Assembly: GCA_022775005.1 (NCBI GenBank) | Contig: JALFJR010000043.1 | Span: 1 to 58,371 of the forward strand | Direction: 5' to 3' | Length of the DNA: 58,371 bases | Origin: Parabacteroides sp. | Lineage (GTDB): Bacteria > Bacteroidota > Bacteroidia > Bacteroidales > Tannerellaceae | Shown here: positions 1 through 58,371 of the stretch, piece after piece | Position numbering within the stretch: the first letter of the stretch is position 1 | How the letters are laid out: every line of letters begins with the position of its first letter | Position numbers and translations under genes: made by a program | Notes under the pieces: generated by a model | The model's database searches: none | Seen by the model: the letters and a program-made list of their open reading frames with translations, nothing else | Told to the model about the DNA's origin: nothing

Positions 1-62
1 AACTATGTGAATGTAAAGATATACAGAACCACAGCCTTGGCTATGAGATGTATGATCTTTGG

Positions 63-89
63 AGGGATCCTTGCGGGGATCCCTTTTTT
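63..89 (+). terminator. Rho-independent terminator of an upstream gene
   Basis: An 8-bp perfect stem (AGGGATCC at 63-70, GGATCCCT at 77-84) with a 6-nt loop is followed by a run of six T. The gene it ends lies left of the window; a frame ending in TGA at 8-10 is compatible. Two other frames stay open through the hairpin, so the upstream gene end is not certain. Confidence 0.6.
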
Positions 90-100
90 ATGTCCGTTGA

Positions 101-331
101 ATGAGCCGAAATGGATGCACTGTGGTTAATCGAATGCTTACTATTATCAACCGAGAGTATGTTTACAAAGTAAATATTGGCAAGAAACAGCTGATCTTGG
201 CAGACATTCGCAACAATATTTCCATCCCCCTGGCCGCCTCAAAAGTGGCCCTCCGGCAGCTAAAGAATCACCTGGAGTCGCAACTCTCACTCCCCTCCTC
301 CTCCGACGGCACACATCGGCCCCCAAGATAA
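101..331 (+). CDS. Doubtful 76-residue ORF
   Basis: An open frame after the terminator encodes a peptide with a plausible middle part (residues 12-60, mixed hydrophobic and charged, ending in a helix-like stretch) and a low-complexity Ser/Pro tail. No family is recognised and no TAnnTTTG box lies in front of it. It may be a small lineage-specific gene, a fragment, or noncoding DNA; the rest of 90-455 shows nothing except the tandem repeat at 354-446. Confidence 0.15.
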   Translation: MSRNGCTVVNRMLTIINREYVYKVNIGKKQLILADIRNNISIPLAASKVALRQLKNHLESQLSLPSSSDGTHRPPR

Positions 332-353
332 CAAAAAATCGATTGCGATAGCT

Positions 354-446
354 TTTCTACAGGGTGAAAAATCTTCCCGCAAGCCGCGGCAGCCTTTCTA
401 CAGTGTGATATTTCTTCCCGCGAGCCGCGGCAGCCTTTCTACAGCG
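354..446. repeat. 41-bp imperfect tandem repeat, 2.2 copies
   Basis: The segment TTTCTACAG recurs at 354, 395 and 436, exactly 41 bp apart. Each full unit also holds CTTCCCGC and the palindromic core GCCGCGGC. The array lies just past the stop codon of the methyltransferase gene that ends the leftward cassette, so it would be in its 3' untranslated region and may mark the edge of the inserted segment. Confidence 0.75.
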
Positions 447-455
447 TGTATATTA

Positions 456-1961
456 TTAAACAGAAAAAACTTTCAACACTCTCGTCCATTTGTTACTACA
501 GCCAGTTGAATCATAGTCACGGCAAGAAAGGCTTGTTCCATGAGAAAAGTGCCTTTTTAGAAATGAGTTATTACATTGCCAAAATTCACCATGTTTAGTA
601 TTTTCCACATTATGATATATTACAAATGTAGGTTTGTTTCTAAAATGCGCCATAAAAGAATTAAGTCTGGCAGTTTTTATATCGTCAATATACGGACTGA
701 CACAAACAAAATAATTATTACAAGTTATAATACTGTCAACAACTGAAAGAAGATGTTGACTACTGTAATCATCAATGTCAAGTATATTTGAAAACAAATG
801 AATTGTAGGCACGTTATGTTGAACTTTTATATCGGAAGATATTACGTCATCCAGTTTTTTGCATACAGTTTTTAGTTTACCACTTGCAGCAAATTTTCTG
901 CAGTGCAGAGCAGCCCTCTTCAGAACAATTTCTGATGGTTCAACCAACGTTATATAGCGAACGTCTAAAGAGTCGTATTTTTCCAATAAGGTGATGGTCG
1001 CCAATCCCTGTCCACATCCCCAATCCACAATATTCACGGGAGTGTCGAAACTCTGGGGGAAAGTTGATTCAAATGAACTTATAAGTTTTGCATAATGCAT
1101 TTTACCATAACGTTTTATATACTCAAACATTTCCTCTTCTGAGTGTAATTGATCTACACCTCGCCCATTGAGAATGCCGTTAGCTCTATCAACACTAATT
1201 TGACGAATTGATATGAAATTATTTGGTACACGAGAAAGTGCATCGCAATAATCAGTTCCTTCTTCAATTAACAAGTTGTCTTCTGACTCTACTGCAACAT
1301 TTATGATTCTCGTGGTTAATGCATCTATTCTCTCTTCAATTTGTTGATAAACTGATTGAGAATTAGATACATCAAGAAGAGAAATATCTTCTATTTGTTT
1401 GAGCCAATTGTATTCTCCTTTATTATAAAGATCACAAAGTTTTTGTTTTGCTTCCGTTGCATAAACAATGTTAGTGTTATAAACAATGTGACCATAATAA
1501 TTAAGAAATGTCACCAGTGCTTTAGAGGGGTTGTCCTCTTCCTCAACAATTGCATCATTCAATAATTCACATATTTCATCGAACCGACCAACTAATTCTT
1601 CATTTGAAGATGGACGTGGGAACAGGAACTTTAAAGCAGCAGTCATCCTCTTGTTGATAACAATGTTATTCCTTTGAATAATATTCATAATGCGAGGAAT
1701 ACAACCATGCAATGCGAATCTTTCACACAAGTCGAGAAGGATTAGAACAAAAGAACGACTTTCTAAGGTTTGAAAATTATAATGAGAAATGATACCATTC
1801 TTAAGAAGAATCAATCGTTCAATATCATTCTTCTGTTGATATTGCGTTTGATATGGAGCATTGAAGAAATCTTGGATAGTCAAAAAATTTCTTTCAAGAC
1901 TATCCGCAAATGATGCCACATCATTGGATTCCTCTAAAAGTGTTTTAAATATCTCTTCCAT
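456..1961 (-). CDS. Class I SAM-dependent methyltransferase with long helical N-terminus
   Basis: This 501-residue protein carries a Rossmann-type methyltransferase core in its second half: motif I IVDWGCGQG at about 311-319 and the acidic end of strand 2, ITLVEPS, at about 337-343. Residues 1-290 look all-helical and match nothing I recognise; the substrate (DNA, RNA, protein) cannot be told, since no DNA-methylase catalytic motif such as NPPY or DPPY is seen. The layout, helical domain then small core, is a little like Rsm22-type rRNA methyltransferases, but that is only a guess. It is the last gene of a five-gene leftward operon, 2 bp after the preceding stop, and is visibly AT-rich compared with the chromosomal genes to the right. 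Confidence 0.8.
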   Translation of the reverse strand: MEEIFKTLLEESNDVASFADSLERNFLTIQDFFNAPYQTQYQQKNDIERLILLKNGIISHYNFQTLESRSFVLILLDLCERFALHGCIPRIMNIIQRNNIVINKRMTAALKFLFPRPSSNEELVGRFDEICELLNDAIVEEEDNPSKALVTFLNYYGHIVYNTNIVYATEAKQKLCDLYNKGEYNWLKQIEDISLLDVSNSQSVYQQIEERIDALTTRIINVAVESEDNLLIEEGTDYCDALSRVPNNFISIRQISVDRANGILNGRGVDQLHSEEEMFEYIKRYGKMHYAKLISSFESTFPQSFDTPVNIVDWGCGQGLATITLLEKYDSLDVRYITLVEPSEIVLKRAALHCRKFAASGKLKTVCKKLDDVISSDIKVQHNVPTIHLFSNILDIDDYSSQHLLSVVDSIITCNNYFVCVSPYIDDIKTARLNSFMAHFRNKPTFVIYHNVENTKHGEFWQCNNSFLKRHFSHGTSLSCRDYDSTGCSNKWTRVLKVFSV

Positions 1962-1963
1962 AA

Positions 1964-3598
1964 TTAAAACAGCTTACTATCTTGGCGTTTTTCTGCACGA
2001 AGAATGTAAATGATCAAATCTTCCGTTTTGCTCTGCCTATTGACTGTGCAACCATATTTCTTTGCCAAGTCTTTTAGCTCTTTCGATTTCAAGTTGCATA
2101 ATTCAATGATTTTTTTTGCATACTCTTCCTCGTTAAAACACGTGTTCTCCTGATTATTTGTTTGTAAAGAGAAAGTAACTGCGTTTTCCGGAACTACTAT
2201 CTCTTTATCTTTTAAAGATAATTGTTCCTTACACTTGTTTAGCTCTGTTTTTAGACGTAGTACTTCTGTATCGTTCATGTCTTTAATTGCCTGAATAGTT
2301 TCCTCGTATTCAGATGATATCTCCTCTTTCACTAAATATGCAAAAGGTTTAAGAATTGTTTCAATGATTATTGACGAGAAATCATAGCCAAGAAAATTGA
2401 CCTTATCTTTTTGCAGAAAAGATGCCAAACAGTTTTTCCACCATTCTTCGGAAAAAAGGATCGCTTTTTTTTTATCACATACAATAGTATCAAGTATCTG
2501 ATATTCTCCTCTCTTTGCTTTTCTATCCGTCAAAGTCTTTACCCAGGAATTGAACAAATCAAATTTCGCAGATACAATGTTATAGAAAGTGTACCTATAG
2601 ATACTCTCTATTGTATAGTAGTCAAGCAAAGAATTAAGTCGGTATTTTACATCTTCCGTTTTATTATCCTTTCTATATTGGTTATTAAATGATGCGTAAC
2701 CTCTATTATACCCATAATAAAGAGCACAACTTTCTTGATACCCTTGCTTGAGACTCGTAAAATTGTTTAATATTAGTTCATCGATTTTATAGCGACGAGC
2801 TTCTTCACCAACTCCATAATTATATAGAACATAACAAAGATATACACTATTTTCAAGGTTGCTCGGGTCAATGACTTTTGTTACTTTGCCCTTACTGATA
2901 AATTGTTTTTTCTCTAAAGCCTCATTTTCTAATGTTGTATAATCAACGACACGGTCTAGAAACGTGGGATGATTATCAAAAACCTTATGAAACTTAGTGG
3001 CATCATCAGAATTCATCGTCTTCTGACTTGCTATATAAGTGTTGAATTTAGAAAGCAGGTCAATATAGTGAGCAGAATAATTGCATCCATCTTCATGAGC
3101 AGTTCTCATCAACGCAATTGCACCTAGTATCCTATTATATTTATCATAGGAAGTTTTTATACTTTCCACAGATGAAACAATATCTTTTGGAACATGTACA
3201 ATGTTTGCATCGACCTTTTCGAACGTGTTATTCTTATCATCTACCAGGTAACTGGGAATAAACGCTGTCGAAAGCGTAATATTTGAGATTGTTCTATGAG
3301 CTTGAGCACTATTTTCAAAATATATTTTCTTTATTCTTGAAATAGGAATTGCGCTCTCAAACAAATAGAAGCCGCCATTTATGTCGACTAAGCTTTTTTC
3401 TTCTTCAAGAGTCAATATGATTTGGAGACAGCAATCGGATTCTAAACAGCCAAAATTATTGGTGAGTAAGATAAAATTCTCGAATTTATTTTGGATATCC
3501 GGCAATCTGTTTTTATATAGAGATGCAGGCAGGATACAAGCTTGGCCGAAAATTGCAGCCAAGGATGTTGACGATATGGGATAATAATAACTCTTCAT
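1964..3598 (-). CDS. Unknown 544-residue protein with C-terminal SAP-like domain
   Basis: I do not recognise the family of the main body. The N-terminal 120 residues are rich in short strands (starting MKSYYYPISS) and contain a pair of adjacent cysteines; the middle (about 150-440) is helical and rich in Tyr and Lys; about 450-480 is charged and likely coiled coil. The last 50 residues (LKSKELKDLAKKYG and after) look like a SAP or Rho-N type helix-extension-helix, a fold that usually binds nucleic acid. It sits between the helicase-like gene (11-bp gap) and the methyltransferase gene (2-bp gap), so it is likely a partner or target-recognition subunit of both. Its role is inference only. Confidence 0.75.
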   Translation of the reverse strand: MKSYYYPISSTSLAAIFGQACILPASLYKNRLPDIQNKFENFILLTNNFGCLESDCCLQIILTLEEEKSLVDINGGFYLFESAIPISRIKKIYFENSAQAHRTISNITLSTAFIPSYLVDDKNNTFEKVDANIVHVPKDIVSSVESIKTSYDKYNRILGAIALMRTAHEDGCNYSAHYIDLLSKFNTYIASQKTMNSDDATKFHKVFDNHPTFLDRVVDYTTLENEALEKKQFISKGKVTKVIDPSNLENSVYLCYVLYNYGVGEEARRYKIDELILNNFTSLKQGYQESCALYYGYNRGYASFNNQYRKDNKTEDVKYRLNSLLDYYTIESIYRYTFYNIVSAKFDLFNSWVKTLTDRKAKRGEYQILDTIVCDKKKAILFSEEWWKNCLASFLQKDKVNFLGYDFSSIIIETILKPFAYLVKEEISSEYEETIQAIKDMNDTEVLRLKTELNKCKEQLSLKDKEIVVPENAVTFSLQTNNQENTCFNEEEYAKKIIELCNLKSKELKDLAKKYGCTVNRQSKTEDLIIYILRAEKRQDSKLF

Positions 3599-3609
3599 AA
3601 ATATAAAGT

Positions 3610-4632
3610 TTATTCTACAACTTTGTTTAATGAATGGATAGGATAGTTGCTAAATAAATATAAATTTGTTTTTGCCCTTGTCACAGCAACATAGAAATCT
3701 TTCCAATCTAAGACCTCAAATTTATTGCATAAATAATCCATTGAGCCAAAATCTGGAACAAGAACGGTATCAAATTCCAAACCTTTGGCAGACTTGAAGG
3801 TCGTAATGTGAACATTATCAATTGGGGGACAGCCAATAGGAAACTCTTTATCGTCCTCATAATAGAAACTATGCGCTATTTCCATTTCATCAAGAATATC
3901 ATGATATTCTTTAACTGAATCCTTAAACGGAAGAAGGACAGCTATATTATGAGTATCTGTCCGAAAAGTTTTGATTATTTCTTTAATTGCATCGTCTCTT
4001 TTACTTCTGGCATTTTCATTAAAAAAAGGGTTACCATCTGTTACTATCAATGTGGGTTTTTCTCCAGGGTTGTTAGCCAATGCATCAAGAGTATCCTGCG
4101 GTATATAAGCGTCAGGAAAGGCAACTCGAGCAAATGTCATAATGGCCAAAGTGCTTCTGAAATTTCTATCAAGTACATATTCTACATTATTTTCAAATCG
4201 CTTTTTCAATTCTTTTTTAGTTGAAGAATGTTCAGGATAAAGAATCTGAGCATCATCTGCTCCATACGAAATGCTAAATCCAGAAATCTGGTCAAAGTAT
4301 TTGGCGTCAAGGTCCTGTGCCTCATCTATTATAATTTCACTAAAAATCTCTCTTCTCTTAGGACGACCTGCATATGCAGAACGAACGTTCCTGGATGCTT
4401 CGGGATTTCTCAAACGACAACATTCAGACAAATATCTGGCTAAAGTTGTTGTATAAGTTATAAGCAGACTTCTACTACCATTTCCATGGTTCGCAAGATG
4501 ACGATAAAGCGAAACTACACTTTTTCCTGTACCAGGACCACCAGAAAGTGCAATTTGTTCAGTTTCATTAAGCGCTGCTTGTTGTGGCAGTGTCAACTGT
4601 GTTATGGGTGGTAATCTGAAATAGTATGACAT
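3610..4632 (-). CDS. Minimal SF1 (UvrD/Rep-type) helicase-like ATPase
   Basis: At 340 residues this is about half the length of a normal UvrD helicase, yet it keeps the SF1 motif series in order: a Q-motif-like segment LTLPQQAAL (about 13-21), Walker A GGPGTGKS (31-38), Walker B IIDEAQDLD (about 101-109), the arginine motif DRNFRST (about 155), motif V-like TTFKSAKGLEFD (about 277) and motif VI VAVTRAK (about 317). The 1B and 2B insertions that grip DNA appear to be missing, and no nuclease domain is seen. It may therefore act as an ATP-driven switch or translocase for its operon partners rather than as a stand-alone helicase. Gaps to the flanking genes are 11 bp on each side. Confidence 0.85.
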   Translation of the reverse strand: MSYYFRLPPITQLTLPQQAALNETEQIALSGGPGTGKSVVSLYRHLANHGNGSRSLLITYTTTLARYLSECCRLRNPEASRNVRSAYAGRPKRREIFSEIIIDEAQDLDAKYFDQISGFSISYGADDAQILYPEHSSTKKELKKRFENNVEYVLDRNFRSTLAIMTFARVAFPDAYIPQDTLDALANNPGEKPTLIVTDGNPFFNENARSKRDDAIKEIIKTFRTDTHNIAVLLPFKDSVKEYHDILDEMEIAHSFYYEDDKEFPIGCPPIDNVHITTFKSAKGLEFDTVLVPDFGSMDYLCNKFEVLDWKDFYVAVTRAKTNLYLFSNYPIHSLNKVVE

Positions 4633-4643
4633 AACTTTATAAA

Positions 4644-5162
4644 TTATAATTCATTGCCTAGAAAGGACGTATCATTAAGATTACGAGGATAGAAAGACAA
4701 AGATAATTCGTCATATAAACCTAATCGAATTAGTGCATCGATGGCTTGATTTACTCCACTTTTTGCAGCCTGTTCATAGAGTTTAATCGCTCTATTCAAA
4801 TCGCTTTTAATACCTTTGCCCTGTTCAAGAGCAACAGCATAGTTGTATTTCCCAAAAGGATGCCCAGCAGCTGCGGCTTTTTGATAGTAGTGAACCGCTT
4901 TTTCATAATTAACTTCAATCCCATTGCCATAAAAATAGCACACACCTAAGTTATTATATGTCTCAGGGATGGTGGGCATTTCACTTTCAACAATATACTC
5001 CCAGCACTCAATAGCCTCTGCAAACATTTGACTTCTTGCAAAATCTGTTCCAATATTGCTTATCTCTATTACATCGCCATTCAGAGCTGCCTGCATTCTG
5101 TTTTCATCATAGTAAAAACAATTATAATAGTCGGCAAGTATTTCTTCTAAATTCTTTTTCAT
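4644..5162 (-). CDS. Sel1/TPR-repeat protein, 172 residues
   Basis: Two Sel1-type repeats are visible in the middle: one around NNLGVCYFYGNGIEVNYEKA and one around YNYAVALEQGKGIKSDLNRA, each followed by the typical YxxAAxxG helix. There is no signal peptide, so it is likely cytoplasmic, serving as a protein-protein interaction scaffold. It lies 8 bp after the DUF1848 gene and 11 bp before the helicase-like gene, which places it inside the same transcript. Sel1-repeat proteins are common accessory parts of multi-gene systems, but nothing in the sequence names its partner. Confidence 0.8.
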   Translation of the reverse strand: MKKNLEEILADYYNCFYYDENRMQAALNGDVIEISNIGTDFARSQMFAEAIECWEYIVESEMPTIPETYNNLGVCYFYGNGIEVNYEKAVHYYQKAAAAGHPFGKYNYAVALEQGKGIKSDLNRAIKLYEQAAKSGVNQAIDALIRLGLYDELSLSFYPRNLNDTSFLGNEL

Positions 5163-5170
5163 TGTATTTA

Positions 5171-6238
5171 TTATTTCCCAGTTATGGTATCAGCATAGGG
5201 ATTTTCCTTATGTTTCTTCCAATTATTAATAGCCAATTCTTTGGATGCATTAGCATAACAATACTCGCAAAGATGCGGACAGGTGTTATATTCACCAATA
5301 TCTTTGGATGCCATACATTCACAGAATTGCCTTTGTCCGGAATCTTTCTTGTGGGTACTGATAAAGTAATGGTTGTGAGGCAAGGGTATTGCACCCTGTG
5401 GCAACTCCGGCTTCCCAAACAAAGTAGGAGCAGGAGCATCCTCTATCTTTACCTTCATGAATTCCATAAGTTCCTTATCATCCCAGGCAAGCCAGGTTAT
5501 GAGGTCACCGTCTATACAACGGTTATGAAGAATGCCATACTTGGAAATATCTATCTTCTCTCCACATGTAGCCAGTTGGAAATTCCAGCCTCGTTCTCGA
5601 TTCATGGCAGATAGCCTGTCGGCAAACTCTTCCATTTGCTCATTTTCCCATTCGTGGTAAGGAATGCCGCTTACTTCAAGATTATGCTTGACTTTCTTGT
5701 ACATGGCTATATCTGCATAACTGAATACAAGTTTCTCTGTATAATCTTTCAGTTGGTCACCAATGTTCTGAACTTTCCCCAGTAAGTCATCGACCGATAT
5801 GTCATCAGTCAATATCATAGGGTCAAACCTCCAAATTACAGCCCCCTTGCCTAATTGCTCAACAAGCATTTTGAAAGTTTCTATACGATTAGCCAGAGAA
5901 GGTACCTTTTCAAGTTTCTCTTGTTCGTAGTCATTCAAAGTGTATTGAATGTAACATTTAATATTTCGTTCCTTCAGTATGTGTAGATACGGCAACAAAG
6001 GTCGAGGATTTTTTGACCAAAACACAATGAATCGTGTGTTCTTGTACGATACATAGCCTTTTACACCATTAAAAGGATTGGTCCATGCGGAATAACCCAC
6101 CTTCAACCGATTGAAGAACCAATCGGCATAGAAGGCCGGAATATCCGTACTTCTGCTTGCGGAGACAATCATCGGCACCTGCATCGATACCACTTCTCCA
6201 TTTTCTTTCGGTAGATTCTCTTTATTCCATGTTGCCAT
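5171..6238 (-). CDS. DUF1848 family protein with C-terminal Fe-S/radical SAM-like motif
   Basis: The 355-residue protein begins with the family signature MIVSASRSTDIPAFYADWF (about residues 23-41) and continues with WSKNPRPLLPYL and IWRFDPMIL, as in DUF1848. Near the C-terminus are C306, C308, C320, C324 and C327; the last three form CX3CX2C, the spacing of radical SAM enzymes, but at the wrong end of the protein. The Pfam family description makes the same comparison. A 4Fe-4S cluster and SAM chemistry are therefore plausible, substrate unknown. It is the first gene of the leftward cassette; its start at 6238 follows a TAnnTTTG-type box at 6286-6293. Base composition is less AT-rich than the four genes after it. 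Confidence 0.85.
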   Translation of the reverse strand: MATWNKENLPKENGEVVSMQVPMIVSASRSTDIPAFYADWFFNRLKVGYSAWTNPFNGVKGYVSYKNTRFIVFWSKNPRPLLPYLHILKERNIKCYIQYTLNDYEQEKLEKVPSLANRIETFKMLVEQLGKGAVIWRFDPMILTDDISVDDLLGKVQNIGDQLKDYTEKLVFSYADIAMYKKVKHNLEVSGIPYHEWENEQMEEFADRLSAMNRERGWNFQLATCGEKIDISKYGILHNRCIDGDLITWLAWDDKELMEFMKVKIEDAPAPTLFGKPELPQGAIPLPHNHYFISTHKKDSGQRQFCECMASKDIGEYNTCPHLCEYCYANASKELAINNWKKHKENPYADTITGK

Positions 6239-6285
6239 AAATTTGCATGGGACTGTTCTTGATTAGGTTTGTCAAATTCTGATCA

Positions 6286-6340
6286 CAAAAATATAAAAAT
6301 AATTGCAGACTATCGTAAGTACGAAACGACAATCTGCAAT
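6286..6340 (-). promoter_or_regulatory. Promoter -7 box and overlapping palindrome ahead of the cassette
   Basis: Read on the minus strand, TATTTTTG (CAAAAATA at 6286-6293) fits the Bacteroidota -7 consensus and lies 48 bp before the DUF1848 start. A long inverted repeat covers the upstream part: ATTGCAGACTATCGT at 6302-6316 and ACGACAATCTGCAAT at 6326-6340, 13 of 15 positions pairing around a 9-nt loop. Its place over the expected -33 region suggests an operator, but it could instead be an old terminator stem. No clear -33 TTTG is seen. Confidence 0.5.
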
Positions 6341-6398
6341 ATTTGTGTTTTTGTGAAAAAACGCAAGTTTTACATAGCAAAGTGACAAAATGAAAGGA

Positions 6399-6740
6399 TT
6401 ATCTCTTTCGTTTTACACCATTACTGCTGACCATCTTTGGTGTCTGCAACAAACGTCTTTTGCGGTAAGCTTCTTCCTCTTCATCTGGGTTGCGCCTGTC
6501 CCATCTCAAATCGAAAGTCGTACCTCCACCACCTCCAGAAGACGGGATTGGTCTGCCTCCAATAAGAGCATCAGCAATAGCCAAAATCTGAGCTCGTAAG
6601 GATGGTACACTCAACTGATCGAGCAACTGGCGATAGACATAATCCTGCTGATGGCTGCTGTCCATTAGGGATTCGTAGTCACCACGCAATTGATTCAACT
6701 CCCGGTAATCTGCCAGTACGTTCTTCTGCGCAGCCTTCAC
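6399..6740 (-). pseudogene. Fragment resembling the C-terminus of a mobilization protein
   Basis: A 113-residue frame opens at a GTG (6740) that is preceded in frame by TAA six codons upstream, so there is no room for a normal N-terminus. It contains a helical segment, then a Gly-rich linker SSGGGGGTTFDLRWD, an acidic run DEEEEAYRKR and a basic tail. This order recalls the tails of Bacteroidales relaxase/mobilization proteins, but the match is by eye and weak. It is most simply a leftover of an integrated mobile element upstream of the cassette. A small intact gene cannot be excluded. Confidence 0.35.
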
Positions 6741-6781
6741 TTCATATATATAAACATTTTAGAATTCGACCTCCAATTTAG

Positions 6782-6843
6782 TAATTTTGTGACAGTGAGC
6801 ACGTAGGAGGGGACAGGAAACAAGGCTGGCACCTTGTTTTTTT
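6782..6843 (+). ncRNA. Tiny promoter-to-terminator unit (sRNA or attenuator)
   Basis: TAATTTTG at 6782-6789 matches the -7 consensus; about 30 bp later comes a strong terminator, stem AAACAAGG (6818-6825) / CCTTGTTT (6832-6839) with a 6-nt loop and a run of T. The implied transcript is only about 50 nt and lies just ahead of the truncated DUF1810 gene. It could be a leftover leader with attenuation or a free small RNA. The -33 element is not clear. Confidence 0.4.
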
Positions 6844-6889
6844 ATTCTGCCGGTGTAGAATCTCATGGATTTTATCCACATTTGTATCC

Positions 6890-7087
6890 ATGAATACCTA
6901 TAACTTACAACGATTTTTGGATGCACAGGATAGATATGATAGCACCCAAAGCGCATTGGAGGAACTAAGACAGGACCGAAAGCGGAGTCATTGGATTTGG
7001 TTTATCTTGCAGGAAATGTTCGGAGAATTACAGCCCCCTATAAATGAAAAAAGCCATCCATCACGGACAGCCAATCTCAATTGTTAA
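6890..7087 (+). pseudogene. Truncated DUF1810 gene
   Basis: The first 39 residues are a clear DUF1810 N-terminus: YNLQRFLDAQ, a second helix, then GRKRSHW-like RKRSHWIWFI. At about 7007 the family sequence breaks off and runs into LQEMFGEL and then into noncoding repeat DNA. A normal member is about 140-150 residues, so roughly 100 residues are lost. A stretch near 7480-7545 (in frame ending FKQVLQAMSGE and stop) resembles a DUF1810 C-terminus and shares its last codons with this copy, so an internal deletion or recombination between duplicates is likely. Confidence 0.7.
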
Positions 7088-7167
7088 CCTTAAATCTAAT
7101 ACCATGAAAAACACGATGCAAATATAGGGGTTTTATGTTATACAGCATGCTTTTGCGACATAAACCT
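7007..7167. repeat. Direct repeat, copy A
   Basis: Positions 7035-7153 are almost identical to 7558-7677 (one single-base insertion and a few substitutions), with weaker similarity extending left to about 7007 and right to about 7167. The left extension matches the end of the DUF1810 reading frame in both copies. The best conserved part covers exactly a minus-strand promoter-to-terminator unit. Confidence 0.85.
7047..7112 (-). ncRNA. Candidate small RNA, copy A
   Basis: On the minus strand TATATTTG (CAAATATA at 7119-7126) fits the -7 consensus. About 40 bp on comes a terminator: GGCTGTCC and GGATGGC (plus-strand 7053-7071) pair with two G-U wobbles, which work only in minus-strand RNA, followed by TTTTTT. 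The implied RNA is about 65 nt. The same unit is repeated at 7570-7636. No -33 TTTG is seen, so transcription is inferred. Multi-copy sRNA families are known in Bacteroides, but membership cannot be judged here. Confidence 0.45.
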
Positions 7168-7314
7168 TTCATGCTTTAATGTTTTTTATATATTAGGCCA
7201 CAGAAAGTCTTTCTAAACAGCATCTGCTCTATCCATCTTTGTGTAATTTAGTCGCTGCTAATGCAGCGATCATTGTTTAATCTTATTTGAACTCACATTA
7301 ATTCAAAAGATAGT

Positions 7315-7488
7315 ATGTTGGTTTTCGGCTTGCTTTTTATATTTGTATGCGGTGTTGCCTATGTTCATATACTGAATAATAAGTCAGTACAAAGCGGCAA
7401 TCCTTCCAATCCATATTTGGTGGAAGATGATGGAATATATGAAGATGATACGTATAGAAGCCATTTTTCTGAGGAGGAACGCTACTGA
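7315..7488 (+). CDS. Possible 57-residue single-pass membrane peptide
   Basis: An ATG at 7315 opens a 57-residue frame. The first 20 residues (MLVFGLLFIFVCGVAYVHIL) form a convincing transmembrane segment or signal; the rest is acidic and polar (VEDDGIYEDDTYRSHFSEEE). It lies between the two repeat copies. No promoter box of the usual type is obvious, and the family is not recognised. Small acidic one-helix proteins like this occur on mobile elements, but the frame may also be chance. Confidence 0.35.
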   Translation: MLVFGLLFIFVCGVAYVHILNNKSVQSGNPSNPYLVEDDGIYEDDTYRSHFSEEERY

Positions 7489-7529
7489 GCAGATTCGATG
7501 ATACGCAATGCTTTTTCTTTAAGCAGGTC

Positions 7530-7691
7530 TTGCAGGCAATGTCCGGGGAATAACAAACCCCTATAAATGAAAAAAGCCATCCATCACGGACAGCCAATCT
7601 CCAATTGTTAACCTTAAATCTAATACCATGAAAAACACGATGCAAATATAGGGGTTTTATGTTATACAGCATACTTTTACGGCATGAATCT
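7530..7691. repeat. Direct repeat, copy B
   Basis: Second copy of the block at 7007-7167; the best part is 7558-7677. The 5' edge holds codons that read LQAMSGE and stop, parallel to LQEMFGEL in copy A, showing that both copies were duplicated together with the 3' end of a DUF1810-like gene. Confidence 0.85.
7570..7636 (-). ncRNA. Candidate small RNA, copy B
   Basis: The same minus-strand unit as copy A: -7 box TATATTTG (CAAATATA at 7643-7650) and a wobble-containing terminator stem (7576-7582 with 7588-7594) followed by a T run (plus-strand A at 7570-7575). That the promoter box, stem and T run are all preserved in both copies while the flanks diverge argues for a functional RNA. Confidence 0.45.
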
Positions 7692-7916
7692 TTTGTTATT
7701 TAATATTTTTTCAACTATCTAGAGGGGATTTTTACGTAGCTTAAGCTTTTTTTCGATAGATACATCCGTATGCTCTACCCCGACTCTCCTCGTCACCCCC
7801 GTCTGCGTTATCTGTTAACGGTGAAAGGAAGTTTGTTATATAAAGAAATCAGTATGAAACATTAACGATAAAAACAGCTGTCTTGCCACCTGAGTTCCCT
7901 GCAGCCACTATCGCAG

Positions 7917-8045
7917 CTCTATTGTAGCTCTGCTGCTCCTCCGTAGTAACTCCGTTGTTCCTCCGAAGCTACTCTAATCTGGCTCTAATCTGGAATTAGA
8001 GAATGATTAGAGGTTGATTAGAGATCAATTAGAGATGGATTAGAG
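7917..8045. repeat. 11-bp phased array in two opposed halves
   Basis: CTCTA, CTCTG, CTCCG, CTCCG, CTCCG, CTCTA and CTCTA start at 7917, 7928, 7939, 7950, 7961, 7972 and 7983, exactly 11 bp apart. Then the inverse motif ATTAGAG starts at 7995, 8006, 8017, 8028 and 8039, again every 11 bp. The inner units (CTCTAATC and GATTAGAG) can pair as a hairpin around 7990-7994. One motif per helical turn would put all sites on one DNA face. The array ends about 40 bp before the promoter box of the Xaa-Pro aminopeptidase gene. From 7692 to 7916 I see nothing else. Confidence 0.85.
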
Positions 8046-8087
8046 GTAAAGTAGGGGAACATAAGTGGAAGAAGAATGAAAAATGCG

Positions 8088-8095
8088 TACATTTG
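8088..8095 (+). promoter_or_regulatory. -7 promoter box of the peptidase operon
   Basis: TACATTTG fits TAnnTTTG and lies 29 bp ahead of the ATG at 8125. It overlaps the first codons of the longer frame that opens at 8083, which is why the start at 8125 is preferred. No clear -33 TTTG is present. Confidence 0.55.
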
Positions 8096-8124
8096 CCCGA
8101 AAGTTGACTAAAAATTACAATGCA

Positions 8125-9912
8125 ATGAAAACGAACATACCTCAGCGTATAGCTGCTCTTCGTGAGGCCATGCGCCAACAACATGTAGATGCGTACATTA
8201 TTCCCAGCTCTGACCCACATCTGAGCGAGTATCCAGCCGATCGTTGGAAGTCAAGAGCATGGATCTCTGGTTTCGATGGTTCGGCTGGAACGGTGGTCGT
8301 GACAGCGGATAAGGCTGGCCTTTGGACCGACTCTCGCTACTTCTTGCAAGCGGAAGCCCAATTGGAGGATAGCGGTATAGACCTCTATAAAATGAAATTA
8401 CCCGAAACACCCTCTATCCCTGATTTCCTGTTAGAGAATCTGCACCAAGGACAAGCGGTTGGCTTGGATGGCCTTTGTTATAGCGCAGAAGAGGCTCGTG
8501 ACTTAGCGGCTGTTTTGGCCAAACAGGGTATCCGGCTTGATAGTTCTGCCGACCTGATGGAGGGCATTTGGAGCGATCGCCCGGCGATTCCTGCCAATAA
8601 GATCTTCCGTATGCCTACCGAATTGAGCGGAGCTTCTGTCAGCGATAAGTTAGATCAGTTGAACAACCAATTGCGTCAAGCAGGAGCGGATTGCATGGTA
8701 TTGGCTGCTTTGGACGAGGTGGCTTGGACCTTCAATATCCGTGGCACGGACGTGACCTATAATCCTGTGGCTGTGGCTTATGGATTTGTCTCCGAAGAGG
8801 AGAGCGTTTTGTTTATCCAGCCCGAGAAGCTGACAGCGGAAGTGGCTGAGGAGCTGAAGAAAGAGGGAGTGATCTTAGCCGATTATTCACGGATTGATTA
8901 CTACTTGGCGCATCTGCCTGCCGGCAAACGGGTGTTTGTTGATATGAGCAAGACGAATGTGGCACTCTATAACGCCATCCCCAAAAACTGTGTAATTGTA
9001 GAGGGTATCTCACCAGCCAACCATTTAAAGAGCGTGAAGAACGCCACAGAAATCAAAGGTTATCGTAACGCCATGGTGAAAGATGGTATCGCTCTCACGA
9101 AATTCTACCGTTGGTTAGAGCAGCAGTTGGCAGCAGGACAAAAGGTGACGGAAATCAGCGCAGCCGACAAGTTGACGGCTTTGCGTGCCGAGCAACCGCA
9201 ATATATTATGGACAGTTTCGCCACAATCTGCGGTTATGCGGGGCATGGGGCGATCGTGCATTATTCCGCCACGCCAGAGACAGATGTAGAGATTCGTCCG
9301 GAAGGTTTGTTGCTGATTGATTCGGGAGCGCAGTATTTGGATGGTACGACTGACATCACCCGCACCATTGCATTGGGTGAGCCGACCGATCAGATGAAAA
9401 AGGATTATACCCGTGTATTGAAAGGTACGATCAGTTTAGCGAAATGCAAGTTCCCGGAAGGTACCCGTGGCTGTCAGTTAGACATTTTGGCCCGCAAAGC
9501 TTTGTGGGATGCCGGTATCAATTATCTGCATGGCACGGGACATGGCGTTGGTCATTGCCTCAACGTGCATGAAGGGCCGCAGAGCATTCGTATGGAGGAG
9601 AACCCCGTGACCTTGAAAGCGGGCATGGTGATGAGCGACGAGCCAGCCATGTATCGCACCGGAGAATATGGGATTCGTACGGAGAACATGATCCTGGTGC
9701 GCCCCGACAGCCAGACAGAGTTTGGTGCGTTCTTGGCATTTGATACCTTGACGCTCTGCTACATCGACACCAGCCTCATCATTGTCTCGATGCTCTCTCC
9801 TCGTGAACACGCTTGGCTGAACAAATACCATCAACACGTATATGAGACTTTGAGTCCGCACCTCAACGCAGAGGAGCAGGCTTGGCTCAGAGAGAAGACA
9901 GCGGAGATTTGA
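8125..9912 (+). CDS. pepP: Xaa-Pro aminopeptidase (aminopeptidase P, M24B)
   Basis: This 595-residue enzyme should release the N-terminal residue from peptides with proline in second position. It has two creatinase-like N-terminal domains (IPSSDPHLSEYPADRW and LWTDSRYF near the start) and a C-terminal pita-bread domain with the metal ligands in DSGAQYLDGTTDITRT, HGTGHGVGHCLNVHEGP, SDEPAMYRTGEYGIRTEN. The length matches the long, three-domain, cytoplasmic form; no signal peptide is seen. The frame is open from 8083, but the ATG at 8125 gives the usual family start and leaves room for the promoter box. It opens a four-gene rightward run of peptidase-related genes with gaps of 40, 25 and 30 bp. 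Confidence 0.95.
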   Translation: MKTNIPQRIAALREAMRQQHVDAYIIPSSDPHLSEYPADRWKSRAWISGFDGSAGTVVVTADKAGLWTDSRYFLQAEAQLEDSGIDLYKMKLPETPSIPDFLLENLHQGQAVGLDGLCYSAEEARDLAAVLAKQGIRLDSSADLMEGIWSDRPAIPANKIFRMPTELSGASVSDKLDQLNNQLRQAGADCMVLAALDEVAWTFNIRGTDVTYNPVAVAYGFVSEEESVLFIQPEKLTAEVAEELKKEGVILADYSRIDYYLAHLPAGKRVFVDMSKTNVALYNAIPKNCVIVEGISPANHLKSVKNATEIKGYRNAMVKDGIALTKFYRWLEQQLAAGQKVTEISAADKLTALRAEQPQYIMDSFATICGYAGHGAIVHYSATPETDVEIRPEGLLLIDSGAQYLDGTTDITRTIALGEPTDQMKKDYTRVLKGTISLAKCKFPEGTRGCQLDILARKALWDAGINYLHGTGHGVGHCLNVHEGPQSIRMEENPVTLKAGMVMSDEPAMYRTGEYGIRTENMILVRPDSQTEFGAFLAFDTLTLCYIDTSLIIVSMLSPREHAWLNKYHQHVYETLSPHLNAEEQAWLREKTAEI

Positions 9913-9952
9913 AACTCATAATTCAAAACTCATAATTCAAAATTTCAAAGTT

Positions 9953-10477
9953 ATGGCACTTATTAAATCAGTCAGGGGATTTACCCCGAAAATTGGGAAA
10001 GATACATTTTTAGCAGATAACGCAACGATCATCGGCGACGTAGAGATCGGCGAGGGATGCAGCATCTGGTTCGGCACTGTGCTGCGTGGCGATGTGAACT
10101 CTATCCGCATCGGCAATGGCGTGAACGTGCAGGACGGCTCTGTGCTCCACACGCTGTATGAGAAATCAACCATTGAGATCGGCGATGACGTATCCATCGG
10201 TCATAACGTCACGATTCATGGTGCGAAGATTTGCCACGGTGCGTTGATCGGTATGGGTTCTGTCGTGCTGGATCATGCCGTGATTGGCGAGGGTGCAATC
10301 GTAGCGGCTGGATCGGTCGTGTTGAGCAAGACGATCGTGGAGCCGGGTAGCATTTATGCCGGTGTACCCGCTAAGTTTGTCAAGAAGGTGGATCCCGAGC
10401 AATCCAAGGAGATCAACCAGAAGATTGCTAAAAACTATCACATGTACTCCTCTTGGTACACGGAGGAAGAAAAGTAA
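9953..10477 (+). CDS. Gamma carbonic anhydrase-like hexapeptide-repeat protein
   Basis: The 174-residue protein is a left-handed beta helix of the YrdA/PaaY/CaiE type, built from hexapeptide repeats such as IGDVEIGEGCSIWFGTVLRG. The three zinc-binding histidines of the family are present at H66 (SVLH), H84 (SIGH) and H89 (TIHG), so it can bind metal; actual carbonic anhydrase activity is variable in this family and is not proven. It ends in a C-terminal helix. It lies 40 bp after pepP; that gap holds two copies of AACTCATAATTCAAAA, a likely slippage duplication. Confidence 0.93.
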   Translation: MALIKSVRGFTPKIGKDTFLADNATIIGDVEIGEGCSIWFGTVLRGDVNSIRIGNGVNVQDGSVLHTLYEKSTIEIGDDVSIGHNVTIHGAKICHGALIGMGSVVLDHAVIGEGAIVAAGSVVLSKTIVEPGSIYAGVPAKFVKKVDPEQSKEINQKIAKNYHMYSSWYTEEEK

Positions 10478-10502
10478 GTATTCATTTTAAATCATACACC
10501 CC

Positions 10503-12044
10503 ATGAAATCCAACAAATTATTCGGTATGATCGCAGCAGTGGGCTTGCTGTTCACCCACTTCTCTTGCCAGCAGGAGCAGAAGATCCCGCGTATCGGCAT
10601 TGCCGGTATCGCTATTGAGTGTAGTACTTTCTCCCCCGCCGTTTCCGACGAGGCTTCCTTCCGTGTGCGTAAGGGAGAGGATGTGTTGAAGGGGTATCCC
10701 TTCTTAGCGGCTGACTCTACTTTGCGTCAAAAGGCGGAGTGGCTCCCAGCGATGGTCAGCAGCGCCACTCCGGGTGGTATCGTGACGAGAGAGGCCTACG
10801 AATCATTGACCAAGCAGACGCTTGAACTGTTGAAACAGAACGCACCCTACGATGCGCTGTTCTTGGATATTCATGGGGCGATGAGCGTGCAGGGATTGGA
10901 CGATCCCGAGGCTGACTTCATCAACCGGGTACGTTCGGTGATTGGTGACGAAGCGATCATCTCCACCTGTATGGACCTGCATGGGAACCCGAGTCAAGAG
11001 CTGACCCGCAAGTCGGATCTGATCACTTGCTACCGCATGGCTCCTCACGAGGATTCCATGGATTCCAAACGTCGCGCTGTGGCGAACCTGATCGAGCGCA
11101 TCGAGAAGGGTTTAGGCAAGCCAGCCTACAAGGCATGGGTGAGCGTTCCCATCCTGCTGCCAGGCGAGAAAACCTCTACCCGTGTGGAGCCGGGCAAATC
11201 GCTCTATGCGAAAGTGGCTCCCGAGGCAGACAAGCCGGGCGTAACAGATGCGGCTATCTGGATTGGTTATGCGTGGGCAGACGAACCTCGTAACCACGGC
11301 ACGGTGATCGTAACAGGTGATGACAAGCAGCAGGTGGAGCAATCCGCGCTCTACTTGGCGAAGAGCTTCTGGGAGGTGCGTAAACAGTTTGAGTTCGTGG
11401 CTCCGACCGATGAGTTAGAGGTCTGCTTGGCCGCTGCCTTGAAAAGCGACAAGAAGCCCTTCTTTATCAGTGATATGGGTGACAACCCCACTGCGGGTGG
11501 CGCAGGCGACGTGACCTGGACATTGACTGAACTGAGCAAGCGCAAAGAGTTCAAGTCAGCCAATGGCCCTTCATTGGTCTATGCCTCTATCCCCGGTCCG
11601 GAATTGGTGCAGAAAGCCTTCGAGTTAGGCGTTGGCAAGGAGATCAGCGGTGAGGTGGGTGCGAAAGTAGATTTTCGATATGCGCCTCCTTTCCCCTTAA
11701 AGGGCAAGATCATCGCCCTTGGCGAGCAGAACCCGAAGAACCGTGAGGCTGTCATTCAGATGGGCAGTATGAAGGTGATCGTCACCGAGAAGCGTCGTGG
11801 CTATCACGAGGCGAAGAGCTTAGAGGCCTTGGGCATCAAACCTGCTGAGACCGACATCATCGTTGTGAAGTTAGGCTACCTCACCAAGGGACTCTATGAT
11901 GTACGAGGCGACTGGATGATGGCCCTCACGCGTGGTGGTGTGGATCAGGATCTGTTGAAGCTGACCTACAACCGTATCGACCGCCCAATGTTCCCCTTCG
12001 ATGCGGATATGCCCGATCCGGAATTTAAGGTCGTAGATTTATAA
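10503..12044 (+). CDS. M81-family (MlrC-like) metallopeptidase, lipoprotein
   Basis: A 513-residue protein that starts with a lipoprotein signal (hydrophobic stretch then THFSC, with Cys22 as the lipidated residue), so it is exported and anchored, probably in the periplasm or outer membrane. The mature part follows the MlrC pattern: GIAIECSTFSP at the start, DIHGAM and DLHGNPS in the N-terminal domain, and the MlrC C-terminal domain with DMGDNPTAGGAGDVTW. MlrC was described for microcystin breakdown, but members in gut bacteria act on unknown peptides or amides. It lies between a carbonic anhydrase-like gene and a C1 peptidase in one operon. Confidence 0.92.
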   Translation: MKSNKLFGMIAAVGLLFTHFSCQQEQKIPRIGIAGIAIECSTFSPAVSDEASFRVRKGEDVLKGYPFLAADSTLRQKAEWLPAMVSSATPGGIVTREAYESLTKQTLELLKQNAPYDALFLDIHGAMSVQGLDDPEADFINRVRSVIGDEAIISTCMDLHGNPSQELTRKSDLITCYRMAPHEDSMDSKRRAVANLIERIEKGLGKPAYKAWVSVPILLPGEKTSTRVEPGKSLYAKVAPEADKPGVTDAAIWIGYAWADEPRNHGTVIVTGDDKQQVEQSALYLAKSFWEVRKQFEFVAPTDELEVCLAAALKSDKKPFFISDMGDNPTAGGAGDVTWTLTELSKRKEFKSANGPSLVYASIPGPELVQKAFELGVGKEISGEVGAKVDFRYAPPFPLKGKIIALGEQNPKNREAVIQMGSMKVIVTEKRRGYHEAKSLEALGIKPAETDIIVVKLGYLTKGLYDVRGDWMMALTRGGVDQDLLKLTYNRIDRPMFPFDADMPDPEFKVVDL

Positions 12045-12074
12045 ATCCTCTATTCCTAATATTAACGATAAGAC

Positions 12075-13478
12075 ATGAAAAAGAACTTCCTTTGGATAGC
12101 CGCCCTCACACTGGGGGCGACGCTATCCGCACAAGCGCAACAAGCGGATGGAGGCATCTCTCCCCAGCAGTTGCAGCAGATCAAGCAGGCCTATCAAGGG
12201 ACACCTGCCGACAAGGCGATTCGCAACGCTATCGCCAACAACGACATCAACAAGTTGGCGGTTAACAGCGAGAGCCTCAACAACCTCGACACCCACTTCT
12301 CTGACAAAGTGGAGAGCAAGGGTATCTCTAACCAACGCTCCTCGGGCCGCTGCTGGCTCTTCACGGGGCTGAATGTGCTCCGTGCCCGCACCATCGCCAA
12401 GTATGGCATGGGCGAGTTCCAGTTCTCTCAGAATTACAGCTTCTTCTGGGATCAATTGGAAAAGGCTAACCTCTTTTTGCAAGGTATCATCGACACCCGT
12501 GAGAAACCGCTCGACGACAAGATGGTGGAGTGGCTCTTCAAGAATCCTGTGGGCGACGGTGGCCAATACACCGGTGTCTCCGACCTGCTAATGAAGTATG
12601 GCGTAGTGCCTGCCGAGGTGATGGTCGAGACCAACAGCAGCAACAACACCAGCCGCATGTCGAACCTCCTACGTCTGAAACTGAAAGAGTTCGGTTTGGA
12701 ACTGCGTGATAAGGCAGCTAACAAAGTGTCTGTGGCTGATTTAGGCAAGCGTAAGACAGAGATGCTTGGCACCATCTATCGCATGTTGGTGCTGAACCTT
12801 GGCGAGCCGCCTACAAAGTTCACCTGGACACGCAAGGACGCCAAGGGCAATCCCGTGGAGACAAAGGAATACACCCCGCAGTCGTTCTATGCCGAGTATA
12901 TCGGTGAGGACTTGAAGAGCAACTACGTGATGCTGATGAACGATCCGAGCCGAGAGTATTACAAGCTCTACGAGATCGACTACGACCGTCATGTCTATGA
13001 TGGCTACAACTGGACCTACGTGAACCTGCCAATCGAAGACATCAAGCAGATGGCAATCGCCTCCATCAAGGACAGCACGATGATGTATTTCTCCTGCGAT
13101 GTAGGTAAATTCTTCGATCGTGAACGGGGCATCCTCGATGTGAACTACCTCGACTATGGCTCGCTGATGGGCACCACTTTCGGTATGGACAAGAAACAAC
13201 GCATCCAAACCTTCGCCAGCGGTTCCTCGCACGCCATGACCCTCATGGCAGTTGACTTGGACAAGGCAACGGGTAAGCCGAAGAAATGGATGGTGGAAAA
13301 TAGCTGGGGACCGGGAGCCAACGCTGGTCACCTCATCATGACCGACGAATGGTTCAACGAGTACATGTTCCGTTTGGTAGTGAACAAAAAGTACATCACC
13401 GACAAGGTGAAATCCATCCTCCAGCAGAAGCCCGTCCGCTTGCCGGCCTGGGATCCGATGTTTGCGGATGAGGATTGA
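12075..13478 (+). CDS. C1-family aminopeptidase (PepC/bleomycin hydrolase type), exported
   Basis: A 467-residue papain-fold peptidase. The catalytic triad can be read as Cys93 (SSGRCWLFTG), His386 (SSHAMTLM) and Asn409 (VENSWGPG), all intact. In contrast to cytoplasmic PepC it has a signal peptide (LTLGATLSAQAQ), so it probably works in the periplasm, trimming residues from peptides. It closes the four-gene peptidase run; a terminator follows 24 bp after the stop. Confidence 0.95.
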   Translation: MKKNFLWIAALTLGATLSAQAQQADGGISPQQLQQIKQAYQGTPADKAIRNAIANNDINKLAVNSESLNNLDTHFSDKVESKGISNQRSSGRCWLFTGLNVLRARTIAKYGMGEFQFSQNYSFFWDQLEKANLFLQGIIDTREKPLDDKMVEWLFKNPVGDGGQYTGVSDLLMKYGVVPAEVMVETNSSNNTSRMSNLLRLKLKEFGLELRDKAANKVSVADLGKRKTEMLGTIYRMLVLNLGEPPTKFTWTRKDAKGNPVETKEYTPQSFYAEYIGEDLKSNYVMLMNDPSREYYKLYEIDYDRHVYDGYNWTYVNLPIEDIKQMAIASIKDSTMMYFSCDVGKFFDRERGILDVNYLDYGSLMGTTFGMDKKQRIQTFASGSSHAMTLMAVDLDKATGKPKKWMVENSWGPGANAGHLIMTDEWFNEYMFRLVVNKKYITDKVKSILQQKPVRLPAWDPMFADED

Positions 13479-13502
13479 TCAAACCGTTCGTCCACTTTAT
13501 CA

Positions 13503-13544
13503 CAGGGGGTGTGTTCTTTTTTGGACATGCCCCCTGATTTTCTA
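13503..13544 (+). terminator. Terminator of the peptidase operon
   Basis: CAGGGGG (13503-13509) pairs with CCCCCTG (13530-13536); the stem extends inward with G-U pairs around a T-rich loop and is followed by ATTTTCT. Confidence 0.6.
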
Positions 13545-13601
13545 CGGGCATTACGACGATAAGTAGGTGCCCCCTCCAACATTCCTTAATGTGGCATTAA
13601 G

Positions 13602-13721
13602 CCGCATCTCCACGCGGTAGGTATGCCGCGTCCGCATGCGGTGTATAGGCCGCATCGGCACGCAGTTGGTATACCGCATCCGCACGCGGTGAGTAGGCCG
13701 CATCTACATGCGGTTATCTCC
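13602..13721. repeat. 24-bp tandem array of short palindromes, five copies
   Basis: Five contiguous 24-bp units begin at 13602, 13626, 13650, 13674 and 13698. Each starts CCGC and contains an inner inverted repeat of the form CCGCATC-N-CATGCGG, so every unit can fold into its own hairpin. Units differ at several bases, mostly in the last seven. There is no spacer between units, so it is not a CRISPR array. It lies between the peptidase operon terminator and the AraC-type regulator gene. Confidence 0.85.
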
Positions 13722-13796
13722 CACATTGGAGAGTATACGAAGACCGATAGCTGGAGCTACCAACCATGCGTTTAGCATCGCCAAGCCTCCGCATTT

Positions 13797-13824
13797 TTCG
13801 GTCAATCCTTAAATTTTCGGTCAA
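13797..13824. promoter_or_regulatory. Paired TTCGGTCAA sites upstream of the AraC gene
   Basis: TTTTCGGTCAAT occurs twice, starting 13795 and 13814, 19 bp apart. The same word pair occurs again just after the AraC-type gene. Direct repeats about two helical turns apart are typical of AraC-family binding sites, so these may be operators for self-regulation. The pair lies about 70 bp ahead of the -7 box. Confidence 0.45.
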
Positions 13825-13893
13825 TGCACGTATTTCTTTGATCGTTAGCGGGAAGAAAACAGCCATTTAGACGATTCTATCGACAATTGTCTC

Positions 13894-13901
13894 TATTTTT
13901 G
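13894..13901 (+). promoter_or_regulatory. -7 promoter box of the AraC-type gene
   Basis: TATTTTTG fits TAnnTTTG and lies 26 bp before the ATG at 13928, the distance expected if translation originally began there rather than at 14030. Confidence 0.5.
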
Positions 13902-13927
13902 CTTCACAATTGAATTGATAGAGGACA

Positions 13928-15100
13928 ATGAACACAGTTGAGGCATTCGCGCATGAAATGAGAGGAGGGATCACGCTGTTCTTCCTCTTTTGATGTTTCA
14001 AGCTATACCCCTCCATCCACCAAAGCCGTATGATGCGATTGCTCTTCATCAGTACCCTTTGGATCACGATCGGCCACTTGAAAGATTCCGTTTTCCTGCT
14101 TGAGGATTGGAAGGACAGCATCTGGCTCGACAACGTGATCGACCTCATTTTTATTCCGCTCACCTGTGCATTTTTCCTTGAAGCCACCCGACCCGGATTC
14201 TCTACCACGCCACGTGTAGCCATCGCCGTAGGTGTGCAGGCACTATTCATCCCGGCCTATCTGCTTTGGCCGACCGACGGCATGCTGATGAGCGCTTATT
14301 ATGTGGCTTATGCGATGGGAGTGCTGACCACAGCTTCGGTCATACACTTCGCCGCCCGCTATCATCGCTATCTCTCGACGCACTATTCTTATGTAGAGAA
14401 CCTCGATGTGCACTGGGTCGTTGTCTCCTGCCTGGCCTTTTTCAGTTCGCTTATCATCTATGATTTGGCTTTCGATCAGACCACTTGGCTGAGCGAAGCG
14501 CTCTACAACCTCTTCAGTCTCGTGCTTTGGACCTTCCTTTTTGTCCATGCCAAACGGCACAGGGTGCTTCGCTGGTTGCAGCCGAAACGCACGAAAGAGT
14601 CAAGAAGCGCAGCTGCTGAAACACGGCATGTGCTGGAGGAACGCAGGGATTCCACCGAACCCATTCTCCCCGAAGCGTTGAGCGAAGCGGAAAGTCCAGA
14701 AGAAGAAGAGGTCATGACCGAGAGCGACGAGGGAACAAGCACCGTCACCATCAACGAGGAACAGATTGCCCGTCAGCTGACAGAAATCATGACGCAACGC
14801 CAGCTCTACCTCAACCCGAAGCTCACCCTGAAGGAGGTGGCTGCTGCCATCGGCACCAACATGACCTACCTCTCCATCTACCTCAACCACTACCTACATC
14901 TCACCTTCTATGACTATGTGAATCGCTTCCGTGTGGAAGAGGCCTGTCATCTCATTGATGAGATGCCCAACACGGGACGCATCAACATGACGGAAGTAGC
15001 GCAACGAAGTGGATTCAACTCGATCTCCACTTTCAACCGCTATTTCAAGAAGACGAAGGGTATCACCCCGAAGGAATACTATTTCAACAAACGGGAATAA
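13928..15100 (+). pseudogene. AraC-type regulator with membrane N-terminus, interrupted by TGA at 13991
   Basis: From ATG 13928 the frame reads a hydrophobic start (MRGGITLFFLF), then TGA at 13991-13993, then continues in the same frame with CFKLYPSIHQSR into the ORF that opens at 14030 (356 residues). The whole makes sense as one protein: a membrane domain of about six helices (residues up to about 200 of the long form), an acidic linker (SEAESPEEEEVMTESD) and a C-terminal AraC HTH pair ending FNSISTFNRYFKKTKGITPKEYY. So the stop looks like a nonsense mutation that cuts off the first membrane helix; restart at 14030 or 14033 could still give a shortened product. A sequencing error is the other possibility. 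Whether the regulator works is unknown. Confidence 0.6.
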
Positions 15101-15115
15101 CCACCATCCCACATT

Positions 15116-15145
15116 TTCGGTCAATGGATAAATATGTTCGGTCAA
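15116..15145. promoter_or_regulatory. Paired TTCGGTCAA sites after the AraC gene
   Basis: TTCGGTCAA at 15116-15124 and 15137-15145, 21 bp apart, repeats the pair found upstream of the AraC-type gene. It stands before the small lipoprotein and SIMPL genes, which would be candidate targets. Confidence 0.45.
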
Positions 15146-15274
15146 ACCATGTAAAAGGCCAACAGCCTATTGGTCGCATCAAAGAGAACACACATCTTTG
15201 CAGGCACAAATCATAATTAAACAAGCATACACAAGAAGAGAACAGGCACAGGAACTTTACTATGGAGCGAGCGA

Positions 15275-15523
15275 ATGAAAATTAACCCTACTAAATATAT
15301 ACAATCTTTGGGATACAGTTGCCTGCTATGGGCATCCGTATCCCTTTTCGCTGCTTGTAGCGACGATCCTCAGCAAGAGCCGAATCCCGTAGTAAACGAA
15401 CCTTACAAGATAGATAAAAAGAAGAAGCTATACAGACTGTCTGAACCAAATTTGACTACTTTTGTTTTTAAGATAGTAAAGCAAACCAAACAAGGGTATG
15501 AATATGAATGGCAGAAAAATTGA
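15275..15523 (+). CDS. Short lipoprotein, probably a truncated gene
   Basis: An 82-residue frame begins with a good lipoprotein signal (LLWASVSLFAACSDD, lipidated Cys28) and about 15 plausible mature residues (PQQEPNPVVNEPYKI). The rest is Lys-rich and reads straight through the promoter box and start codon of the next gene, overlapping it by 26 bp. That suggests the true C-terminus has been lost and the frame now ends by chance. The function of the original protein cannot be told. Confidence 0.45.
   Translation: MKINPTKYIQSLGYSCLLWASVSLFAACSDDPQQEPNPVVNEPYKIDKKKKLYRLSEPNLTTFVFKIVKQTKQGYEYEWQKN
15457..15464 (+). promoter_or_regulatory. -7 promoter box of the SIMPL gene
   Basis: TACTTTTG, an exact TAnnTTTG match, 33 bp ahead of the ATG at 15498 and inside the 3' part of the lipoprotein frame. 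No convincing -33 element. Confidence 0.5.
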
Positions 15524-16205
15524 GGCGGCTCTTGTAGCCGTGGGCCTACTCCTGTTGGGAGTGGAGATCAGGGAAGGCATCAATGACTTCTCAGACAGGG
15601 ATCGTGTCGTGACCGTGAAGGGATTGGCTGAGCGGGAGGTGCCAGCGGACAAGGTCGTGTGGCCCCTTTCCTACAAGGATATCGGCGATGACCCAGTGGC
15701 ACTCTATGCCAATATGAACCGCAAGAGTGAAGCGATCGTGAAATTCTTGAAAGACAAAGGAATCACCGATGAGGAGATCAGCATCGCTCCCCCAGAGGTA
15801 ATCGACATGCAGGCGGAGCGCTACGGCAACAACAACACACCCTATCGCTACAACGCCACTTCAGTGATCACCGTCACCTCCAAGCAGGTAGATAAAGTGC
15901 GTGCGTTAATGAGTGAACAGGCCGAACTGCTGAAGCAGGGCATTGCCATCGTGGGTGGCGACTATCGCTTCAACGTGAGCTATGAGTTCACCGGATTGAA
16001 CGAGGTGAAGCCGGAGATGATCGAGGAGGCAACTCGTAACGCACGTGCGGCCGCCGAGAAGTTCGCCAAAGACAGCGATAGTCGCCTCGGCAAGATCCGC
16101 AATGCCTCACAAGGGCAGTTCTCCATCGCCAATCGAGACGAGAATACCCCCTATATCAAGACCGTACGGGTAGTAACTACCATCAACTACTACCTGAAAC
16201 GATAG
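15498..16205 (+). CDS. SIMPL (DUF541) domain protein, membrane-anchored
   Basis: A 235-residue protein with one N-terminal hydrophobic segment (AALVAVGLLLLGVEI) that serves as anchor or uncleaved signal, followed by a SIMPL domain starting VVTVKGLAEREVPADKV and ending in YIKTVRVVTTINYYLKR. SIMPL proteins (E. coli YggE, eukaryotic SIMPL) have unclear roles, in bacteria often linked to oxidative or envelope stress. The family often starts with this WPLSYKDIG-type core. The ATG at 15498 is preferred over the one at 15504 for distance from the promoter box. The pseudouridine synthase gene begins 4 bp after the stop. Confidence 0.9.
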   Translation: MNMNGRKIEAALVAVGLLLLGVEIREGINDFSDRDRVVTVKGLAEREVPADKVVWPLSYKDIGDDPVALYANMNRKSEAIVKFLKDKGITDEEISIAPPEVIDMQAERYGNNNTPYRYNATSVITVTSKQVDKVRALMSEQAELLKQGIAIVGGDYRFNVSYEFTGLNEVKPEMIEEATRNARAAAEKFAKDSDSRLGKIRNASQGQFSIANRDENTPYIKTVRVVTTINYYLKR

Positions 16206-16209
16206 GAAG

Positions 16210-17850
16210 GTGGAGGCACATCAGGACACAAAAGTACATGCTTTTCAATCGTCGGTGGCAGGGATCACCCTGCCCCGACGATTTACTTTTCCCTTCCACT
16301 ACACCCCACATCCGTTGTGTGTGAAAGCGGCAGAGGAGGTGCAAACCTATTTGCGCCATCAGACAGCATGGGCAGAGGAACTGCAACGAGGGAAAATGTT
16401 CGGTGTGCTTGTTGTGGAAACAGTGAGCGGAGAGCTTGGCTACTTGGCCGCCTTCTCCGGCAATCTGCTGGGAGAAAACCAATGGGATTTCTTCGTGCCT
16501 CCCATCTACGACCTGCTGCGTCCCGGCAGCTATTTCCCGGAAGAGGAGCAACGGATCTCCGCTATGAATCAGGAAATCGTTCGCCTGCAAACCGATCCTG
16601 ACTACACACACCTGCGCACAGAGGTTGAACGGATTACCTCGGCTGCAGCAGAGGAACTGCGTCAAGCCAAACACATCCTGAAGACAGAGAAAGAAAGAAG
16701 AGAACACCTTCGCCAAGCAGGAGTCGATGAAACAATCGCCAAGGCTTTGATCCAAGAGAGTCAATTCCAGAAAGCGGAATACAAACGGTTAGAACGAAGG
16801 TGGCAGGCTCAGATAACAGAGACTCGACAGGCGTTGTCGGCCTACGAAGCGCAAATCACTGCCCTCAAGCAGGAACGCAAACATCGTTCCGCTGCTCTGC
16901 AACAGTGGCTTTTCGAGCAATATCAAGTGCTGAACGCACGAGGTGAGCGTAAACCTTTGACTGAGATCTTCGCCTCAACTGCCCAAGGTACACCACCTGC
17001 TGGAGCTGGTGAATGCGCTGCCCCGAAGTTGCTGCAATATGCCTACCTGCATCACTTGAAGCCTCACTGCATGGCGGAATTTTGGTGGGGAGACTCCCCG
17101 AAGCAGGAGATTCGTCAGCATGGCAACTACTATCCTGCCTGTAAAGGGAAATGCGAACCCATCTTGGGGCACATGCTGCAAGGCCTATCGGTCGATCCCA
17201 ACCCCCTCTTAACGAACACCCAAGAGAAGATGCCGATTGAGATTGTCTATGAAGATGACTGGCTGTTAGTTATCAATAAACCGGCTGGCATGCTCTCTGT
17301 GCCCGGCAAGGAGGCCATCAGCTCCATGGCAGAACGGTTGCGTGCTCGTTATCCTGAGGCAGAAGGTCCCATGATTGTGCACCGCTTGGACATGGCCACC
17401 TCCGGTTTACTATTGGTAGCCAAGCAAAAAACGATTCATCAACAGTTGCAAGCCCAGTTTCATCACCGCACCATTCGCAAACGCTACATCGCCCTCTTGG
17501 AAGGAATCGTCACTTCGGATCAAGGCACCATCTCCTTATCCTTAGCTCCCGACCTGTTAGATCGACCTCGGCAACGGGTGGATCAGGAACAGGGCAAACC
17601 GGCCATTACCGACTATCAGGTGTTGAGTCGTGAGGCTGACCATACCCGCATCGCCTTCTATCCCCACACGGGACGGACACACCAACTACGTGTCCATGCG
17701 GCCCATCCCGAAGGCTTAGGTTGCCCCATCATGGGTGACACGCTCTATGGCCATCCCGCCGATCGCCTCTATCTCCATGCCGAGTCGCTCACCTTCACGC
17801 ACCCAATCACAGAGGAACGCATAACAGTCGTGAGCCCTGCACCTTTTTGA
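16210..17850 (+). CDS. RluA-family pseudouridine synthase with long N-terminal domain
   Basis: 546 residues from a GTG start, no ATG being available near the conserved FTFPFHYTPHPLCVKAAEEV. Residues 1-340 are a family-specific extension with a long coiled coil (about 120-250) and a Cys/His patch (ACKGKCEPILGHML). Residues about 345-546 are the RluA catalytic domain; HRLDMATSG carries the catalytic Asp394, and GRTHQLRVHA the conserved RNA-binding motif. It should convert uridine to pseudouridine in rRNA or tRNA; the exact site is not readable. This long form is familiar from Bacteroidota and some proteobacteria. It ends 12 bp from the converging GH95 gene. Confidence 0.9.
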   Translation: MEAHQDTKVHAFQSSVAGITLPRRFTFPFHYTPHPLCVKAAEEVQTYLRHQTAWAEELQRGKMFGVLVVETVSGELGYLAAFSGNLLGENQWDFFVPPIYDLLRPGSYFPEEEQRISAMNQEIVRLQTDPDYTHLRTEVERITSAAAEELRQAKHILKTEKERREHLRQAGVDETIAKALIQESQFQKAEYKRLERRWQAQITETRQALSAYEAQITALKQERKHRSAALQQWLFEQYQVLNARGERKPLTEIFASTAQGTPPAGAGECAAPKLLQYAYLHHLKPHCMAEFWWGDSPKQEIRQHGNYYPACKGKCEPILGHMLQGLSVDPNPLLTNTQEKMPIEIVYEDDWLLVINKPAGMLSVPGKEAISSMAERLRARYPEAEGPMIVHRLDMATSGLLLVAKQKTIHQQLQAQFHHRTIRKRYIALLEGIVTSDQGTISLSLAPDLLDRPRQRVDQEQGKPAITDYQVLSREADHTRIAFYPHTGRTHQLRVHAAHPEGLGCPIMGDTLYGHPADRLYLHAESLTFTHPITEERITVVSPAPF

Positions 17851-17862
17851 ACGAATCATGCA

Positions 17863-20232
17863 CTATTTGAACCTATCGAGAGGCAGCAGATTCTCACCTG
17901 CTTTAAGAGTGATCTGCTTAGACTTTTGCTGATAACGGACATTCACCTTTTGCTTGCGCTTGGCGTAGAGCCGTGCGGAACACAAAGTACCGTTTTCCCA
18001 ACGCAAATCCACGGTGATGCCTCCTCGGGCACATAAGCCTTTGATCTCGCCATCCCGCCAAGAGAGAGGCAGAGCTGGCAACAAATGCAACTCTCCATGA
18101 TGACTCTGGAGCAGCATCTCCGCAATACCGGCTGTTCCTCCAAAGTTGCCATCAATTTGGAAAGGAGGATGCAGATCGAACAGATTGTCTTGCGTGTTGT
18201 TCGCCAACAGCAACTGGACATTCTTGCCCGCCTCCTCGCCATCCAGCAAGCGAGCGTAGAAGTTGATCATCCAGGCCCGGCTCCATCCTGTGTAGGAGCC
18301 GTTTTTCTCCACCTCGTTGTAGTAGCGCCGTCTGGCGATGGTCTTTTTAGCCGCCTCGAACAACTCCTTCTGCGAAGGATTGATGGAGGTGCCCGGATAG
18401 AGTCCGAACAAATGGGAGATGTGACGATGCCCCGGCTCCACCTCCTCATAGTCCGAGATCCATTCCTGAATGGTGCCATAGCGTTGGCTGATACGGATCG
18501 GAGGTAGTTTCTTCAACGTGGCTTTCAACTCCCGATCGAACTCCGGATCACTGTTTTTCAAAAGCTTACTCGCCTTCAAGCAAGCATTGAACAGCTCATC
18601 GATGATCTCAATGTCCATCGTCGCCCCATAGGTCAAACCTTGTATATCTCCATTGGGCAGTCGATATTTATTCTCCGGCGAATTGGAGGGAGCGGTCACC
18701 AAATGCCCCTCCTTATCCTCCACCAAGAAACCGAGAATGAACTCCGCAGCCTCCTTCATGGAAGGGTAGGCCTCCTCCGTCAGATAACGTTTGTCTTCTG
18801 TGAACAAATAGTGTTCCCATTGATGCAAGGCCAACCAAGCCCCCGCAATGGGGAACGTGCCCCAACTGACCCCGTCAGAAATAGAGGTATGCCCAAATGG
18901 ATCGGTCAAGTGATTCATTGTCCATCCCCGTGAATTGTAGGTCTTCCGTGCAGTAACCCGTCCCGGCTCCCGAAGCGCACTGACCAGCTGCGAGAAAGGA
19001 AGAAAGGTCTCCGATAGGTTACAAACCTCTGCCGGCCAATAGTTCATCTGAAGATTGATGTTTGTGTGGAAATCAGAGTTCCATGCCGCATACATATCCT
19101 GGTTCCAAATGCCCTGCAAATTAGCAGGCAATCGGCCCGGATAGCGAGAGGAGCTCATCAACAGATAGCGACCATACTGAAAATACAACGTGATCAGCGA
19201 CAGATCCTCTTTCCCCTCCTGCACCAGACGCAATCGCTCGTCCGTGGGTAAGGAAGAGGGATCGCCCATGCGAAAAGCCACCCGGTCAAACAAGGCACCA
19301 TGTTCCGCGATATGCCTTTCCTTGATCTGCTCAAACGATTTTCCGGCCAAGTTCGCTTGAATATCCACACATTGCCGCACAGGATCAAAAGCCCGGTTAC
19401 AATCCAAACGGGAAAAGTCATAGTCGGTGGCTGCCGTGAAATAGAAAACAACCTCGTCCGCCTGTTCCACATAGAAGGCATTGGACACGACCTGCATGCG
19501 TCCTCCCCTATGAGAACCACGAATATGGCCGGCGAATCGCATGTGCAAGCCCGGCTCGCCCGCATCCTGCTCCGGCAAATCGAAAAGTTGTCCTTTGATC
19601 CCCAGCTCCCGGTCATTGATGGCATAAGCCGTGGCATCCTGTTCCCGGGTGTACTGCAGCCGGAAAGTCAACGCTCCCGGCTTATTCGCAGAGAGGCGAA
19701 GGGCGATCACATCGTCTTGTGCCGAAGCGAACAGCTCTCTTTCATAACGGACTCCGTCCAGCTCATAGCTCACCGAAACGACACCCGTAGCCAGATCCAA
19801 CGCTCTTCGATAGGCTGTCGGCTGGATATCCGAACGCTTTTTCCCTACAAAATCGATGCGCAACTCCCCAAACGATTGGTAGGAACGCACACGCAATGGA
19901 TTGCTCCGCATGTATTTTTCCGAAAGTGCTGCGGCTTGCTCAAACTCCTCATTGAGCAACAGCTGCTGGATGCGAGGCAACTGTTCCGCTGCTTCAGCAT
20001 CCGCTTCGCTTTTGGAGCCCGCCCAGAGGCTTTCCTCATTCAACTGGATGATCTCATGTTGGTAATCGCCATAGATCATGGCTCCCAATCGACCATTGCC
20101 GATGGGAAGCGCCTCCTCCCAGCAGTCAGCAGGTTTCATATACCACAACACCGCATCTTGCTGTTGCGCTTGCGCAACGAGTGCCCACAAACAACATAAG
20201 AGCAATAAGGTTTTACATTTCAAGGTATTCAT
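17863..20232 (-). CDS. GH95 alpha-L-fucosidase, exported
   Basis: A 789-residue protein with a signal peptide ([12 protein letters not shown]) and the complete GH95 layout: N-terminal beta-sandwich starting [21 protein letters not shown], then the (alpha/alpha)6 barrel. Residues equal to the catalytic set of Bifidobacterium AfcA are present: the acid Glu520 ([10 protein letters not shown]), the base-activating pair Asn391/Asn393 ([10 protein letters not shown]) and Asp694 (FQIDGNFGG). It should remove alpha-1,2-fucose (or related alpha-galactose) from host glycans or plant material in the periplasm. It is not in a visible SusC/D locus. Confidence 0.95.
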
Positions 20233-20309
20233 CGATTGATCAACTTTCTTTATGTTTGCTACTAAAAGAAGCGAAGTACCTGTCCGTTTGTCCTACATAC
20301 AAAGACCAA

Positions 20310-20341
20310 GGGAGCATTTCGTTATCACTTGAAATGCCCCC
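20310..20341. terminator. Possible terminator hairpin between GG-peptide and GH95 genes
   Basis: GGGAGCATTTC (20310-20320) pairs with GAAATGCCCCC (20331-20341), 10 of 11 bases plus a G-U pair, loop 10 nt. The U tract is poor on both strands, so the call is tentative. It lies after the stop of the small minus-strand gene. Confidence 0.35.
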
Positions 20342-20379
20342 TCAATCATTGTTTCCTACTTACAATAGTGGGGCGGTTC

Positions 20380-20553
20380 TCAGAGGTTCTTGCCAATTAT
20401 CTGAGCATCTTCCTCTGTGATGAGCCCCCGAAGAAGGGCATCTCTCAAATCGGCCATGGTGTTATACGCTACGCCCTTGTAAACAAAACCACCAACGACT
20501 GCCTCTAATTCGTTGTCGCTAATCAAAGCCTCTTTCAGATCTTTCTCTTTCAT
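20380..20553 (-). CDS. Double-glycine leader peptide (bacteriocin/RiPP-like precursor), 57 residues
   Basis: The 57-residue frame begins with MKEKDLKEAL and the classic leader end ISDNELEAVVGG (Gly-Gly at 21-22), as cut by C39-type peptidase transporters. The 35-residue core (starting FVYKGVAYNT) has no cysteine and is mildly acidic, so it is unlike cysteine-bridged bacteroidetocins. A convincing promoter lies 34 bp upstream. No transporter, immunity or modification gene is nearby in the window, so it is an orphan precursor. A non-antibacterial role, such as signalling, is equally possible. Confidence 0.65.
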   Translation of the reverse strand: MKEKDLKEALISDNELEAVVGGFVYKGVAYNTMADLRDALLRGLITEEDAQIIGKNL

Positions 20554-20586
20554 ACGCTATTCTTTTTATGGGTGAAAACTACAGTA

Positions 20587-20616
20587 CAAAGATAGTTTTT
20601 TTATTCCATAACGCAA
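20587..20616 (-). promoter_or_regulatory. Promoter of the double-glycine peptide gene
   Basis: On the minus strand TTG (CAA at 20614-20616), 19 bp, TATCTTTG (CAAAGATA at 20587-20594): a good fit to the Bacteroidota -33/-7 pattern, 33 bp ahead of the ATG. Confidence 0.6.
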
Positions 20617-20738
20617 GTTTCGGAAAAGACTTTGCATCATGTCCCATAATAAGGGTCGAAGACATGAAGCAAGCAGGATCATTTCGAGGGCAAATTAGGG
20701 ATTCTCTTGTTTGTCATTGCCCATCGTGTCAAAAAACT

Positions 20739-20835
20739 ATGGGCAATATTTTCTATTTTTATGGGCAATGTTTTCCAAATCTATGGGCAATGTTTTTCAA
20801 CGCAATGGGCAATAGAATTTGGTGCTATCGGCAAC
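20739..20835. repeat. 22-bp spaced ATGGGCAAT array
   Basis: ATGGGCAAT starts at 20739, 20761, 20783 and 20805, exactly 22 bp (two helical turns) apart, with a decayed fifth copy ATCGGCAAC at 20827. The inverse ATTGCCCAT stands at 20716-20724. The stretches between are T-rich and only loosely alike. The array ends at the 3' end of the zinc-ribbon gene. Confidence 0.8.
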
Positions 20836-21025
20836 GTTTGGGAGAGCCATGCCAAGAGCAGCCTAAGCAATAAACCTCCGTCAAATCGAAACCTTCCACG
20901 GATTGCTCCGGATACTTTGGGCGTACCTCACCATTGGCATAGACATAGACCAATAGCCGCTCCCCTTGCGCATTCTTCACATAGAATGAGCTGATCTCAC
21001 ACTGCGGACAACGATACTTTCTCAT
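20825..21025 (-). CDS. Small zinc-ribbon protein, 66 residues
   Basis: Starting at the ATG at 21025 the protein reads MRKYRCPQCEISSF, ending in EVYCLGCSWHGSPKRCR: two CxxC knuckles (CPQC, CLGC) about 46 residues apart, typical of a single zinc ribbon. The start lies 29 bp inside the end of the MATE gene, so the two are likely translationally coupled. The function is unknown; such proteins often bind nucleic acid or act as small adaptors. The last fifth copy of the ATGGGCAAT array overlaps its final codons. Confidence 0.65.
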   Translation of the reverse strand: MRKYRCPQCEISSFYVKNAQGERLLVYVYANGEVRPKYPEQSVEGFDLTEVYCLGCSWHGSPKRCR

Positions 21026-22370
21026 GAGCAATTCTCTCCTTGATTTTATGATAGACATGAATAAAAGCGGGGATTAAAAACAGGTCGGCACAACACCAGG
21101 CCATCGGATCGCCAAAGCTGACGCCACTAAAGGCGAAAGCGGGCACGACCCAAAGGCTGACTGACGCACGGGCGATCATCTCAGCTACACCCGAGAACAT
21201 GGCGAAATTGCTGAACCCGACACCTTGAATGGAATAACGCAAGATGCAAAGCACGCCAAGCACGGGATAGAAACAGCAGATCACCCGCAAATAATAGACC
21301 GCATAATCGAGCACTTCCATTTCCGATGCATCCACAAACAACTGCGACATAGGGCGAGCTCCTAACGCAACGATCGTCGCTGACACGACCGCATAAGTCA
21401 GCATCATCGCCAAACTGACCTTGATGCCTTGCAAGATTCGATCAATCTTGCCCGCTCCATAGTTTTGCCCGCAATAGGTGGCCATAGCAATGCCTAAGCT
21501 CTCAAACGGACAGATAAAGAACATCTTGATGCGCACAGCCGCACTGAATGCCGCTACACAGGCGGTACCCAACGCATTGTTGGCACTTTGCAACATGATG
21601 CTACCGATCGCCGTGATGGAGAATTGCAGCCCCATCGGTACTCCCATCGCTAACAGCGTCTTAGCTAAACGTTTATCAAAATGGAGATCCGCCGCGGATT
21701 CCGCCTGTAAGATCGGGAAACGACGACGCATATAGAGGTAACAGAGTATAGCGGAAATTCCTTGCGCCACCACCGTAGCGATGGCCGCTCCCTTCACGCC
21801 CCATCCTAACACGACGATGCAAAACAGATCGAGCAGGATATTCAAGACAGTGGAGAAGAGGAGAAACCAAAAGGGGGTCTTGCTATCGCCCAAAGCCCGG
21901 ATGATACTGGCCAACAAATTATAGAAGAAGGTGCAGGGAATGCCCGCAAAGGTGACAAACAGATAGGCATAGGCCCCCTCAAAGATCGTATCGGGAGTCT
22001 GCATTCCCCGCAAAATGTCTCCACAGAAGAAGCAGGAGATCGCCGCGATCACCAACGACATCATAGCAGCCAATTGCAACCCGACATTGACGTAACGACG
22101 CATCACGACATAGTCTCGGGCACCAAACTTTTGAGCTACCGGAATGCCGAACCCGGCACAACAACCGTTACAGAAGCCCAAGATCAAAAAGATAACGGAA
22201 CTGCTGGCACCCACCGCAGCCAAGGAGTCGATGCCTAAGAAGCGACCAACAATCGCCGCATCAATCAATGAGTAGGTCTGCTGCAAGAGGTTGCCCAGAA
22301 GCAGCGGCATGAGAAAGGTGAAAAGTTGCGGGAAGATCGCACCCGAAGTCATTTCTTTTGAAGTAGCCAT
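20997..22370 (-). CDS. MATE family efflux transporter
   Basis: 457 residues with twelve hydrophobic segments in two halves. The N-terminus (FTFLMPLLLGNLLQQTYSLID) and the LAAVGASSSVIFLILGF stretch match the NorM/DinF-type MATE family common in Bacteroidales. It should export cationic drugs or metabolites in exchange for Na+ or H+ across the inner membrane. The substrate is not readable. It overlaps the small zinc-ribbon gene at its 3' end. Confidence 0.93.
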   Translation of the reverse strand: MATSKEMTSGAIFPQLFTFLMPLLLGNLLQQTYSLIDAAIVGRFLGIDSLAAVGASSSVIFLILGFCNGCCAGFGIPVAQKFGARDYVVMRRYVNVGLQLAAMMSLVIAAISCFFCGDILRGMQTPDTIFEGAYAYLFVTFAGIPCTFFYNLLASIIRALGDSKTPFWFLLFSTVLNILLDLFCIVVLGWGVKGAAIATVVAQGISAILCYLYMRRRFPILQAESAADLHFDKRLAKTLLAMGVPMGLQFSITAIGSIMLQSANNALGTACVAAFSAAVRIKMFFICPFESLGIAMATYCGQNYGAGKIDRILQGIKVSLAMMLTYAVVSATIVALGARPMSQLFVDASEMEVLDYAVYYLRVICCFYPVLGVLCILRYSIQGVGFSNFAMFSGVAEMIARASVSLWVVPAFAFSGVSFGDPMAWCCADLFLIPAFIHVYHKIKERIAHEKVSLSAV

Positions 22371-22557
22371 AAACCAAATCTTAGCTTGATAACCTTGGGC
22401 GCGAAATTAGACAATCTCCCCGAATGATGTATTCTTTTAAGACTTAATCCAAGTCAAACGATGCCAAATTTCCTCTAAGGGGCCATGTTTAGGAAAATAA
22501 TGATTCCATGATACTATAAATATTGAGTAAATTCATCCATAAAGACAAGGAATTAAC

Positions 22558-22565
22558 TACTTTTG
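22558..22565 (+). promoter_or_regulatory. -7 promoter box of the GNAT gene
   Basis: TACTTTTG, exact TAnnTTTG, 20 bp ahead of the ATG at 22586. It lies inside the longer frame opening at 22523, which supports the later start. Confidence 0.55.
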
Positions 22566-22585
22566 CCCATCAAAAACAGAGGCAG

Positions 22586-23077
22586 ATGATCAAGATAAGA
22601 GCAACACAAAAGCAAGATATACCGGCCATCATGGCCATCTATGAAGTAGCCAAGCTATTCATGCGAGCCAACGGAAACGGATCACAATGGGCCAATGGAT
22701 ATCCTTGGAAAGAATTGATTGAGGAAGATTGTCAAGCTGGGCATAGCTTCGTCTGTGTGGATGAGGCAGATGAGCCCATCGGCACCTTCTGCTTCTTCGT
22801 AGGTGATGAGCCAACCTATCAGCAAATCTTTGACGGGGCGTGGCTGGATGATGCGCCTTATGGGGTAATTCACCGATTGGCTTCCAACAGAAAGCAACGG
22901 GGAATCGCTCAAGCCTGCCTCGATTGGGCTTTTCAACAATGTCCCAATATCCGGATAGATACACACCACAACAACCGAGTGATGCGCTCCCTCCTAACCC
23001 AACGAGGATTCATTCCTTGCGGCACCATCTTCGTGGAAGATGGTACTCCTCGCATCGCTTTCCAGAAACAGGCATAG
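22586..23077 (+). CDS. GNAT family N-acetyltransferase
   Basis: A 163-residue protein starting MIKIRATQKQDIPAIMAIYE, the usual first strand and helix of GNAT enzymes. The acetyl-CoA loop region reads RLASNRKQRGIAQACLDWAF (equivalent to Q/RxxGxG/A), followed by RIDTHHNNRVMRSLLTQRGF, the typical last third. It transfers an acetyl group from acetyl-CoA to an unknown amine. It stands alone between two leftward genes. Length and start fit the family. Confidence 0.9.
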   Translation: MIKIRATQKQDIPAIMAIYEVAKLFMRANGNGSQWANGYPWKELIEEDCQAGHSFVCVDEADEPIGTFCFFVGDEPTYQQIFDGAWLDDAPYGVIHRLASNRKQRGIAQACLDWAFQQCPNIRIDTHHNNRVMRSLLTQRGFIPCGTIFVEDGTPRIAFQKQA

Positions 23078-23098
23078 CGACACGAAGTACCTCCTTGC

Positions 23099-24958
23099 TT
23101 ATTTCTCGCCCAACGTAGTGCCTTCGTTATACTGTTGGTTATTGGGCAATCCGGACTTTCCGACCCCTTTCTCCATTAAGGTTTTTAGCTGAGGCAAATA
23201 GTGTTGATAGACCGCCCGAGGCTCTACGCCCTGTTGCGTACAGATTGAGGCAGCCATTCCTACAACCTCGCCCATCATACCTGTAGTACGCATGACACGC
23301 ACCGTCCCTAACGCCACATGCGTCACACTAATATCCCTGCCCGCCATGAAAAGGTTACTCACGTTGCGAGAATAAAGGCAACGGTAAGGGATGGGATAGG
23401 GATGGATAGGGATATGCTTGGCAATCGACTTAAACTCACCTCCAGGGAAATTGGCCGTATTGTCGGGATCGGGATAATGCAGGTCGATCGTCCAGGTAGC
23501 AGCCGCTGTCCCATCCTCATACACTGTATGATTACGTAAATCATTCTCCGTCAAGATATAGTCGCCTAATAATCGACGAGACTCTCGTTTACCAGCCACA
23601 TAGGCCACCCATGCCAACTTGCGATTTCGATAGGGCTCATTCTCTTTCATTCGGTTTTTCAAGTAACTCCAATTGGAATAGACCACCAATAGGCCGTAAT
23701 CCCGGATCTGTTCAAACTCCTTGATTTGATCTTTGTGCATACCCGTTTCCCAGGTCCATTCGCCCATCATCACCTTCTCGCTGTTTTGTTCATTGAACAC
23801 AACGCCATAGCTAAACTCTGGGAATGCGGTAGGCTTTCCAGCATCCTCCGAATACCATTGAACAGAGGATCCCATAGTCATGGCATCCGCCTGTTTCGGA
23901 GCTGTAGGTTCTGCAAACTCCTCCTCGCTCTCTCGTCCCATCCGATAGTCGGCTCCTGCTAAATAGCCGATTGTTCCATCTCCGGTACAATCGGAAAAGA
24001 GTGGCGCTTCCAATGCCATCTCCTCACCTCGTTCCGTGTGCTGAATAATGACCCGGCGAATACGAGAGCCCTCTTTCTCCACTGCCGTGGCTCGACAGTT
24101 AGCATACAACGTGATATTGGGTTCATTCGCCACAAGCGTAGCCTTCTTCTCGTCCGCATAATTGCTGGCCGGTTGCGCATTACCCTCGCGGGTCGGGCCA
24201 AACTCTTTTTGCAAGTCGCCCAATGCCTTATAGGGTCCAGATTCCAAACGTCCTCCTAAATGCACACGTACCTCCGAACTATTGTTGCCTCCCAACACCG
24301 GACGATCATTGACTAATGCCACCCGGCAGCCTAATCGAGCCGCAGAGACTGCCGCACTAATGCCAGCCACTCCGCCACCCACTACAACCAAATCATAAGT
24401 GCCCTTCGCTGGAACAATCGCAGGCATCCCCAAGGCCTTGCGGCGAAACGCATCTAATGCCACCAAATCCGCAGGAGGCACATCATCGGCTTCTGTCGTG
24501 AAATAGAGCGCATCACAACGTCCGTCAAACCCTGTCAAATCATGAAGGGTGATGGTGGCCTGCAAGCGACTTATCGACACTTTTCCCGCTGCTTGCCACA
24601 TCCATGCTGTTCCCTCAGTGCCTAAGGGCGATGCCATAGGCTTTCCATCCACCAGTAAGCTAAACTGGCCAGGACCAGCAGCAGCCTTCCATGGAGCCGT
24701 CCAATTATAAGTCCGTACATAGACATAATAATCGCCCAACTCAGGGAAGGATACCTCCGTATAAGCATCAGCCACTGGCGAACCCATACCATGTGCCAAC
24801 AGATAAGGCGAACCCATCTGATCCATAAATTGCTGATCTACAACCCAGCCCCCTTTGTACGTAAACGCCTCTGCCTCCACCATGCAGCTGGCCGCATGAG
24901 CCATCAAAGAAAGGAACCACAGACTCAATCCGATTATCCAAAAACACCGTCTATTCAT
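23099..24958 (-). CDS. Exported FAD-dependent oxidoreductase
   Basis: 619 residues with a signal peptide (LWFLSLMAHAA). Residues about 25-160 form a beta-sandwich/carbohydrate-binding-like module (MVEAEAFTYKGGW, SLLVDGKPM), followed by a FAD_oxidored domain with the dinucleotide motif VVGGGVAGISAAVSAARLG and CTGDGTIGYLAGAD. Members occur with glycan-degrading genes in Bacteroidales; the substrate is unknown but is likely a sugar or sugar acid in the periplasm. It is 23 bp after the 2-TM protein gene, so it is probably read with the ECF sigma factor. Confidence 0.9.
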   Translation of the reverse strand: MNRRCFWIIGLSLWFLSLMAHAASCMVEAEAFTYKGGWVVDQQFMDQMGSPYLLAHGMGSPVADAYTEVSFPELGDYYVYVRTYNWTAPWKAAAGPGQFSLLVDGKPMASPLGTEGTAWMWQAAGKVSISRLQATITLHDLTGFDGRCDALYFTTEADDVPPADLVALDAFRRKALGMPAIVPAKGTYDLVVVGGGVAGISAAVSAARLGCRVALVNDRPVLGGNNSSEVRVHLGGRLESGPYKALGDLQKEFGPTREGNAQPASNYADEKKATLVANEPNITLYANCRATAVEKEGSRIRRVIIQHTERGEEMALEAPLFSDCTGDGTIGYLAGADYRMGRESEEEFAEPTAPKQADAMTMGSSVQWYSEDAGKPTAFPEFSYGVVFNEQNSEKVMMGEWTWETGMHKDQIKEFEQIRDYGLLVVYSNWSYLKNRMKENEPYRNRKLAWVAYVAGKRESRRLLGDYILTENDLRNHTVYEDGTAAATWTIDLHYPDPDNTANFPGGEFKSIAKHIPIHPYPIPYRCLYSRNVSNLFMAGRDISVTHVALGTVRVMRTTGMMGEVVGMAASICTQQGVEPRAVYQHYLPQLKTLMEKGVGKSGLPNNQQYNEGTTLGEK

Positions 24959-24981
24959 AACACAAACCCATAATAATCAAT

Positions 24982-25344
24982 CTACATCTTTTTATGACTG
25001 AAATAAAGCTGGCGTAACTTGTAATCCAACATAAGCAACAAGAGCGCAAGCACACCAATCAAACAATAGAAAGGATAACTCTCCCCCTTGAACAACTCGA
25101 AAGGAGTCCAAGAGAAATCCAAATATGCCAAGGAAGCAACCGCCAAAGCAATTAAAGCGATGGAGGCCATAATAAGTGCCAACCAACTTAACCGTTCGTT
25201 GTGTTTACGCCTAATAGCGGCTTGACGCATCACCTTTTGCATCAAGGTGGCACGGAAATCCATAGGTAACCGCTCTTCCGGTAATTGCGCAAAAAGCTGC
25301 TCCCAGGAGCTATTCCCTTGCTGTTGTATAATCGGTCTATTCAT
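24982..25344 (-). CDS. Two-TM membrane protein linked to ECF sigma factor
   Basis: The 120-residue protein has a soluble N-terminal 50 residues with a helical segment (PMDFRATLMQKVMRQAAIRRKH), then two membrane helices (LIMASIALIALAVASLAYL and FYCLIGVLALLLLML). Its start overlaps the end of the sigma factor gene by 8 bp. Position and layout suggest a membrane regulator of the sigma factor, perhaps an anti-sigma factor, though no zinc anti-sigma motif (HxxxCxxC) is present. Confidence 0.75.
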   Translation of the reverse strand: MNRPIIQQQGNSSWEQLFAQLPEERLPMDFRATLMQKVMRQAAIRRKHNERLSWLALIMASIALIALAVASLAYLDFSWTPFELFKGESYPFYCLIGVLALLLLMLDYKLRQLYFSHKKM

Positions 25345-25894
25345 CTTCCATTCTTTTAAGTATCACATATAACTTTTTACGAATACGATGGAGGCGTACC
25401 TTTACATTGGTAGGCTTCTGTCCGGTGATCTCTGCCAACTCTTCGATCGTCTTCTGTTGCCAATAAAAAAGCAAGATCAAAGCCCGATCGTCAGCAGGCA
25501 ACAGACCTAAAGCAGTCTCCAAATGGGCAAGCCTTGCTTTATCACTACCTTGCCCCATCCATTGCTCTACATCCTCCTCAATAACTTGTTCGATCACAAA
25601 CTCATCAATAGGAAGGTACTCTTGCCTTCTGCGACGAGTAGCAGAGATTGCCAAATTGTAAGCGATCCGATACAACCATGTAGAGAAACTGCTTTCCTGT
25701 CTAAAGTCGGAGAGATGTGCAAACACCTTCAACCAAGTGTCTTGTGTCAGCTCTTCCGCCTCCTCCCGGTTTTGGACAATGCGATTAACCAGCGCAAAAA
25801 TCGACTGACTATATCGATCTACCAAACAGGCAAAACAGGCTTCATCGCCTGCTTGCACACGCTGAATGTAATATGTATCACTGTACAACTCCAT
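25337..25894 (-). CDS. ECF RNA polymerase sigma factor
   Basis: A 185-residue sigma-70 family protein with only regions 2 and 4. Region 2 shows FACLVDRYSQSIFALVNRI, EEAEELTQDTWLKVF and FSTWLYRIAYNLAIS; region 4 shows LGLLPADDRALILLFYWQQKT and the HTH GQKPTNVKVRLHRIRKKL. It directs polymerase to a small regulon, likely including its own operon. A -7-like box TACTTTTG (CAAAAGTA at 25944-25951) lies 49 bp upstream. The next gene overlaps by 8 bp. Confidence 0.95.
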   Translation of the reverse strand: MELYSDTYYIQRVQAGDEACFACLVDRYSQSIFALVNRIVQNREEAEELTQDTWLKVFAHLSDFRQESSFSTWLYRIAYNLAISATRRRRQEYLPIDEFVIEQVIEEDVEQWMGQGSDKARLAHLETALGLLPADDRALILLFYWQQKTIEELAEITGQKPTNVKVRLHRIRKKLYVILKRMEDE

Positions 25895-25943
25895 TGTACC
25901 CTATTGACGCAAACCCGAACAATAGGTTACAGCATCTTGCCAA

Positions 25944-25951
25944 CAAAAGTA
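25944..25951 (-). promoter_or_regulatory. -7 promoter box of the ECF sigma operon
   Basis: TACTTTTG on the minus strand, 49 bp ahead of the sigma gene start. The nearest TTG is only 16 bp further upstream, short of the usual 19-21. Confidence 0.4.
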
Positions 25952-26043
25952 CAATAATTTTTCTTTCAACCACATGTAACCTTCTTTCATACCCTGCGTC
26001 AAAAGAACAAAACAAGAATAGTAACTTAAAACAATGTACAATT

Positions 26044-26439
26044 ATGATGGATTTTATTACGATCCCCTTAGTCGTCGGGATCATTTGCGCAGGGATTTAT
26101 GGACTGTTTGAATTATTTGTTCGCAAGAAAGAGCGGTTGGCCATTATCGAGAAGATCAGTAACAATTTAGATGCTTCAGCCTTTGAAGGGAAATTAGGCT
26201 TACCTAACTACATGAGCCGCCTCTCGTTTAGTGCCCTGAAAGTAGGCTGTCTGTTGGCCGGTATCGGTTTAGGGTTGATGATCGGCTTCTTCATTAATTT
26301 AGGTATGAGAAATATGTACTACCAGGAGCACCAATTTACTGAAATGGCGTTTGGTGCATCGGTACTTCTGTTTGGTGGTATTGGCCTAATTGTGGCTTTC
26401 ATCATTGAGTTGAAATTAAACAAAGACAAGAAAGCTTGA
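26044..26439 (+). CDS. DUF6249-like inner membrane protein
   Basis: From ATG 26044 (or 26047) the product is 130-131 residues: an N-terminal membrane helix (FITIPLVVGIICAGIYGLFELFVRKKER), a short soluble part, and two further helices in the second half (VGCLLAGIGLGLMIGFFI, ASVLLFGGIGLIVAFII). This fits the DUF6249 proteins often found beside ECF sigma/2-TM pairs in Bacteroidales, here divergently oriented from them. Its function is unknown. The upstream open frame back to 25873 runs through the sigma promoter and is not part of it. Confidence 0.8.
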   Translation: MMDFITIPLVVGIICAGIYGLFELFVRKKERLAIIEKISNNLDASAFEGKLGLPNYMSRLSFSALKVGCLLAGIGLGLMIGFFINLGMRNMYYQEHQFTEMAFGASVLLFGGIGLIVAFIIELKLNKDKKA

Positions 26440-26461
26440 AACAATGCGACGAGAGAGCACA

Positions 26462-26497
26462 AAAAAAGCGGTTCATCGAAAGGTGAATCGCTTTTTT
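26462..26497. terminator. Bidirectional terminator between DUF6249 gene and rplQ
   Basis: AAAAAAGCGGTTCA (26462-26475) pairs with TGAATCGCTTTTTT (26484-26497) over 14 positions, one of them G-U, with an 8-nt loop. The A and T runs give a U tract in both directions, so it ends both the rightward membrane protein gene and the leftward ribosomal superoperon. Confidence 0.85.
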
Positions 26498-26517
26498 ATA
26501 TCGGAAACTTAACTGTC

Positions 26518-27015
26518 TTACTCAGCAGCCTTCTCCTCTGCCGGTGCCTCTGTAGCAGGAGCTTCAGCAACAGGAGCCTCAGCAGCTGCAGCTGACTTCT
26601 TGCGAGAACGTCTTGTCTTCGGAGCCTTCTTAGCTGCAGTATCCTTCATCATGTTCTCATCGTAGTCAACCAACTCAATGAAGCACATAGATGCGTTATC
26701 GCCAAGACGATTACCCGTCTTGATGATACGAGTGTAACCACCCGGACGATCAGCGATCTTCTGAGAGATCTCCTTGAACAACTCAGTAACAGCATATTTA
26801 TCCTGCAAATAGCTGAATACCGTACGTCTTGAGTGAGTCGTATCCTCCTTTGACTTCGTGATCAGGGGTTCAACATACTTGCGGAGCGCCTTTGCTTTAG
26901 CTGTTGTCGTAAAGATTCTCTTATGCTTGATCAAAGAGCAAGCCATATTTGAAAGCATAGCGTCACGGTGAGTGTTTGTGCGACCCAAATGATTGATTTT
27001 CTTATTATGTCTCAT
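26518..27015 (-). CDS. rplQ: 50S ribosomal protein L17
   Basis: 165 residues. The core (1-120) is standard L17, starting [20 protein letters not shown]. The last 40 residues are an Ala/Pro/Glu low-complexity tail ([15 protein letters not shown]) that goes beyond the bacterial norm of about 120-130 but is usual for Bacteroidota. It is the last gene of the superoperon, 6 bp after rpoA, followed by the bidirectional terminator. Confidence 0.98.
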
Positions 27016-27021
27016 CGTTAC

Positions 27022-28014
27022 TTATTCTTTATCCAATTTATACTTACTGATATCCATACCGAATGAAAGGTTCAAGCTCTCCAACAACTCATCCAACTCC
27101 GTGAGAGATTTCTTACCGAAGTTCCGGAACTTCAACAAATCGTTTTTATTGAACTTAACCAACTCACCCAATGTCTCAACATCTGCGGCTTTTAAGCAAT
27201 TCAAAGCACGAACGGAAAGGTCCATATCAGCCAACTTGCTCTTAAGCAACTGACGCATATGAAGTACTTCCTCATCGAACTCTTCATTGCCTTCAGTATC
27301 TGCTGTCTCGATAGCAATCTTCTCATCTGAGAACAACATAAAATGATGAATCAGAATCTTGGCAGCCTCCTTCAACGCATCTTTCGGATGAATTGAGCCG
27401 TCAGTCGCTATCTCAAGAACCAATTTCTCGTAGTCCGTCTTCTGTTCAACGCGATAATTCTCTACCGTATATTTCACATTACGAATCGGGGTGAAGATAG
27501 AATCAATTGCAATCACGTTCACTTCTGCGAGAGGATCGCGATTCTCATCTGCAGGGATATAACCACGGCCCTTATTGATCGTCAACTCAATCGTAAAGCT
27601 TGCGGTAGGATCCAAGCGGCAAATCACCAAGTCCGGATTCAATACATCGAAACCAGACAGCTGTTTACCAATATCACCGGCTTTGAACACTTCCGAACCC
27701 GAAACGGCAATACTTACTTTCTCATTCTCCATGTCATCCACAACACGCTTGAAACGAACCTGCTTCAAGTTAAGGATAATGTTAGTTACATCCTCAATCA
27801 CACCGGGAATCGTACCAAATTCATGGTCAACACCGTCGATCTTGATAGAAGTAATTGCAAAACCTTCAAGAGATGACAAGAGAATACGGCGCAAAGCATT
27901 ACCTATTGTAATACCGTAGCCGGGCTCCAACGGACGAAATTCAAACTTTCCGAAGAAATTGTCCGCTTCCAACATTAATACTTTATCGGGTTTTTGAAAT
28001 GCTAATATCGCCAT
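27022..28014 (-). CDS. rpoA: RNA polymerase alpha subunit
   Basis: 330 residues from the ATG at 28014; three more codons upstream open only with TTG. The assembly domain begins [18 protein letters not shown] and includes [17 protein letters not shown]; the C-terminal domain ends with [19 protein letters not shown], used to contact UP elements and activators. It lies 12 bp after rpsD in the alpha part of the operon (rpsM-rpsK-rpsD-rpoA-rplQ). Confidence 0.98.
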
Positions 28015-28026
28015 GGAAATCAATTA

Positions 28027-28632
28027 TTATTTAGAATACAATTCTACGATCAACTGCTCTTTGATGTTTTCAGGAATGTCAGCTCGCTCTGGCAAATGCA
28101 ATAATTTACCGCTCATAGAGTTCTGATCCCACTCAATCCAAGGATATTTACTGTGATTGAAACCTGACAAAGCATCAGCAACAACCTCCAAAGATTTAGA
28201 TCGCTCACGAACACCTACAATTTGACCGGGCTTAACAGAATAAGAGGGAATGTTAACCACAGAACCATCAACTGTGATGTGTCGGTGAGATACCAACTGA
28301 CGTGCTGCAGCTCTTGTCGGAGCAATGCCCAAACGGTAAACCACATTATCTAAGCGACCCTCTAATAACTGAAGCAGAACCACACCAGTAATACCCTTAG
28401 AACGAGAAGCCTTATCAAATAAATTTCTAAATTGCTTCTCTAAAACTCCATAAGTGTATTTAGCTTTTTGCTTCTCACGGAGCTGAATGCCATACTCAGA
28501 GGTCTTTCTCTTTCTGGAGTTACCATGCTGTCCAGGAGGATAGTTTTTCTTCGAAAGAACTTTATCCGCCCCGAATATTGCCTCGCCAAACTTACGGGCA
28601 ATTCTTGTTTTAGGTCCAGTATATCTTGCCAT
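28027..28632 (-). CDS. rpsD: 30S ribosomal protein S4
   Basis: 201 residues, starting [20 protein letters not shown], with the S4 RNA-binding fold [21 protein letters not shown] primary 16S rRNA binder and, in many bacteria, the translational repressor of its own operon. Its gene is preceded by an unusually long 120-bp gap with a strong stem, which fits autoregulation here. Confidence 0.98.
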
Positions 28633-28658
28633 TTTTTTATTAGTTTAAAAGTTCTGAT

Positions 28659-28731
28659 GAATCTGGAATCGTGCAGCCGCGATCACAGAGAGGGTAAGGT
28701 CAATATGCAATCTATTCACAATTCCGGATTC
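28659..28731 (-). promoter_or_regulatory. Structured rpsD leader, candidate S4-responsive element
   Basis: In the rpsK-rpsD gap, minus-strand RNA can form a 15-bp stem from CACAATTCCGGATTC (28717-28731) and GAATCTGGAATCGTG (28659-28673) with one mismatch and one wobble, closing a 43-nt inner region, 27 bp before the rpsD start. A -7-like TATATTTG (CAAATATA at 28731-28738) touches its 5' edge. A ribosomal leader class upstream of rpsD has been proposed for Bacteroidia; I believe this is such a case. Confidence 0.6.
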
Positions 28732-28752
28732 AAATATAAAACTATAGATTAA

Positions 28753-29142
28753 TTATACTCTTCTCTTTTTCGGAGGACGACAACCGTTATGAGGAAGCGG
28801 AGTAACATCAATAATCTCAGTCACCTCGATACCAGCACCATGGATTGTTCTGATAGCAGACTCGCGACCATTACCCGGTCCCTTGACGTACACTTTTACT
28901 TTTCTTAATCCAAGATCATAAGCTACCTTAGCACAATCCTGAGCAGCCATCTGAGCTGCATACGGAGTATTCTTCTTAGAGCTTCTGAAACCCATCTTGC
29001 CAGCTGAAGACCAACTGATAACTTGTCCCTCGCTATTCGCTAATGAAACAATGATGTTATTAAAAGAAGAATGAATATGTGCTTGACCAAAAGCGTCAAC
29101 CTTTACGTTTCTCTTCTTTGCTGCGACTGTTTTCTTTGCCAT
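28753..29142 (-). CDS. rpsK: 30S ribosomal protein S11
   Basis: 129 residues, with the family core [20 protein letters not shown] and the C-terminal [18 protein letters not shown]. It forms part of the 30S platform near the E site. It lies 11 bp after rpsM and is separated from rpsD by the structured leader. Confidence 0.98.
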
Positions 29143-29153
29143 ATTAACTCTTA

Positions 29154-29534
29154 TTATTTAGTAGCTTTTTTCTTATTTGCAACAGTTTTCTTCTTACCCT
29201 TACGAGTACGAGCATTGTTCTTTGTACTCTGACCTCTCAAGGGTAAACCCAAACGGTGACGAACACCTCTGTAGCAACCAATATCCATCAAACGCTTGAT
29301 GTTAAGCTGTACCTCTGAACGAAGGTCACCCTCCACTTTGTATTCAGCGCCAATGATCTCACGAACTTTCGCAGCCTGATCGTCTGTCCAATCTTGAACC
29401 TTAATATCGCGATCAACGCCTGCTTTATCTAATATGGATTTTGCCGCACTACGACCGATACCAAAAATATAGGTCAAAGCGATCTCTCCTCTTTTATTTT
29501 GTGGCAAGTCTACACCAACTATTCTTATAGCCAT
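29154..29534 (-). CDS. rpsM: 30S ribosomal protein S13
   Basis: 126 residues, starting [20 protein letters not shown] and containing the helix-two-turn-helix [14 protein letters not shown], with the basic C-terminal tail [19 protein letters not shown] that contacts the P-site tRNA. It follows rpmJ in the usual infA-rpmJ-rpsM order. Confidence 0.98.
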
Positions 29535-29569
29535 ATTACTTACTTAATATTTTCTGCAAAAATAATAAA

Positions 29570-29686
29570 TTATCCTTGACGTTGTTTATACTTAGGATTT
29601 TTCTTGTTAATTACATACAAGCGCCCTTTTCTTCTGACAATTTTACACTCAGGTGTGCGCTTCTTTAAAGATGCTCTTACTTTCAT
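29570..29686 (-). CDS. rpmJ: 50S ribosomal protein L36, zinc-free form
   Basis: A 38-residue protein, [20 protein letters not shown] then [18 protein letters not shown]. It keeps only one cysteine (C14) where the zinc-binding form has three Cys and one His, so it is the C-minus type that does not need zinc. Position between infA and rpsM is the standard one. Confidence 0.97.
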
Positions 29687-29699
29687 ATCGTGTTATATT

Positions 29700-29918
29700 T
29701 TATTTGTATCTAAAAGCAATTCTACCTTTCGATAGATCATAAGGAGACATTTCGACTCTTACCTTATCTCCCGGAAGAATCTTTATATAATGCATACGCA
29801 TCTTCCCGGAAATATGAGCTGTAATCTCATGTCCATTCTCCAATTCAACACGGAACATCGCATTAGACAATGCCTCTACGATTACTCCATCTTTCTCAAT
29901 TGCTGCCTGTTTAGCCAT
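29700..29918 (-). CDS. infA: Translation initiation factor IF-1
   Basis: 72 residues, an S1-like OB fold with [19 protein letters not shown] and [20 protein letters not shown], fully typical. It binds the A site of the 30S subunit during initiation. The gene sits 12 bp after map and 13 bp before rpmJ. Confidence 0.98.
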
Positions 29919-29930
29919 ACTAAAATCTAA

Positions 29931-30716
29931 TTAAATCGCTCTGTCTCCAAGTACTTCCTCTATATAAGCAAACGAAGATAAAATCTGCGGACCATCCGGA
30001 CGTATTGCAATACAATGCTCAAAATGGGCTGAAGGCTTACGATCCTTTGTACGAACCGTCCAACCATCACGCTCAAAAACGACATTCTTGCTTCCCATGT
30101 TGATCATCGGTTCAATACAGATGCACATACCGCTACGCATCAATGCTCCACAACCTCTACGTCCATAATTGGGCACCTCAGGCTCCTCATGCATTTTTCG
30201 ACCAATACCATGCCCCACAAGTTCTCTCACCACAGAATAGTTATGAGACTCACAATAGGACTGAACTGCATTACTGATATCTCCGATACGATGACCCTCT
30301 ACTGCACATTGGATGCCCAAATACAAAGACTCTTTTGTCGTCTTTAGTAATTTAAGCACGTCAGAAGCTACCTCTCCTACACAAAAAGTATATGCAGAAT
30401 CACCTGTAAAACCATTTAGTGTCGTACCACAATCTACCGAGATAACATCCCCCTCTTTAAGAATCACTTTTGAGGAAGGAATGCCATGAACAACTTGTTC
30501 ATTGACAGACGCACAAATGGAATTTGGGAAACCTCCATAGCCCAAGAAAGCCGGGGTCGCACCATGATCACGGATAAATGTCTCGGCTATCTTATCAAGC
30601 TGTAGCGTAGAAATTCCAGGAGCAATATGCTTAGCTAATTCTCCAAGCGTTTTGCCCACCAGTTGATTCGCATCACGCATCAACTCGATTTCTTCATCTG
30701 TTTTTAAATAGATCAT
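29931..30716 (-). CDS. map: Methionine aminopeptidase type I
   Basis: 261 residues; removes the initiator methionine from new proteins. The metal-binding residues stand in DCGTTLNGFTGDSAYTF (two Asp), the His in GHGIGRKMHEEPEVPNYG and the Glu in CIEPMINMGS plus the last-strand Glu. No extra N-terminal zinc finger. It directly follows secY (5-bp gap); there is no adk gene between them, as is usual in Bacteroidota. Confidence 0.98.
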   Translation of the reverse strand: MIYLKTDEEIELMRDANQLVGKTLGELAKHIAPGISTLQLDKIAETFIRDHGATPAFLGYGGFPNSICASVNEQVVHGIPSSKVILKEGDVISVDCGTTLNGFTGDSAYTFCVGEVASDVLKLLKTTKESLYLGIQCAVEGHRIGDISNAVQSYCESHNYSVVRELVGHGIGRKMHEEPEVPNYGRRGCGALMRSGMCICIEPMINMGSKNVVFERDGWTVRTKDRKPSAHFEHCIAIRPDGPQILSSFAYIEEVLGDRAI

Positions 30717-30721
30717 CGTCT

Positions 30722-32059
30722 TTAATAAGCTCCTGCAGCCGAACGACCTTTAATTCTACCTGACTTCAACAAACCATCATAATGACGCATCAGCAGGTGA
30801 CTTTCAACTTGCTGTAGCGTGTCGAGCACTACACCAACCAAAATCAACAAGGAAGTACCACCAAAGAATTGGGAGAACTCCATGCTAACACCAGCCATAC
30901 GTGCAAATGCGGGCAAAATTGCCACAATCGCCAAGAAAAATGCACCCGGCAAAGTAATGCGATCCATAATGGCATCCAAATACTCTTTAGTATTATTTCC
31001 AGGTTTTACGCCTGGAATAAAACCATTATTGCGCTTGAGATCGTCAGACATCTGAGTTGGATTAATTGTAATCGCCGTATAGAAATACGTGAAAACAATA
31101 ATCAATACAGCAAAGACGAAATTATACCAAAAGCCGGAATTATCCATGAAAGCAGCCCAGAAGCCACTCTGATCACCTTGATTAGAGAAACCTACGATAG
31201 AAATAGGAATAAACATAATCGCCTGTGCGAAAATGATAGGCATCACATTCGCAGCATTAACCTTTAAGGGAATATACTGACGGGCACCACCATACTGCTT
31301 ATTGCCAATAATTCTTTTCGCATACTGAACGGGGACTCTGCGAGTTCCTTGCACTAACAAAATAGCCCCAGCTATTACTAATAAAAGGAATAACATCTCG
31401 ATCAAGAACATCACCAAACCACCTGTTTTCTCACTTGTTCGAGAGACAAACTCTTGGAACAAAGAATGAGGTAAACGGGCAATGATACCAATCAAGATGA
31501 TAAAGGAAATACCATTTCCTATGCCTTTATCCGTAATTCGCTCACCAAGCCATAAGATAAACATGCTACCCGCAGCCAAAATCACAGCTGAAGAAATTGT
31601 AAACCAGATACCACCAGGCAATGAAGCGCCCACAGCTCTCAATTGTACACTCAGGTTAACCAAATAGGTAGGACCTTGGAACAATAAAATAGCCACGGTT
31701 AAATAACGCGTCCACTGGTTTATCTTTCTTCTACCACTCTCACCCTCTCTTTGCAGCTTCTGAAAAGAGGGGACAGCAATAGCCATCAGCTGCATCACAA
31801 TAGATGCGGAGATGTAAGGCATAATTCCTAATGCAAAAATAGACGCATTAGAAAAAGCACCGCCGGAGAACATATCCAACAAGGCAAGCAATCCGCCTCT
31901 TGTCTGCTCTTGCAAAGCAGTCAATGCCTTCGGATCAATACCTGGAAGAACAACGAAAGTACCAAAACGGTAAATCATCACTAACAAAAGAGTAGTGAGG
32001 ATCCGATTTCTCAGATCCTCAATCTTCCAAATATTCTTTATTGTTTCAACAGCACTCAT
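30722..32059 (-). CDS. secY: Protein translocase subunit SecY
   Basis: 445 residues with ten membrane helices, the main channel of the Sec translocon. Family segments seen include LNPQ-like region GIMPYISASIVMQLM, the cytosolic loop GNKQYGGARQYIPLKVNAANVMPIIFA, and FIPGVKPGNNTKEYLD. It lies 3 bp after rplO. Confidence 0.98.
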   Translation of the reverse strand: MSAVETIKNIWKIEDLRNRILTTLLLVMIYRFGTFVVLPGIDPKALTALQEQTRGGLLALLDMFSGGAFSNASIFALGIMPYISASIVMQLMAIAVPSFQKLQREGESGRRKINQWTRYLTVAILLFQGPTYLVNLSVQLRAVGASLPGGIWFTISSAVILAAGSMFILWLGERITDKGIGNGISFIILIGIIARLPHSLFQEFVSRTSEKTGGLVMFLIEMLFLLLVIAGAILLVQGTRRVPVQYAKRIIGNKQYGGARQYIPLKVNAANVMPIIFAQAIMFIPISIVGFSNQGDQSGFWAAFMDNSGFWYNFVFAVLIIVFTYFYTAITINPTQMSDDLKRNNGFIPGVKPGNNTKEYLDAIMDRITLPGAFFLAIVAILPAFARMAGVSMEFSQFFGGTSLLILVGVVLDTLQQVESHLLMRHYDGLLKSGRIKGRSAAGAY

Positions 32060-32062
32060 AGC

Positions 32063-32509
32063 TTAGAGTTTAACAACAGTTCCACCTACAGCTTGGATGG
32101 CAGCCTCTGCTGATTTAGAGAATGCATGAGCTTCAACCTCCAATTTTGCAGTTAAAGCACCTTTACCAAGAACCTTAACCAACTGAGAAGAAGAGATGAA
32201 ACCTGCCTCCTGAAGTTCGCTGAGACCGATCTTGCTCAAACCTTTAGCCTCAGACAACTTCTGCAAAGTCTCAATATTGATTGCCTTATACTCTACACGA
32301 TTAATATTCTTGAAACCAAATTTAGGTAAGCGTCTCTGGATAGGCATCTGACCACCCTCGAAACCGATCTTATTCTTATAACCAGATCTTGATTTCGCAC
32401 CTTTGTGACCTCTCGTTGAAGTTCCACCTAATCCAGAACCCGGACCACGACCAATTCTCTTTCTGGTCTTAGTAGAACCCTCAGCCGGTCTTAAATTTGA
32501 TAAATTCAT
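32063..32509 (-). CDS. rplO: 50S ribosomal protein L15
   Basis: 148 residues with the Gly/Arg-rich N-terminal tail (RIGRGPGSGLGGTSTRGHKG) that threads into 23S rRNA and the later GFEGGQMPIQRRLPKFGF. It lies between rpmD (26 bp) and secY (3 bp). Confidence 0.98.
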   Translation of the reverse strand: MNLSNLRPAEGSTKTRKRIGRGPGSGLGGTSTRGHKGAKSRSGYKNKIGFEGGQMPIQRRLPKFGFKNINRVEYKAINIETLQKLSEAKGLSKIGLSELQEAGFISSSQLVKVLGKGALTAKLEVEAHAFSKSAEAAIQAVGGTVVKL

Positions 32510-32535
32510 ATCTTATAATATTATTCGATCAATGA

Positions 32536-32712
32536 TTATTTAACTACAGAAACCAAATGTTTCACCTTCTCAACCATACCCAAAATAGCCGGGGTAGCCT
32601 CATGCTCTACGACTTGGTTAATCTTACGCAAGCCCAGTGCATCCAAGGTTCTCTTCTGGTCTTTCGGGCACTTAATTCTACTCTTTACCTGTTGTACTTT
32701 GATAGTTGCCAT
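32536..32712 (-). CDS. rpmD: 50S ribosomal protein L30
   Basis: A 58-residue protein starting MATIKVQQVKSRIKCPKDQK, with TLDALGLRKINQVVEHEATP and a C-terminal VKHLVSVVK. This short bacterial L30 sits in its normal place between rpsE (17-bp gap) and rplO. Confidence 0.97.
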   Translation of the reverse strand: MATIKVQQVKSRIKCPKDQKRTLDALGLRKINQVVEHEATPAILGMVEKVKHLVSVVK

Positions 32713-32729
32713 AAAATCATCCTCCCTAA

Positions 32730-33248
32730 TTAACCTTTAAAAACTTTCTCCACAGCGATGCCTCTATTCTGAGCTACATCGAACGGGCCTCTCAACTCGC
32801 CCAAAGCGGCAATAGTAGCCTTCACCAAGTTATGAGGGTTAGAAGAACCCTTAGACTTAGCCAAGACGTCAGTGATACCTACGCTCTCCAAAACGGCACG
32901 CATTGCACCGCCCGCCTTAACACCAGTACCGTGAGATGCCGGTTTGATTAGCACCTTAGCACCACCAAACTTAGCAATCTGCTCGTGAGGAATAGTTCCT
33001 TTGTGAACAGGCACCTTAATCAAATTCTTCTTAGCAGCCTCAACACCTTTTGCGATAGCAGTAGTCACCTCACTGGCCTTACCCAAGCCGTAGCCAACCA
33101 CGCCATCCTCGTTACCTACTACAACAATAGCGGCAAAGCTGAACGTACGTCCACCTTTAGTGACCTTGGTTACACGATTAATCGCAACCAGTCTGTCCTT
33201 CAACTCTAAGTCGTTGGTTGATTTTACTCTATTATTTGCCATCTTCAT
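32730..33248 (-). CDS. rpsE: 30S ribosomal protein S5
   Basis: 172 residues. The double-stranded-RNA-binding part ([19 protein letters not shown]) and the C-terminal [17 protein letters not shown] and [15 protein letters not shown] are typical. Two ATGs are possible, 33248 (overlapping the rplR stop by one base, TAATG) and 33242 (MANNRVKS); the second gives the more usual N-terminus. Confidence 0.97.
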
Positions 33249-33592
33249 TAAAATTTAAGGCCGCCGTTACGTGCAGCATCTGCTAATTCTTTAATTCTTC
33301 CGTGATACAAGTAACCGTTACGATCGAATACAACTGCTTGTACACCGGCTTCTTGCGCATTCTTGGCGATCATCTCACCAACCTTAGCTGCGATCTCCTT
33401 CTTCGGAGCCTTCAACTCCAATTTCAGAGAAGAAGCAGCAGCTAAAGTCTTTCCTATAGTATCATCGATAACCTGTGCATAGATCTGCTTATTACTTCTA
33501 AACACAGAGAGGCGCGGACGCTCCGCAGTACCGGAAATCTTACCACGTACACCCGCTTTTATTTTTAATCTTCTTTCTAACTTCGTTGTCAT
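33248..33592 (-). CDS. rplR: 50S ribosomal protein L18
   Basis: 114 residues, starting [20 protein letters not shown], with [20 protein letters not shown] and the final [20 protein letters not shown]. It carries 5S rRNA to the large subunit. It ends by overlap with the rpsE start. Confidence 0.98.
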
Positions 33593-33613
33593 GATAATTT
33601 CAGTTTACGTAGA

Positions 33614-34165
33614 TTACTTACCTGCTGACTTACCAGACTTTCTGCGAATCTCCTCACCAACAAACTTAATACCCTTACCTTTATAAGGCTCCGGCATTCT
33701 GAATGAGCGGATCTTAGCACAAATCTGACCTAACAATTGCTTATCAGCTGACTCAAGGATAATAAGCGGATTCTTATTTCTCTCAGACTTCGTCTCTACC
33801 TTTACCTCCTTGGGCAATTGCAAGTAGATGTTGTGCGTATAGCCTAAAGAGAGATCCAACAACTGGCCCGTGTTAGACACACGATAACCGACACCAACCA
33901 ACTCGAGTTCTTTCTTGTAACCCTCAGAGCAACCAACAACCATGTTGTTGATCAAAGCACGATATAAACCATGCATTGCGCGGTGATTCTTATCGTCAGT
34001 CGGACGAGTCAAATGAATAACTCCATCTTCCAACGCAACGTTGATATCAGGATTAATTTCCTGTACAAGCTCACCCTTCGGACCCTTTACGGTTACAACA
34101 TTATCCTTAATGGTAACTGTTACACCGGCCGGCACATGAATTGGCAATTTTCCTATTCTTGACAT
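33614..34165 (-). CDS. rplF: 50S ribosomal protein L6
   Basis: 183 residues, two similar alpha/beta domains; starts MSRIGKLPIHVPAGVTVTIK and ends with PEPYKGKGIKFVGEEIRRK, the segment that contacts the sarcin-ricin loop region. It lies 16 bp after rpsH. Confidence 0.98.
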   Translation of the reverse strand: MSRIGKLPIHVPAGVTVTIKDNVVTVKGPKGELVQEINPDINVALEDGVIHLTRPTDDKNHRAMHGLYRALINNMVVGCSEGYKKELELVGVGYRVSNTGQLLDLSLGYTHNIYLQLPKEVKVETKSERNKNPLIILESADKQLLGQICAKIRSFRMPEPYKGKGIKFVGEEIRRKSGKSAGK

Positions 34166-34181
34166 TCTTCTATCCTCCTAA

Positions 34182-34577
34182 TTAATAAACATAACATAAT
34201 ACCTCACCACCAATCTTCAGATCGCGAGCCTCTTTGTCTGTCATCACACCCTTAGAAGTAGAAAGAACAGCAATACCTAAACCGTTCAATACCCTCGGCA
34301 TGTCTTTGTAACCGGTGTACTTACGTAAACCTGGCGTAGAAACTCTCTCAAGTTTCTTAATCGCATTTACTTTGTTTACAAGGTCATACTTCAAGGCGAT
34401 CTTAATTGTGCCTTGAGGACCATCCTCTACAAACTTGAAATTTAGAATGTAGCCCTTGTCGAAAAGGATCTTAGTGATCTCTTTCTTTAAATTTGACGCT
34501 GGCACCTCAACTACTCTGTGCTTCGCTTTGATCGCATTACGCAATCTTGTCAAATAATCTGCAATAGGATCTGTCAT
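34182..34577 (-). CDS. rpsH: 30S ribosomal protein S8
   Basis: 131 residues, starting MTDPIADYLTRLRNAIKAKH, with the C-terminal STSKGVMTDKEARDLKIGGE and VLCYVY that binds 16S helix 21. In E. coli S8 represses the spc genes; whether it does here is not visible, but the 59-bp gap before it is longer than its neighbours. Confidence 0.98.
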   Translation of the reverse strand: MTDPIADYLTRLRNAIKAKHRVVEVPASNLKKEITKILFDKGYILNFKFVEDGPQGTIKIALKYDLVNKVNAIKKLERVSTPGLRKYTGYKDMPRVLNGLGIAVLSTSKGVMTDKEARDLKIGGEVLCYVY

Positions 34578-34636
34578 ATATATGAATAATTAAATTGATC
34601 CGGACCACCCGGACAATATTTAAACAAAAATTTCGC

Positions 34637-34906
34637 TTACCAACTTGCCTTCTTTACACCCGGGATCAAACCATTAGATGCCATTTCACGGAATTGGATA
34701 CGAGAAATGCCGAACTGGCGCATGTAACCTTTCGGACGGCCTGTAATTTTGCAACGATTGTGCAAACGTACAGGAGAAGCATTCTTTGGCAGAGCCTGCA
34801 ATGCATCATAATCGCCCTCAGCTTTCAGTTGCGCTCTCTTAGCCGCATACTTTGCTACAAGCTTTGCTCTTTTGACCTCACGGGCCTTCATTGATTCCTT
34901 AGCCAT
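34637..34906 (-). CDS. rpsN: 30S ribosomal protein S14, zinc-free form
   Basis: 89 residues, starting [20 protein letters not shown], with [20 protein letters not shown] and the C-terminal [22 protein letters not shown]. Only one Cys is present in place of the two CxxC pairs of the short form, so this is the longer zinc-independent type. Confidence 0.98.
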
Positions 34907-34912
34907 AACTAA

Positions 34913-35470
34913 TTAGTCTTTTTTTGCGTTTTTAAAAGGCAAACCAAATTCTCTTAGGAGCGCATAACCCTCCTCGTCTGTCTTCGCCGAGGTCACAAAG
35001 GTAATATTCATTCCTAATATCTTGGTAACATTATCGATATTAATTTCAGGGAAAATAATTTGCTCCTGAATACCAAGGGTATAGTTACCTCGACCATCGA
35101 GTTTGCTTTCAATACCCTTGAAGTCACGGATACGCGGAAGAGCAATTCGAACGAGTCTTTCTAAGAACTCATACATCTGCTCTCGACGCAAAGTTACCAT
35201 TACACCAATAGGCATCTTCTTACGCAATTTGAAGTTAGAGATATCCTTCTTAGATACCGTAGCGACCGCTTTTTGACCAGTGATAGCTGTCAACTCACTG
35301 ATAGCAACATCAATGATCTTCTTATCCGCAGTAGCCATACCTAATCCCTGATTGATCACAATCTTCTTCAAGACAGGAACCTGCATGATAGACTTGTAAC
35401 CAAACTCCTTGGTCAACGCAGGTACAATTCTGTCCTGATACTCTTTCTTAAGACTGGCAGTATTGCTCAT
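34913..35470 (-). CDS. rplE: 50S ribosomal protein L5
   Basis: 185 residues, 5S rRNA-binding; the family core [36 protein letters not shown] and [14 protein letters not shown] are clear. It overlaps the rplX stop by one base. Confidence 0.98.
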
Positions 35471-35790
35471 TACTTAATTTCCTCCCCAGATTTTTTTGAA
35501 TAACGCACTAAAGCACCTTGCTCATTCAATCTGCGACCGATACGCGTTGCCTTGCCAGACTGCGGATCTACAACGTTCAGATTAGAAATATGGATAGGAG
35601 CTTCCTTCTTTTCGATTCCTCCTTGAGGATTCTTTGCACTCGGTTTAGTATGCTTTGAGACGATGTTTACGCCTTCAACGATAGCACGATTTGCCTTAAC
35701 AAGCACCTGCAAAACACGACCAGTTTTGCCTTTATCATCGCCTGCATTAACAAAAACGATATCGCCTTTTTTGATATGTAACTTACTCAT
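35470..35790 (-). CDS. rplX: 50S ribosomal protein L24
   Basis: 106 residues with the KOW motif [20 protein letters not shown] at the start and [20 protein letters not shown] after it. An early assembly protein of the large subunit. It lies 20 bp after rplN. Confidence 0.98.
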
Positions 35791-35810
35791 TATTTCTATA
35801 ATTTATGAGA

Positions 35811-36176
35811 TTAAAGTACTTCAGGTGCAAGTGACACAATTTTCATGTTAGTAGCACGAAGCTCTCTAGCTACCGGGCCGAAGATACGGCTACCTCGAAT
35901 ATCACCACCAGCATTCAACAACACGCAAGCATTGTCGTCGAAACGGATATAAGAGCCATCCGCACGACGGATCTCCTTCTTCGTACGAACGATTACGGCC
36001 TTAGAGACAGCACCTTTCTTAACGTCACTCGAGGGGATCACGCTTTTGATTGCTACTACAATCACATCTCCCACAGTGGCATAACGCTTCTTTGTGCCGC
36101 CCAAAACGCGAATACACAGAGCCTCCTTAGCGCCACTATTATCTGCTACTACTAGTCTTGATTCTTGTTGTATCAT
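35811..36176 (-). CDS. rplN: 50S ribosomal protein L14
   Basis: 121 residues, starting [20 protein letters not shown], with [20 protein letters not shown] and a C-terminal APEVL. Very highly conserved. The start follows the rpsQ stop by one base. Confidence 0.98.
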
Positions 36177-36177
36177 T

Positions 36178-36435
36178 TTACTTAGCCCTTTCGATTATTT
36201 GAACTAATCTCCATCTTTTAGTCTTGCTCAAAGGACGAGTCTCCATAATCTTTACGGTATCACCAATGTTGCACTCGTTCTTCTCATCATGAGCATGATA
36301 TTTCTTCGTCTTATTGACGAACTTTCCATAAATTGGGTGTTTCTCTTTCCACTTCACAGCAACAGTGATGCTCTTATCCATCTTGTTGCTAGTAACAACG
36401 CCCATTCTTTCTTTTCTTAAATTTCTAGTTTCCAT
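36178..36435 (-). CDS. rpsQ: 30S ribosomal protein S17
   Basis: 85 residues from the ATG at 36435 ([20 protein letters not shown]); the frame opens three codons earlier only at a TTG, so the ATG is preferred. The OB-fold core [20 protein letters not shown] and [19 protein letters not shown] is typical. It lies 9 bp after rpmC. Confidence 0.97.
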
Positions 36436-36444
36436 CAGGCTCAA

Positions 36445-36642
36445 TTATTTGTTGTTAAGTTCTCTCTGGCGCAATTCAGTCTTCATGCGCGCAATCAATT
36501 TGCGTTGCTGTTTCAACTGAGAAGGATTCTCCATCGGAGTAATACTGTGGTTAATGCGCTTCTGTGCGTAGGCAGCTACCTCAGCATCTACTCTCTCAAG
36601 CAACTCTTGTGTGCTTAACTCTCTAATTTCTGCAATCTTCAT
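36445..36642 (-). CDS. rpmC: 50S ribosomal protein L29
   Basis: 65 residues, a two-helix protein starting MKIAEIRELSTQELLERVDA and ending IARMKTELRQRELNNK. It sits at the exit tunnel next to L23. The gap to rplP is 6 bp. Confidence 0.98.
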   Translation of the reverse strand: MKIAEIRELSTQELLERVDAEVAAYAQKRINHSITPMENPSQLKQQRKLIARMKTELRQRELNNK

Positions 36643-36648
36643 AACAAA

Positions 36649-37083
36649 TTACGCATTTTGATTTTGCATGTCATAATCACGTCTCACAACAAACTTTGTT
36701 GTCACAGGAAGCTTTTGAGCCGCAAGGCGCAATGCTTCTTTCGCAATGTCAAAGGGAACTCCCTCGACCTCGAAAATCAAACGACCCGGGGTAACGGGCG
36801 CAACAAAACCTTCTGGATTACCTTTACCTTTACCCATACGAACCTCTGCAGGTTTCTTCGTAATAGGCTTATCGGGGAAGATACGTACCCAAACCTGGCC
36901 TTGACGCTGCATATAACGCGTAACAGCGATACGAGCGGCCTCAATCTGACGACCGGTAATCCATTTACTCTCTAATGACTTTATTCCAAATGAACCAAAA
37001 GCCAACTGATTGCCGCGCTGAGCCTCGCCCTTCATGCGCCCTTTCTGCTGTCTTCTGAATTTGGTTTTCTTAGGTTGTAACAT
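36649..37083 (-). CDS. rplP: 50S ribosomal protein L16
   Basis: 144 residues, starting [20 protein letters not shown], with [20 protein letters not shown] and [19 protein letters not shown]. It helps to place the tRNA acceptor arm in the A site. It lies between rpsC (23 bp) and rpmC. Confidence 0.98.
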
Positions 37084-37106
37084 CTCTTCTAATTAAATTC
37101 TAACAT

Positions 37107-37841
37107 TTAACGATTAGCTCTTTTTCTCTTGAAGTTCTTCTCTCTTCCGCCACCCATGTTATCATTACGGCGACCCGTTTCCTTTGCAGAAGTAAAAGAA
37201 GGAGCGAGATCACGTTTACCATAAACCTCGCCACGGCAGATCCAAACCTTCACACCCAGCAAACCGACCTTCGTCAAAGCCTCCGCCAACGCATAATCGA
37301 TATCTGCACGGAATGTATGAAGAGGAGTTCTACCCTCCTTATACATCTCAGAACGAGCCATCTCAGCACCGTTGAGACGACCAGAGATCTGAATCTTAAT
37401 ACCCTCGGCACCCATGCGCATAGTTGAAGCAATAGCCATCTTTACAGCGCGACGGTAAGCGATCTTTCCCTCTAACTGACGAGCGATATTATTCGCTACG
37501 ATAACAGCATCGAGCTCAGGCTTCTTCACCTCGAAAATGTTGATTTGAACCTCCTTATCAGTGATTTTCTTCAACTCCTCCTTCAGTTTATCAACCTCTT
37601 GACCACCCTTACCAATAATGATACCTGGACGAGATGTACAAACAGTGATCGTAATTAACTTCAATGTACGCTCAATAACAATACGAGATACACTAGCCTT
37701 TGCCAGACGGGCATTCAGATACTTACGGATTTTGCTATCTTCAAGCAAAGTATCTCCGTAATTCTTGCCGCCATACCAATTGGAATCCCAACCACGGATA
37801 ATTCCCAAACGATTACTAACCGGATTAACTTTTTGTCCCAT
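37107..37841 (-). CDS. rpsC: 30S ribosomal protein S3
   Basis: 244 residues, starting [20 protein letters not shown], with the KH domain [20 protein letters not shown] and the C-terminal [15 protein letters not shown]. The tail is Arg/Lys/Gly rich ([21 protein letters not shown] region), normal for Bacteroidota. It lies 7 bp after rplV. Confidence 0.98.
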
Positions 37842-37848
37842 CTAACAA

Positions 37849-38259
37849 TTAATTTTGACTATCTTTTTTAATCAGTGTATCTACAAACAATGTTACATGG
37901 TTCGAACGTTTGCGAATTCTGTAACCTCTTCCCTGGGGAGCAGGACGCATTCTCTTCAATGTAGTAGCACAATCTACATAGATTGAAGACACGCATAACT
38001 CACCCGCTTCTGCCTTACGCTCATTCTTTTGCTCCCAATTCGCAATAGCTGAACGAAGCAGTTTCTCAACTCTTGCTGCAGCCTCCTTATTAGAGAACTT
38101 CAAAACGCCAAGCGCACGGAAAACCTCCATGCCGCGAATCATATCGGCCACTAAACGCATCTTACGCGGAGAAGTGGGGACATTGTTCAACTTCGCATAA
38201 TACATGGTCTTTTGGGCCTCTTTTCTTGCTTCAGCTGATATTCTTTTTCTAGCACCCAT
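37849..38259 (-). CDS. rplV: 50S ribosomal protein L22
   Basis: 136 residues, starting [20 protein letters not shown], with [20 protein letters not shown] and the tunnel hairpin around [20 protein letters not shown]. Mutations in that hairpin affect macrolides; none is obvious. The gap to rpsS is 48 bp. Confidence 0.98.
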
Positions 38260-38307
38260 TTTATTCGATTCTTTTTATTTTCAGATTGCTAAGTCCTGTT
38301 CCCGATA

Positions 38308-38577
38308 TTACTTCTTCTTGTTACCGGCGTGACCGCGGAAAGTACGTGTCGGAGAGAACTCACCCAACTTGTGACCAACCATATTCTCGGTTACGAAAAC
38401 AGGAATAAATTTATTTCCATTGTGAACTGCAATAGTATGGCCTACAAAATCAGGCGAAATCATTGAAGCTCTTGCCCATGTCTTAACGACAGCTTTTTTG
38501 CCTGACTCATTCATAGCCAAGACTTTCTTCTCAAGCTTAACATTAATATACGGGCCTTTTTTTAGCGAACGACTCAT
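38308..38577 (-). CDS. rpsS: 30S ribosomal protein S19
   Basis: 89 residues, starting [20 protein letters not shown], with [20 protein letters not shown] and [16 protein letters not shown]. Forms the 30S head with S13. It lies 20 bp after rplB. Confidence 0.98.
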
Positions 38578-38597
38578 AGTTTTCTTAATTAATCAGA

Positions 38598-39422
<825 letters not shown>

Positions 39423-39430
39423 TACTTATT

Positions 39431-39724
39431 TTAGATATTACTAAAGAAATCAATTGTTTCTCCTTCTTTCAACGTCACAATCGCCTTCTTGAAAGCAGAT
39501 GTCTTACCATTGATAATGCCAGACTTAGTATAGCGGCTCTTCTTCTTTCCTGCGTAATTCATAGTGTTTACACTCTCTACAGTTACGCCATACATATCCT
39601 CTACTGCCTTCTTAATCTCCAACTTATTGGCATCAGGAGAAACGCGAAAACCATAGCGATTAGGGAACTTCTCTGTAATCGCTGTTTGCTTCTCTGTTAC
39701 GATAGGTTTAATAATAATGCCCAT
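39431..39724 (-). CDS. rplW: 50S ribosomal protein L23
   Basis: 97 residues, starting MGIIIKPIVTEKQTAITEKF, with NRYGFRVSPDANKLEIKKAV and a C-terminal EGETIDFFSNI. It is the docking site for trigger factor and SRP at the exit tunnel. The gap to rplD is 11 bp. Confidence 0.98.
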   Translation of the reverse strand: MGIIIKPIVTEKQTAITEKFPNRYGFRVSPDANKLEIKKAVEDMYGVTVESVNTMNYAGKKKSRYTKSGIINGKTSAFKKAIVTLKEGETIDFFSNI

Positions 39725-39735
39725 GTCTAAACTCC

Positions 39736-40365
39736 TTATGCTTTAAAATTTTTCTCGATAACCGCAAGAGATCCCTCAGTCAATACTAAACTAACATTAT
39801 TCAGTATAGAATAGGTATTTAACTCAGAAGCTGTTACCACATTTGCCTTCTCCAAATTTCGAGCTGACAAATATACTAAGTTATTTTTCTCCGGTAAAAC
39901 CAAAAGCAACTTTTTGTCAGCCACTTTCAGATTCTTAGTAATTGTTATAAATTCTTTAGTCTTAGGTGCTTCCATTGTGAAGTCTTCAACCACAAGAATC
40001 TCATTATTCTTCGCCTTATAGGTCAAAGCCGACTTACGAGCCAAAGATTTCACCTTCTTATTCAGCTTGAACCCATAATCACGAGGTTTCGGGCCGAATA
40101 CACGACCACCACCTACCAAAACCGGAGAATTGATATCACCACGACGTGCGCCGCCACCACCTTTCTGACGGATCAGCTTACGTGTACTTCCGGATACCTC
40201 ACTTCTCTCCTTTGACTTATGCGTACCTTGACGTTGGTTAGCCAGATACTGCTTTACGTCCAAGTAGATAGCATGATCATTGGGTTCAATGCCGAAAATC
40301 GCATCGTTCAAAGTTACCTTTCTACCGGTATCTTCACCTTTAATATTAAATACGCTCAGCTCCAT
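39736..40365 (-). CDS. rplD: 50S ribosomal protein L4
   Basis: 209 residues from the ATG at 40365 ([20 protein letters not shown]); the frame opens four codons earlier with TTG only. The tunnel loop [20 protein letters not shown] is clear. In E. coli L4 represses the S10 operon; no clear site is visible upstream of rpsJ here. The ATG lies one base after the rplC stop. Confidence 0.97.
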
Positions 40366-40366
40366 G

Positions 40367-40984
40367 TTACTTTTCAATTAATAAGATTGAACCTTTTGCG
40401 CCAGGAACAGAACCCTTCACCAAAAGAAGATTGTGCTCCGGCAATACCTTGATCACTTGCAGGTTCTGAACGGTTACACGCTCATTACCCAACTGGCCTC
40501 CCATGCGCATGCCCTTAAATACCTTTGCAGGATAAGAACAAGCACCGATAGAACCCGGCTTACGCGCACGGTTATGCTGACCATGAGTAGTTTGACCTAC
40601 ACCACCAAAACCATGGCGCTTAACAACGCCTTGGAAACCCTTACCCTTAGATGTACCTACTACATCTACGAAGCCTGCATTCTCCAAATAATCAACAGTG
40701 ATTACATCACCTAATTTGTAAGCAGACTCAAAATTCTTGAACTCGGCCAAGTATCTCTTGGGTGTTACACCTGCTTTCTTGAAGTGACCCATCTCAGGCT
40801 GCGTTGTGTGCTTCTCTTTCTTATCGACGAAACCCAACTGAATAGCCTCATAGCCATCATTCTCCAAAGTCTTGATTTGTGTAACTACACAAGGACCCAC
40901 TTCGATAACAGTGCATGGAAGATTCTTTCCCTCGGCACTGAAAACGGATGTCATTCCGATTTTTTTTCCTAATAATCCTGGCAT
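40367..40984 (-). CDS. rplC: 50S ribosomal protein L3
   Basis: 205 residues, starting [20 protein letters not shown], with [20 protein letters not shown] and the loop [20 protein letters not shown]. An early assembly protein whose loop reaches the peptidyl-transferase centre. It lies 21 bp after rpsJ. Confidence 0.98.
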
Positions 40985-41005
40985 TTCACTAAATTGTTAA
41001 AAAAC

Positions 41006-41311
41006 TTACACTTTAATTTCTACTTCAACACCACTGGGTAACTCCAGCTTCATCAATGCATCAACTGTTTTTGCAGTTGAGCTGTAAATGTCGATTAATC
41101 TCTTGAACGAAGAGAGTTCGAACTGCTCACGAGACTTCTTATTTACGAAAGTTGAGCGGTTCACCGTAAAGATACGTTTGTGCGTAGGCAATGGAATCGG
41201 ACCACTTACAATAGCACCTGTAGCCTTTACCGTCTTCACGATCTTCTCGGCAGACTTGTCCACCAGAGAATAATCGTAAGACTTCAATTTAATTCTGATC
41301 TTTTGGCTCAT
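41006..41311 (-). CDS. rpsJ: 30S ribosomal protein S10
   Basis: 101 residues, starting [20 protein letters not shown], with [20 protein letters not shown] and [17 protein letters not shown]. It begins the S10 part directly after fusA, 23 bp apart; there is no tuf gene between, as is usual in Bacteroidota, and no separate promoter or leader space for S10. Confidence 0.98.
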
Positions 41312-41334
41312 ATTTATGTATATGTTTCTAAATA

Positions 41335-43464
41335 TTATTTGATCAAATCAGCACGACCTTGAACCTCAGTTAATACCTGCTTAGCGATAGCAGAAGATAC
41401 CTGGGCATAGTGTGAGAACTGCATAGAAGAAGTTGCACGACCTGAAGTAATCGTACGCAAAGCAGTTACATAACCGAATGTCTCTGCCAAAGGCACCTTT
41501 GCCTTCACGATACGAGCACCTGTGCGGCTTGTCTCCATACCCTCTACCTGACCACGACGCTTGTTCAAGTCACCGATGACATCACCCATGCTCTCCTCCG
41601 GAGTAACAACCTCCATCTTCATGATCGGCTCCATCAAAACAGGACCGGCCTTCTCAGAAGCATTCTTGAATGCCTGTAAAGCGGCGATCTCGAAAGACAA
41701 CTGGTCAGAGTCAACCGGGTGATAAGAACCATCGATCAAAGTGACCTTCAGCTTATCCAAAGCATAACCAGCCAATACACCATTCTTCATAGCCTTCTCA
41801 AAGCCCTTCTGAACAGAGGGGATAAACTCCTTAGGAACGTTACCACCCTTCACCTCGTCAATGAACTGCAGTGAACCATCAAAGTCCTCATCAGCAGGCT
41901 CAATACGAACGATAATATCAGCAAACTTTCCACGACCACCAGACTGCTTCTTGTAAACCTCACGCAACTCAACCGGCTTCGTGATAGCCTCCTTGTAAGA
42001 AACCTGGGGCTTACCCTGATTACACTCAACCTTGAACTCTCGTTTCAAACGGTCGATGATGATATCCAAGTGAAGCTCGCCCATACCGCTGATGACAGTC
42101 TGACCTGTCTCCTCGTTCGTCTGTACGCGGAATGTCGGATCCTCCTCAGCCAACTTAGCCAAGCCCATACCCAACTTATCCAAATCCTTCTGCGTCTTCG
42201 GTTCAACTGCGATACCAATCACTGGATCGGGGAACTCCATAGACTCCAGAGTGATAGGATTGTTCTCATCGCACAATGTATCACCCGTACGGATATCCTT
42301 GAAACCTACACCTGCACCAATATCACCACAACCGATAGCCTCCATCGGGTTCTGCTTGTTAGAGTGCATCTGGAACAAACGAGAGATACGCTCCTTCTTA
42401 CCTGAACGAGTATTCAACACGTAAGAACCAGCCTCCATCGAACCTGAGTAAACACGGAAGAAACACAAACGGCCCACATACGGATCTGTTGCGATCTTAA
42501 ATGCCAATGCGGTCAACGGCTCCTCGAAGAGCGGCTTACGAACGATCACCGTATCCGGGTCTCTGGGGTCCGTACCCTCAATAGCCGGCGTATCCTCAGG
42601 TGAAGGCAAATAAGCACATACTGCGTCAAGCAAAGTCTGCACACCCTTGTTCTTGAAAGAAGAACCACAAATCATCGGATTGATCTGCATAGACAACGTA
42701 CCCTTACGGATAGCAGCCTTGATCTCTTCCTCTGTGATTGTAGCAGGATCCTCGAAATATTTCTCCATCAATGCATCGTCAACCTCGGCCAAAGTCTCAA
42801 GCATTTTATCTCTCCACTCCTCAGCCTCAGCCAAAAGGTTCTCCGGGATCTCATCAACCTCATATTCTGCGCCCATGGTCTCATCGTGCCACAGGATAGC
42901 CTTCATTTTAACCAAGTCGATTACACCCTTGAAGTTCTCCTCAGCACCGATAGGAATCTGAATCGGACACGGAGTAGCGCCCAACACATCTTTTACCTGA
43001 CGAACTACCTCGAAGAAGTTCGCACCTGAACGGTCCATTTTGTTCACGTAACCGATTCTCGGCACATTGTACTTATCAGCCTGGCGCCATACCGTCTCTG
43101 ACTGGGGCTCAACACCACCAACCGCACAGAAAGCAGCTACGGCACCATCCAAAATACGCAAGGAACGCTCCACCTCAACAGTGAAGTCAACGTGCCCCGG
43201 GGTATCAATCAAGTTAATCTTATACTTGTCATTATTATAGTTCCAGAAAGTAGTCGTAGCGGCGGAAGTAATCGTAATACCACGCTCCTGCTCCTGCTCC
43301 AGCCAGTCCATAGTCGCAGCACCGTCATGCACCTCACCAATCTTGTGAGTCAGACCCGTGTAGAAAAGAATACGCTCAGAAGTCGTCGTCTTTCCTGCAT
43401 CGATATGCGCCATGATACCGATGTTTCTGGTATATTTCAATCGTTCGTCAGCTTTTGTTGCCAT
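41335..43464 (-). CDS. fusA: Elongation factor G
   Basis: 709 residues, a translocation GTPase with G-motifs [20 protein letters not shown] (about 15-34), [28 protein letters not shown] and [12 protein letters not shown], followed by domains II-V ([37 protein letters not shown]). Length and order are normal for bacterial EF-G. It lies 33 bp after rpsG. Confidence 0.98.
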
Positions 43465-43497
43465 CTAACCTTATCTCCTAAATGCTAATTGGGTAAA

Positions 43498-43974
43498 TTA
43501 AAATCTGAAGTGAGCGAACGCACGGTTAGCCTCGGCCATACGGTGCATATCCTCTTTTCTCTTGAATGCGCCACCCTGATTGTTGAATGCGTCAATGATC
43601 TCAGCGCACAACTTATCAGCCATAGTCTTGCCACCACGCTTACGAGCGAAGATGATCAAGTTCTTCATTGAGATGGACTCTTTGCGATCCGGACGGATCT
43701 CAGTAGGGACTTGGAAAGTAGCACCACCTACACGGCGTGACTTAACCTCAACCTGCGGAGTGATATTATCCAGCGCAGCTTTCCAAATTTCGAGAGCGGA
43801 TTTTTCCTCATTAGGCAATTTTGCCTTTACATTCTCCAGGGCGGAATAGAAAATATCGAAGGCAGTACTCTTCTTGCCATCGTACATCAAATGGTTAACG
43901 AATCTCGTTACCTTAACATCACCGAAAACAGGATCCGGGAGGATCTGTCTTTTCTTTGGTTTTGCTTTTCTCAT
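43498..43974 (-). CDS. rpsG: 30S ribosomal protein S7
   Basis: 158 residues, starting [20 protein letters not shown], with [20 protein letters not shown] and [21 protein letters not shown] primary 16S binder and in E. coli the repressor of the str operon. The gap before it is 159 bp, the longest inside the operon. Confidence 0.98.
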
Positions 43975-44133
43975 TTTGTTTCCTCAAAAAAAAATTTTGT
44001 TCTTGTCGTTGGTTGCCTCTTTAATTGTCTTCAACGGTTCCGCTGAACCATTTACTCAACCTAAATAGCCTATCCAAATAACTCAAACTTGTTTAATACT
44101 AATTAAAATCCCAGTTTGAAGGCATGTAATCAA
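43975..44133 (-). promoter_or_regulatory. Long rpsL-rpsG intercistronic region
   Basis: This 159-bp gap contains two short inverted repeats: TCAAACT (44083-44089) with AGTTTGA (44113-44119), and GGTTC (44036-44040) with GAACC (44045-44049). In E. coli the same gap is the S7 repressor site. The stems are weak, so an S7-responsive element is only a possibility. Confidence 0.3.
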
Positions 44134-44541
44134 TTACTTCTTCTTACCTTTTGCTGCAGCTGCCTGACCCGGCTTCGGACGCTTGGCACCGTATTTAGAG
44201 CGACGCTGTGTACGACCGTTCACACCTGCCGTATCCAACGTACCACGTACGATATGATAACGTACACCAGGGAGATCCTTCACACGACCACCACGTACCA
44301 ATACGATAGAGTGCTCTTGCAGGTTGTGACCCTCACCCGGAATATAGGAGTTCACCTCCTTGCCATTTGTCAAACGTACTCTCGCTACTTTACGCATTGC
44401 AGAGTTAGGCTTCTTCGGAGTTGTCGTGTAAACACGCACACAAACGCCACGTCTTTGCGGACATGCGTCCAATGCAGGTGACTTACCCTTCTCCACCAAA
44501 GTTTCCCTTCCTTTTCTAACTAATTGCTGAATTGTAGGCAT
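44134..44541 (-). CDS. rpsL: 30S ribosomal protein S12
   Basis: 135 residues, starting [20 protein letters not shown]; a decoding-centre protein. The streptomycin-relevant lysines are wild type ([12 protein letters not shown], Lys43; [12 protein letters not shown], Lys88), so no resistance change is seen here. It is the first gene of the superoperon. Confidence 0.98.
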
Positions 44542-44679
44542 TTCTTTTTCTTTTAAACTTTGAATGTGTATTAATTATTTCTGATTCTTTCTACTTTCTT
44601 TCAAGCGCAAGACCACTCGTTCCAATCATACTATCAAGTAATTGCAGCCGTTTGGCCATAATTCGCTCTTAAAACGGCG

Positions 44680-44709
44680 CAAAGGTACGAATTTGTTTCC
44701 TAACAGCAA
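44680..44709 (-). promoter_or_regulatory. Promoter of the ribosomal superoperon
   Basis: On the minus strand TTG (CAA at 44707-44709), 19 bp, TACCTTTG (CAAAGGTA at 44680-44687). The implied leader before rpsL is about 130 nt. From 44542 to 45010 I see only this, the proC promoter and a few palindromes. Confidence 0.6.
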
Positions 44710-44851
44710 GGCTTTCTTGTAGGTAATTTCAATATATTTAACATAGATTACGAGGTAAATTCCCATCCTGACTGACTTTTTCATTCCAGAGCTTGCTCCA
44801 ATTTCTTCACAATATTCCTCCAAGTTCTACAAGAGGATAATTCAATTACTA

Positions 44852-44877
44852 CCTGAGGAAAATAAAATTACCTCAGG
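44852..44877. promoter_or_regulatory. CCTGAGG/CCTCAGG inverted repeat
   Basis: CCTGAGG (44852-44858) and CCTCAGG (44871-44877) form a perfect 7-bp inverted repeat with a 12-bp A/T-rich middle, in the space between the divergent rpsL and proC promoters. The spacing suits a dimeric regulator; which one is unknown. Confidence 0.35.
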
Positions 44878-44970
44878 AGGAAATTACGGTTTCATGGCGT
44901 AGGCAACGGGATTCCTACAGGAAGAAAAGAATAATACTTGTGAATAGTGCTACATGTCCTGGGAAAGGAC

Positions 44971-44978
44971 TACTTTTG
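44971..44978 (+). promoter_or_regulatory. -7 promoter box of proC
   Basis: TACTTTTG, exact TAnnTTTG, 32 bp ahead of the proC ATG. No TTTG at the right distance upstream. Confidence 0.5.
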
Positions 44979-45010
44979 TGCGATAGTAATTCCTAAAAAG
45001 AGAAATAAGC

Positions 45011-45814
45011 ATGAAAATAGCTATTATTGGCGCCGGAAATATCGGTGGCGCAATCGCCCGTGGATTGGCAAAAGGCACCCTGTTCCAAGCTTCTGACATC
45101 ATTTGTACGGCGCAGAGTGATGAGACCTTGGAGAAAATGAGAAAAATCAATGAGGAATTTATCTTGATACACGACAACGTGGCCGCAGCAAAACAGGCGG
45201 ATCTCATTCTCATTGCCGTGAAACCTTGGCGTGTGGAACGTATCATTGACGAGATCAAGCCGGCATTAGACTTTGACCGACAACTTATTCTCTCAGTCGC
45301 AGCTGGAGTCACTTTCGATCTCCTCTCCACCTACCTGACCAAGAACATGGACTATAACCAAATGAGCAACCCCACTATCTTCCGTATCATGCCCAACACA
45401 GCTATTGAGGTGTTGAGCAGCATGACGTTCATCTCTGCTCGAAACGCCTCGCAAGAGCAAATTGATATGGTGCTTCGGATTTTCAATGAGCTGGGAAATG
45501 CCATGCTGATCGAGGAGAGACTGATGGCAGCAGGTACAGCTTTGGCTTCCAGTGGAATCGCTTTTGCGCTCCGCTACATGCGAGCAGCTATCGAAGGAGG
45601 TGTAGAATTAGGATTCTATCCGAAACAGGCACAAGAGATTGTCGTACACACCGTGAAAGGGGCTGTAGATCTACTACTTGAAAACAAAAGCAACCCCGAA
45701 ATGGAGATCGACAAGGTTACGACACCCGGTGGAATCACCATTAAGGGGTTGAATGAGATGGAACTTTCTGGCTTTACATCGGCAGTTATCCGCGGATTAA
45801 AGGCCAGTAAGTAA
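45011..45814 (+). CDS. proC: Pyrroline-5-carboxylate reductase
   Basis: 267 residues; last step of proline synthesis, reducing pyrroline-5-carboxylate with NAD(P)H. The Rossmann motif IIGAGNIGGAIARGL is at the start (residues 4-18), and the family signature DKVTTPGGITIKGLNEMELSGF at the end. The 3' end overlaps the converging argF' by 18 bp. Its proline-pathway partners proA and proB lie just beyond argF' on the other strand. Confidence 0.97.
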   Translation: MKIAIIGAGNIGGAIARGLAKGTLFQASDIICTAQSDETLEKMRKINEEFILIHDNVAAAKQADLILIAVKPWRVERIIDEIKPALDFDRQLILSVAAGVTFDLLSTYLTKNMDYNQMSNPTIFRIMPNTAIEVLSSMTFISARNASQEQIDMVLRIFNELGNAMLIEERLMAAGTALASSGIAFALRYMRAAIEGGVELGFYPKQAQEIVVHTVKGAVDLLLENKSNPEMEIDKVTTPGGITIKGLNEMELSGFTSAVIRGLKASK

Positions 45815-46750
45815 TCGTTTCAAAACCGTCTGTGCAGAGATCTCTCGATTGGCAGCCTCCGGAATGACTATACTCTGTGGGCTCTCGATCACATCATCAG
45901 TAACGATCATGTTTCGACGCACAGGCAAGCAGTGCATAAAATAGGCGTTATTCGTAAGCGCCATCTTCTCCGCATCTACCGTCCAGGAGCGATCCATGCT
46001 GATCACCTGGCCGTAGTGCGGATCTCGATAAGCTGACCAGTTCTTGGCATAGATAAAGTCCGCACCCTCAAAAGCCTTCCGCTGATCATACTCCACACGG
46101 GCATTCCCCACAAACTTAGGATCCAATTCATAGCCTTCAGGATGGGTGATCACAAACTCATAATCCGTGGCATTCATCCACTCCGCAAAACTATTGGGAA
46201 CAGCTTGCGGCAGTGATTTGGGATGAGGAGCCCAGGTCATCACAACCTTCGGACGAGCGGTTTTCTTGTACTCCTCGATCGTGATCAAATCCGCAAAACT
46301 TTGCAGCGGATGACGAGTAGCCGCCTCCATACTGAAAACTGGTCTGCCCGAATATTGAATGAATTGATTCAAGATCTTCTCGTTGTAGTCATCCTCCTTG
46401 CTCTCGAAGCGGGCGAACGAACGCACACCAATGATGTCGCAATAGCAACCCATCACAGGAACCGCCTCCAAAAGATGCTCAGGCTTATCCCCATCCATAA
46501 TGACACCTCGCTCTGTCTCCAACTTCCAAGCACCCTGATTCACGTCGAGCACGATCGTATTCATACCCAAGTTCATCGCTGCCTTCTGCGTAGAGAGACG
46601 AGTCCGCAAACTGGAGTTAAAGAAGATCATCAGCAGTGTCTTATGCTTACCTAACTCACTAAACTGGAATCGATCTTTCTTGATCTCAAACGCCTCATTA
46701 AGCGCCTGTTTCAGGTCGCCTAAATCTTGTACACAGGTGAAATTTCTCAT
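45797..46750 (-). CDS. argF': N-succinylornithine carbamoyltransferase
   Basis: 317 residues, of the AOTC/SOTC branch of carbamoyltransferases. The carbamoyl phosphate motif reads FFNSSLRTRLSTQ (about 43-55), and HCLPVRRN stands near the C-terminus. Residue 90 is proline (MDGDKPEHLLEA); in published work Pro90 marks the succinyl-ornithine enzyme of Bacteroides fragilis, while Glu at this site marks the acetyl-ornithine enzyme. So arginine synthesis here should use succinylated intermediates. It lies 54 bp after proA. Confidence 0.95.
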   Translation of the reverse strand: MRNFTCVQDLGDLKQALNEAFEIKKDRFQFSELGKHKTLLMIFFNSSLRTRLSTQKAAMNLGMNTIVLDVNQGAWKLETERGVIMDGDKPEHLLEAVPVMGCYCDIIGVRSFARFESKEDDYNEKILNQFIQYSGRPVFSMEAATRHPLQSFADLITIEEYKKTARPKVVMTWAPHPKSLPQAVPNSFAEWMNATDYEFVITHPEGYELDPKFVGNARVEYDQRKAFEGADFIYAKNWSAYRDPHYGQVISMDRSWTVDAEKMALTNNAYFMHCLPVRRNMIVTDDVIESPQSIVIPEAANREISAQTVLKRLLTGL

Positions 46751-46804
46751 TGTATATTATATGTATTTAGTGTTCTCTCCGAATAAAGCCAATACCGCAA
46801 GGTC

Positions 46805-48055
46805 TCAACTCGTGCGTATCTGCCCTGATCCTTCAATGATATATTTATAAGTAGTCAATTCCGGCAAGGCCATCGGACCACGAGCATGTAGCTTTTGCGT
46901 ACTGATACCGATCTCCGCCCCGAAACCAAACTGAGCTCCGTCCGTAAAGGCCGTAGAGACATTGGCATAGACACAAGCCGCATCCACACAACGCTGGAAC
47001 TGCCGAATGACCTGTTCATCCTCGCTAATTATACTCTCGCTATGCTTAGAACTATAACGAGCGATATGCGCCAAGGCATCCTCAAACGAGTCAACCGTAC
47101 GGATACTCATCTTATAATCCAAGAACTCCGTACCATAGCTATCTTCCGTAGCTACCTCCAACAATTCCGCAGGATAATGGCCTGAGAGCGCAGCAAAGGC
47201 CTCCTCATCAGCGTAGATCCGGACATGATGTGCAGTCAACAACTCACAGAGAGCGGGCAAGCCAGCCAAGCGTGCTCGATGGATAATCAAACAGTCCAAG
47301 GCATTGCAAACACTGACCCGACGTGTTTTTGCGTTGTTGATAATCGCACGACCTTTCTCCACATCACCCGCTTGATCAAAATAAGTATGGCAGATACCTG
47401 CTCCTGTCTCTATCACCGGTACCCGAGCATGATCTCGAACAAAACGAATCAACGCCCCACTACCACGAGGAATGATCAAATCCACCAAACCTACAGCGTT
47501 GAGTAACTCCTCTGTTGCCTCACGTTCGGGAGGAAGCAATGTACAGGCCGCAGGATCAACACCTTGCTCCATCAAGACCGAACGAATAATCTTCACTAAA
47601 GCCCTGTTGGAACTATCCGCATCAGAGCCACCTTTCAGCACGCAAGCATTACCACTGCGGAAACAGAGTGAAAAGACATCGAATGTGACATTCGGACGAG
47701 CCTCATAAATCACGCCTATCACCCCGAAGGGTACACTGATTTTCTTGATAACCATACCATTGGGACGTACCGTCTCATTCAACAATCGATCTAAAGGTGA
47801 AGGTAATGAAGACACATTACGCATATCATGTGCAATCGCCTCCACCCGATCAGCGGTTAATTTCAACCGGTCATACTTCGGATTAGCCGGATCCATTCGT
47901 TGTAAATCCTCCGCATTGGCTTCCAAGACCTCCTCTTGATGGGCCTCTAACGCATCAGCCACCAGTCGAAGGATCTTCACAACCCGTTCATCCGGCAAAG
48001 CGACTAACTGTTTGGCTGCCACAGCCGTCTCATGCAACAACTTCTCAATAGGCAT
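46805..48055 (-). CDS. proA: Gamma-glutamyl phosphate reductase
   Basis: 416 residues, an aldehyde dehydrogenase-fold enzyme of proline synthesis that makes glutamate semialdehyde. The Cys of the active site is in [18 protein letters not shown] (first or second Cys), and [16 protein letters not shown] and [10 protein letters not shown] are family segments. It lies 21 bp after proB. Confidence 0.97.
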
Positions 48056-48076
48056 TTTCTTCTAACTCTAAGGGTA

Positions 48077-49150
48077 TTAATCAATATACAAATAATCATA
48101 ATGTACGAGCGGTTTACGGTCACGGCTACCTATCAAGGCACGAGCCTCTTCACTACCATAGCCCGCACACCCCACACCAAGGAGCCTTCCCTCCTCATTC
48201 ACAATCCGCACGATGTCATCTTTCTCAAAGTCGCCGACCACCTGCGTCACACCTACGAGCAACAAGCTGGTGGCTGTCGGGGCTAACAAAGCCTCTTCCG
48301 CTCCTTTATTAATATGGATCTCTCCCTTGGCGAAACCTTCTGAATGGGCGATCCATTTCTTTACACTACTAACCGGTTTAGCAGCAGGTAAGAAACGCGT
48401 ACAAGGTGTAGCCTCCAAATCTTTTAGCAAGTCAAGCAAGATATTCGATCGCTTGCCATTGGCGATAACCACCATTATGCCCTCATCTGCCACCTTCTGC
48501 TCAATATGGCATTTCGTCAACATCCCCCCTCGTCCGAAAGAGGAACGACCAGTCTGTACATACGAAGCTAAATCCGTCTTTCCTCGCTCCACGAATGGAA
48601 TCACCTGTGAAGCGGAATCTGCCGGATTTCCATTATAGATACCATCAATGTTACTCAAGATAATAAGCGCATCCATACCCATCATAGTAGCGATCAAGCC
48701 TGACAGCTCATCATTATCCGTAAACATTAACTCTGTCACTGAGATGGTATCATTCTCATTGACAATAGGAATCACCCCATGTTCCAGCATCACCTCCATG
48801 CAATGCTTTTGGTTCAGATAATGGGTACGACTACCGAAATTTTCTTTCGTAGTCAACACCTGCCCACACATCAAACCATGTTCCCGAAACAATTCGTAAT
48901 AACGATTAATCAGCTTTGCCTGGCCAACTGCCGAATAGAGTTGGCGGGCAGAAACCGAATCCAGCTTCTTGCCCACCTTAACCTCGCTTCGACCGGAGGC
49001 CACCGCACCGGAAGAGATTAAGACAATCTCCATGCCCGCATGGTGCAGCTCTGCTACTTGATCCACCAAGGCCGACATCCGGGTAATATCCAGTGTGCCA
49101 TCCTTACGGGTCAATACATTGCTCCCGATTTTTACAGCTATACGTTTCAT
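48077..49150 (-). CDS. proB: Glutamate 5-kinase with PUA domain
   Basis: 357 residues. Amino acid kinase domain at the start (IAVKIGSNVLTRKDG, VLISSGAVASGRSEV, GRGGMLTKCHIEQK), PUA domain in the last 80 residues (KGEIHINKGAEEALLA, GYGSEEARALIGS). It makes glutamyl 5-phosphate, the first step to proline. Its start overlaps the acyl-CoA synthetase stop by 4 bp (ATGA), so the two are co-translated. Confidence 0.97.
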   Translation of the reverse strand: MKRIAVKIGSNVLTRKDGTLDITRMSALVDQVAELHHAGMEIVLISSGAVASGRSEVKVGKKLDSVSARQLYSAVGQAKLINRYYELFREHGLMCGQVLTTKENFGSRTHYLNQKHCMEVMLEHGVIPIVNENDTISVTELMFTDNDELSGLIATMMGMDALIILSNIDGIYNGNPADSASQVIPFVERGKTDLASYVQTGRSSFGRGGMLTKCHIEQKVADEGIMVVIANGKRSNILLDLLKDLEATPCTRFLPAAKPVSSVKKWIAHSEGFAKGEIHINKGAEEALLAPTATSLLLVGVTQVVGDFEKDDIVRIVNEEGRLLGVGCAGYGSEEARALIGSRDRKPLVHYDYLYID

Positions 49151-50802
49151 TTATTATCTTTATCCCGAATTTCCACTCGACGGATCTTGCCACTGATCGT
49201 CTTCGGCAACTCCTCCACAAACTCCACAACACGCGGATATTTATAGGGAGCCGTTACCCGCTTCACATGGTCTTGCAACTCTTTGATCAAAGCCTCGCCC
49301 GCCTTTGACTTATATTCTTTCGCTAAGACAATCGTCGCTTTCACAACTTGACCACGAATCTCATCGGGTACACCTGTAATGGCACATTCCACCACAGCCG
49401 GATGTGTCATCAAGGCACTCTCCACTTCAAACGGGCCAATGCGGTAGCCTGAGCTCTTGATCACATCATCCGCACGTCCCACAAACCAATAATAACCATC
49501 CTCATCACGCCAAGCCACATCGCCGGTGTAATACACATCGTCATGCCAAGCCTCATGCGTCAACTCTGGATCTCTGTAATACTCCTTGAAAAGACCAAGC
49601 GGCTTTCCATGTCGTGTACGAACCACAATCTGGCCCTGCTCACCGTCCTCTGCACGTGTTCCATCGGGACGTAACAAATCCACTTCGTACTGCGGATTGG
49701 GCACACCCATCGAACCCGGTTTAGGCTCCATCCACGGGAAAGTAGCGATAGTCAAAGTCGTCTCTGTCTGACCAAACCCCTCCATTAGCTTGATACCCGT
49801 CAATTTATAGAAAGTATCATAAACCGCCGGGTTCAGCGCCTCACCCGCAATTGTGCAATACTTTAGCGAAGAGAGATCATACTTTGTCAAATCCTCACGA
49901 ATCAAAAAACGGAAAATCGTTGGAGGTGCGCAAAGCGAAGTGATACGATAATCTTGGATCATCTGCAGCATATCCGCTGGCGTGAACTTCTCATGATCAT
50001 AGACAAAGACCGTAGCACCTGCGATCCACTGTCCATACAACTTGCCCCACACGGCTTTTCCCCATCCGGTATCCGCAATCGTCAAATGCAGACTATCCTC
50101 ATGCAGATTGTGCCAGAAACTACCGGTAACAATATGCCCCAACGGATAGGTGAAATCATGAGCCACCATCTTGGGATTACCCGTCGTGCCAGAAGTAAAA
50201 TACATCAACGAAATATCATCGTTGCTATTGACATGAGCCGGACGGACAAAGGGGGCCGCCTTTCGGATGCCCTCTTGGAAATCATCAAAGCCCTCAGGCA
50301 CCAACGGTCCTACAGAGACCACCTTCTCCACACTCGGCGACTCGGGCAATGCATCTTGCACATGCTTCAGAATCACCTCCTCGCCCGCACAGACAATCAT
50401 CTTGATCGTAGCGGCATTCGCCCGATAAACGATGTCTTTCTTCGTCAACAAATGGGTCGCAGGAATCACCACCGCACCTAATTTATGTAAAGCGATGGTG
50501 GAAAACCAGAATTCATAACGACGCTTTAAAATCAACATGACCATGTCGCCATGTCCAATTCCCAAAGACTGAAAATAAGAGGCTGTCTGATCGGTATAAC
50601 GCTTCATGTCCGCAAAGGTAAAATCCACATGCTGTCCATGGTCATTGGTCCAGCACATAGCCTTCCGCTCCGGCTCCTCAGCCGCCCAAGCATCAACCAC
50701 ATCATAGCCGAAGTTGAATACCTCCGGCACCTTTATCTTCAAATTTGCAATGAAATCAGCCTGCGACTCAAACGTCGTTTGATCCAGAAATCTTTCTAAC
50801 AT
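49147..50802 (-). CDS. Acyl-CoA synthetase (AMP-forming, acetyl/medium-chain type)
   Basis: 551 residues of the ANL family. The AMP-binding loop MYFTSGTTGNPKMVAHD, the motif EGFGQTETTLTI, the linker DVAWRDEDGYYWFVGRADDVIKSSGYRIGP-like region and the C-terminal catalytic Lys in LPKTISGKIRRVEIR are all present. It activates a short or medium carboxylic acid as the CoA thioester; the acid is unknown. It is 62 bp from the XRE-cupin regulator gene, which in Bacteroidales is a common neighbour, and coupled by overlap to proB. Confidence 0.93.
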   Translation of the reverse strand: MLERFLDQTTFESQADFIANLKIKVPEVFNFGYDVVDAWAAEEPERKAMCWTNDHGQHVDFTFADMKRYTDQTASYFQSLGIGHGDMVMLILKRRYEFWFSTIALHKLGAVVIPATHLLTKKDIVYRANAATIKMIVCAGEEVILKHVQDALPESPSVEKVVSVGPLVPEGFDDFQEGIRKAAPFVRPAHVNSNDDISLMYFTSGTTGNPKMVAHDFTYPLGHIVTGSFWHNLHEDSLHLTIADTGWGKAVWGKLYGQWIAGATVFVYDHEKFTPADMLQMIQDYRITSLCAPPTIFRFLIREDLTKYDLSSLKYCTIAGEALNPAVYDTFYKLTGIKLMEGFGQTETTLTIATFPWMEPKPGSMGVPNPQYEVDLLRPDGTRAEDGEQGQIVVRTRHGKPLGLFKEYYRDPELTHEAWHDDVYYTGDVAWRDEDGYYWFVGRADDVIKSSGYRIGPFEVESALMTHPAVVECAITGVPDEIRGQVVKATIVLAKEYKSKAGEALIKELQDHVKRVTAPYKYPRVVEFVEELPKTISGKIRRVEIRDKDNK

Positions 50803-50864
50803 AAATACCTGTGTTTAAGTGAATATAAATTCCACTCTATCTTCACTTAGACCCTATAGAAAAA

Positions 50865-51419
50865 CTACATTATAATAGCCAAAAAACTAACTTTCTTATC
50901 ATCTAACGCCTTCATACCATGAGGCAGCTCCGCATTGAAGTAAATGCTGTCGCCCTCATTCAGAATCAGATCCTTTCCATTCAAGCGCACCAACAAACGT
51001 CCAGAGAGCACAAAGTTAAACTCCTCTCCGGCATGAGAGTTGAGTGTAATCGGCTCCTCTTCGGGTTTCGGATGAACAGTAACCAAGAAAGGATCCGCCT
51101 TGCGACCAGCGAACCCGGCAGCTAACCCCTGGTATTTATAAGCCTTTGAACGCTCCACCGTTACACCTTTTCCTAAACGAGTCACGAAATAGGCACTCAT
51201 CTTCGGATCATCGCCAAACATCAACGTTGTCAAGTCAATGCCATATGCCTGTGAGATACGGTGCAAGACACCTACAGGGATATCTACCTCGCCACTTTCC
51301 AGCTCCAGATACTGCGCCGGAGAAAGCTGACACACCTGCGCAATCTCTTCCGGAGTGATCTCCAAAGCATCACGCAAACCAGCTAAACGTGCCGCTATTT
51401 GTTGAATCTGTTCGCTCAT
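50865..51419 (-). CDS. XRE-family regulator with cupin domain
   Basis: 184 residues: a helix-turn-helix domain in 1-65 (LRDALEITPEEIAQVCQL, AQYLELESGEVDIPVGVL), then a cupin domain in about 105-184 (HAGEEFNFVLSGRLLVRLNG, EGDSIYFNAELPHGMKAL). Such proteins sense a small acid or amino acid and regulate a nearby metabolic gene; the acyl-CoA synthetase next door is the natural candidate. A -7 box TATCTTTG (CAAAGATA at 51450-51457) lies 31 bp upstream. Confidence 0.93.
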   Translation of the reverse strand: MSEQIQQIAARLAGLRDALEITPEEIAQVCQLSPAQYLELESGEVDIPVGVLHRISQAYGIDLTTLMFGDDPKMSAYFVTRLGKGVTVERSKAYKYQGLAAGFAGRKADPFLVTVHPKPEEEPITLNSHAGEEFNFVLSGRLLVRLNGKDLILNEGDSIYFNAELPHGMKALDDKKVSFLAIIM

Positions 51420-51449
51420 TTTTATTGAAGTGTTATGTTATGCAACCCC

Positions 51450-51457
51450 CAAAGATA
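51450..51457 (-). promoter_or_regulatory. -7 promoter box of the XRE-cupin gene
   Basis: TATCTTTG on the minus strand; CAAA at 51480-51483 gives a -33 TTTG 22 bp further, slightly long. Confidence 0.45.
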
Positions 51458-51522
51458 CAGATTTATTAGTATCATGCACCAAAAAGTAGCTGTTTTTCTG
51501 TTTTTAGCCCTTAAAACCATGA

Positions 51523-53007
51523 TTATTGTAATTGTTTTGCCTGCATAAATGTCTCCACAATCCCTTTATCCGGTGCTTGGTCACATAACGAAACTATCAC
51601 AATCACCAAAGCAGAGAAGAAGAAGCAAGGCACAATTGCCGACAATCCTATTATCTCATAGACATGGAAGCTCTCCCAAGCGATCACACTCAACGCTCCT
51701 ACCACCATACCGCAAAGCGATCCTCTCAACGTCAACCGTTTCCACACCAAAGAGAGTAAAATAACCGGTGCGAAAGTCGCACCAAATCCTGCCCACGCAT
51801 AAGAGACAAATCCCATGACCGTACTATCCGGAAACCAAGCAATGGCAATCGCAATCAAGGTGACAAGCAAAACCGAACAACGGCTGGGCCACATCGCACG
51901 GCGATCAGAGACCTGCTCCGTGAAAGCGGCATAAATATCGTTGACCATGGCTGAGCCCACCACCAGCAATTGAGAGGCTACCGTACTCATAATAGCAGCC
52001 AAGATTGCAGAAAAAAGCACACCGGCTAACCATGGATTAAAGAGCATTGAGGAAAGGCGCATGAAAATACGTTCGGCCGCCGCTTGATTCTCATAGATAA
52101 TTCCTTGCTGAGAGAGATAAATCTGTCCTAACAGACCAATCGCCAAAGCCGCAAAAAGCGTGAGATAAACCCACACCAAAGCAATGATGCGTGAGCGTCT
52201 CACCTCCGAGGCAGAACGTATAGCCATGAAACGCACCAAAATATGTGGCATACCAAAATAACCCAATCCCCACCCTAAACCGGAGATGATGCCACCCCAA
52301 GTATGGCCATCCTGTGTCGAGAAAAGGGTCTCTTTCACATAATTTGCCTCGAACAGTGAAGCCACATCCGCACCCGTCAATTGGAAGAAAACCATTATCG
52401 GCACAATCAGCAAGGCAAAAAACATCAAGATGCTTTGATAGAAATCGGTCCAACTGACTGCCAAGAAGCCACCAAAGAAAGTATAGAATACAATAATAAA
52501 GGCACCTAAGAAAAGCGCCGGACGATAACTCATGCCAAATAGTTCCTCAAACAGCTTAGCCTCTGCACTGAATCCGGAGGCCACATACAAGAGGAAAAAC
52601 ACCAAAATGATCGAGGAACAAATCAAACGAATGGCCAATGAGTTTGTCTGAAAACGGTGTTGCAAATATTCCGGTACGGTAATCGCATCACCAAAGCAAT
52701 AGGAGAAACTACGCAAGCGGCGAGCAACAATCTTCCAATTTAAATAGGTACCAATCGCCAATCCTAAAGCAATCCAGAGGGCTTGATAGCCAAACAAACA
52801 GGCCGCACCAGGCAAACTCATAAACAGCCAAGCACTCATATCGGAGGCTTGTGCACTCAATGCGGTTACCCACGGATTCATTTGTCGCTCACCCAAAAAG
52901 AACGATGACATATTATTTTTGGTTTTCCAACAGAAATACAAGCCGATGCCTAAGATCGCCACTGCATACGTAAAAAACGACACATAGATACCTAAATTTT
53001 CTTCCAT
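51523..53007 (-). CDS. putP: Sodium/proline symporter
   Basis: 494 residues with 13 membrane helices of the SSS family. Family segments: SSFFLGERQMNPWVTALSAQASDMSAWLF in TM2 and SFSYCFGDAITVPEYLQHRF after it, both typical of PutP. It imports proline with Na+ across the inner membrane. The gene lies close to the proline synthesis genes, and shares its upstream region with the S10 peptidase gene, which may feed it with released proline or amino acids. Confidence 0.93.
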   Translation of the reverse strand: MEENLGIYVSFFTYAVAILGIGLYFCWKTKNNMSSFFLGERQMNPWVTALSAQASDMSAWLFMSLPGAACLFGYQALWIALGLAIGTYLNWKIVARRLRSFSYCFGDAITVPEYLQHRFQTNSLAIRLICSSIILVFFLLYVASGFSAEAKLFEELFGMSYRPALFLGAFIIVFYTFFGGFLAVSWTDFYQSILMFFALLIVPIMVFFQLTGADVASLFEANYVKETLFSTQDGHTWGGIISGLGWGLGYFGMPHILVRFMAIRSASEVRRSRIIALVWVYLTLFAALAIGLLGQIYLSQQGIIYENQAAAERIFMRLSSMLFNPWLAGVLFSAILAAIMSTVASQLLVVGSAMVNDIYAAFTEQVSDRRAMWPSRCSVLLVTLIAIAIAWFPDSTVMGFVSYAWAGFGATFAPVILLSLVWKRLTLRGSLCGMVVGALSVIAWESFHVYEIIGLSAIVPCFFFSALVIVIVSLCDQAPDKGIVETFMQAKQLQ

Positions 53008-53037
53008 ACTCTTCCAAATTTTGCTATTTCACGATCA

Positions 53038-53045
53038 CAAAGATA
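53038..53045 (-). promoter_or_regulatory. -7 promoter box of putP
   Basis: TATCTTTG on the minus strand (CAAAGATA), 30 bp ahead of the putP start. The candidate -33 TTG is at 17 bp, a little short. Confidence 0.45.
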
Positions 53046-53073
53046 GCAATAATCGAAAAATACAATCATTTTA

Positions 53074-53104
53074 TTTGTCAAAATCAAACAATATCGTACT
53101 TTTG
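53074..53104 (+). promoter_or_regulatory. Promoter of the S10 peptidase gene
   Basis: TTTG (53074-53077), 19 bp, TACTTTTG (53097-53104): a textbook Bacteroidota promoter, 36 bp ahead of the ATG at 53141. Confidence 0.75.
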
Positions 53105-53140
53105 CCCGTCATTTATTCGTTTTAATAACAAAATAAAGTT

Positions 53141-54619
53141 ATGAAGAGTCTTTATTTATTCATTGGATGCTTAATTGCTTTAAGTTGGCAATCACTCAGC
53201 GCCCAAATGCACATCAATCCTGACACAGCAGTTGTCACCCAACATCAAACAACCATCAAAGGAGTCGCAATGAGCTACCATGCGACTACCGGCAACCAGC
53301 CCGTATGGGATGAGTGGGGCAACCCGATCGCAGCGGTCAACTATACCTATTATGAACGTGATGGCATCAAGGATCGCTCTACCCGTCCCTTGGTCATCTC
53401 TTTCAACGGTGGCCCAGGCACCGCTTCTGTCTGGATGCAAATCGCCTACACTGGACCCGTATTGCTCAACCTCGACGAGGAGGGCAATCCTGTGCAGCCC
53501 TATGGGGTGGGCAACAACCCCTACTCCATCCTCGACGTGGCCGATATTGTCTATGTGAACCCTGTCAATACGGGCTACTCCCGCATATTGAGCAAAGAGG
53601 TTGATCGCACACAATTCTTTGGCGTGAACGAGGATGTCACCTACTTAGCCAAATGGATCACGCACTTCGTCACCCGTGTGAATCGTTGGAACTCGCCCAA
53701 GTATCTGATTGGAGAGAGCTATGGAACAACCCGCGTCTCCGGTTTGGCTCAACAATTACAAGGGAAGCATAACCTCTTCTTGAATGGAGTGGTACTGGTC
53801 TCTCCTACGGAATTGGGCATTCGCAGAGATGGCCCGGTGGATGAGGCATTGACCTTACCCTATATGGCCGCTACCGCTTGGTATCACAAAGCACTGGATG
53901 CCGATTTGCAAAAGAAAGACCTGCTGGAGATCTTGCCAGAGGTGGAGCAATTCACCATCGATTCCTACATTCCAGCACTCGCTTGGGGCGGGCATCTGTC
54001 GAAAGAGAAACAGACAGCTATCGCCCAGAAGCTGGCTCACTACACCGGCGTAAAGGCAGAGAAGTTCTTGGAGTATGGTTTGAAGATCACACCGCAGATT
54101 TTCTGGAAAGAGCTCTTGCGAGACAAAGGCTACACGATTGGCCGTTTGGACTCACGCTATCGCGGTATCGACCTGTTAGATGGTGGCGAGCGTCCGGAAT
54201 ACAACTCAGAATTGATCTCTTGGGATCATTCGTTCACCCCGGCCATCAATTGGTACATGCGCAATGAGTTGAACTACAAGACCGATTTGGAATACTATAT
54301 GTTTGGCCCGGTTCATCCTTGGAATCGCAATGGCGACAATACGGGTCGCAACTTGATGAAGGCGGTCTCACAGAATCCCTATCTACATGTCCTGCTTCAG
54401 TCTGGCTACTATGATGGTGCTTGCGACTATTTCAATGCCAAATACAACTTCTGGCAGATGGACAAGAGTGGAAAATTCCAGAATCGCTTCTTTTTCAAGG
54501 GCTATCGTAGTGGCCACATGATGTACATTCGCAAAGAAGATATGATCCAGGCGAACGACGACCTGCGTGAGTTCTTCAAGCAGACAACGCCGAAGCCTAT
54601 GCAGCCGGCAGCCTATTGA
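53141..54619 (+). CDS. S10-family serine carboxypeptidase, exported
   Basis: 492 residues with a signal peptide (LIALSWQSLSAQ). Alpha/beta-hydrolase with the oxyanion segment SFNGGPGTASVWMQ, nucleophile Ser193 in LIGESYGTTRVSG, and the C-terminal Asp/His in YYDGACDYFNAKYN and YRSGHMMYIRKED. It should remove C-terminal residues from peptides in the periplasm. The end overlaps the converging DUF3256 gene by 7 bp. Confidence 0.93.
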   Translation: MKSLYLFIGCLIALSWQSLSAQMHINPDTAVVTQHQTTIKGVAMSYHATTGNQPVWDEWGNPIAAVNYTYYERDGIKDRSTRPLVISFNGGPGTASVWMQIAYTGPVLLNLDEEGNPVQPYGVGNNPYSILDVADIVYVNPVNTGYSRILSKEVDRTQFFGVNEDVTYLAKWITHFVTRVNRWNSPKYLIGESYGTTRVSGLAQQLQGKHNLFLNGVVLVSPTELGIRRDGPVDEALTLPYMAATAWYHKALDADLQKKDLLEILPEVEQFTIDSYIPALAWGGHLSKEKQTAIAQKLAHYTGVKAEKFLEYGLKITPQIFWKELLRDKGYTIGRLDSRYRGIDLLDGGERPEYNSELISWDHSFTPAINWYMRNELNYKTDLEYYMFGPVHPWNRNGDNTGRNLMKAVSQNPYLHVLLQSGYYDGACDYFNAKYNFWQMDKSGKFQNRFFFKGYRSGHMMYIRKEDMIQANDDLREFFKQTTPKPMQPAAY

Positions 54620-55248
54620 CGGAAATGGCCGTGTTGCCAACGCAAACAGAGCGGCTCAGCCTGCAAAAAGGGTTGTAGCCGCTCTTTTATTTTATCCTCC
54701 ACATAAAGCAGTGTGGTATAGGTGATGCTTAACGTGTTCTCCGTAGCGCTCAACTGATAGCGAAACAGATCCATATCCAAAGCGGCATTCAACTCAGGAA
54801 ATACCTCATCGGCCTCAGCTCCCTCCTTGATATACCAACGTCCCTCCGGCAACGACAACAAATCTTCCGTAGGCAGCGATGCCCACTCCGTAGTAAAGAA
54901 GGCGATACGGCTATCCGCCACCGGTCCCTCCACCGTCGTAACCATACAGACCACAAACGTATTATTCACCAACGGCAGCAACTTCATCTCCACCTCGCTC
55001 CGATCAGTCGTGCGTAAGCAAAGGTAATCATCAGTCAAGTTCAGCAACGTAGAATAGCCATTCATCGTATTCTTCAAGCGTGCCTCCTTACCCGACCGGT
55101 AAAGCTCCACCAAGTCCTTACGCCACGCATCCTCTAACTGAGGGATATATTGATTTGGCATGGCCGTGAACACACTTGCCATGTCTTGCGCCCGCAAACC
55201 GCAGAGGGCCAGAAGCGCCAAAAGGCTTATCATTCCTTTTCTGATCAT
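54613..55248 (-). CDS. DUF3256 family exported protein
   Basis: 211 residues with a signal peptide (ISLLALLALCGLRAQ). The mature part, starting DMASVFTAMPNQYIPQLEDA, matches the DUF3256 pattern of Bacteroidales: a periplasmic protein of about 200 residues with a strand-rich middle (MKLLPLVNNTFVVCMVTTVEGP). Function unknown. It is 9 bp after the EamA gene, hence likely co-transcribed with it. Confidence 0.85.
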   Translation of the reverse strand: MIRKGMISLLALLALCGLRAQDMASVFTAMPNQYIPQLEDAWRKDLVELYRSGKEARLKNTMNGYSTLLNLTDDYLCLRTTDRSEVEMKLLPLVNNTFVVCMVTTVEGPVADSRIAFFTTEWASLPTEDLLSLPEGRWYIKEGAEADEVFPELNAALDMDLFRYQLSATENTLSITYTTLLYVEDKIKERLQPFLQAEPLCLRWQHGHFRQ

Positions 55249-55257
55249 TTTCTATCT

Positions 55258-56154
55258 TTATTTCGTGCCCAAATATAGGCATATCATTCCTAACAACACC
55301 AAAAGCAGGTCAAACGCTTTGCTCTTTAAGTTTTTTTCATGGAAGAACAATGCACCCGCCGTGAAAGTGACCAACACACTGCTGCGTCTCACCATCGAGA
55401 CAATCGAGATCATCGAATCAGGGAAGGTCAACGCATAAAAGTAGATCCAATCCGCCACACAGAGGAACACAGAGATGAAAATGATGTTCCAACGCCATTG
55501 AAAAGGCGTGCTTTTCTGCCGGTTCGGATACCAAAGCGTCAATAAGATCACACTCATGATCGCCAACTGATACAGGTTAAACCACACCTGCACTGTCATC
55601 ACATCCATGCTACGCATCAAATGCTTATCATACAAACCGCTTATGGCACCCATCGTGATGGAAACCAGCATGAACCAAATCCATCGGTTATGGGTAAAGC
55701 GGATGCCCTCCTTCCGTCCAGAAGCGGAAAGCAGGTAAAATGAGGCAATTGCAAACAAGACTCCAGCCCATTGATACCCATTCAGTCGCTCACCGAAAAT
55801 CAGCAACGCACCCAGCAAGGTCAGCACGGGTTGTGTAGCCTTGATTGGGCCGGTCAATGTTAATGGCAGATGTTTCAATGCAAAATAACCAGATATCCCT
55901 GAAGAAAGGACAATCACGGCTTTGACAAACACCCGCAAGTGCTCCGCCAAAGTAGCCTTCGGCACATACACCATCGTCCCATCCAAGCAATCCGTATAAA
56001 AAGAAAGCAAAATAAAGGGAACGAATAGCAAACTACTGAACAACGTATTCAAAAATAGGACAGGAATCACCGCATTCCCATTCAACGACAGCTTCTTGTT
56101 GACATCATAACAACCTAACAAGAAAGCCGAACAAAAAGCAAGCACTAACCACAT
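55258..56154 (-). CDS. EamA-family (DMT) transporter
   Basis: 298 residues with ten membrane helices in two EamA repeats (first about 1-140, second about 150-298). Recognisable segments are LPLTLTGPIKATQPVLTLLG and FPDSMISIVSMVRRSSVLVT. It exports or imports a small metabolite of unknown kind. It lies 18 bp after truA and 9 bp before the DUF3256 gene. Confidence 0.9.
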   Translation of the reverse strand: MWLVLAFCSAFLLGCYDVNKKLSLNGNAVIPVLFLNTLFSSLLFVPFILLSFYTDCLDGTMVYVPKATLAEHLRVFVKAVIVLSSGISGYFALKHLPLTLTGPIKATQPVLTLLGALLIFGERLNGYQWAGVLFAIASFYLLSASGRKEGIRFTHNRWIWFMLVSITMGAISGLYDKHLMRSMDVMTVQVWFNLYQLAIMSVILLTLWYPNRQKSTPFQWRWNIIFISVFLCVADWIYFYALTFPDSMISIVSMVRRSSVLVTFTAGALFFHEKNLKSKAFDLLLVLLGMICLYLGTK

Positions 56155-56172
56155 GTGTTATTCCTCCATTAC

Positions 56173-56928
56173 TTAACCTACAAACAACTCCTCGGGATAA
56201 GCCACATCCACCAAAAAGAGGGCCTGACCCGGTACAGAGACACCCGCTCGACAACGGTCTTTCGCCTCAATCACTTGTCGAAACTCCTCCAAACTCATAC
56301 GTCCACGGCCAACCTCCAACAAAGTACCTACGATCGCACGCACCATATTCCGCAAGAAACGATCCGCTTGAATCGTGAAGACCCAACGTCCCTCTCCCTC
56401 AGCCGTCCATTCAGCACGCATGATCCGGCAATTATTGGTCTTCACATCCGTATGCAATTTACTGAAACTGGTAAAATCAATATAATCGAACAAAATAGAG
56501 CAGGCCTCATTCATCTTCTCCACATCCAAGCGTCCATGCCACTTGTAGGCAAACTCATGAAGGAAAGGATCCTTACAGGTCGTGATATGATATTGATAGG
56601 TACGCGAGGTCGCATCAAAACGGGCATGGGCATCGGCCCTCACCGGCACAATCCGATAAATCGCAATATCTTTGGGTAATACCCGATTCATCTTCTCTGT
56701 CAAGAACGACAAATCAACGATCGGCTCCTCCCAATCAAAGTGAGCCACCATCAAGCGTGCATGCACGCCGGCATCCGTACGCCCCGCACCTACAATCGAT
56801 ACAGGTTTACGAAGCAACAGTGTCAAGGCCTCCTCCAGCCGTTGCTGCACCGTCATTCCGTTTGGCTGCACTTGCCATCCGTTATATGCCTTCCCATTAT
56901 AAGCCAAATAAACAAAATACCTATTCAT
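56173..56928 (-). CDS. truA: tRNA pseudouridine synthase A
   Basis: 251 residues from the ATG at 56928 ([20 protein letters not shown]); the frame opens earlier only at a TTG. The catalytic Asp stands in [19 protein letters not shown], and the [19 protein letters not shown] and [20 protein letters not shown] motifs are standard. It modifies uridines 38-40 of the tRNA anticodon stem-loop. Confidence 0.96.
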
Positions 56929-57040
56929 AACCCTTGTTTCACAAAGACGTGCGAAATTACACAAAATTCCTCAGTATTGCCCACCCTCTTGCGGAAAAGC
57001 ATTACGAATACACCCTAAAAGAGAGGCGCAACATGTTGTG

Positions 57041-57520
57041 TTATTGGATGAATCCAGCAATTGCCTCGTAGCAAAAGTAGCCACAAAGGGCTACCTTCAA
57101 CACGACACTCAGCAAGAAGCCAATGAATGCACCCATACCTGCCCGAAACGCTTCATGAAACGGTTTCCCTCCGATCAGTTCTCCAACCAATGCGCCAATA
57201 AAAGGCCCTAAGACAATACCCCACGGTGCAAAAAGGAAAATCCCCGCTATGGAACCGAGGATACACCCCCAATTGCCCGCCCGGCTACCTCCGCTATACT
57301 TGGTTCCCAACAGCGGAGTCAGATAATCCAAGGCCTGCACGACAAGCACCAAGCAACCCCACCACACCAATTCGTAGGTAGAGAACTGCACTCGCTCCGT
57401 TGCTTGCAATGCCCACATCCCTAAGTAGGCGATAGGTGGCCCGGGCAATACAGGCAAGAAGCAACCTATCAAGCCCAACAACAAGCAGATAGCGGATAAA
57501 AAGTAAAACAGGATGTCCAT
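57041..57520 (-). CDS. DUF456 family membrane protein
   Basis: 159 residues with four to five membrane helices. The N-terminal LLGLIGCFLPVLPGPPIAYLG and the Gly-rich TKYSGGSRAGNWGCILGSIAG and GPFIGALVGELIGG are typical of DUF456. Function unknown. It is isolated by 112 bp from truA and stands back to back with the MntA gene. Confidence 0.9.
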   Translation of the reverse strand: MDILFYFLSAICLLLGLIGCFLPVLPGPPIAYLGMWALQATERVQFSTYELVWWGCLVLVVQALDYLTPLLGTKYSGGSRAGNWGCILGSIAGIFLFAPWGIVLGPFIGALVGELIGGKPFHEAFRAGMGAFIGFLLSVVLKVALCGYFCYEAIAGFIQ

Positions 57521-57599
57521 AGTTCCATTGTTTGTGTTGCGAAGATAAGAATTTCCGCATTATCAAGCTAAAAACAGCATCCGATTCGTTTTTTGTCTG

Positions 57600-57607
57600 T
57601 ATATTTG
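57600..57607 (+). promoter_or_regulatory. -7 promoter box of the MntA/HepT pair
   Basis: TATATTTG, exact TAnnTTTG, 18 bp ahead of the ATG at 57626. The frame upstream of that ATG opens only with TTG at 57593, before the box. Confidence 0.5.
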
Positions 57608-57625
57608 CGGAAAAGCATCTCAGCT

Positions 57626-57934
57626 ATGAATAGCGTGACCAAAGAACAGATCATTCCCAAGCTAAGGACTTACTTTGCCAGTCAGCCCATCACCAAGGCT
57701 TGGCTGTTTGGCTCCTTCTCCCGGGGAGAGGAAAGAGCAGATAGCGATGTGGATATTCTTGTGTCGTTGGATAAACAGGCCCATGTCGGTCTATTCAAGT
57801 TAAGCGCTATGCACCTTGAACTACAAGATTTGCTTCATCTTCGCGTAGATTTAGTGACGGATAAAGGTTTGCTACCCTTTGCCCGACCGAGTGTCGAACA
57901 GGATAGAATTTTGGTTTATGAGAGAGGAAGTTAA
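57626..57934 (+). CDS. mntA: MntA-type nucleotidyltransferase antitoxin
   Basis: 102 residues of the minimal nucleotidyltransferase (NTP_transf_2) family. The signature GSFSRGEERADSDVDILV is complete: GS at 29-30 and the metal-binding Asp41 and Asp43. In characterised type VII systems this enzyme adds AMP to a tyrosine of the HepT toxin and so disarms it. It overlaps the next gene by 17 bp, as expected for the pair. Confidence 0.93.
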   Translation: MNSVTKEQIIPKLRTYFASQPITKAWLFGSFSRGEERADSDVDILVSLDKQAHVGLFKLSAMHLELQDLLHLRVDLVTDKGLLPFARPSVEQDRILVYERGS

Positions 57935-58259
57935 AGACAGGAGCCGATTAGTACATATCCTTGAAGCAATTGAACGTTTGCAAAAGTATGCGGGCGGTTT
58001 GTGTAAAGAAGAATTGGAAGCTGATGTTCTGCGCTATTATGGTATAGTGAAGAATATCGAAATCATAGGAGAGGCCGCACGTATGTTATCAACTCCATTT
58101 AAAGAAACACATACAGCTGTCAATTGGCGGATGATTGCTAATATGAGGAATTTCTTGGTGCATGAATATTTTCGAGTGGATAGTGAAGTAGTTTGGGAGG
58201 TAATCCATACTGAAATCGTTGACTTGAAAACCCATATCCTTAATTATTTAAATGGGTAG
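57918..58259 (+). CDS. hepT: HepT-type HEPN ribonuclease toxin (DUF86)
   Basis: 113 residues from ATG 57918. The HEPN catalytic motif RX4HXY is intact: Arg77, His82, Tyr84 in MRNFLVHEYFRV. It is an RNase of the HEPN fold and forms a toxin-antitoxin pair with the MntA protein, which would AMPylate Tyr84. GEAARMLS and the N-terminal helices match the family. The two genes probably share one promoter before mntA. After 58259 I see only GC-rich inverted segments near 58330-58355. Confidence 0.93.
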   Translation: MREEVKDRSRLVHILEAIERLQKYAGGLCKEELEADVLRYYGIVKNIEIIGEAARMLSTPFKETHTAVNWRMIANMRNFLVHEYFRVDSEVVWEVIHTEIVDLKTHILNYLNG

Positions 58260-58371
58260 TGTAAAATAAACTGTGTCACGCATTGATTCCTTTTAGAAAA
58301 CTCATCGGTCGGGGAACGGCCAGCGCCAAGGGGCGGGACCACCCGTCCCGACGAGCGTAAAATTACAATAA

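Follow-up and report, generated by a model that had tools for sequence, protein, structure and literature searches.

The window, a stretch of 58,371 nucleotides that makes up an entire Parabacteroides sp. contig (C77), carries a five-gene cassette whose core recurs in other genomes and which travels as one block. With slightly less than even confidence, we read this cassette as a horizontally moving conflict system that would modify or repair nucleic acid, most likely RNA. As a first-pass annotation of the sequence had described, the cassette consists of five leftward open reading frames at 456–6238, and the ORF coordinates confirmed the gaps of 8, 11, 11, and 2 bp between them. The reported AT-richness was evident as well in 2-kb windows, with a GC content of 0.33–0.38 across positions 1–6000 compared to 0.40–0.54 elsewhere in the window. 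Likewise, Pfam verified the DUF1848, Sel1-repeat, and UvrD-type helicase identities, and the tandem repeats described beside the cassette are present.

345–426 (element entry 345–455), no strand: 41-nt tandem repeats directly past the methyltransferase stop, near the contig end
456–1961, minus: class I SAM methyltransferase with a long N-terminal part, 501 aa, core (weak Methyltransf_25 match)
1964–3598, minus: ADP-ribosyltransferase/ADP-ribose glycohydrolase (ART/ARG) protein, 544 aa, core (2CompART 1.1e-31, 2CompARG 8.3e-15, 14-row alignment)
1979–2131, minus: C-terminal SAP/HeH-like three-helix segment of this protein, aa 490–540 (predicted model)
2672–3154, minus: 2CompARG domain, aa 149–309 (Pfam)
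3242–3589, minus: 2CompART domain, aa 4–119 (Pfam and alignment)
3610–4632, minus: small SF1A (UvrD-type) helicase, 340 aa, core (Pfam UvrD_C 3.3e-11)
4644–5162, minus: Sel1-repeat protein, 172 aa (Pfam Sel1 5.3e-21)
5171–6238, minus: DUF1848 protein, 355 aa, first gene (Pfam DUF1848 1.5e-88)
5243–5302, minus: DIGEYNTCPHLCEYCYANAS, aa 313–332 of the DUF1848 protein, C-terminal radical-SAM-type cysteine motif (alignment and hhalign)
6239–6307, minus: 69 bp upstream of DUF1848, common to the window and locus L002 (blastn block)

Since the low end of the window is the contig end, nothing is visible past the methyltransferase gene. On the other side, a fragment at 6399–6740 had been called mobilization-like; this was not upheld, as it had zero matches among 72,556 plasmid records (tblastn, E 1e-3) and Pfam gave SbcD_C alone, under the cut-off. 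Flank repeats of 53 nt were also observed.

The cassette recurs and moves as a unit

Using the presence of the 544-aa ART protein, 14 genomes were gathered, including the window. The helicase gene adjoins the ART gene in all 14 loci, and the methyltransferase was found in 13/13 loci where the contig permits a view. Because the order helicase-ART-methyltransferase recurs in 13 genomes including the window (the 14th ends inside the ART gene), the recurrence of the cassette is more than chance. The co-occurrence of all five families, a check proposed by the first-pass annotation, held for the helicase and the methyltransferase, in part for DUF1848 (9/14 loci), but not for Sel1. The Sel1 gene is confined to 2 of the 14 loci, the window and L002, and the Sel1 protein is therefore an accessory outside the core.

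Locus L002 (RUG418, Prevotellaceae) contains the same 5.86-kb block with 90.6% DNA identity between unrelated flanks (window 455–6307 corresponding to L002 7295–13144 in blastn). The tandem repeats at 345–455 are the lower edge of this homologous block and 6239–6307 is its upper edge, within which a promoter region may lie. Between the two copies, dN/dS was below 0.5 in all five genes (0.09–0.43). All five genes are genuine and belong to a single unit, and the block moves in one piece with sharp ends. Furthermore, comparison of L030 and L031 shows helicase-ART-methyltransferase exchanged as one block. The earlier proposal that the genes work together as one set was borne out, and they are also transferred together.

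Conservation was lowest for ART, higher for the helicase, and highest for DUF1848 in 21/21 pairs of seven loci. The distribution of the ART protein is patchy, with matches above the cut-off in 2/38, 4/395, 4/395, and 7/393 genomes, and divergent relatives retain helicase, methyltransferase, and DUF1848 side by side at 4 further loci, two of them from viral collections. Searches with ART queries against plasmids, phages, and viral contigs found no record, and at 1e-10 there were zero matches for the helicase against plasmids and for the AlkB protein of L010 (see below) against phages. A PF22546 match in genome G901 (L033) was rejected, being below the cut-off, interrupted by two stops, and flanked by no core gene.

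Chance, or a defence island in which unrelated genes simply cluster, would be in keeping with the absence of Sel1 from 12/14 loci and with DUF1848 genes that occur without other cassette genes. However, the core is shared by 14 genomes, its genes overlapping or no more than 28 bp apart; this, the movement of the block with sharp ends, and the exchange of helicase-ART-methyltransferase between L030 and L031 all speak against this explanation, which we regard as very improbable.

ART and ARG domains are joined in a single protein

The 544-aa protein had been proposed as the target-recognition subunit. This proposal did not hold: Pfam places 2CompART (PF22546, 109.9 bits) and 2CompARG (PF22545, 55.7 bits) in this single protein, both above the curated cut-off of 27, and an ART and an ARG domain make it more likely an effector than a recognition part. 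As the Pfam names show, these domains have already been described by others; the names cover the domains only, with the helicase, methyltransferase, and DUF1848/AlkB partners outside them. Among the 5 of 14 ART proteins scanned with Pfam, both domains were found in the window, L010, and L028, and 2CompART without 2CompARG in L011 and L017. D34, Q36, and R88 of the ART half are invariant in 14/14 rows, while no invariant glutamate that would be the ART catalytic residue is evident in the 14 rows, the best acidic column (66) being E in 12 rows and D in the other 2.

The AlphaFold model of this protein, with two sequences as input, was unusable (pLDDT 34) apart from its best part, the SAP/HeH-like segment (block pLDDT 65, 81, 75, 68, and 56). 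By eye, a comparable segment is N-terminal in L011 and L012 (Rho_N E 0.16 in L011). The protein alone had no match in a PDB sequence search (E 10), and the 14-row ART/ARG profile gave a best, not significant, E of 0.2.

The helicase and the methyltransferase

The helicase contains GGPGTGKS, DEAQD, TTFKSAKGLEFD, and VAVTRAK, and Walker A/B and motifs III–VI of SF1A helicases are present; the key motif residues are kept in 16/16 aligned sequences, two X-type sequences among them. It resembles GajB of Gabija (PADLOC 2e-14, over a short stretch of the 604-position profile). This UvrD-type helicase is what the cassette has in common with Gabija, whereas GajA, the partner nuclease, had no hit among the five genes (PADLOC; for the helicase, among the best 25 of 32 families).

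The methyltransferase assignment stood at the family level, with D313, G315, and G317 kept in 16/16 aligned rows, but the Pfam match of the window protein is weak (best E 0.0084, under the curated cut-off). It matched no DNA-methyltransferase family (Pfam and NCBIfam, E 1) and no PADLOC family. PADLOC C3a159 is matched by the methyltransferases of L010 (1.2e-11), L011 (4.4e-20), and plasmid pAQ5 (6.8e-125); we take "C3a" to denote a CRISPR type III accessory, and the pAQ5/pAQ6 contexts led us to abandon the idea that C3a159 is a DRT class 3 gene. A methyltransferase profile search of 178 genomes returned 10 places in 9 genomes; 5 of the places are ART cassettes; G132, G094, and G001 represent other modules, G169 is solitary, and G137 (4.2e-4) appeared unrelated.

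DUF1848 or an AlkB dioxygenase as the fourth partner

Of the 14 loci, 9 have DUF1848 as the fourth partner, 3 have an AlkB dioxygenase, none has both, and in 2 this gene is out of view; AlkB thus takes the place of DUF1848 in 3/12 loci with a visible fourth gene. DUF1848 is present in 24/149 genomes of the order and lacks core neighbours at 16/23 places examined there (7 of the 16 viewed to 1.5 kb only), a count that excludes the fragments L075 and L077; L074 is just the DUF1848 upstream of L032. We consider DUF1848 core-like in the cassette, although it is swapped for AlkB in some loci and is also found alone. Its predicted fold is TIM-barrel-like, the C-terminal CxxxCxxC cysteines are invariant in 14/14 aligned DUF1848 proteins, and the C-terminal segment matches a profile of four SPL-like radical-SAM proteins (hhalign, P 2.6e-5). 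Structure model, fold comparison, and profile match together make a permuted radical-SAM enzyme probable.

For two of the three AlkB loci, L011 and L010 (the third being L012), the AlkB protein fits ALKBH8 best among solved AlkB structures (E 1.4e-29 vs 1.4e-9 for the next molecule, and 1.5e-27 vs 9.3e-15), and the AlkB alignment contains the HxD...H...R motif. ALKBH8 is an animal tRNA wobble-uridine enzyme that combines an AlkB domain with a SAM methyltransferase. The likeness is limited to this AlkB subtype beside a SAM methyltransferase, which in the bacterial loci are separate genes. On the ART tree (13 rows, excluding L002 and L013), the AlkB label requires 2 changes, at least 1 of them forced; since shuffles were as low in 109/500 cases, this does not demonstrate repeated DUF1848/AlkB swapping.

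Methyltransferase-AlkB pairs are also found in settings that lack ART: next to RAMP/Cmr CRISPR genes and a kinase-WYL gene, next to a reverse transcriptase, and on a plasmid also bearing a viperin-family gene. In a Moraxella pair, AlkB is ALKBH2/3-like, and at L088 the AlkB gene adjoins a methyltransferase-helicase fusion with DpdF likeness.

The last arrangement, the UvrD/GajB-like helicase, and the SAP-like segment in the model of the ART protein (SAP being DNA-binding) would suit restriction-like DNA modification, in which the methyltransferase and DUF1848/AlkB would mark host DNA and the helicase and ART would block unmarked phage DNA. However, the AlkB proteins of the two tested ART loci resemble the tRNA-acting ALKBH8 type, and the window methyltransferase lacks a DNA-methyltransferase family match, leaving this explanation unlikely.

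Defence context and relation to known systems

Defence-type neighbours include nSTAND3-Mrr and AlbA_2 (L002), Mrr (L016), and HD-CE (L010), and 5/10 hand-picked flank proteins had a PADLOC match (L012, L017, L029, L030, and L031). PADLOC gave no family for the four ART proteins tested (window, L009, L010, and L027), and the papers searched did not describe this gene set, in agreement with the first-pass annotation, to which no described system with these genes was known.

CmdTAC shares an ADP-ribosyltransferase as the effector of a multi-gene bacterial system; it is a toxin-antitoxin-SecB-like chaperone set, and its main text (PMC11618068) mentions neither a helicase nor a methyltransferase nor AlkB. 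With DarT-DarG and DraT-DraG, the cassette shares an ADP-ribose writer paired with a remover, but both halves are in one protein and are joined by a helicase, a methyltransferase, and an iron enzyme. Pfam detected neither a SecB-like chaperone nor a separate macrodomain/NADAR antitoxin, marks of CmdTAC and DarTG, in the five genes. The ARG-centred systems described by Iyer et al. (2022) likewise have ARG as a core component, but they were selected for the absence of a coupled ART (PMC9503650, section 3.8). The window DUF1848 matches the PADLOC family RTasDUF1848 (5.2e-37); unlike the RTasDUF1848 and C3a159 families, the cassette has no CRISPR gene among its five genes, nor a reverse transcriptase, as would mark a DRT (Pfam, PADLOC).

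A proposed mechanism

In the conflict system that we favor, the SF1 helicase would load on or unwind the target, the ART half would add ADP-ribose to it as the harmful step, and the ARG half would take ADP-ribose off or restrain the toxic activity. The SAM methyltransferase would share one target with an iron-dependent enzyme, which would be DUF1848 (probably a permuted radical-SAM enzyme) in some loci and an AlkB dioxygenase of ALKBH8 likeness in others, and their step may mark or repair the cell's own RNA. We infer this catalysis and order of events, as well as phages as the trigger and an anti-phage role; RNA is preferred over DNA because of the ALKBH8 likeness, its sole basis. Weighing against this reading are the lack of an evident ART catalytic glutamate, the absence of a significant PDB match for the ART/ARG profile, the two scanned ART proteins that reach 2CompART alone, the many DUF1848 genes apart from core neighbours, the ALKBH2/3-like enzyme of the Moraxella pair, and the ART queries that found no plasmid or phage record.

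Alternatively, and with appreciably lower probability, the cassette may be a repair or immunity set that reverses RNA damage, e.g., to tRNA, done by phages or rival bacteria. ARG would strip foreign ADP-ribose, AlkB/DUF1848 would reverse base damage, the methyltransferase would seal or mark, and the ART-like half would merely bind NAD+ or ADP-ribose. Enzymes of the AlkB and spore-photoproduct-lyase-like types repair by direct reversal, a Pfam scan of the five genes gave no nuclease family, the ART catalytic glutamate is not evident, and methyltransferase-AlkB pairs lie beside a kinase/WYL protein, all in line with repair. PARGs can, moreover, protect against an RNA-targeting ART toxin (PMC11833690, abstract). 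On the other hand, the ART half keeps polar residues invariant in 14/14 rows, which would be needless in a pure repair set, and ART and the methyltransferase diverge faster than DUF1848, a better fit to an attacker or sensor.

A more specific and speculative version of the conflict system, which we consider rather improbable, is a double writer-eraser acting on one RNA, probably tRNA, under guidance of the helicase: ART/ARG would add and remove ADP-ribose, and the methyltransferase with ALKBH8-like AlkB or a permuted radical-SAM enzyme would add a second mark and oxidise or remove it. If true, phage defence would gain a new kind of combined tRNA checkpoint, and DUF1848 would take on the role of a radical-SAM enzyme that modifies nucleic acid and can be exchanged for AlkB.

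Work on nucleic-acid ADP-ribosylation in phage defence is still young, and a conserved operon in which ART/ARG is coupled to a helicase, a methyltransferase, and either of two iron enzymes that replace each other offers a concrete, testable system. Judged from sequence, the probable function of this mobile and conserved enzyme set is modification or repair of RNA or DNA in conflicts such as phage attack. The cassette points to a possible function for DUF1848 and places ALKBH8-type AlkB enzymes in a bacterial context.

A conserved helicase-ART-methyltransferase core with an alternating fourth gene

The 2CompART family (PF22546), to which the 544-aa ART protein of the window belongs, was searched in overlapping genome samples, all within one phylum, with the genome of the window counted wherever it was sampled. 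Matches were found in 2 of 38 genomes of its own genus, 4 of 395 at the level of the class, 4 of 395 at that of the phylum, and 8 of 393 at that of the order (7 over the cut-off), as well as in 2 of 65 genomes from the genus of G663, 1 of 2 from the family of G085, and 1 of 148 from the family of G058. No PF22546 match was obtained in these searches for 14 control genomes, and a match in genome G901 was dropped as weak. Including the Prevotellaceae genome RUG418 (locus L002), this amounts to 14 genomes with 15 copies, 2 of them in G149; the corresponding loci are the window, L002, L009, L010, L011, L012/L013, L016, L017, L027, L028, L029, L030, L031, and L032.

The first-pass annotation had asked whether the neighboring gene families stay together with the 544-residue protein, and for two of them they do. 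In all 14 loci, the gene immediately 5' of ART encodes a helicase (partial at the contig end in L028), and a methyltransferase gene follows next in 13 of 13, the contig of L016 ending inside the ART gene. Sel1, which had been proposed as a further member, is not a constant one (2 of 14 loci), and an HD protein with Cas3-HD likeness occurs once (L009). The fourth gene encodes DUF1848 in 9 loci (window, L002, L009, L016, L017, L027, L030, L031, and L032, the last with only the C-terminal end on the contig) and AlkB in 3 (L010, L011, and L012/L013), while the contigs of L028 and L029 start at or just before the helicase, placing the fourth gene outside view. Each of the 12 visible loci carries exactly one of the two genes. 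DUF1848 is located upstream of the helicase in 8 loci (with Sel1 between them in 2) and last in L017; AlkB is the last gene in all 3 of its loci. Intergenic gaps within the cassettes are at most 28 bp, or become overlaps depending on the start codon chosen.

The cassette of the window and its proteins

The window corresponds to the entire contig C77 of genome G000, which comprises 3.14 Mb and 109 contigs. The five leftward genes (6238-456, gaps of 8, 11, 11, and 2 bp), their AT-richness, and the tandem repeats past the methyltransferase gene (41 nt, 345-426) were all borne out, while no support was obtained for a mobilization-like fragment in the flank. Since the number of promoter-like sites observed (29) does not stand out from that in shuffled sequences (27.0, s.d. 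6.1), we make no promoter claim. Upstream of the cassette lie two direct repeats, one of 74 nt and one of 110 nt (7005-7187 and 7528-7711; copies 523-524 bp apart, 91-92% identical), with terminator-like stems.

Pfam assignments were obtained for DUF1848 (1.5e-88), Sel1 (5.3e-21), the 340-aa helicase (UvrD_C, 3.3e-11), and the 544-aa protein (2CompART, 1.1e-31, aa 4-119; 2CompARG, 8.3e-15, aa 149-309), while the last gene has only weak methyltransferase matches. In PADLOC, DUF1848 matches RTasDUF1848 (5.2e-37) and the helicase matches GajB (2e-14); no match was found for the ART, methyltransferase, and Sel1 proteins of the window, nor for the ART proteins of L009, L010, and L027 and protein X of L042 (see below). 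Key SF1 residues of the helicase are kept in 16 of 16 aligned sequences, including two X-type ones, and D313, G315, and G317 are kept in the methyltransferase family. Within the ART protein, modelling worked best for a C-terminal SAP-like segment, whose equivalent in L011 and L012 is located at the N-terminus (by eye; Rho_N E 0.16 in L011).

Movement of the cassette and apparent replacement of its core

The window (455-6307) and L002 (7295-13144) share a single block of 90.6% identity, which starts 69 bp before DUF1848, so that this upstream stretch is also kept in RUG418, and ends at the methyltransferase stop; the first 8 kb of the window gave no further match to L002 at E 1e-3. The cassette proteins are 86-94% identical, compared to only 75% between a RUG418 protein of housekeeping type (resembling Ffh by eye) and its best match in the genome of the window. 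For the same pair, dN/dS ranges from 0.09 to 0.43, and dS is unequal among the genes (Sel1 0.066, helicase 0.15, methyltransferase 0.29, ART 0.39, DUF1848 0.65), which hints at recombination within the cassette.

Furthermore, L030 and L031 are close in DUF1848 (94.7%) and both flanks (83-90%, DNA), but far apart in helicase (36.5%), ART (30.0%), and methyltransferase (34.0%); the three core genes were apparently exchanged together. In a comparison of seven DUF1848-type loci, conservation decreases from DUF1848 to helicase to ART in all 21 pairs, and the helicase is more conserved than the methyltransferase in 15 of 15.

The two copies in G149 (L012 and L013) are 99.7% identical across 5790 bp, and their flanks differ for the most part; the assembly comprises ~400 contigs with 5% contamination, and the duplication may be an assembly effect. 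A perfect 300-nt direct repeat lies either side of the second copy (L013, 2000-2299 and 9158-9457), together with smaller internal repeats.

A 53-nt direct repeat, 92% identical between copies, flanks the cassettes of L030 (389-441, 6056-6108) and L031 (7177-7229, 12693-12745), which belong to two genera; a third copy is absent from the fetched stretches of both. Ends or terminal repeats of a mobile unit are possible, as is a common interspersed repeat.

Divergent relatives and modules without ART

In L040 (MT835661, a faecal scaffold from a phage collection, unverified), L042 (an IMG/VR contig), L089 (from G001, a genome of the window's genus), and L093 (from G848), methyltransferase, helicase, and DUF1848 surround a protein X of 692-807 aa, which in L040, the one tested, has no significant Pfam match. 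Profile comparison aligned X and ART in two collinear blocks (X 1-31/ART 1-33 and X 418-479/ART 251-319), whose scores (30.5 and 27.9) exceed 19.0, the highest among 60 controls with shuffled columns. The two families are likely homologous, though not securely, because HHalign itself assigns low probabilities (3.6% and 1.9%) and D34, Q36, and R88 of ART are not visibly kept in the two X proteins aligned.

The methyltransferase was also found with AlkB or DUF1848 in several contexts without ART. Such pairs occur on a Moraxella plasmid, next to RAMP/Cmr CRISPR genes in Picosynechococcus pAQ6 and PCC 7003, and next to a reverse transcriptase in pAQ5, each of the latter three preceded by a kinase-WYL protein (domains checked in pAQ5 and pAQ6). 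On the cyanobacterial plasmids (L034, L035, and L036), the order kinase (AAA_33)-WYL protein, methyltransferase, AlkB, adjoining the RAMP/Cmr CRISPR genes or the reverse transcriptase, suggests a module of its own for RNA repair or defence. L090 contains just these two genes, the AlkB gene being spread over two reading frames, and L094 and L095 combine methyltransferase and DUF1848. In L088 (7147-12262), AlkB is encoded beside a 1499-aa fusion of methyltransferase and DpdF-like helicase; large ATPase-like genes lie close by (by eye). DUF1848 is also found near a methyltransferase-helicase fusion in L096 and L039. The latter, a faecal phage-collection scaffold (6961-11221), encodes first a trypsin-like protease, then DUF1848 and an 880-aa methyltransferase-SF1 helicase fusion, the same chassis with, perhaps, another effector.

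DUF1848 without cassette partners is common: 24 of 149 genomes carry it, at 26 places in total, and 7 of the 23 places examined had a core gene near (6 in 1.5-kb flanks, including the window, and 1, L059, the same place as L089, in a larger stretch), the other 16 being viewed in larger stretches (9) or to 1.5 kb only (7). In L101 (602-4373), a DUF1848 protein 84% identical to that of the window is adjoined by AlbA_2-type and HTH genes (by eye), with helicase, ART, and methyltransferase not matched within 8 kb.

Neighbors, literature, and proposed function

AlbA_2 and nSTAND3-Mrr genes neighbor L002, an Mrr gene L016, and an HD-CE gene L010. Among 10 hand-picked flank proteins, 5 had a PADLOC match (L012, L017, L029, L030, and L031) and 5 had none (three from L010, plus one from L029 and one from L030).

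The term DUF1848 was not found in the open-access papers searched, and the papers among the matches listed for 2CompART were unrelated, judged by title. Among the papers listed on ART, ARG, AlkB, radical SAM, ALKBH8, and defence, we recognised none describing the gene set; related work was consulted (PMC9503650, section 3.8; PMC11833690; PMC11618068; PMC10853773; PMC7824862). Since Pfam names exist, the ART/ARG pair is already described by others, and the whole operon may have been described before.

The main point against the predicted ART catalysis is that a catalytic glutamate is not evident. Its domains, constant partners, and faster divergence suggest that the ART/ARG protein acts as the effector, and the partner AlkB, being of the ALKBH8 subtype, points to RNA as the target.
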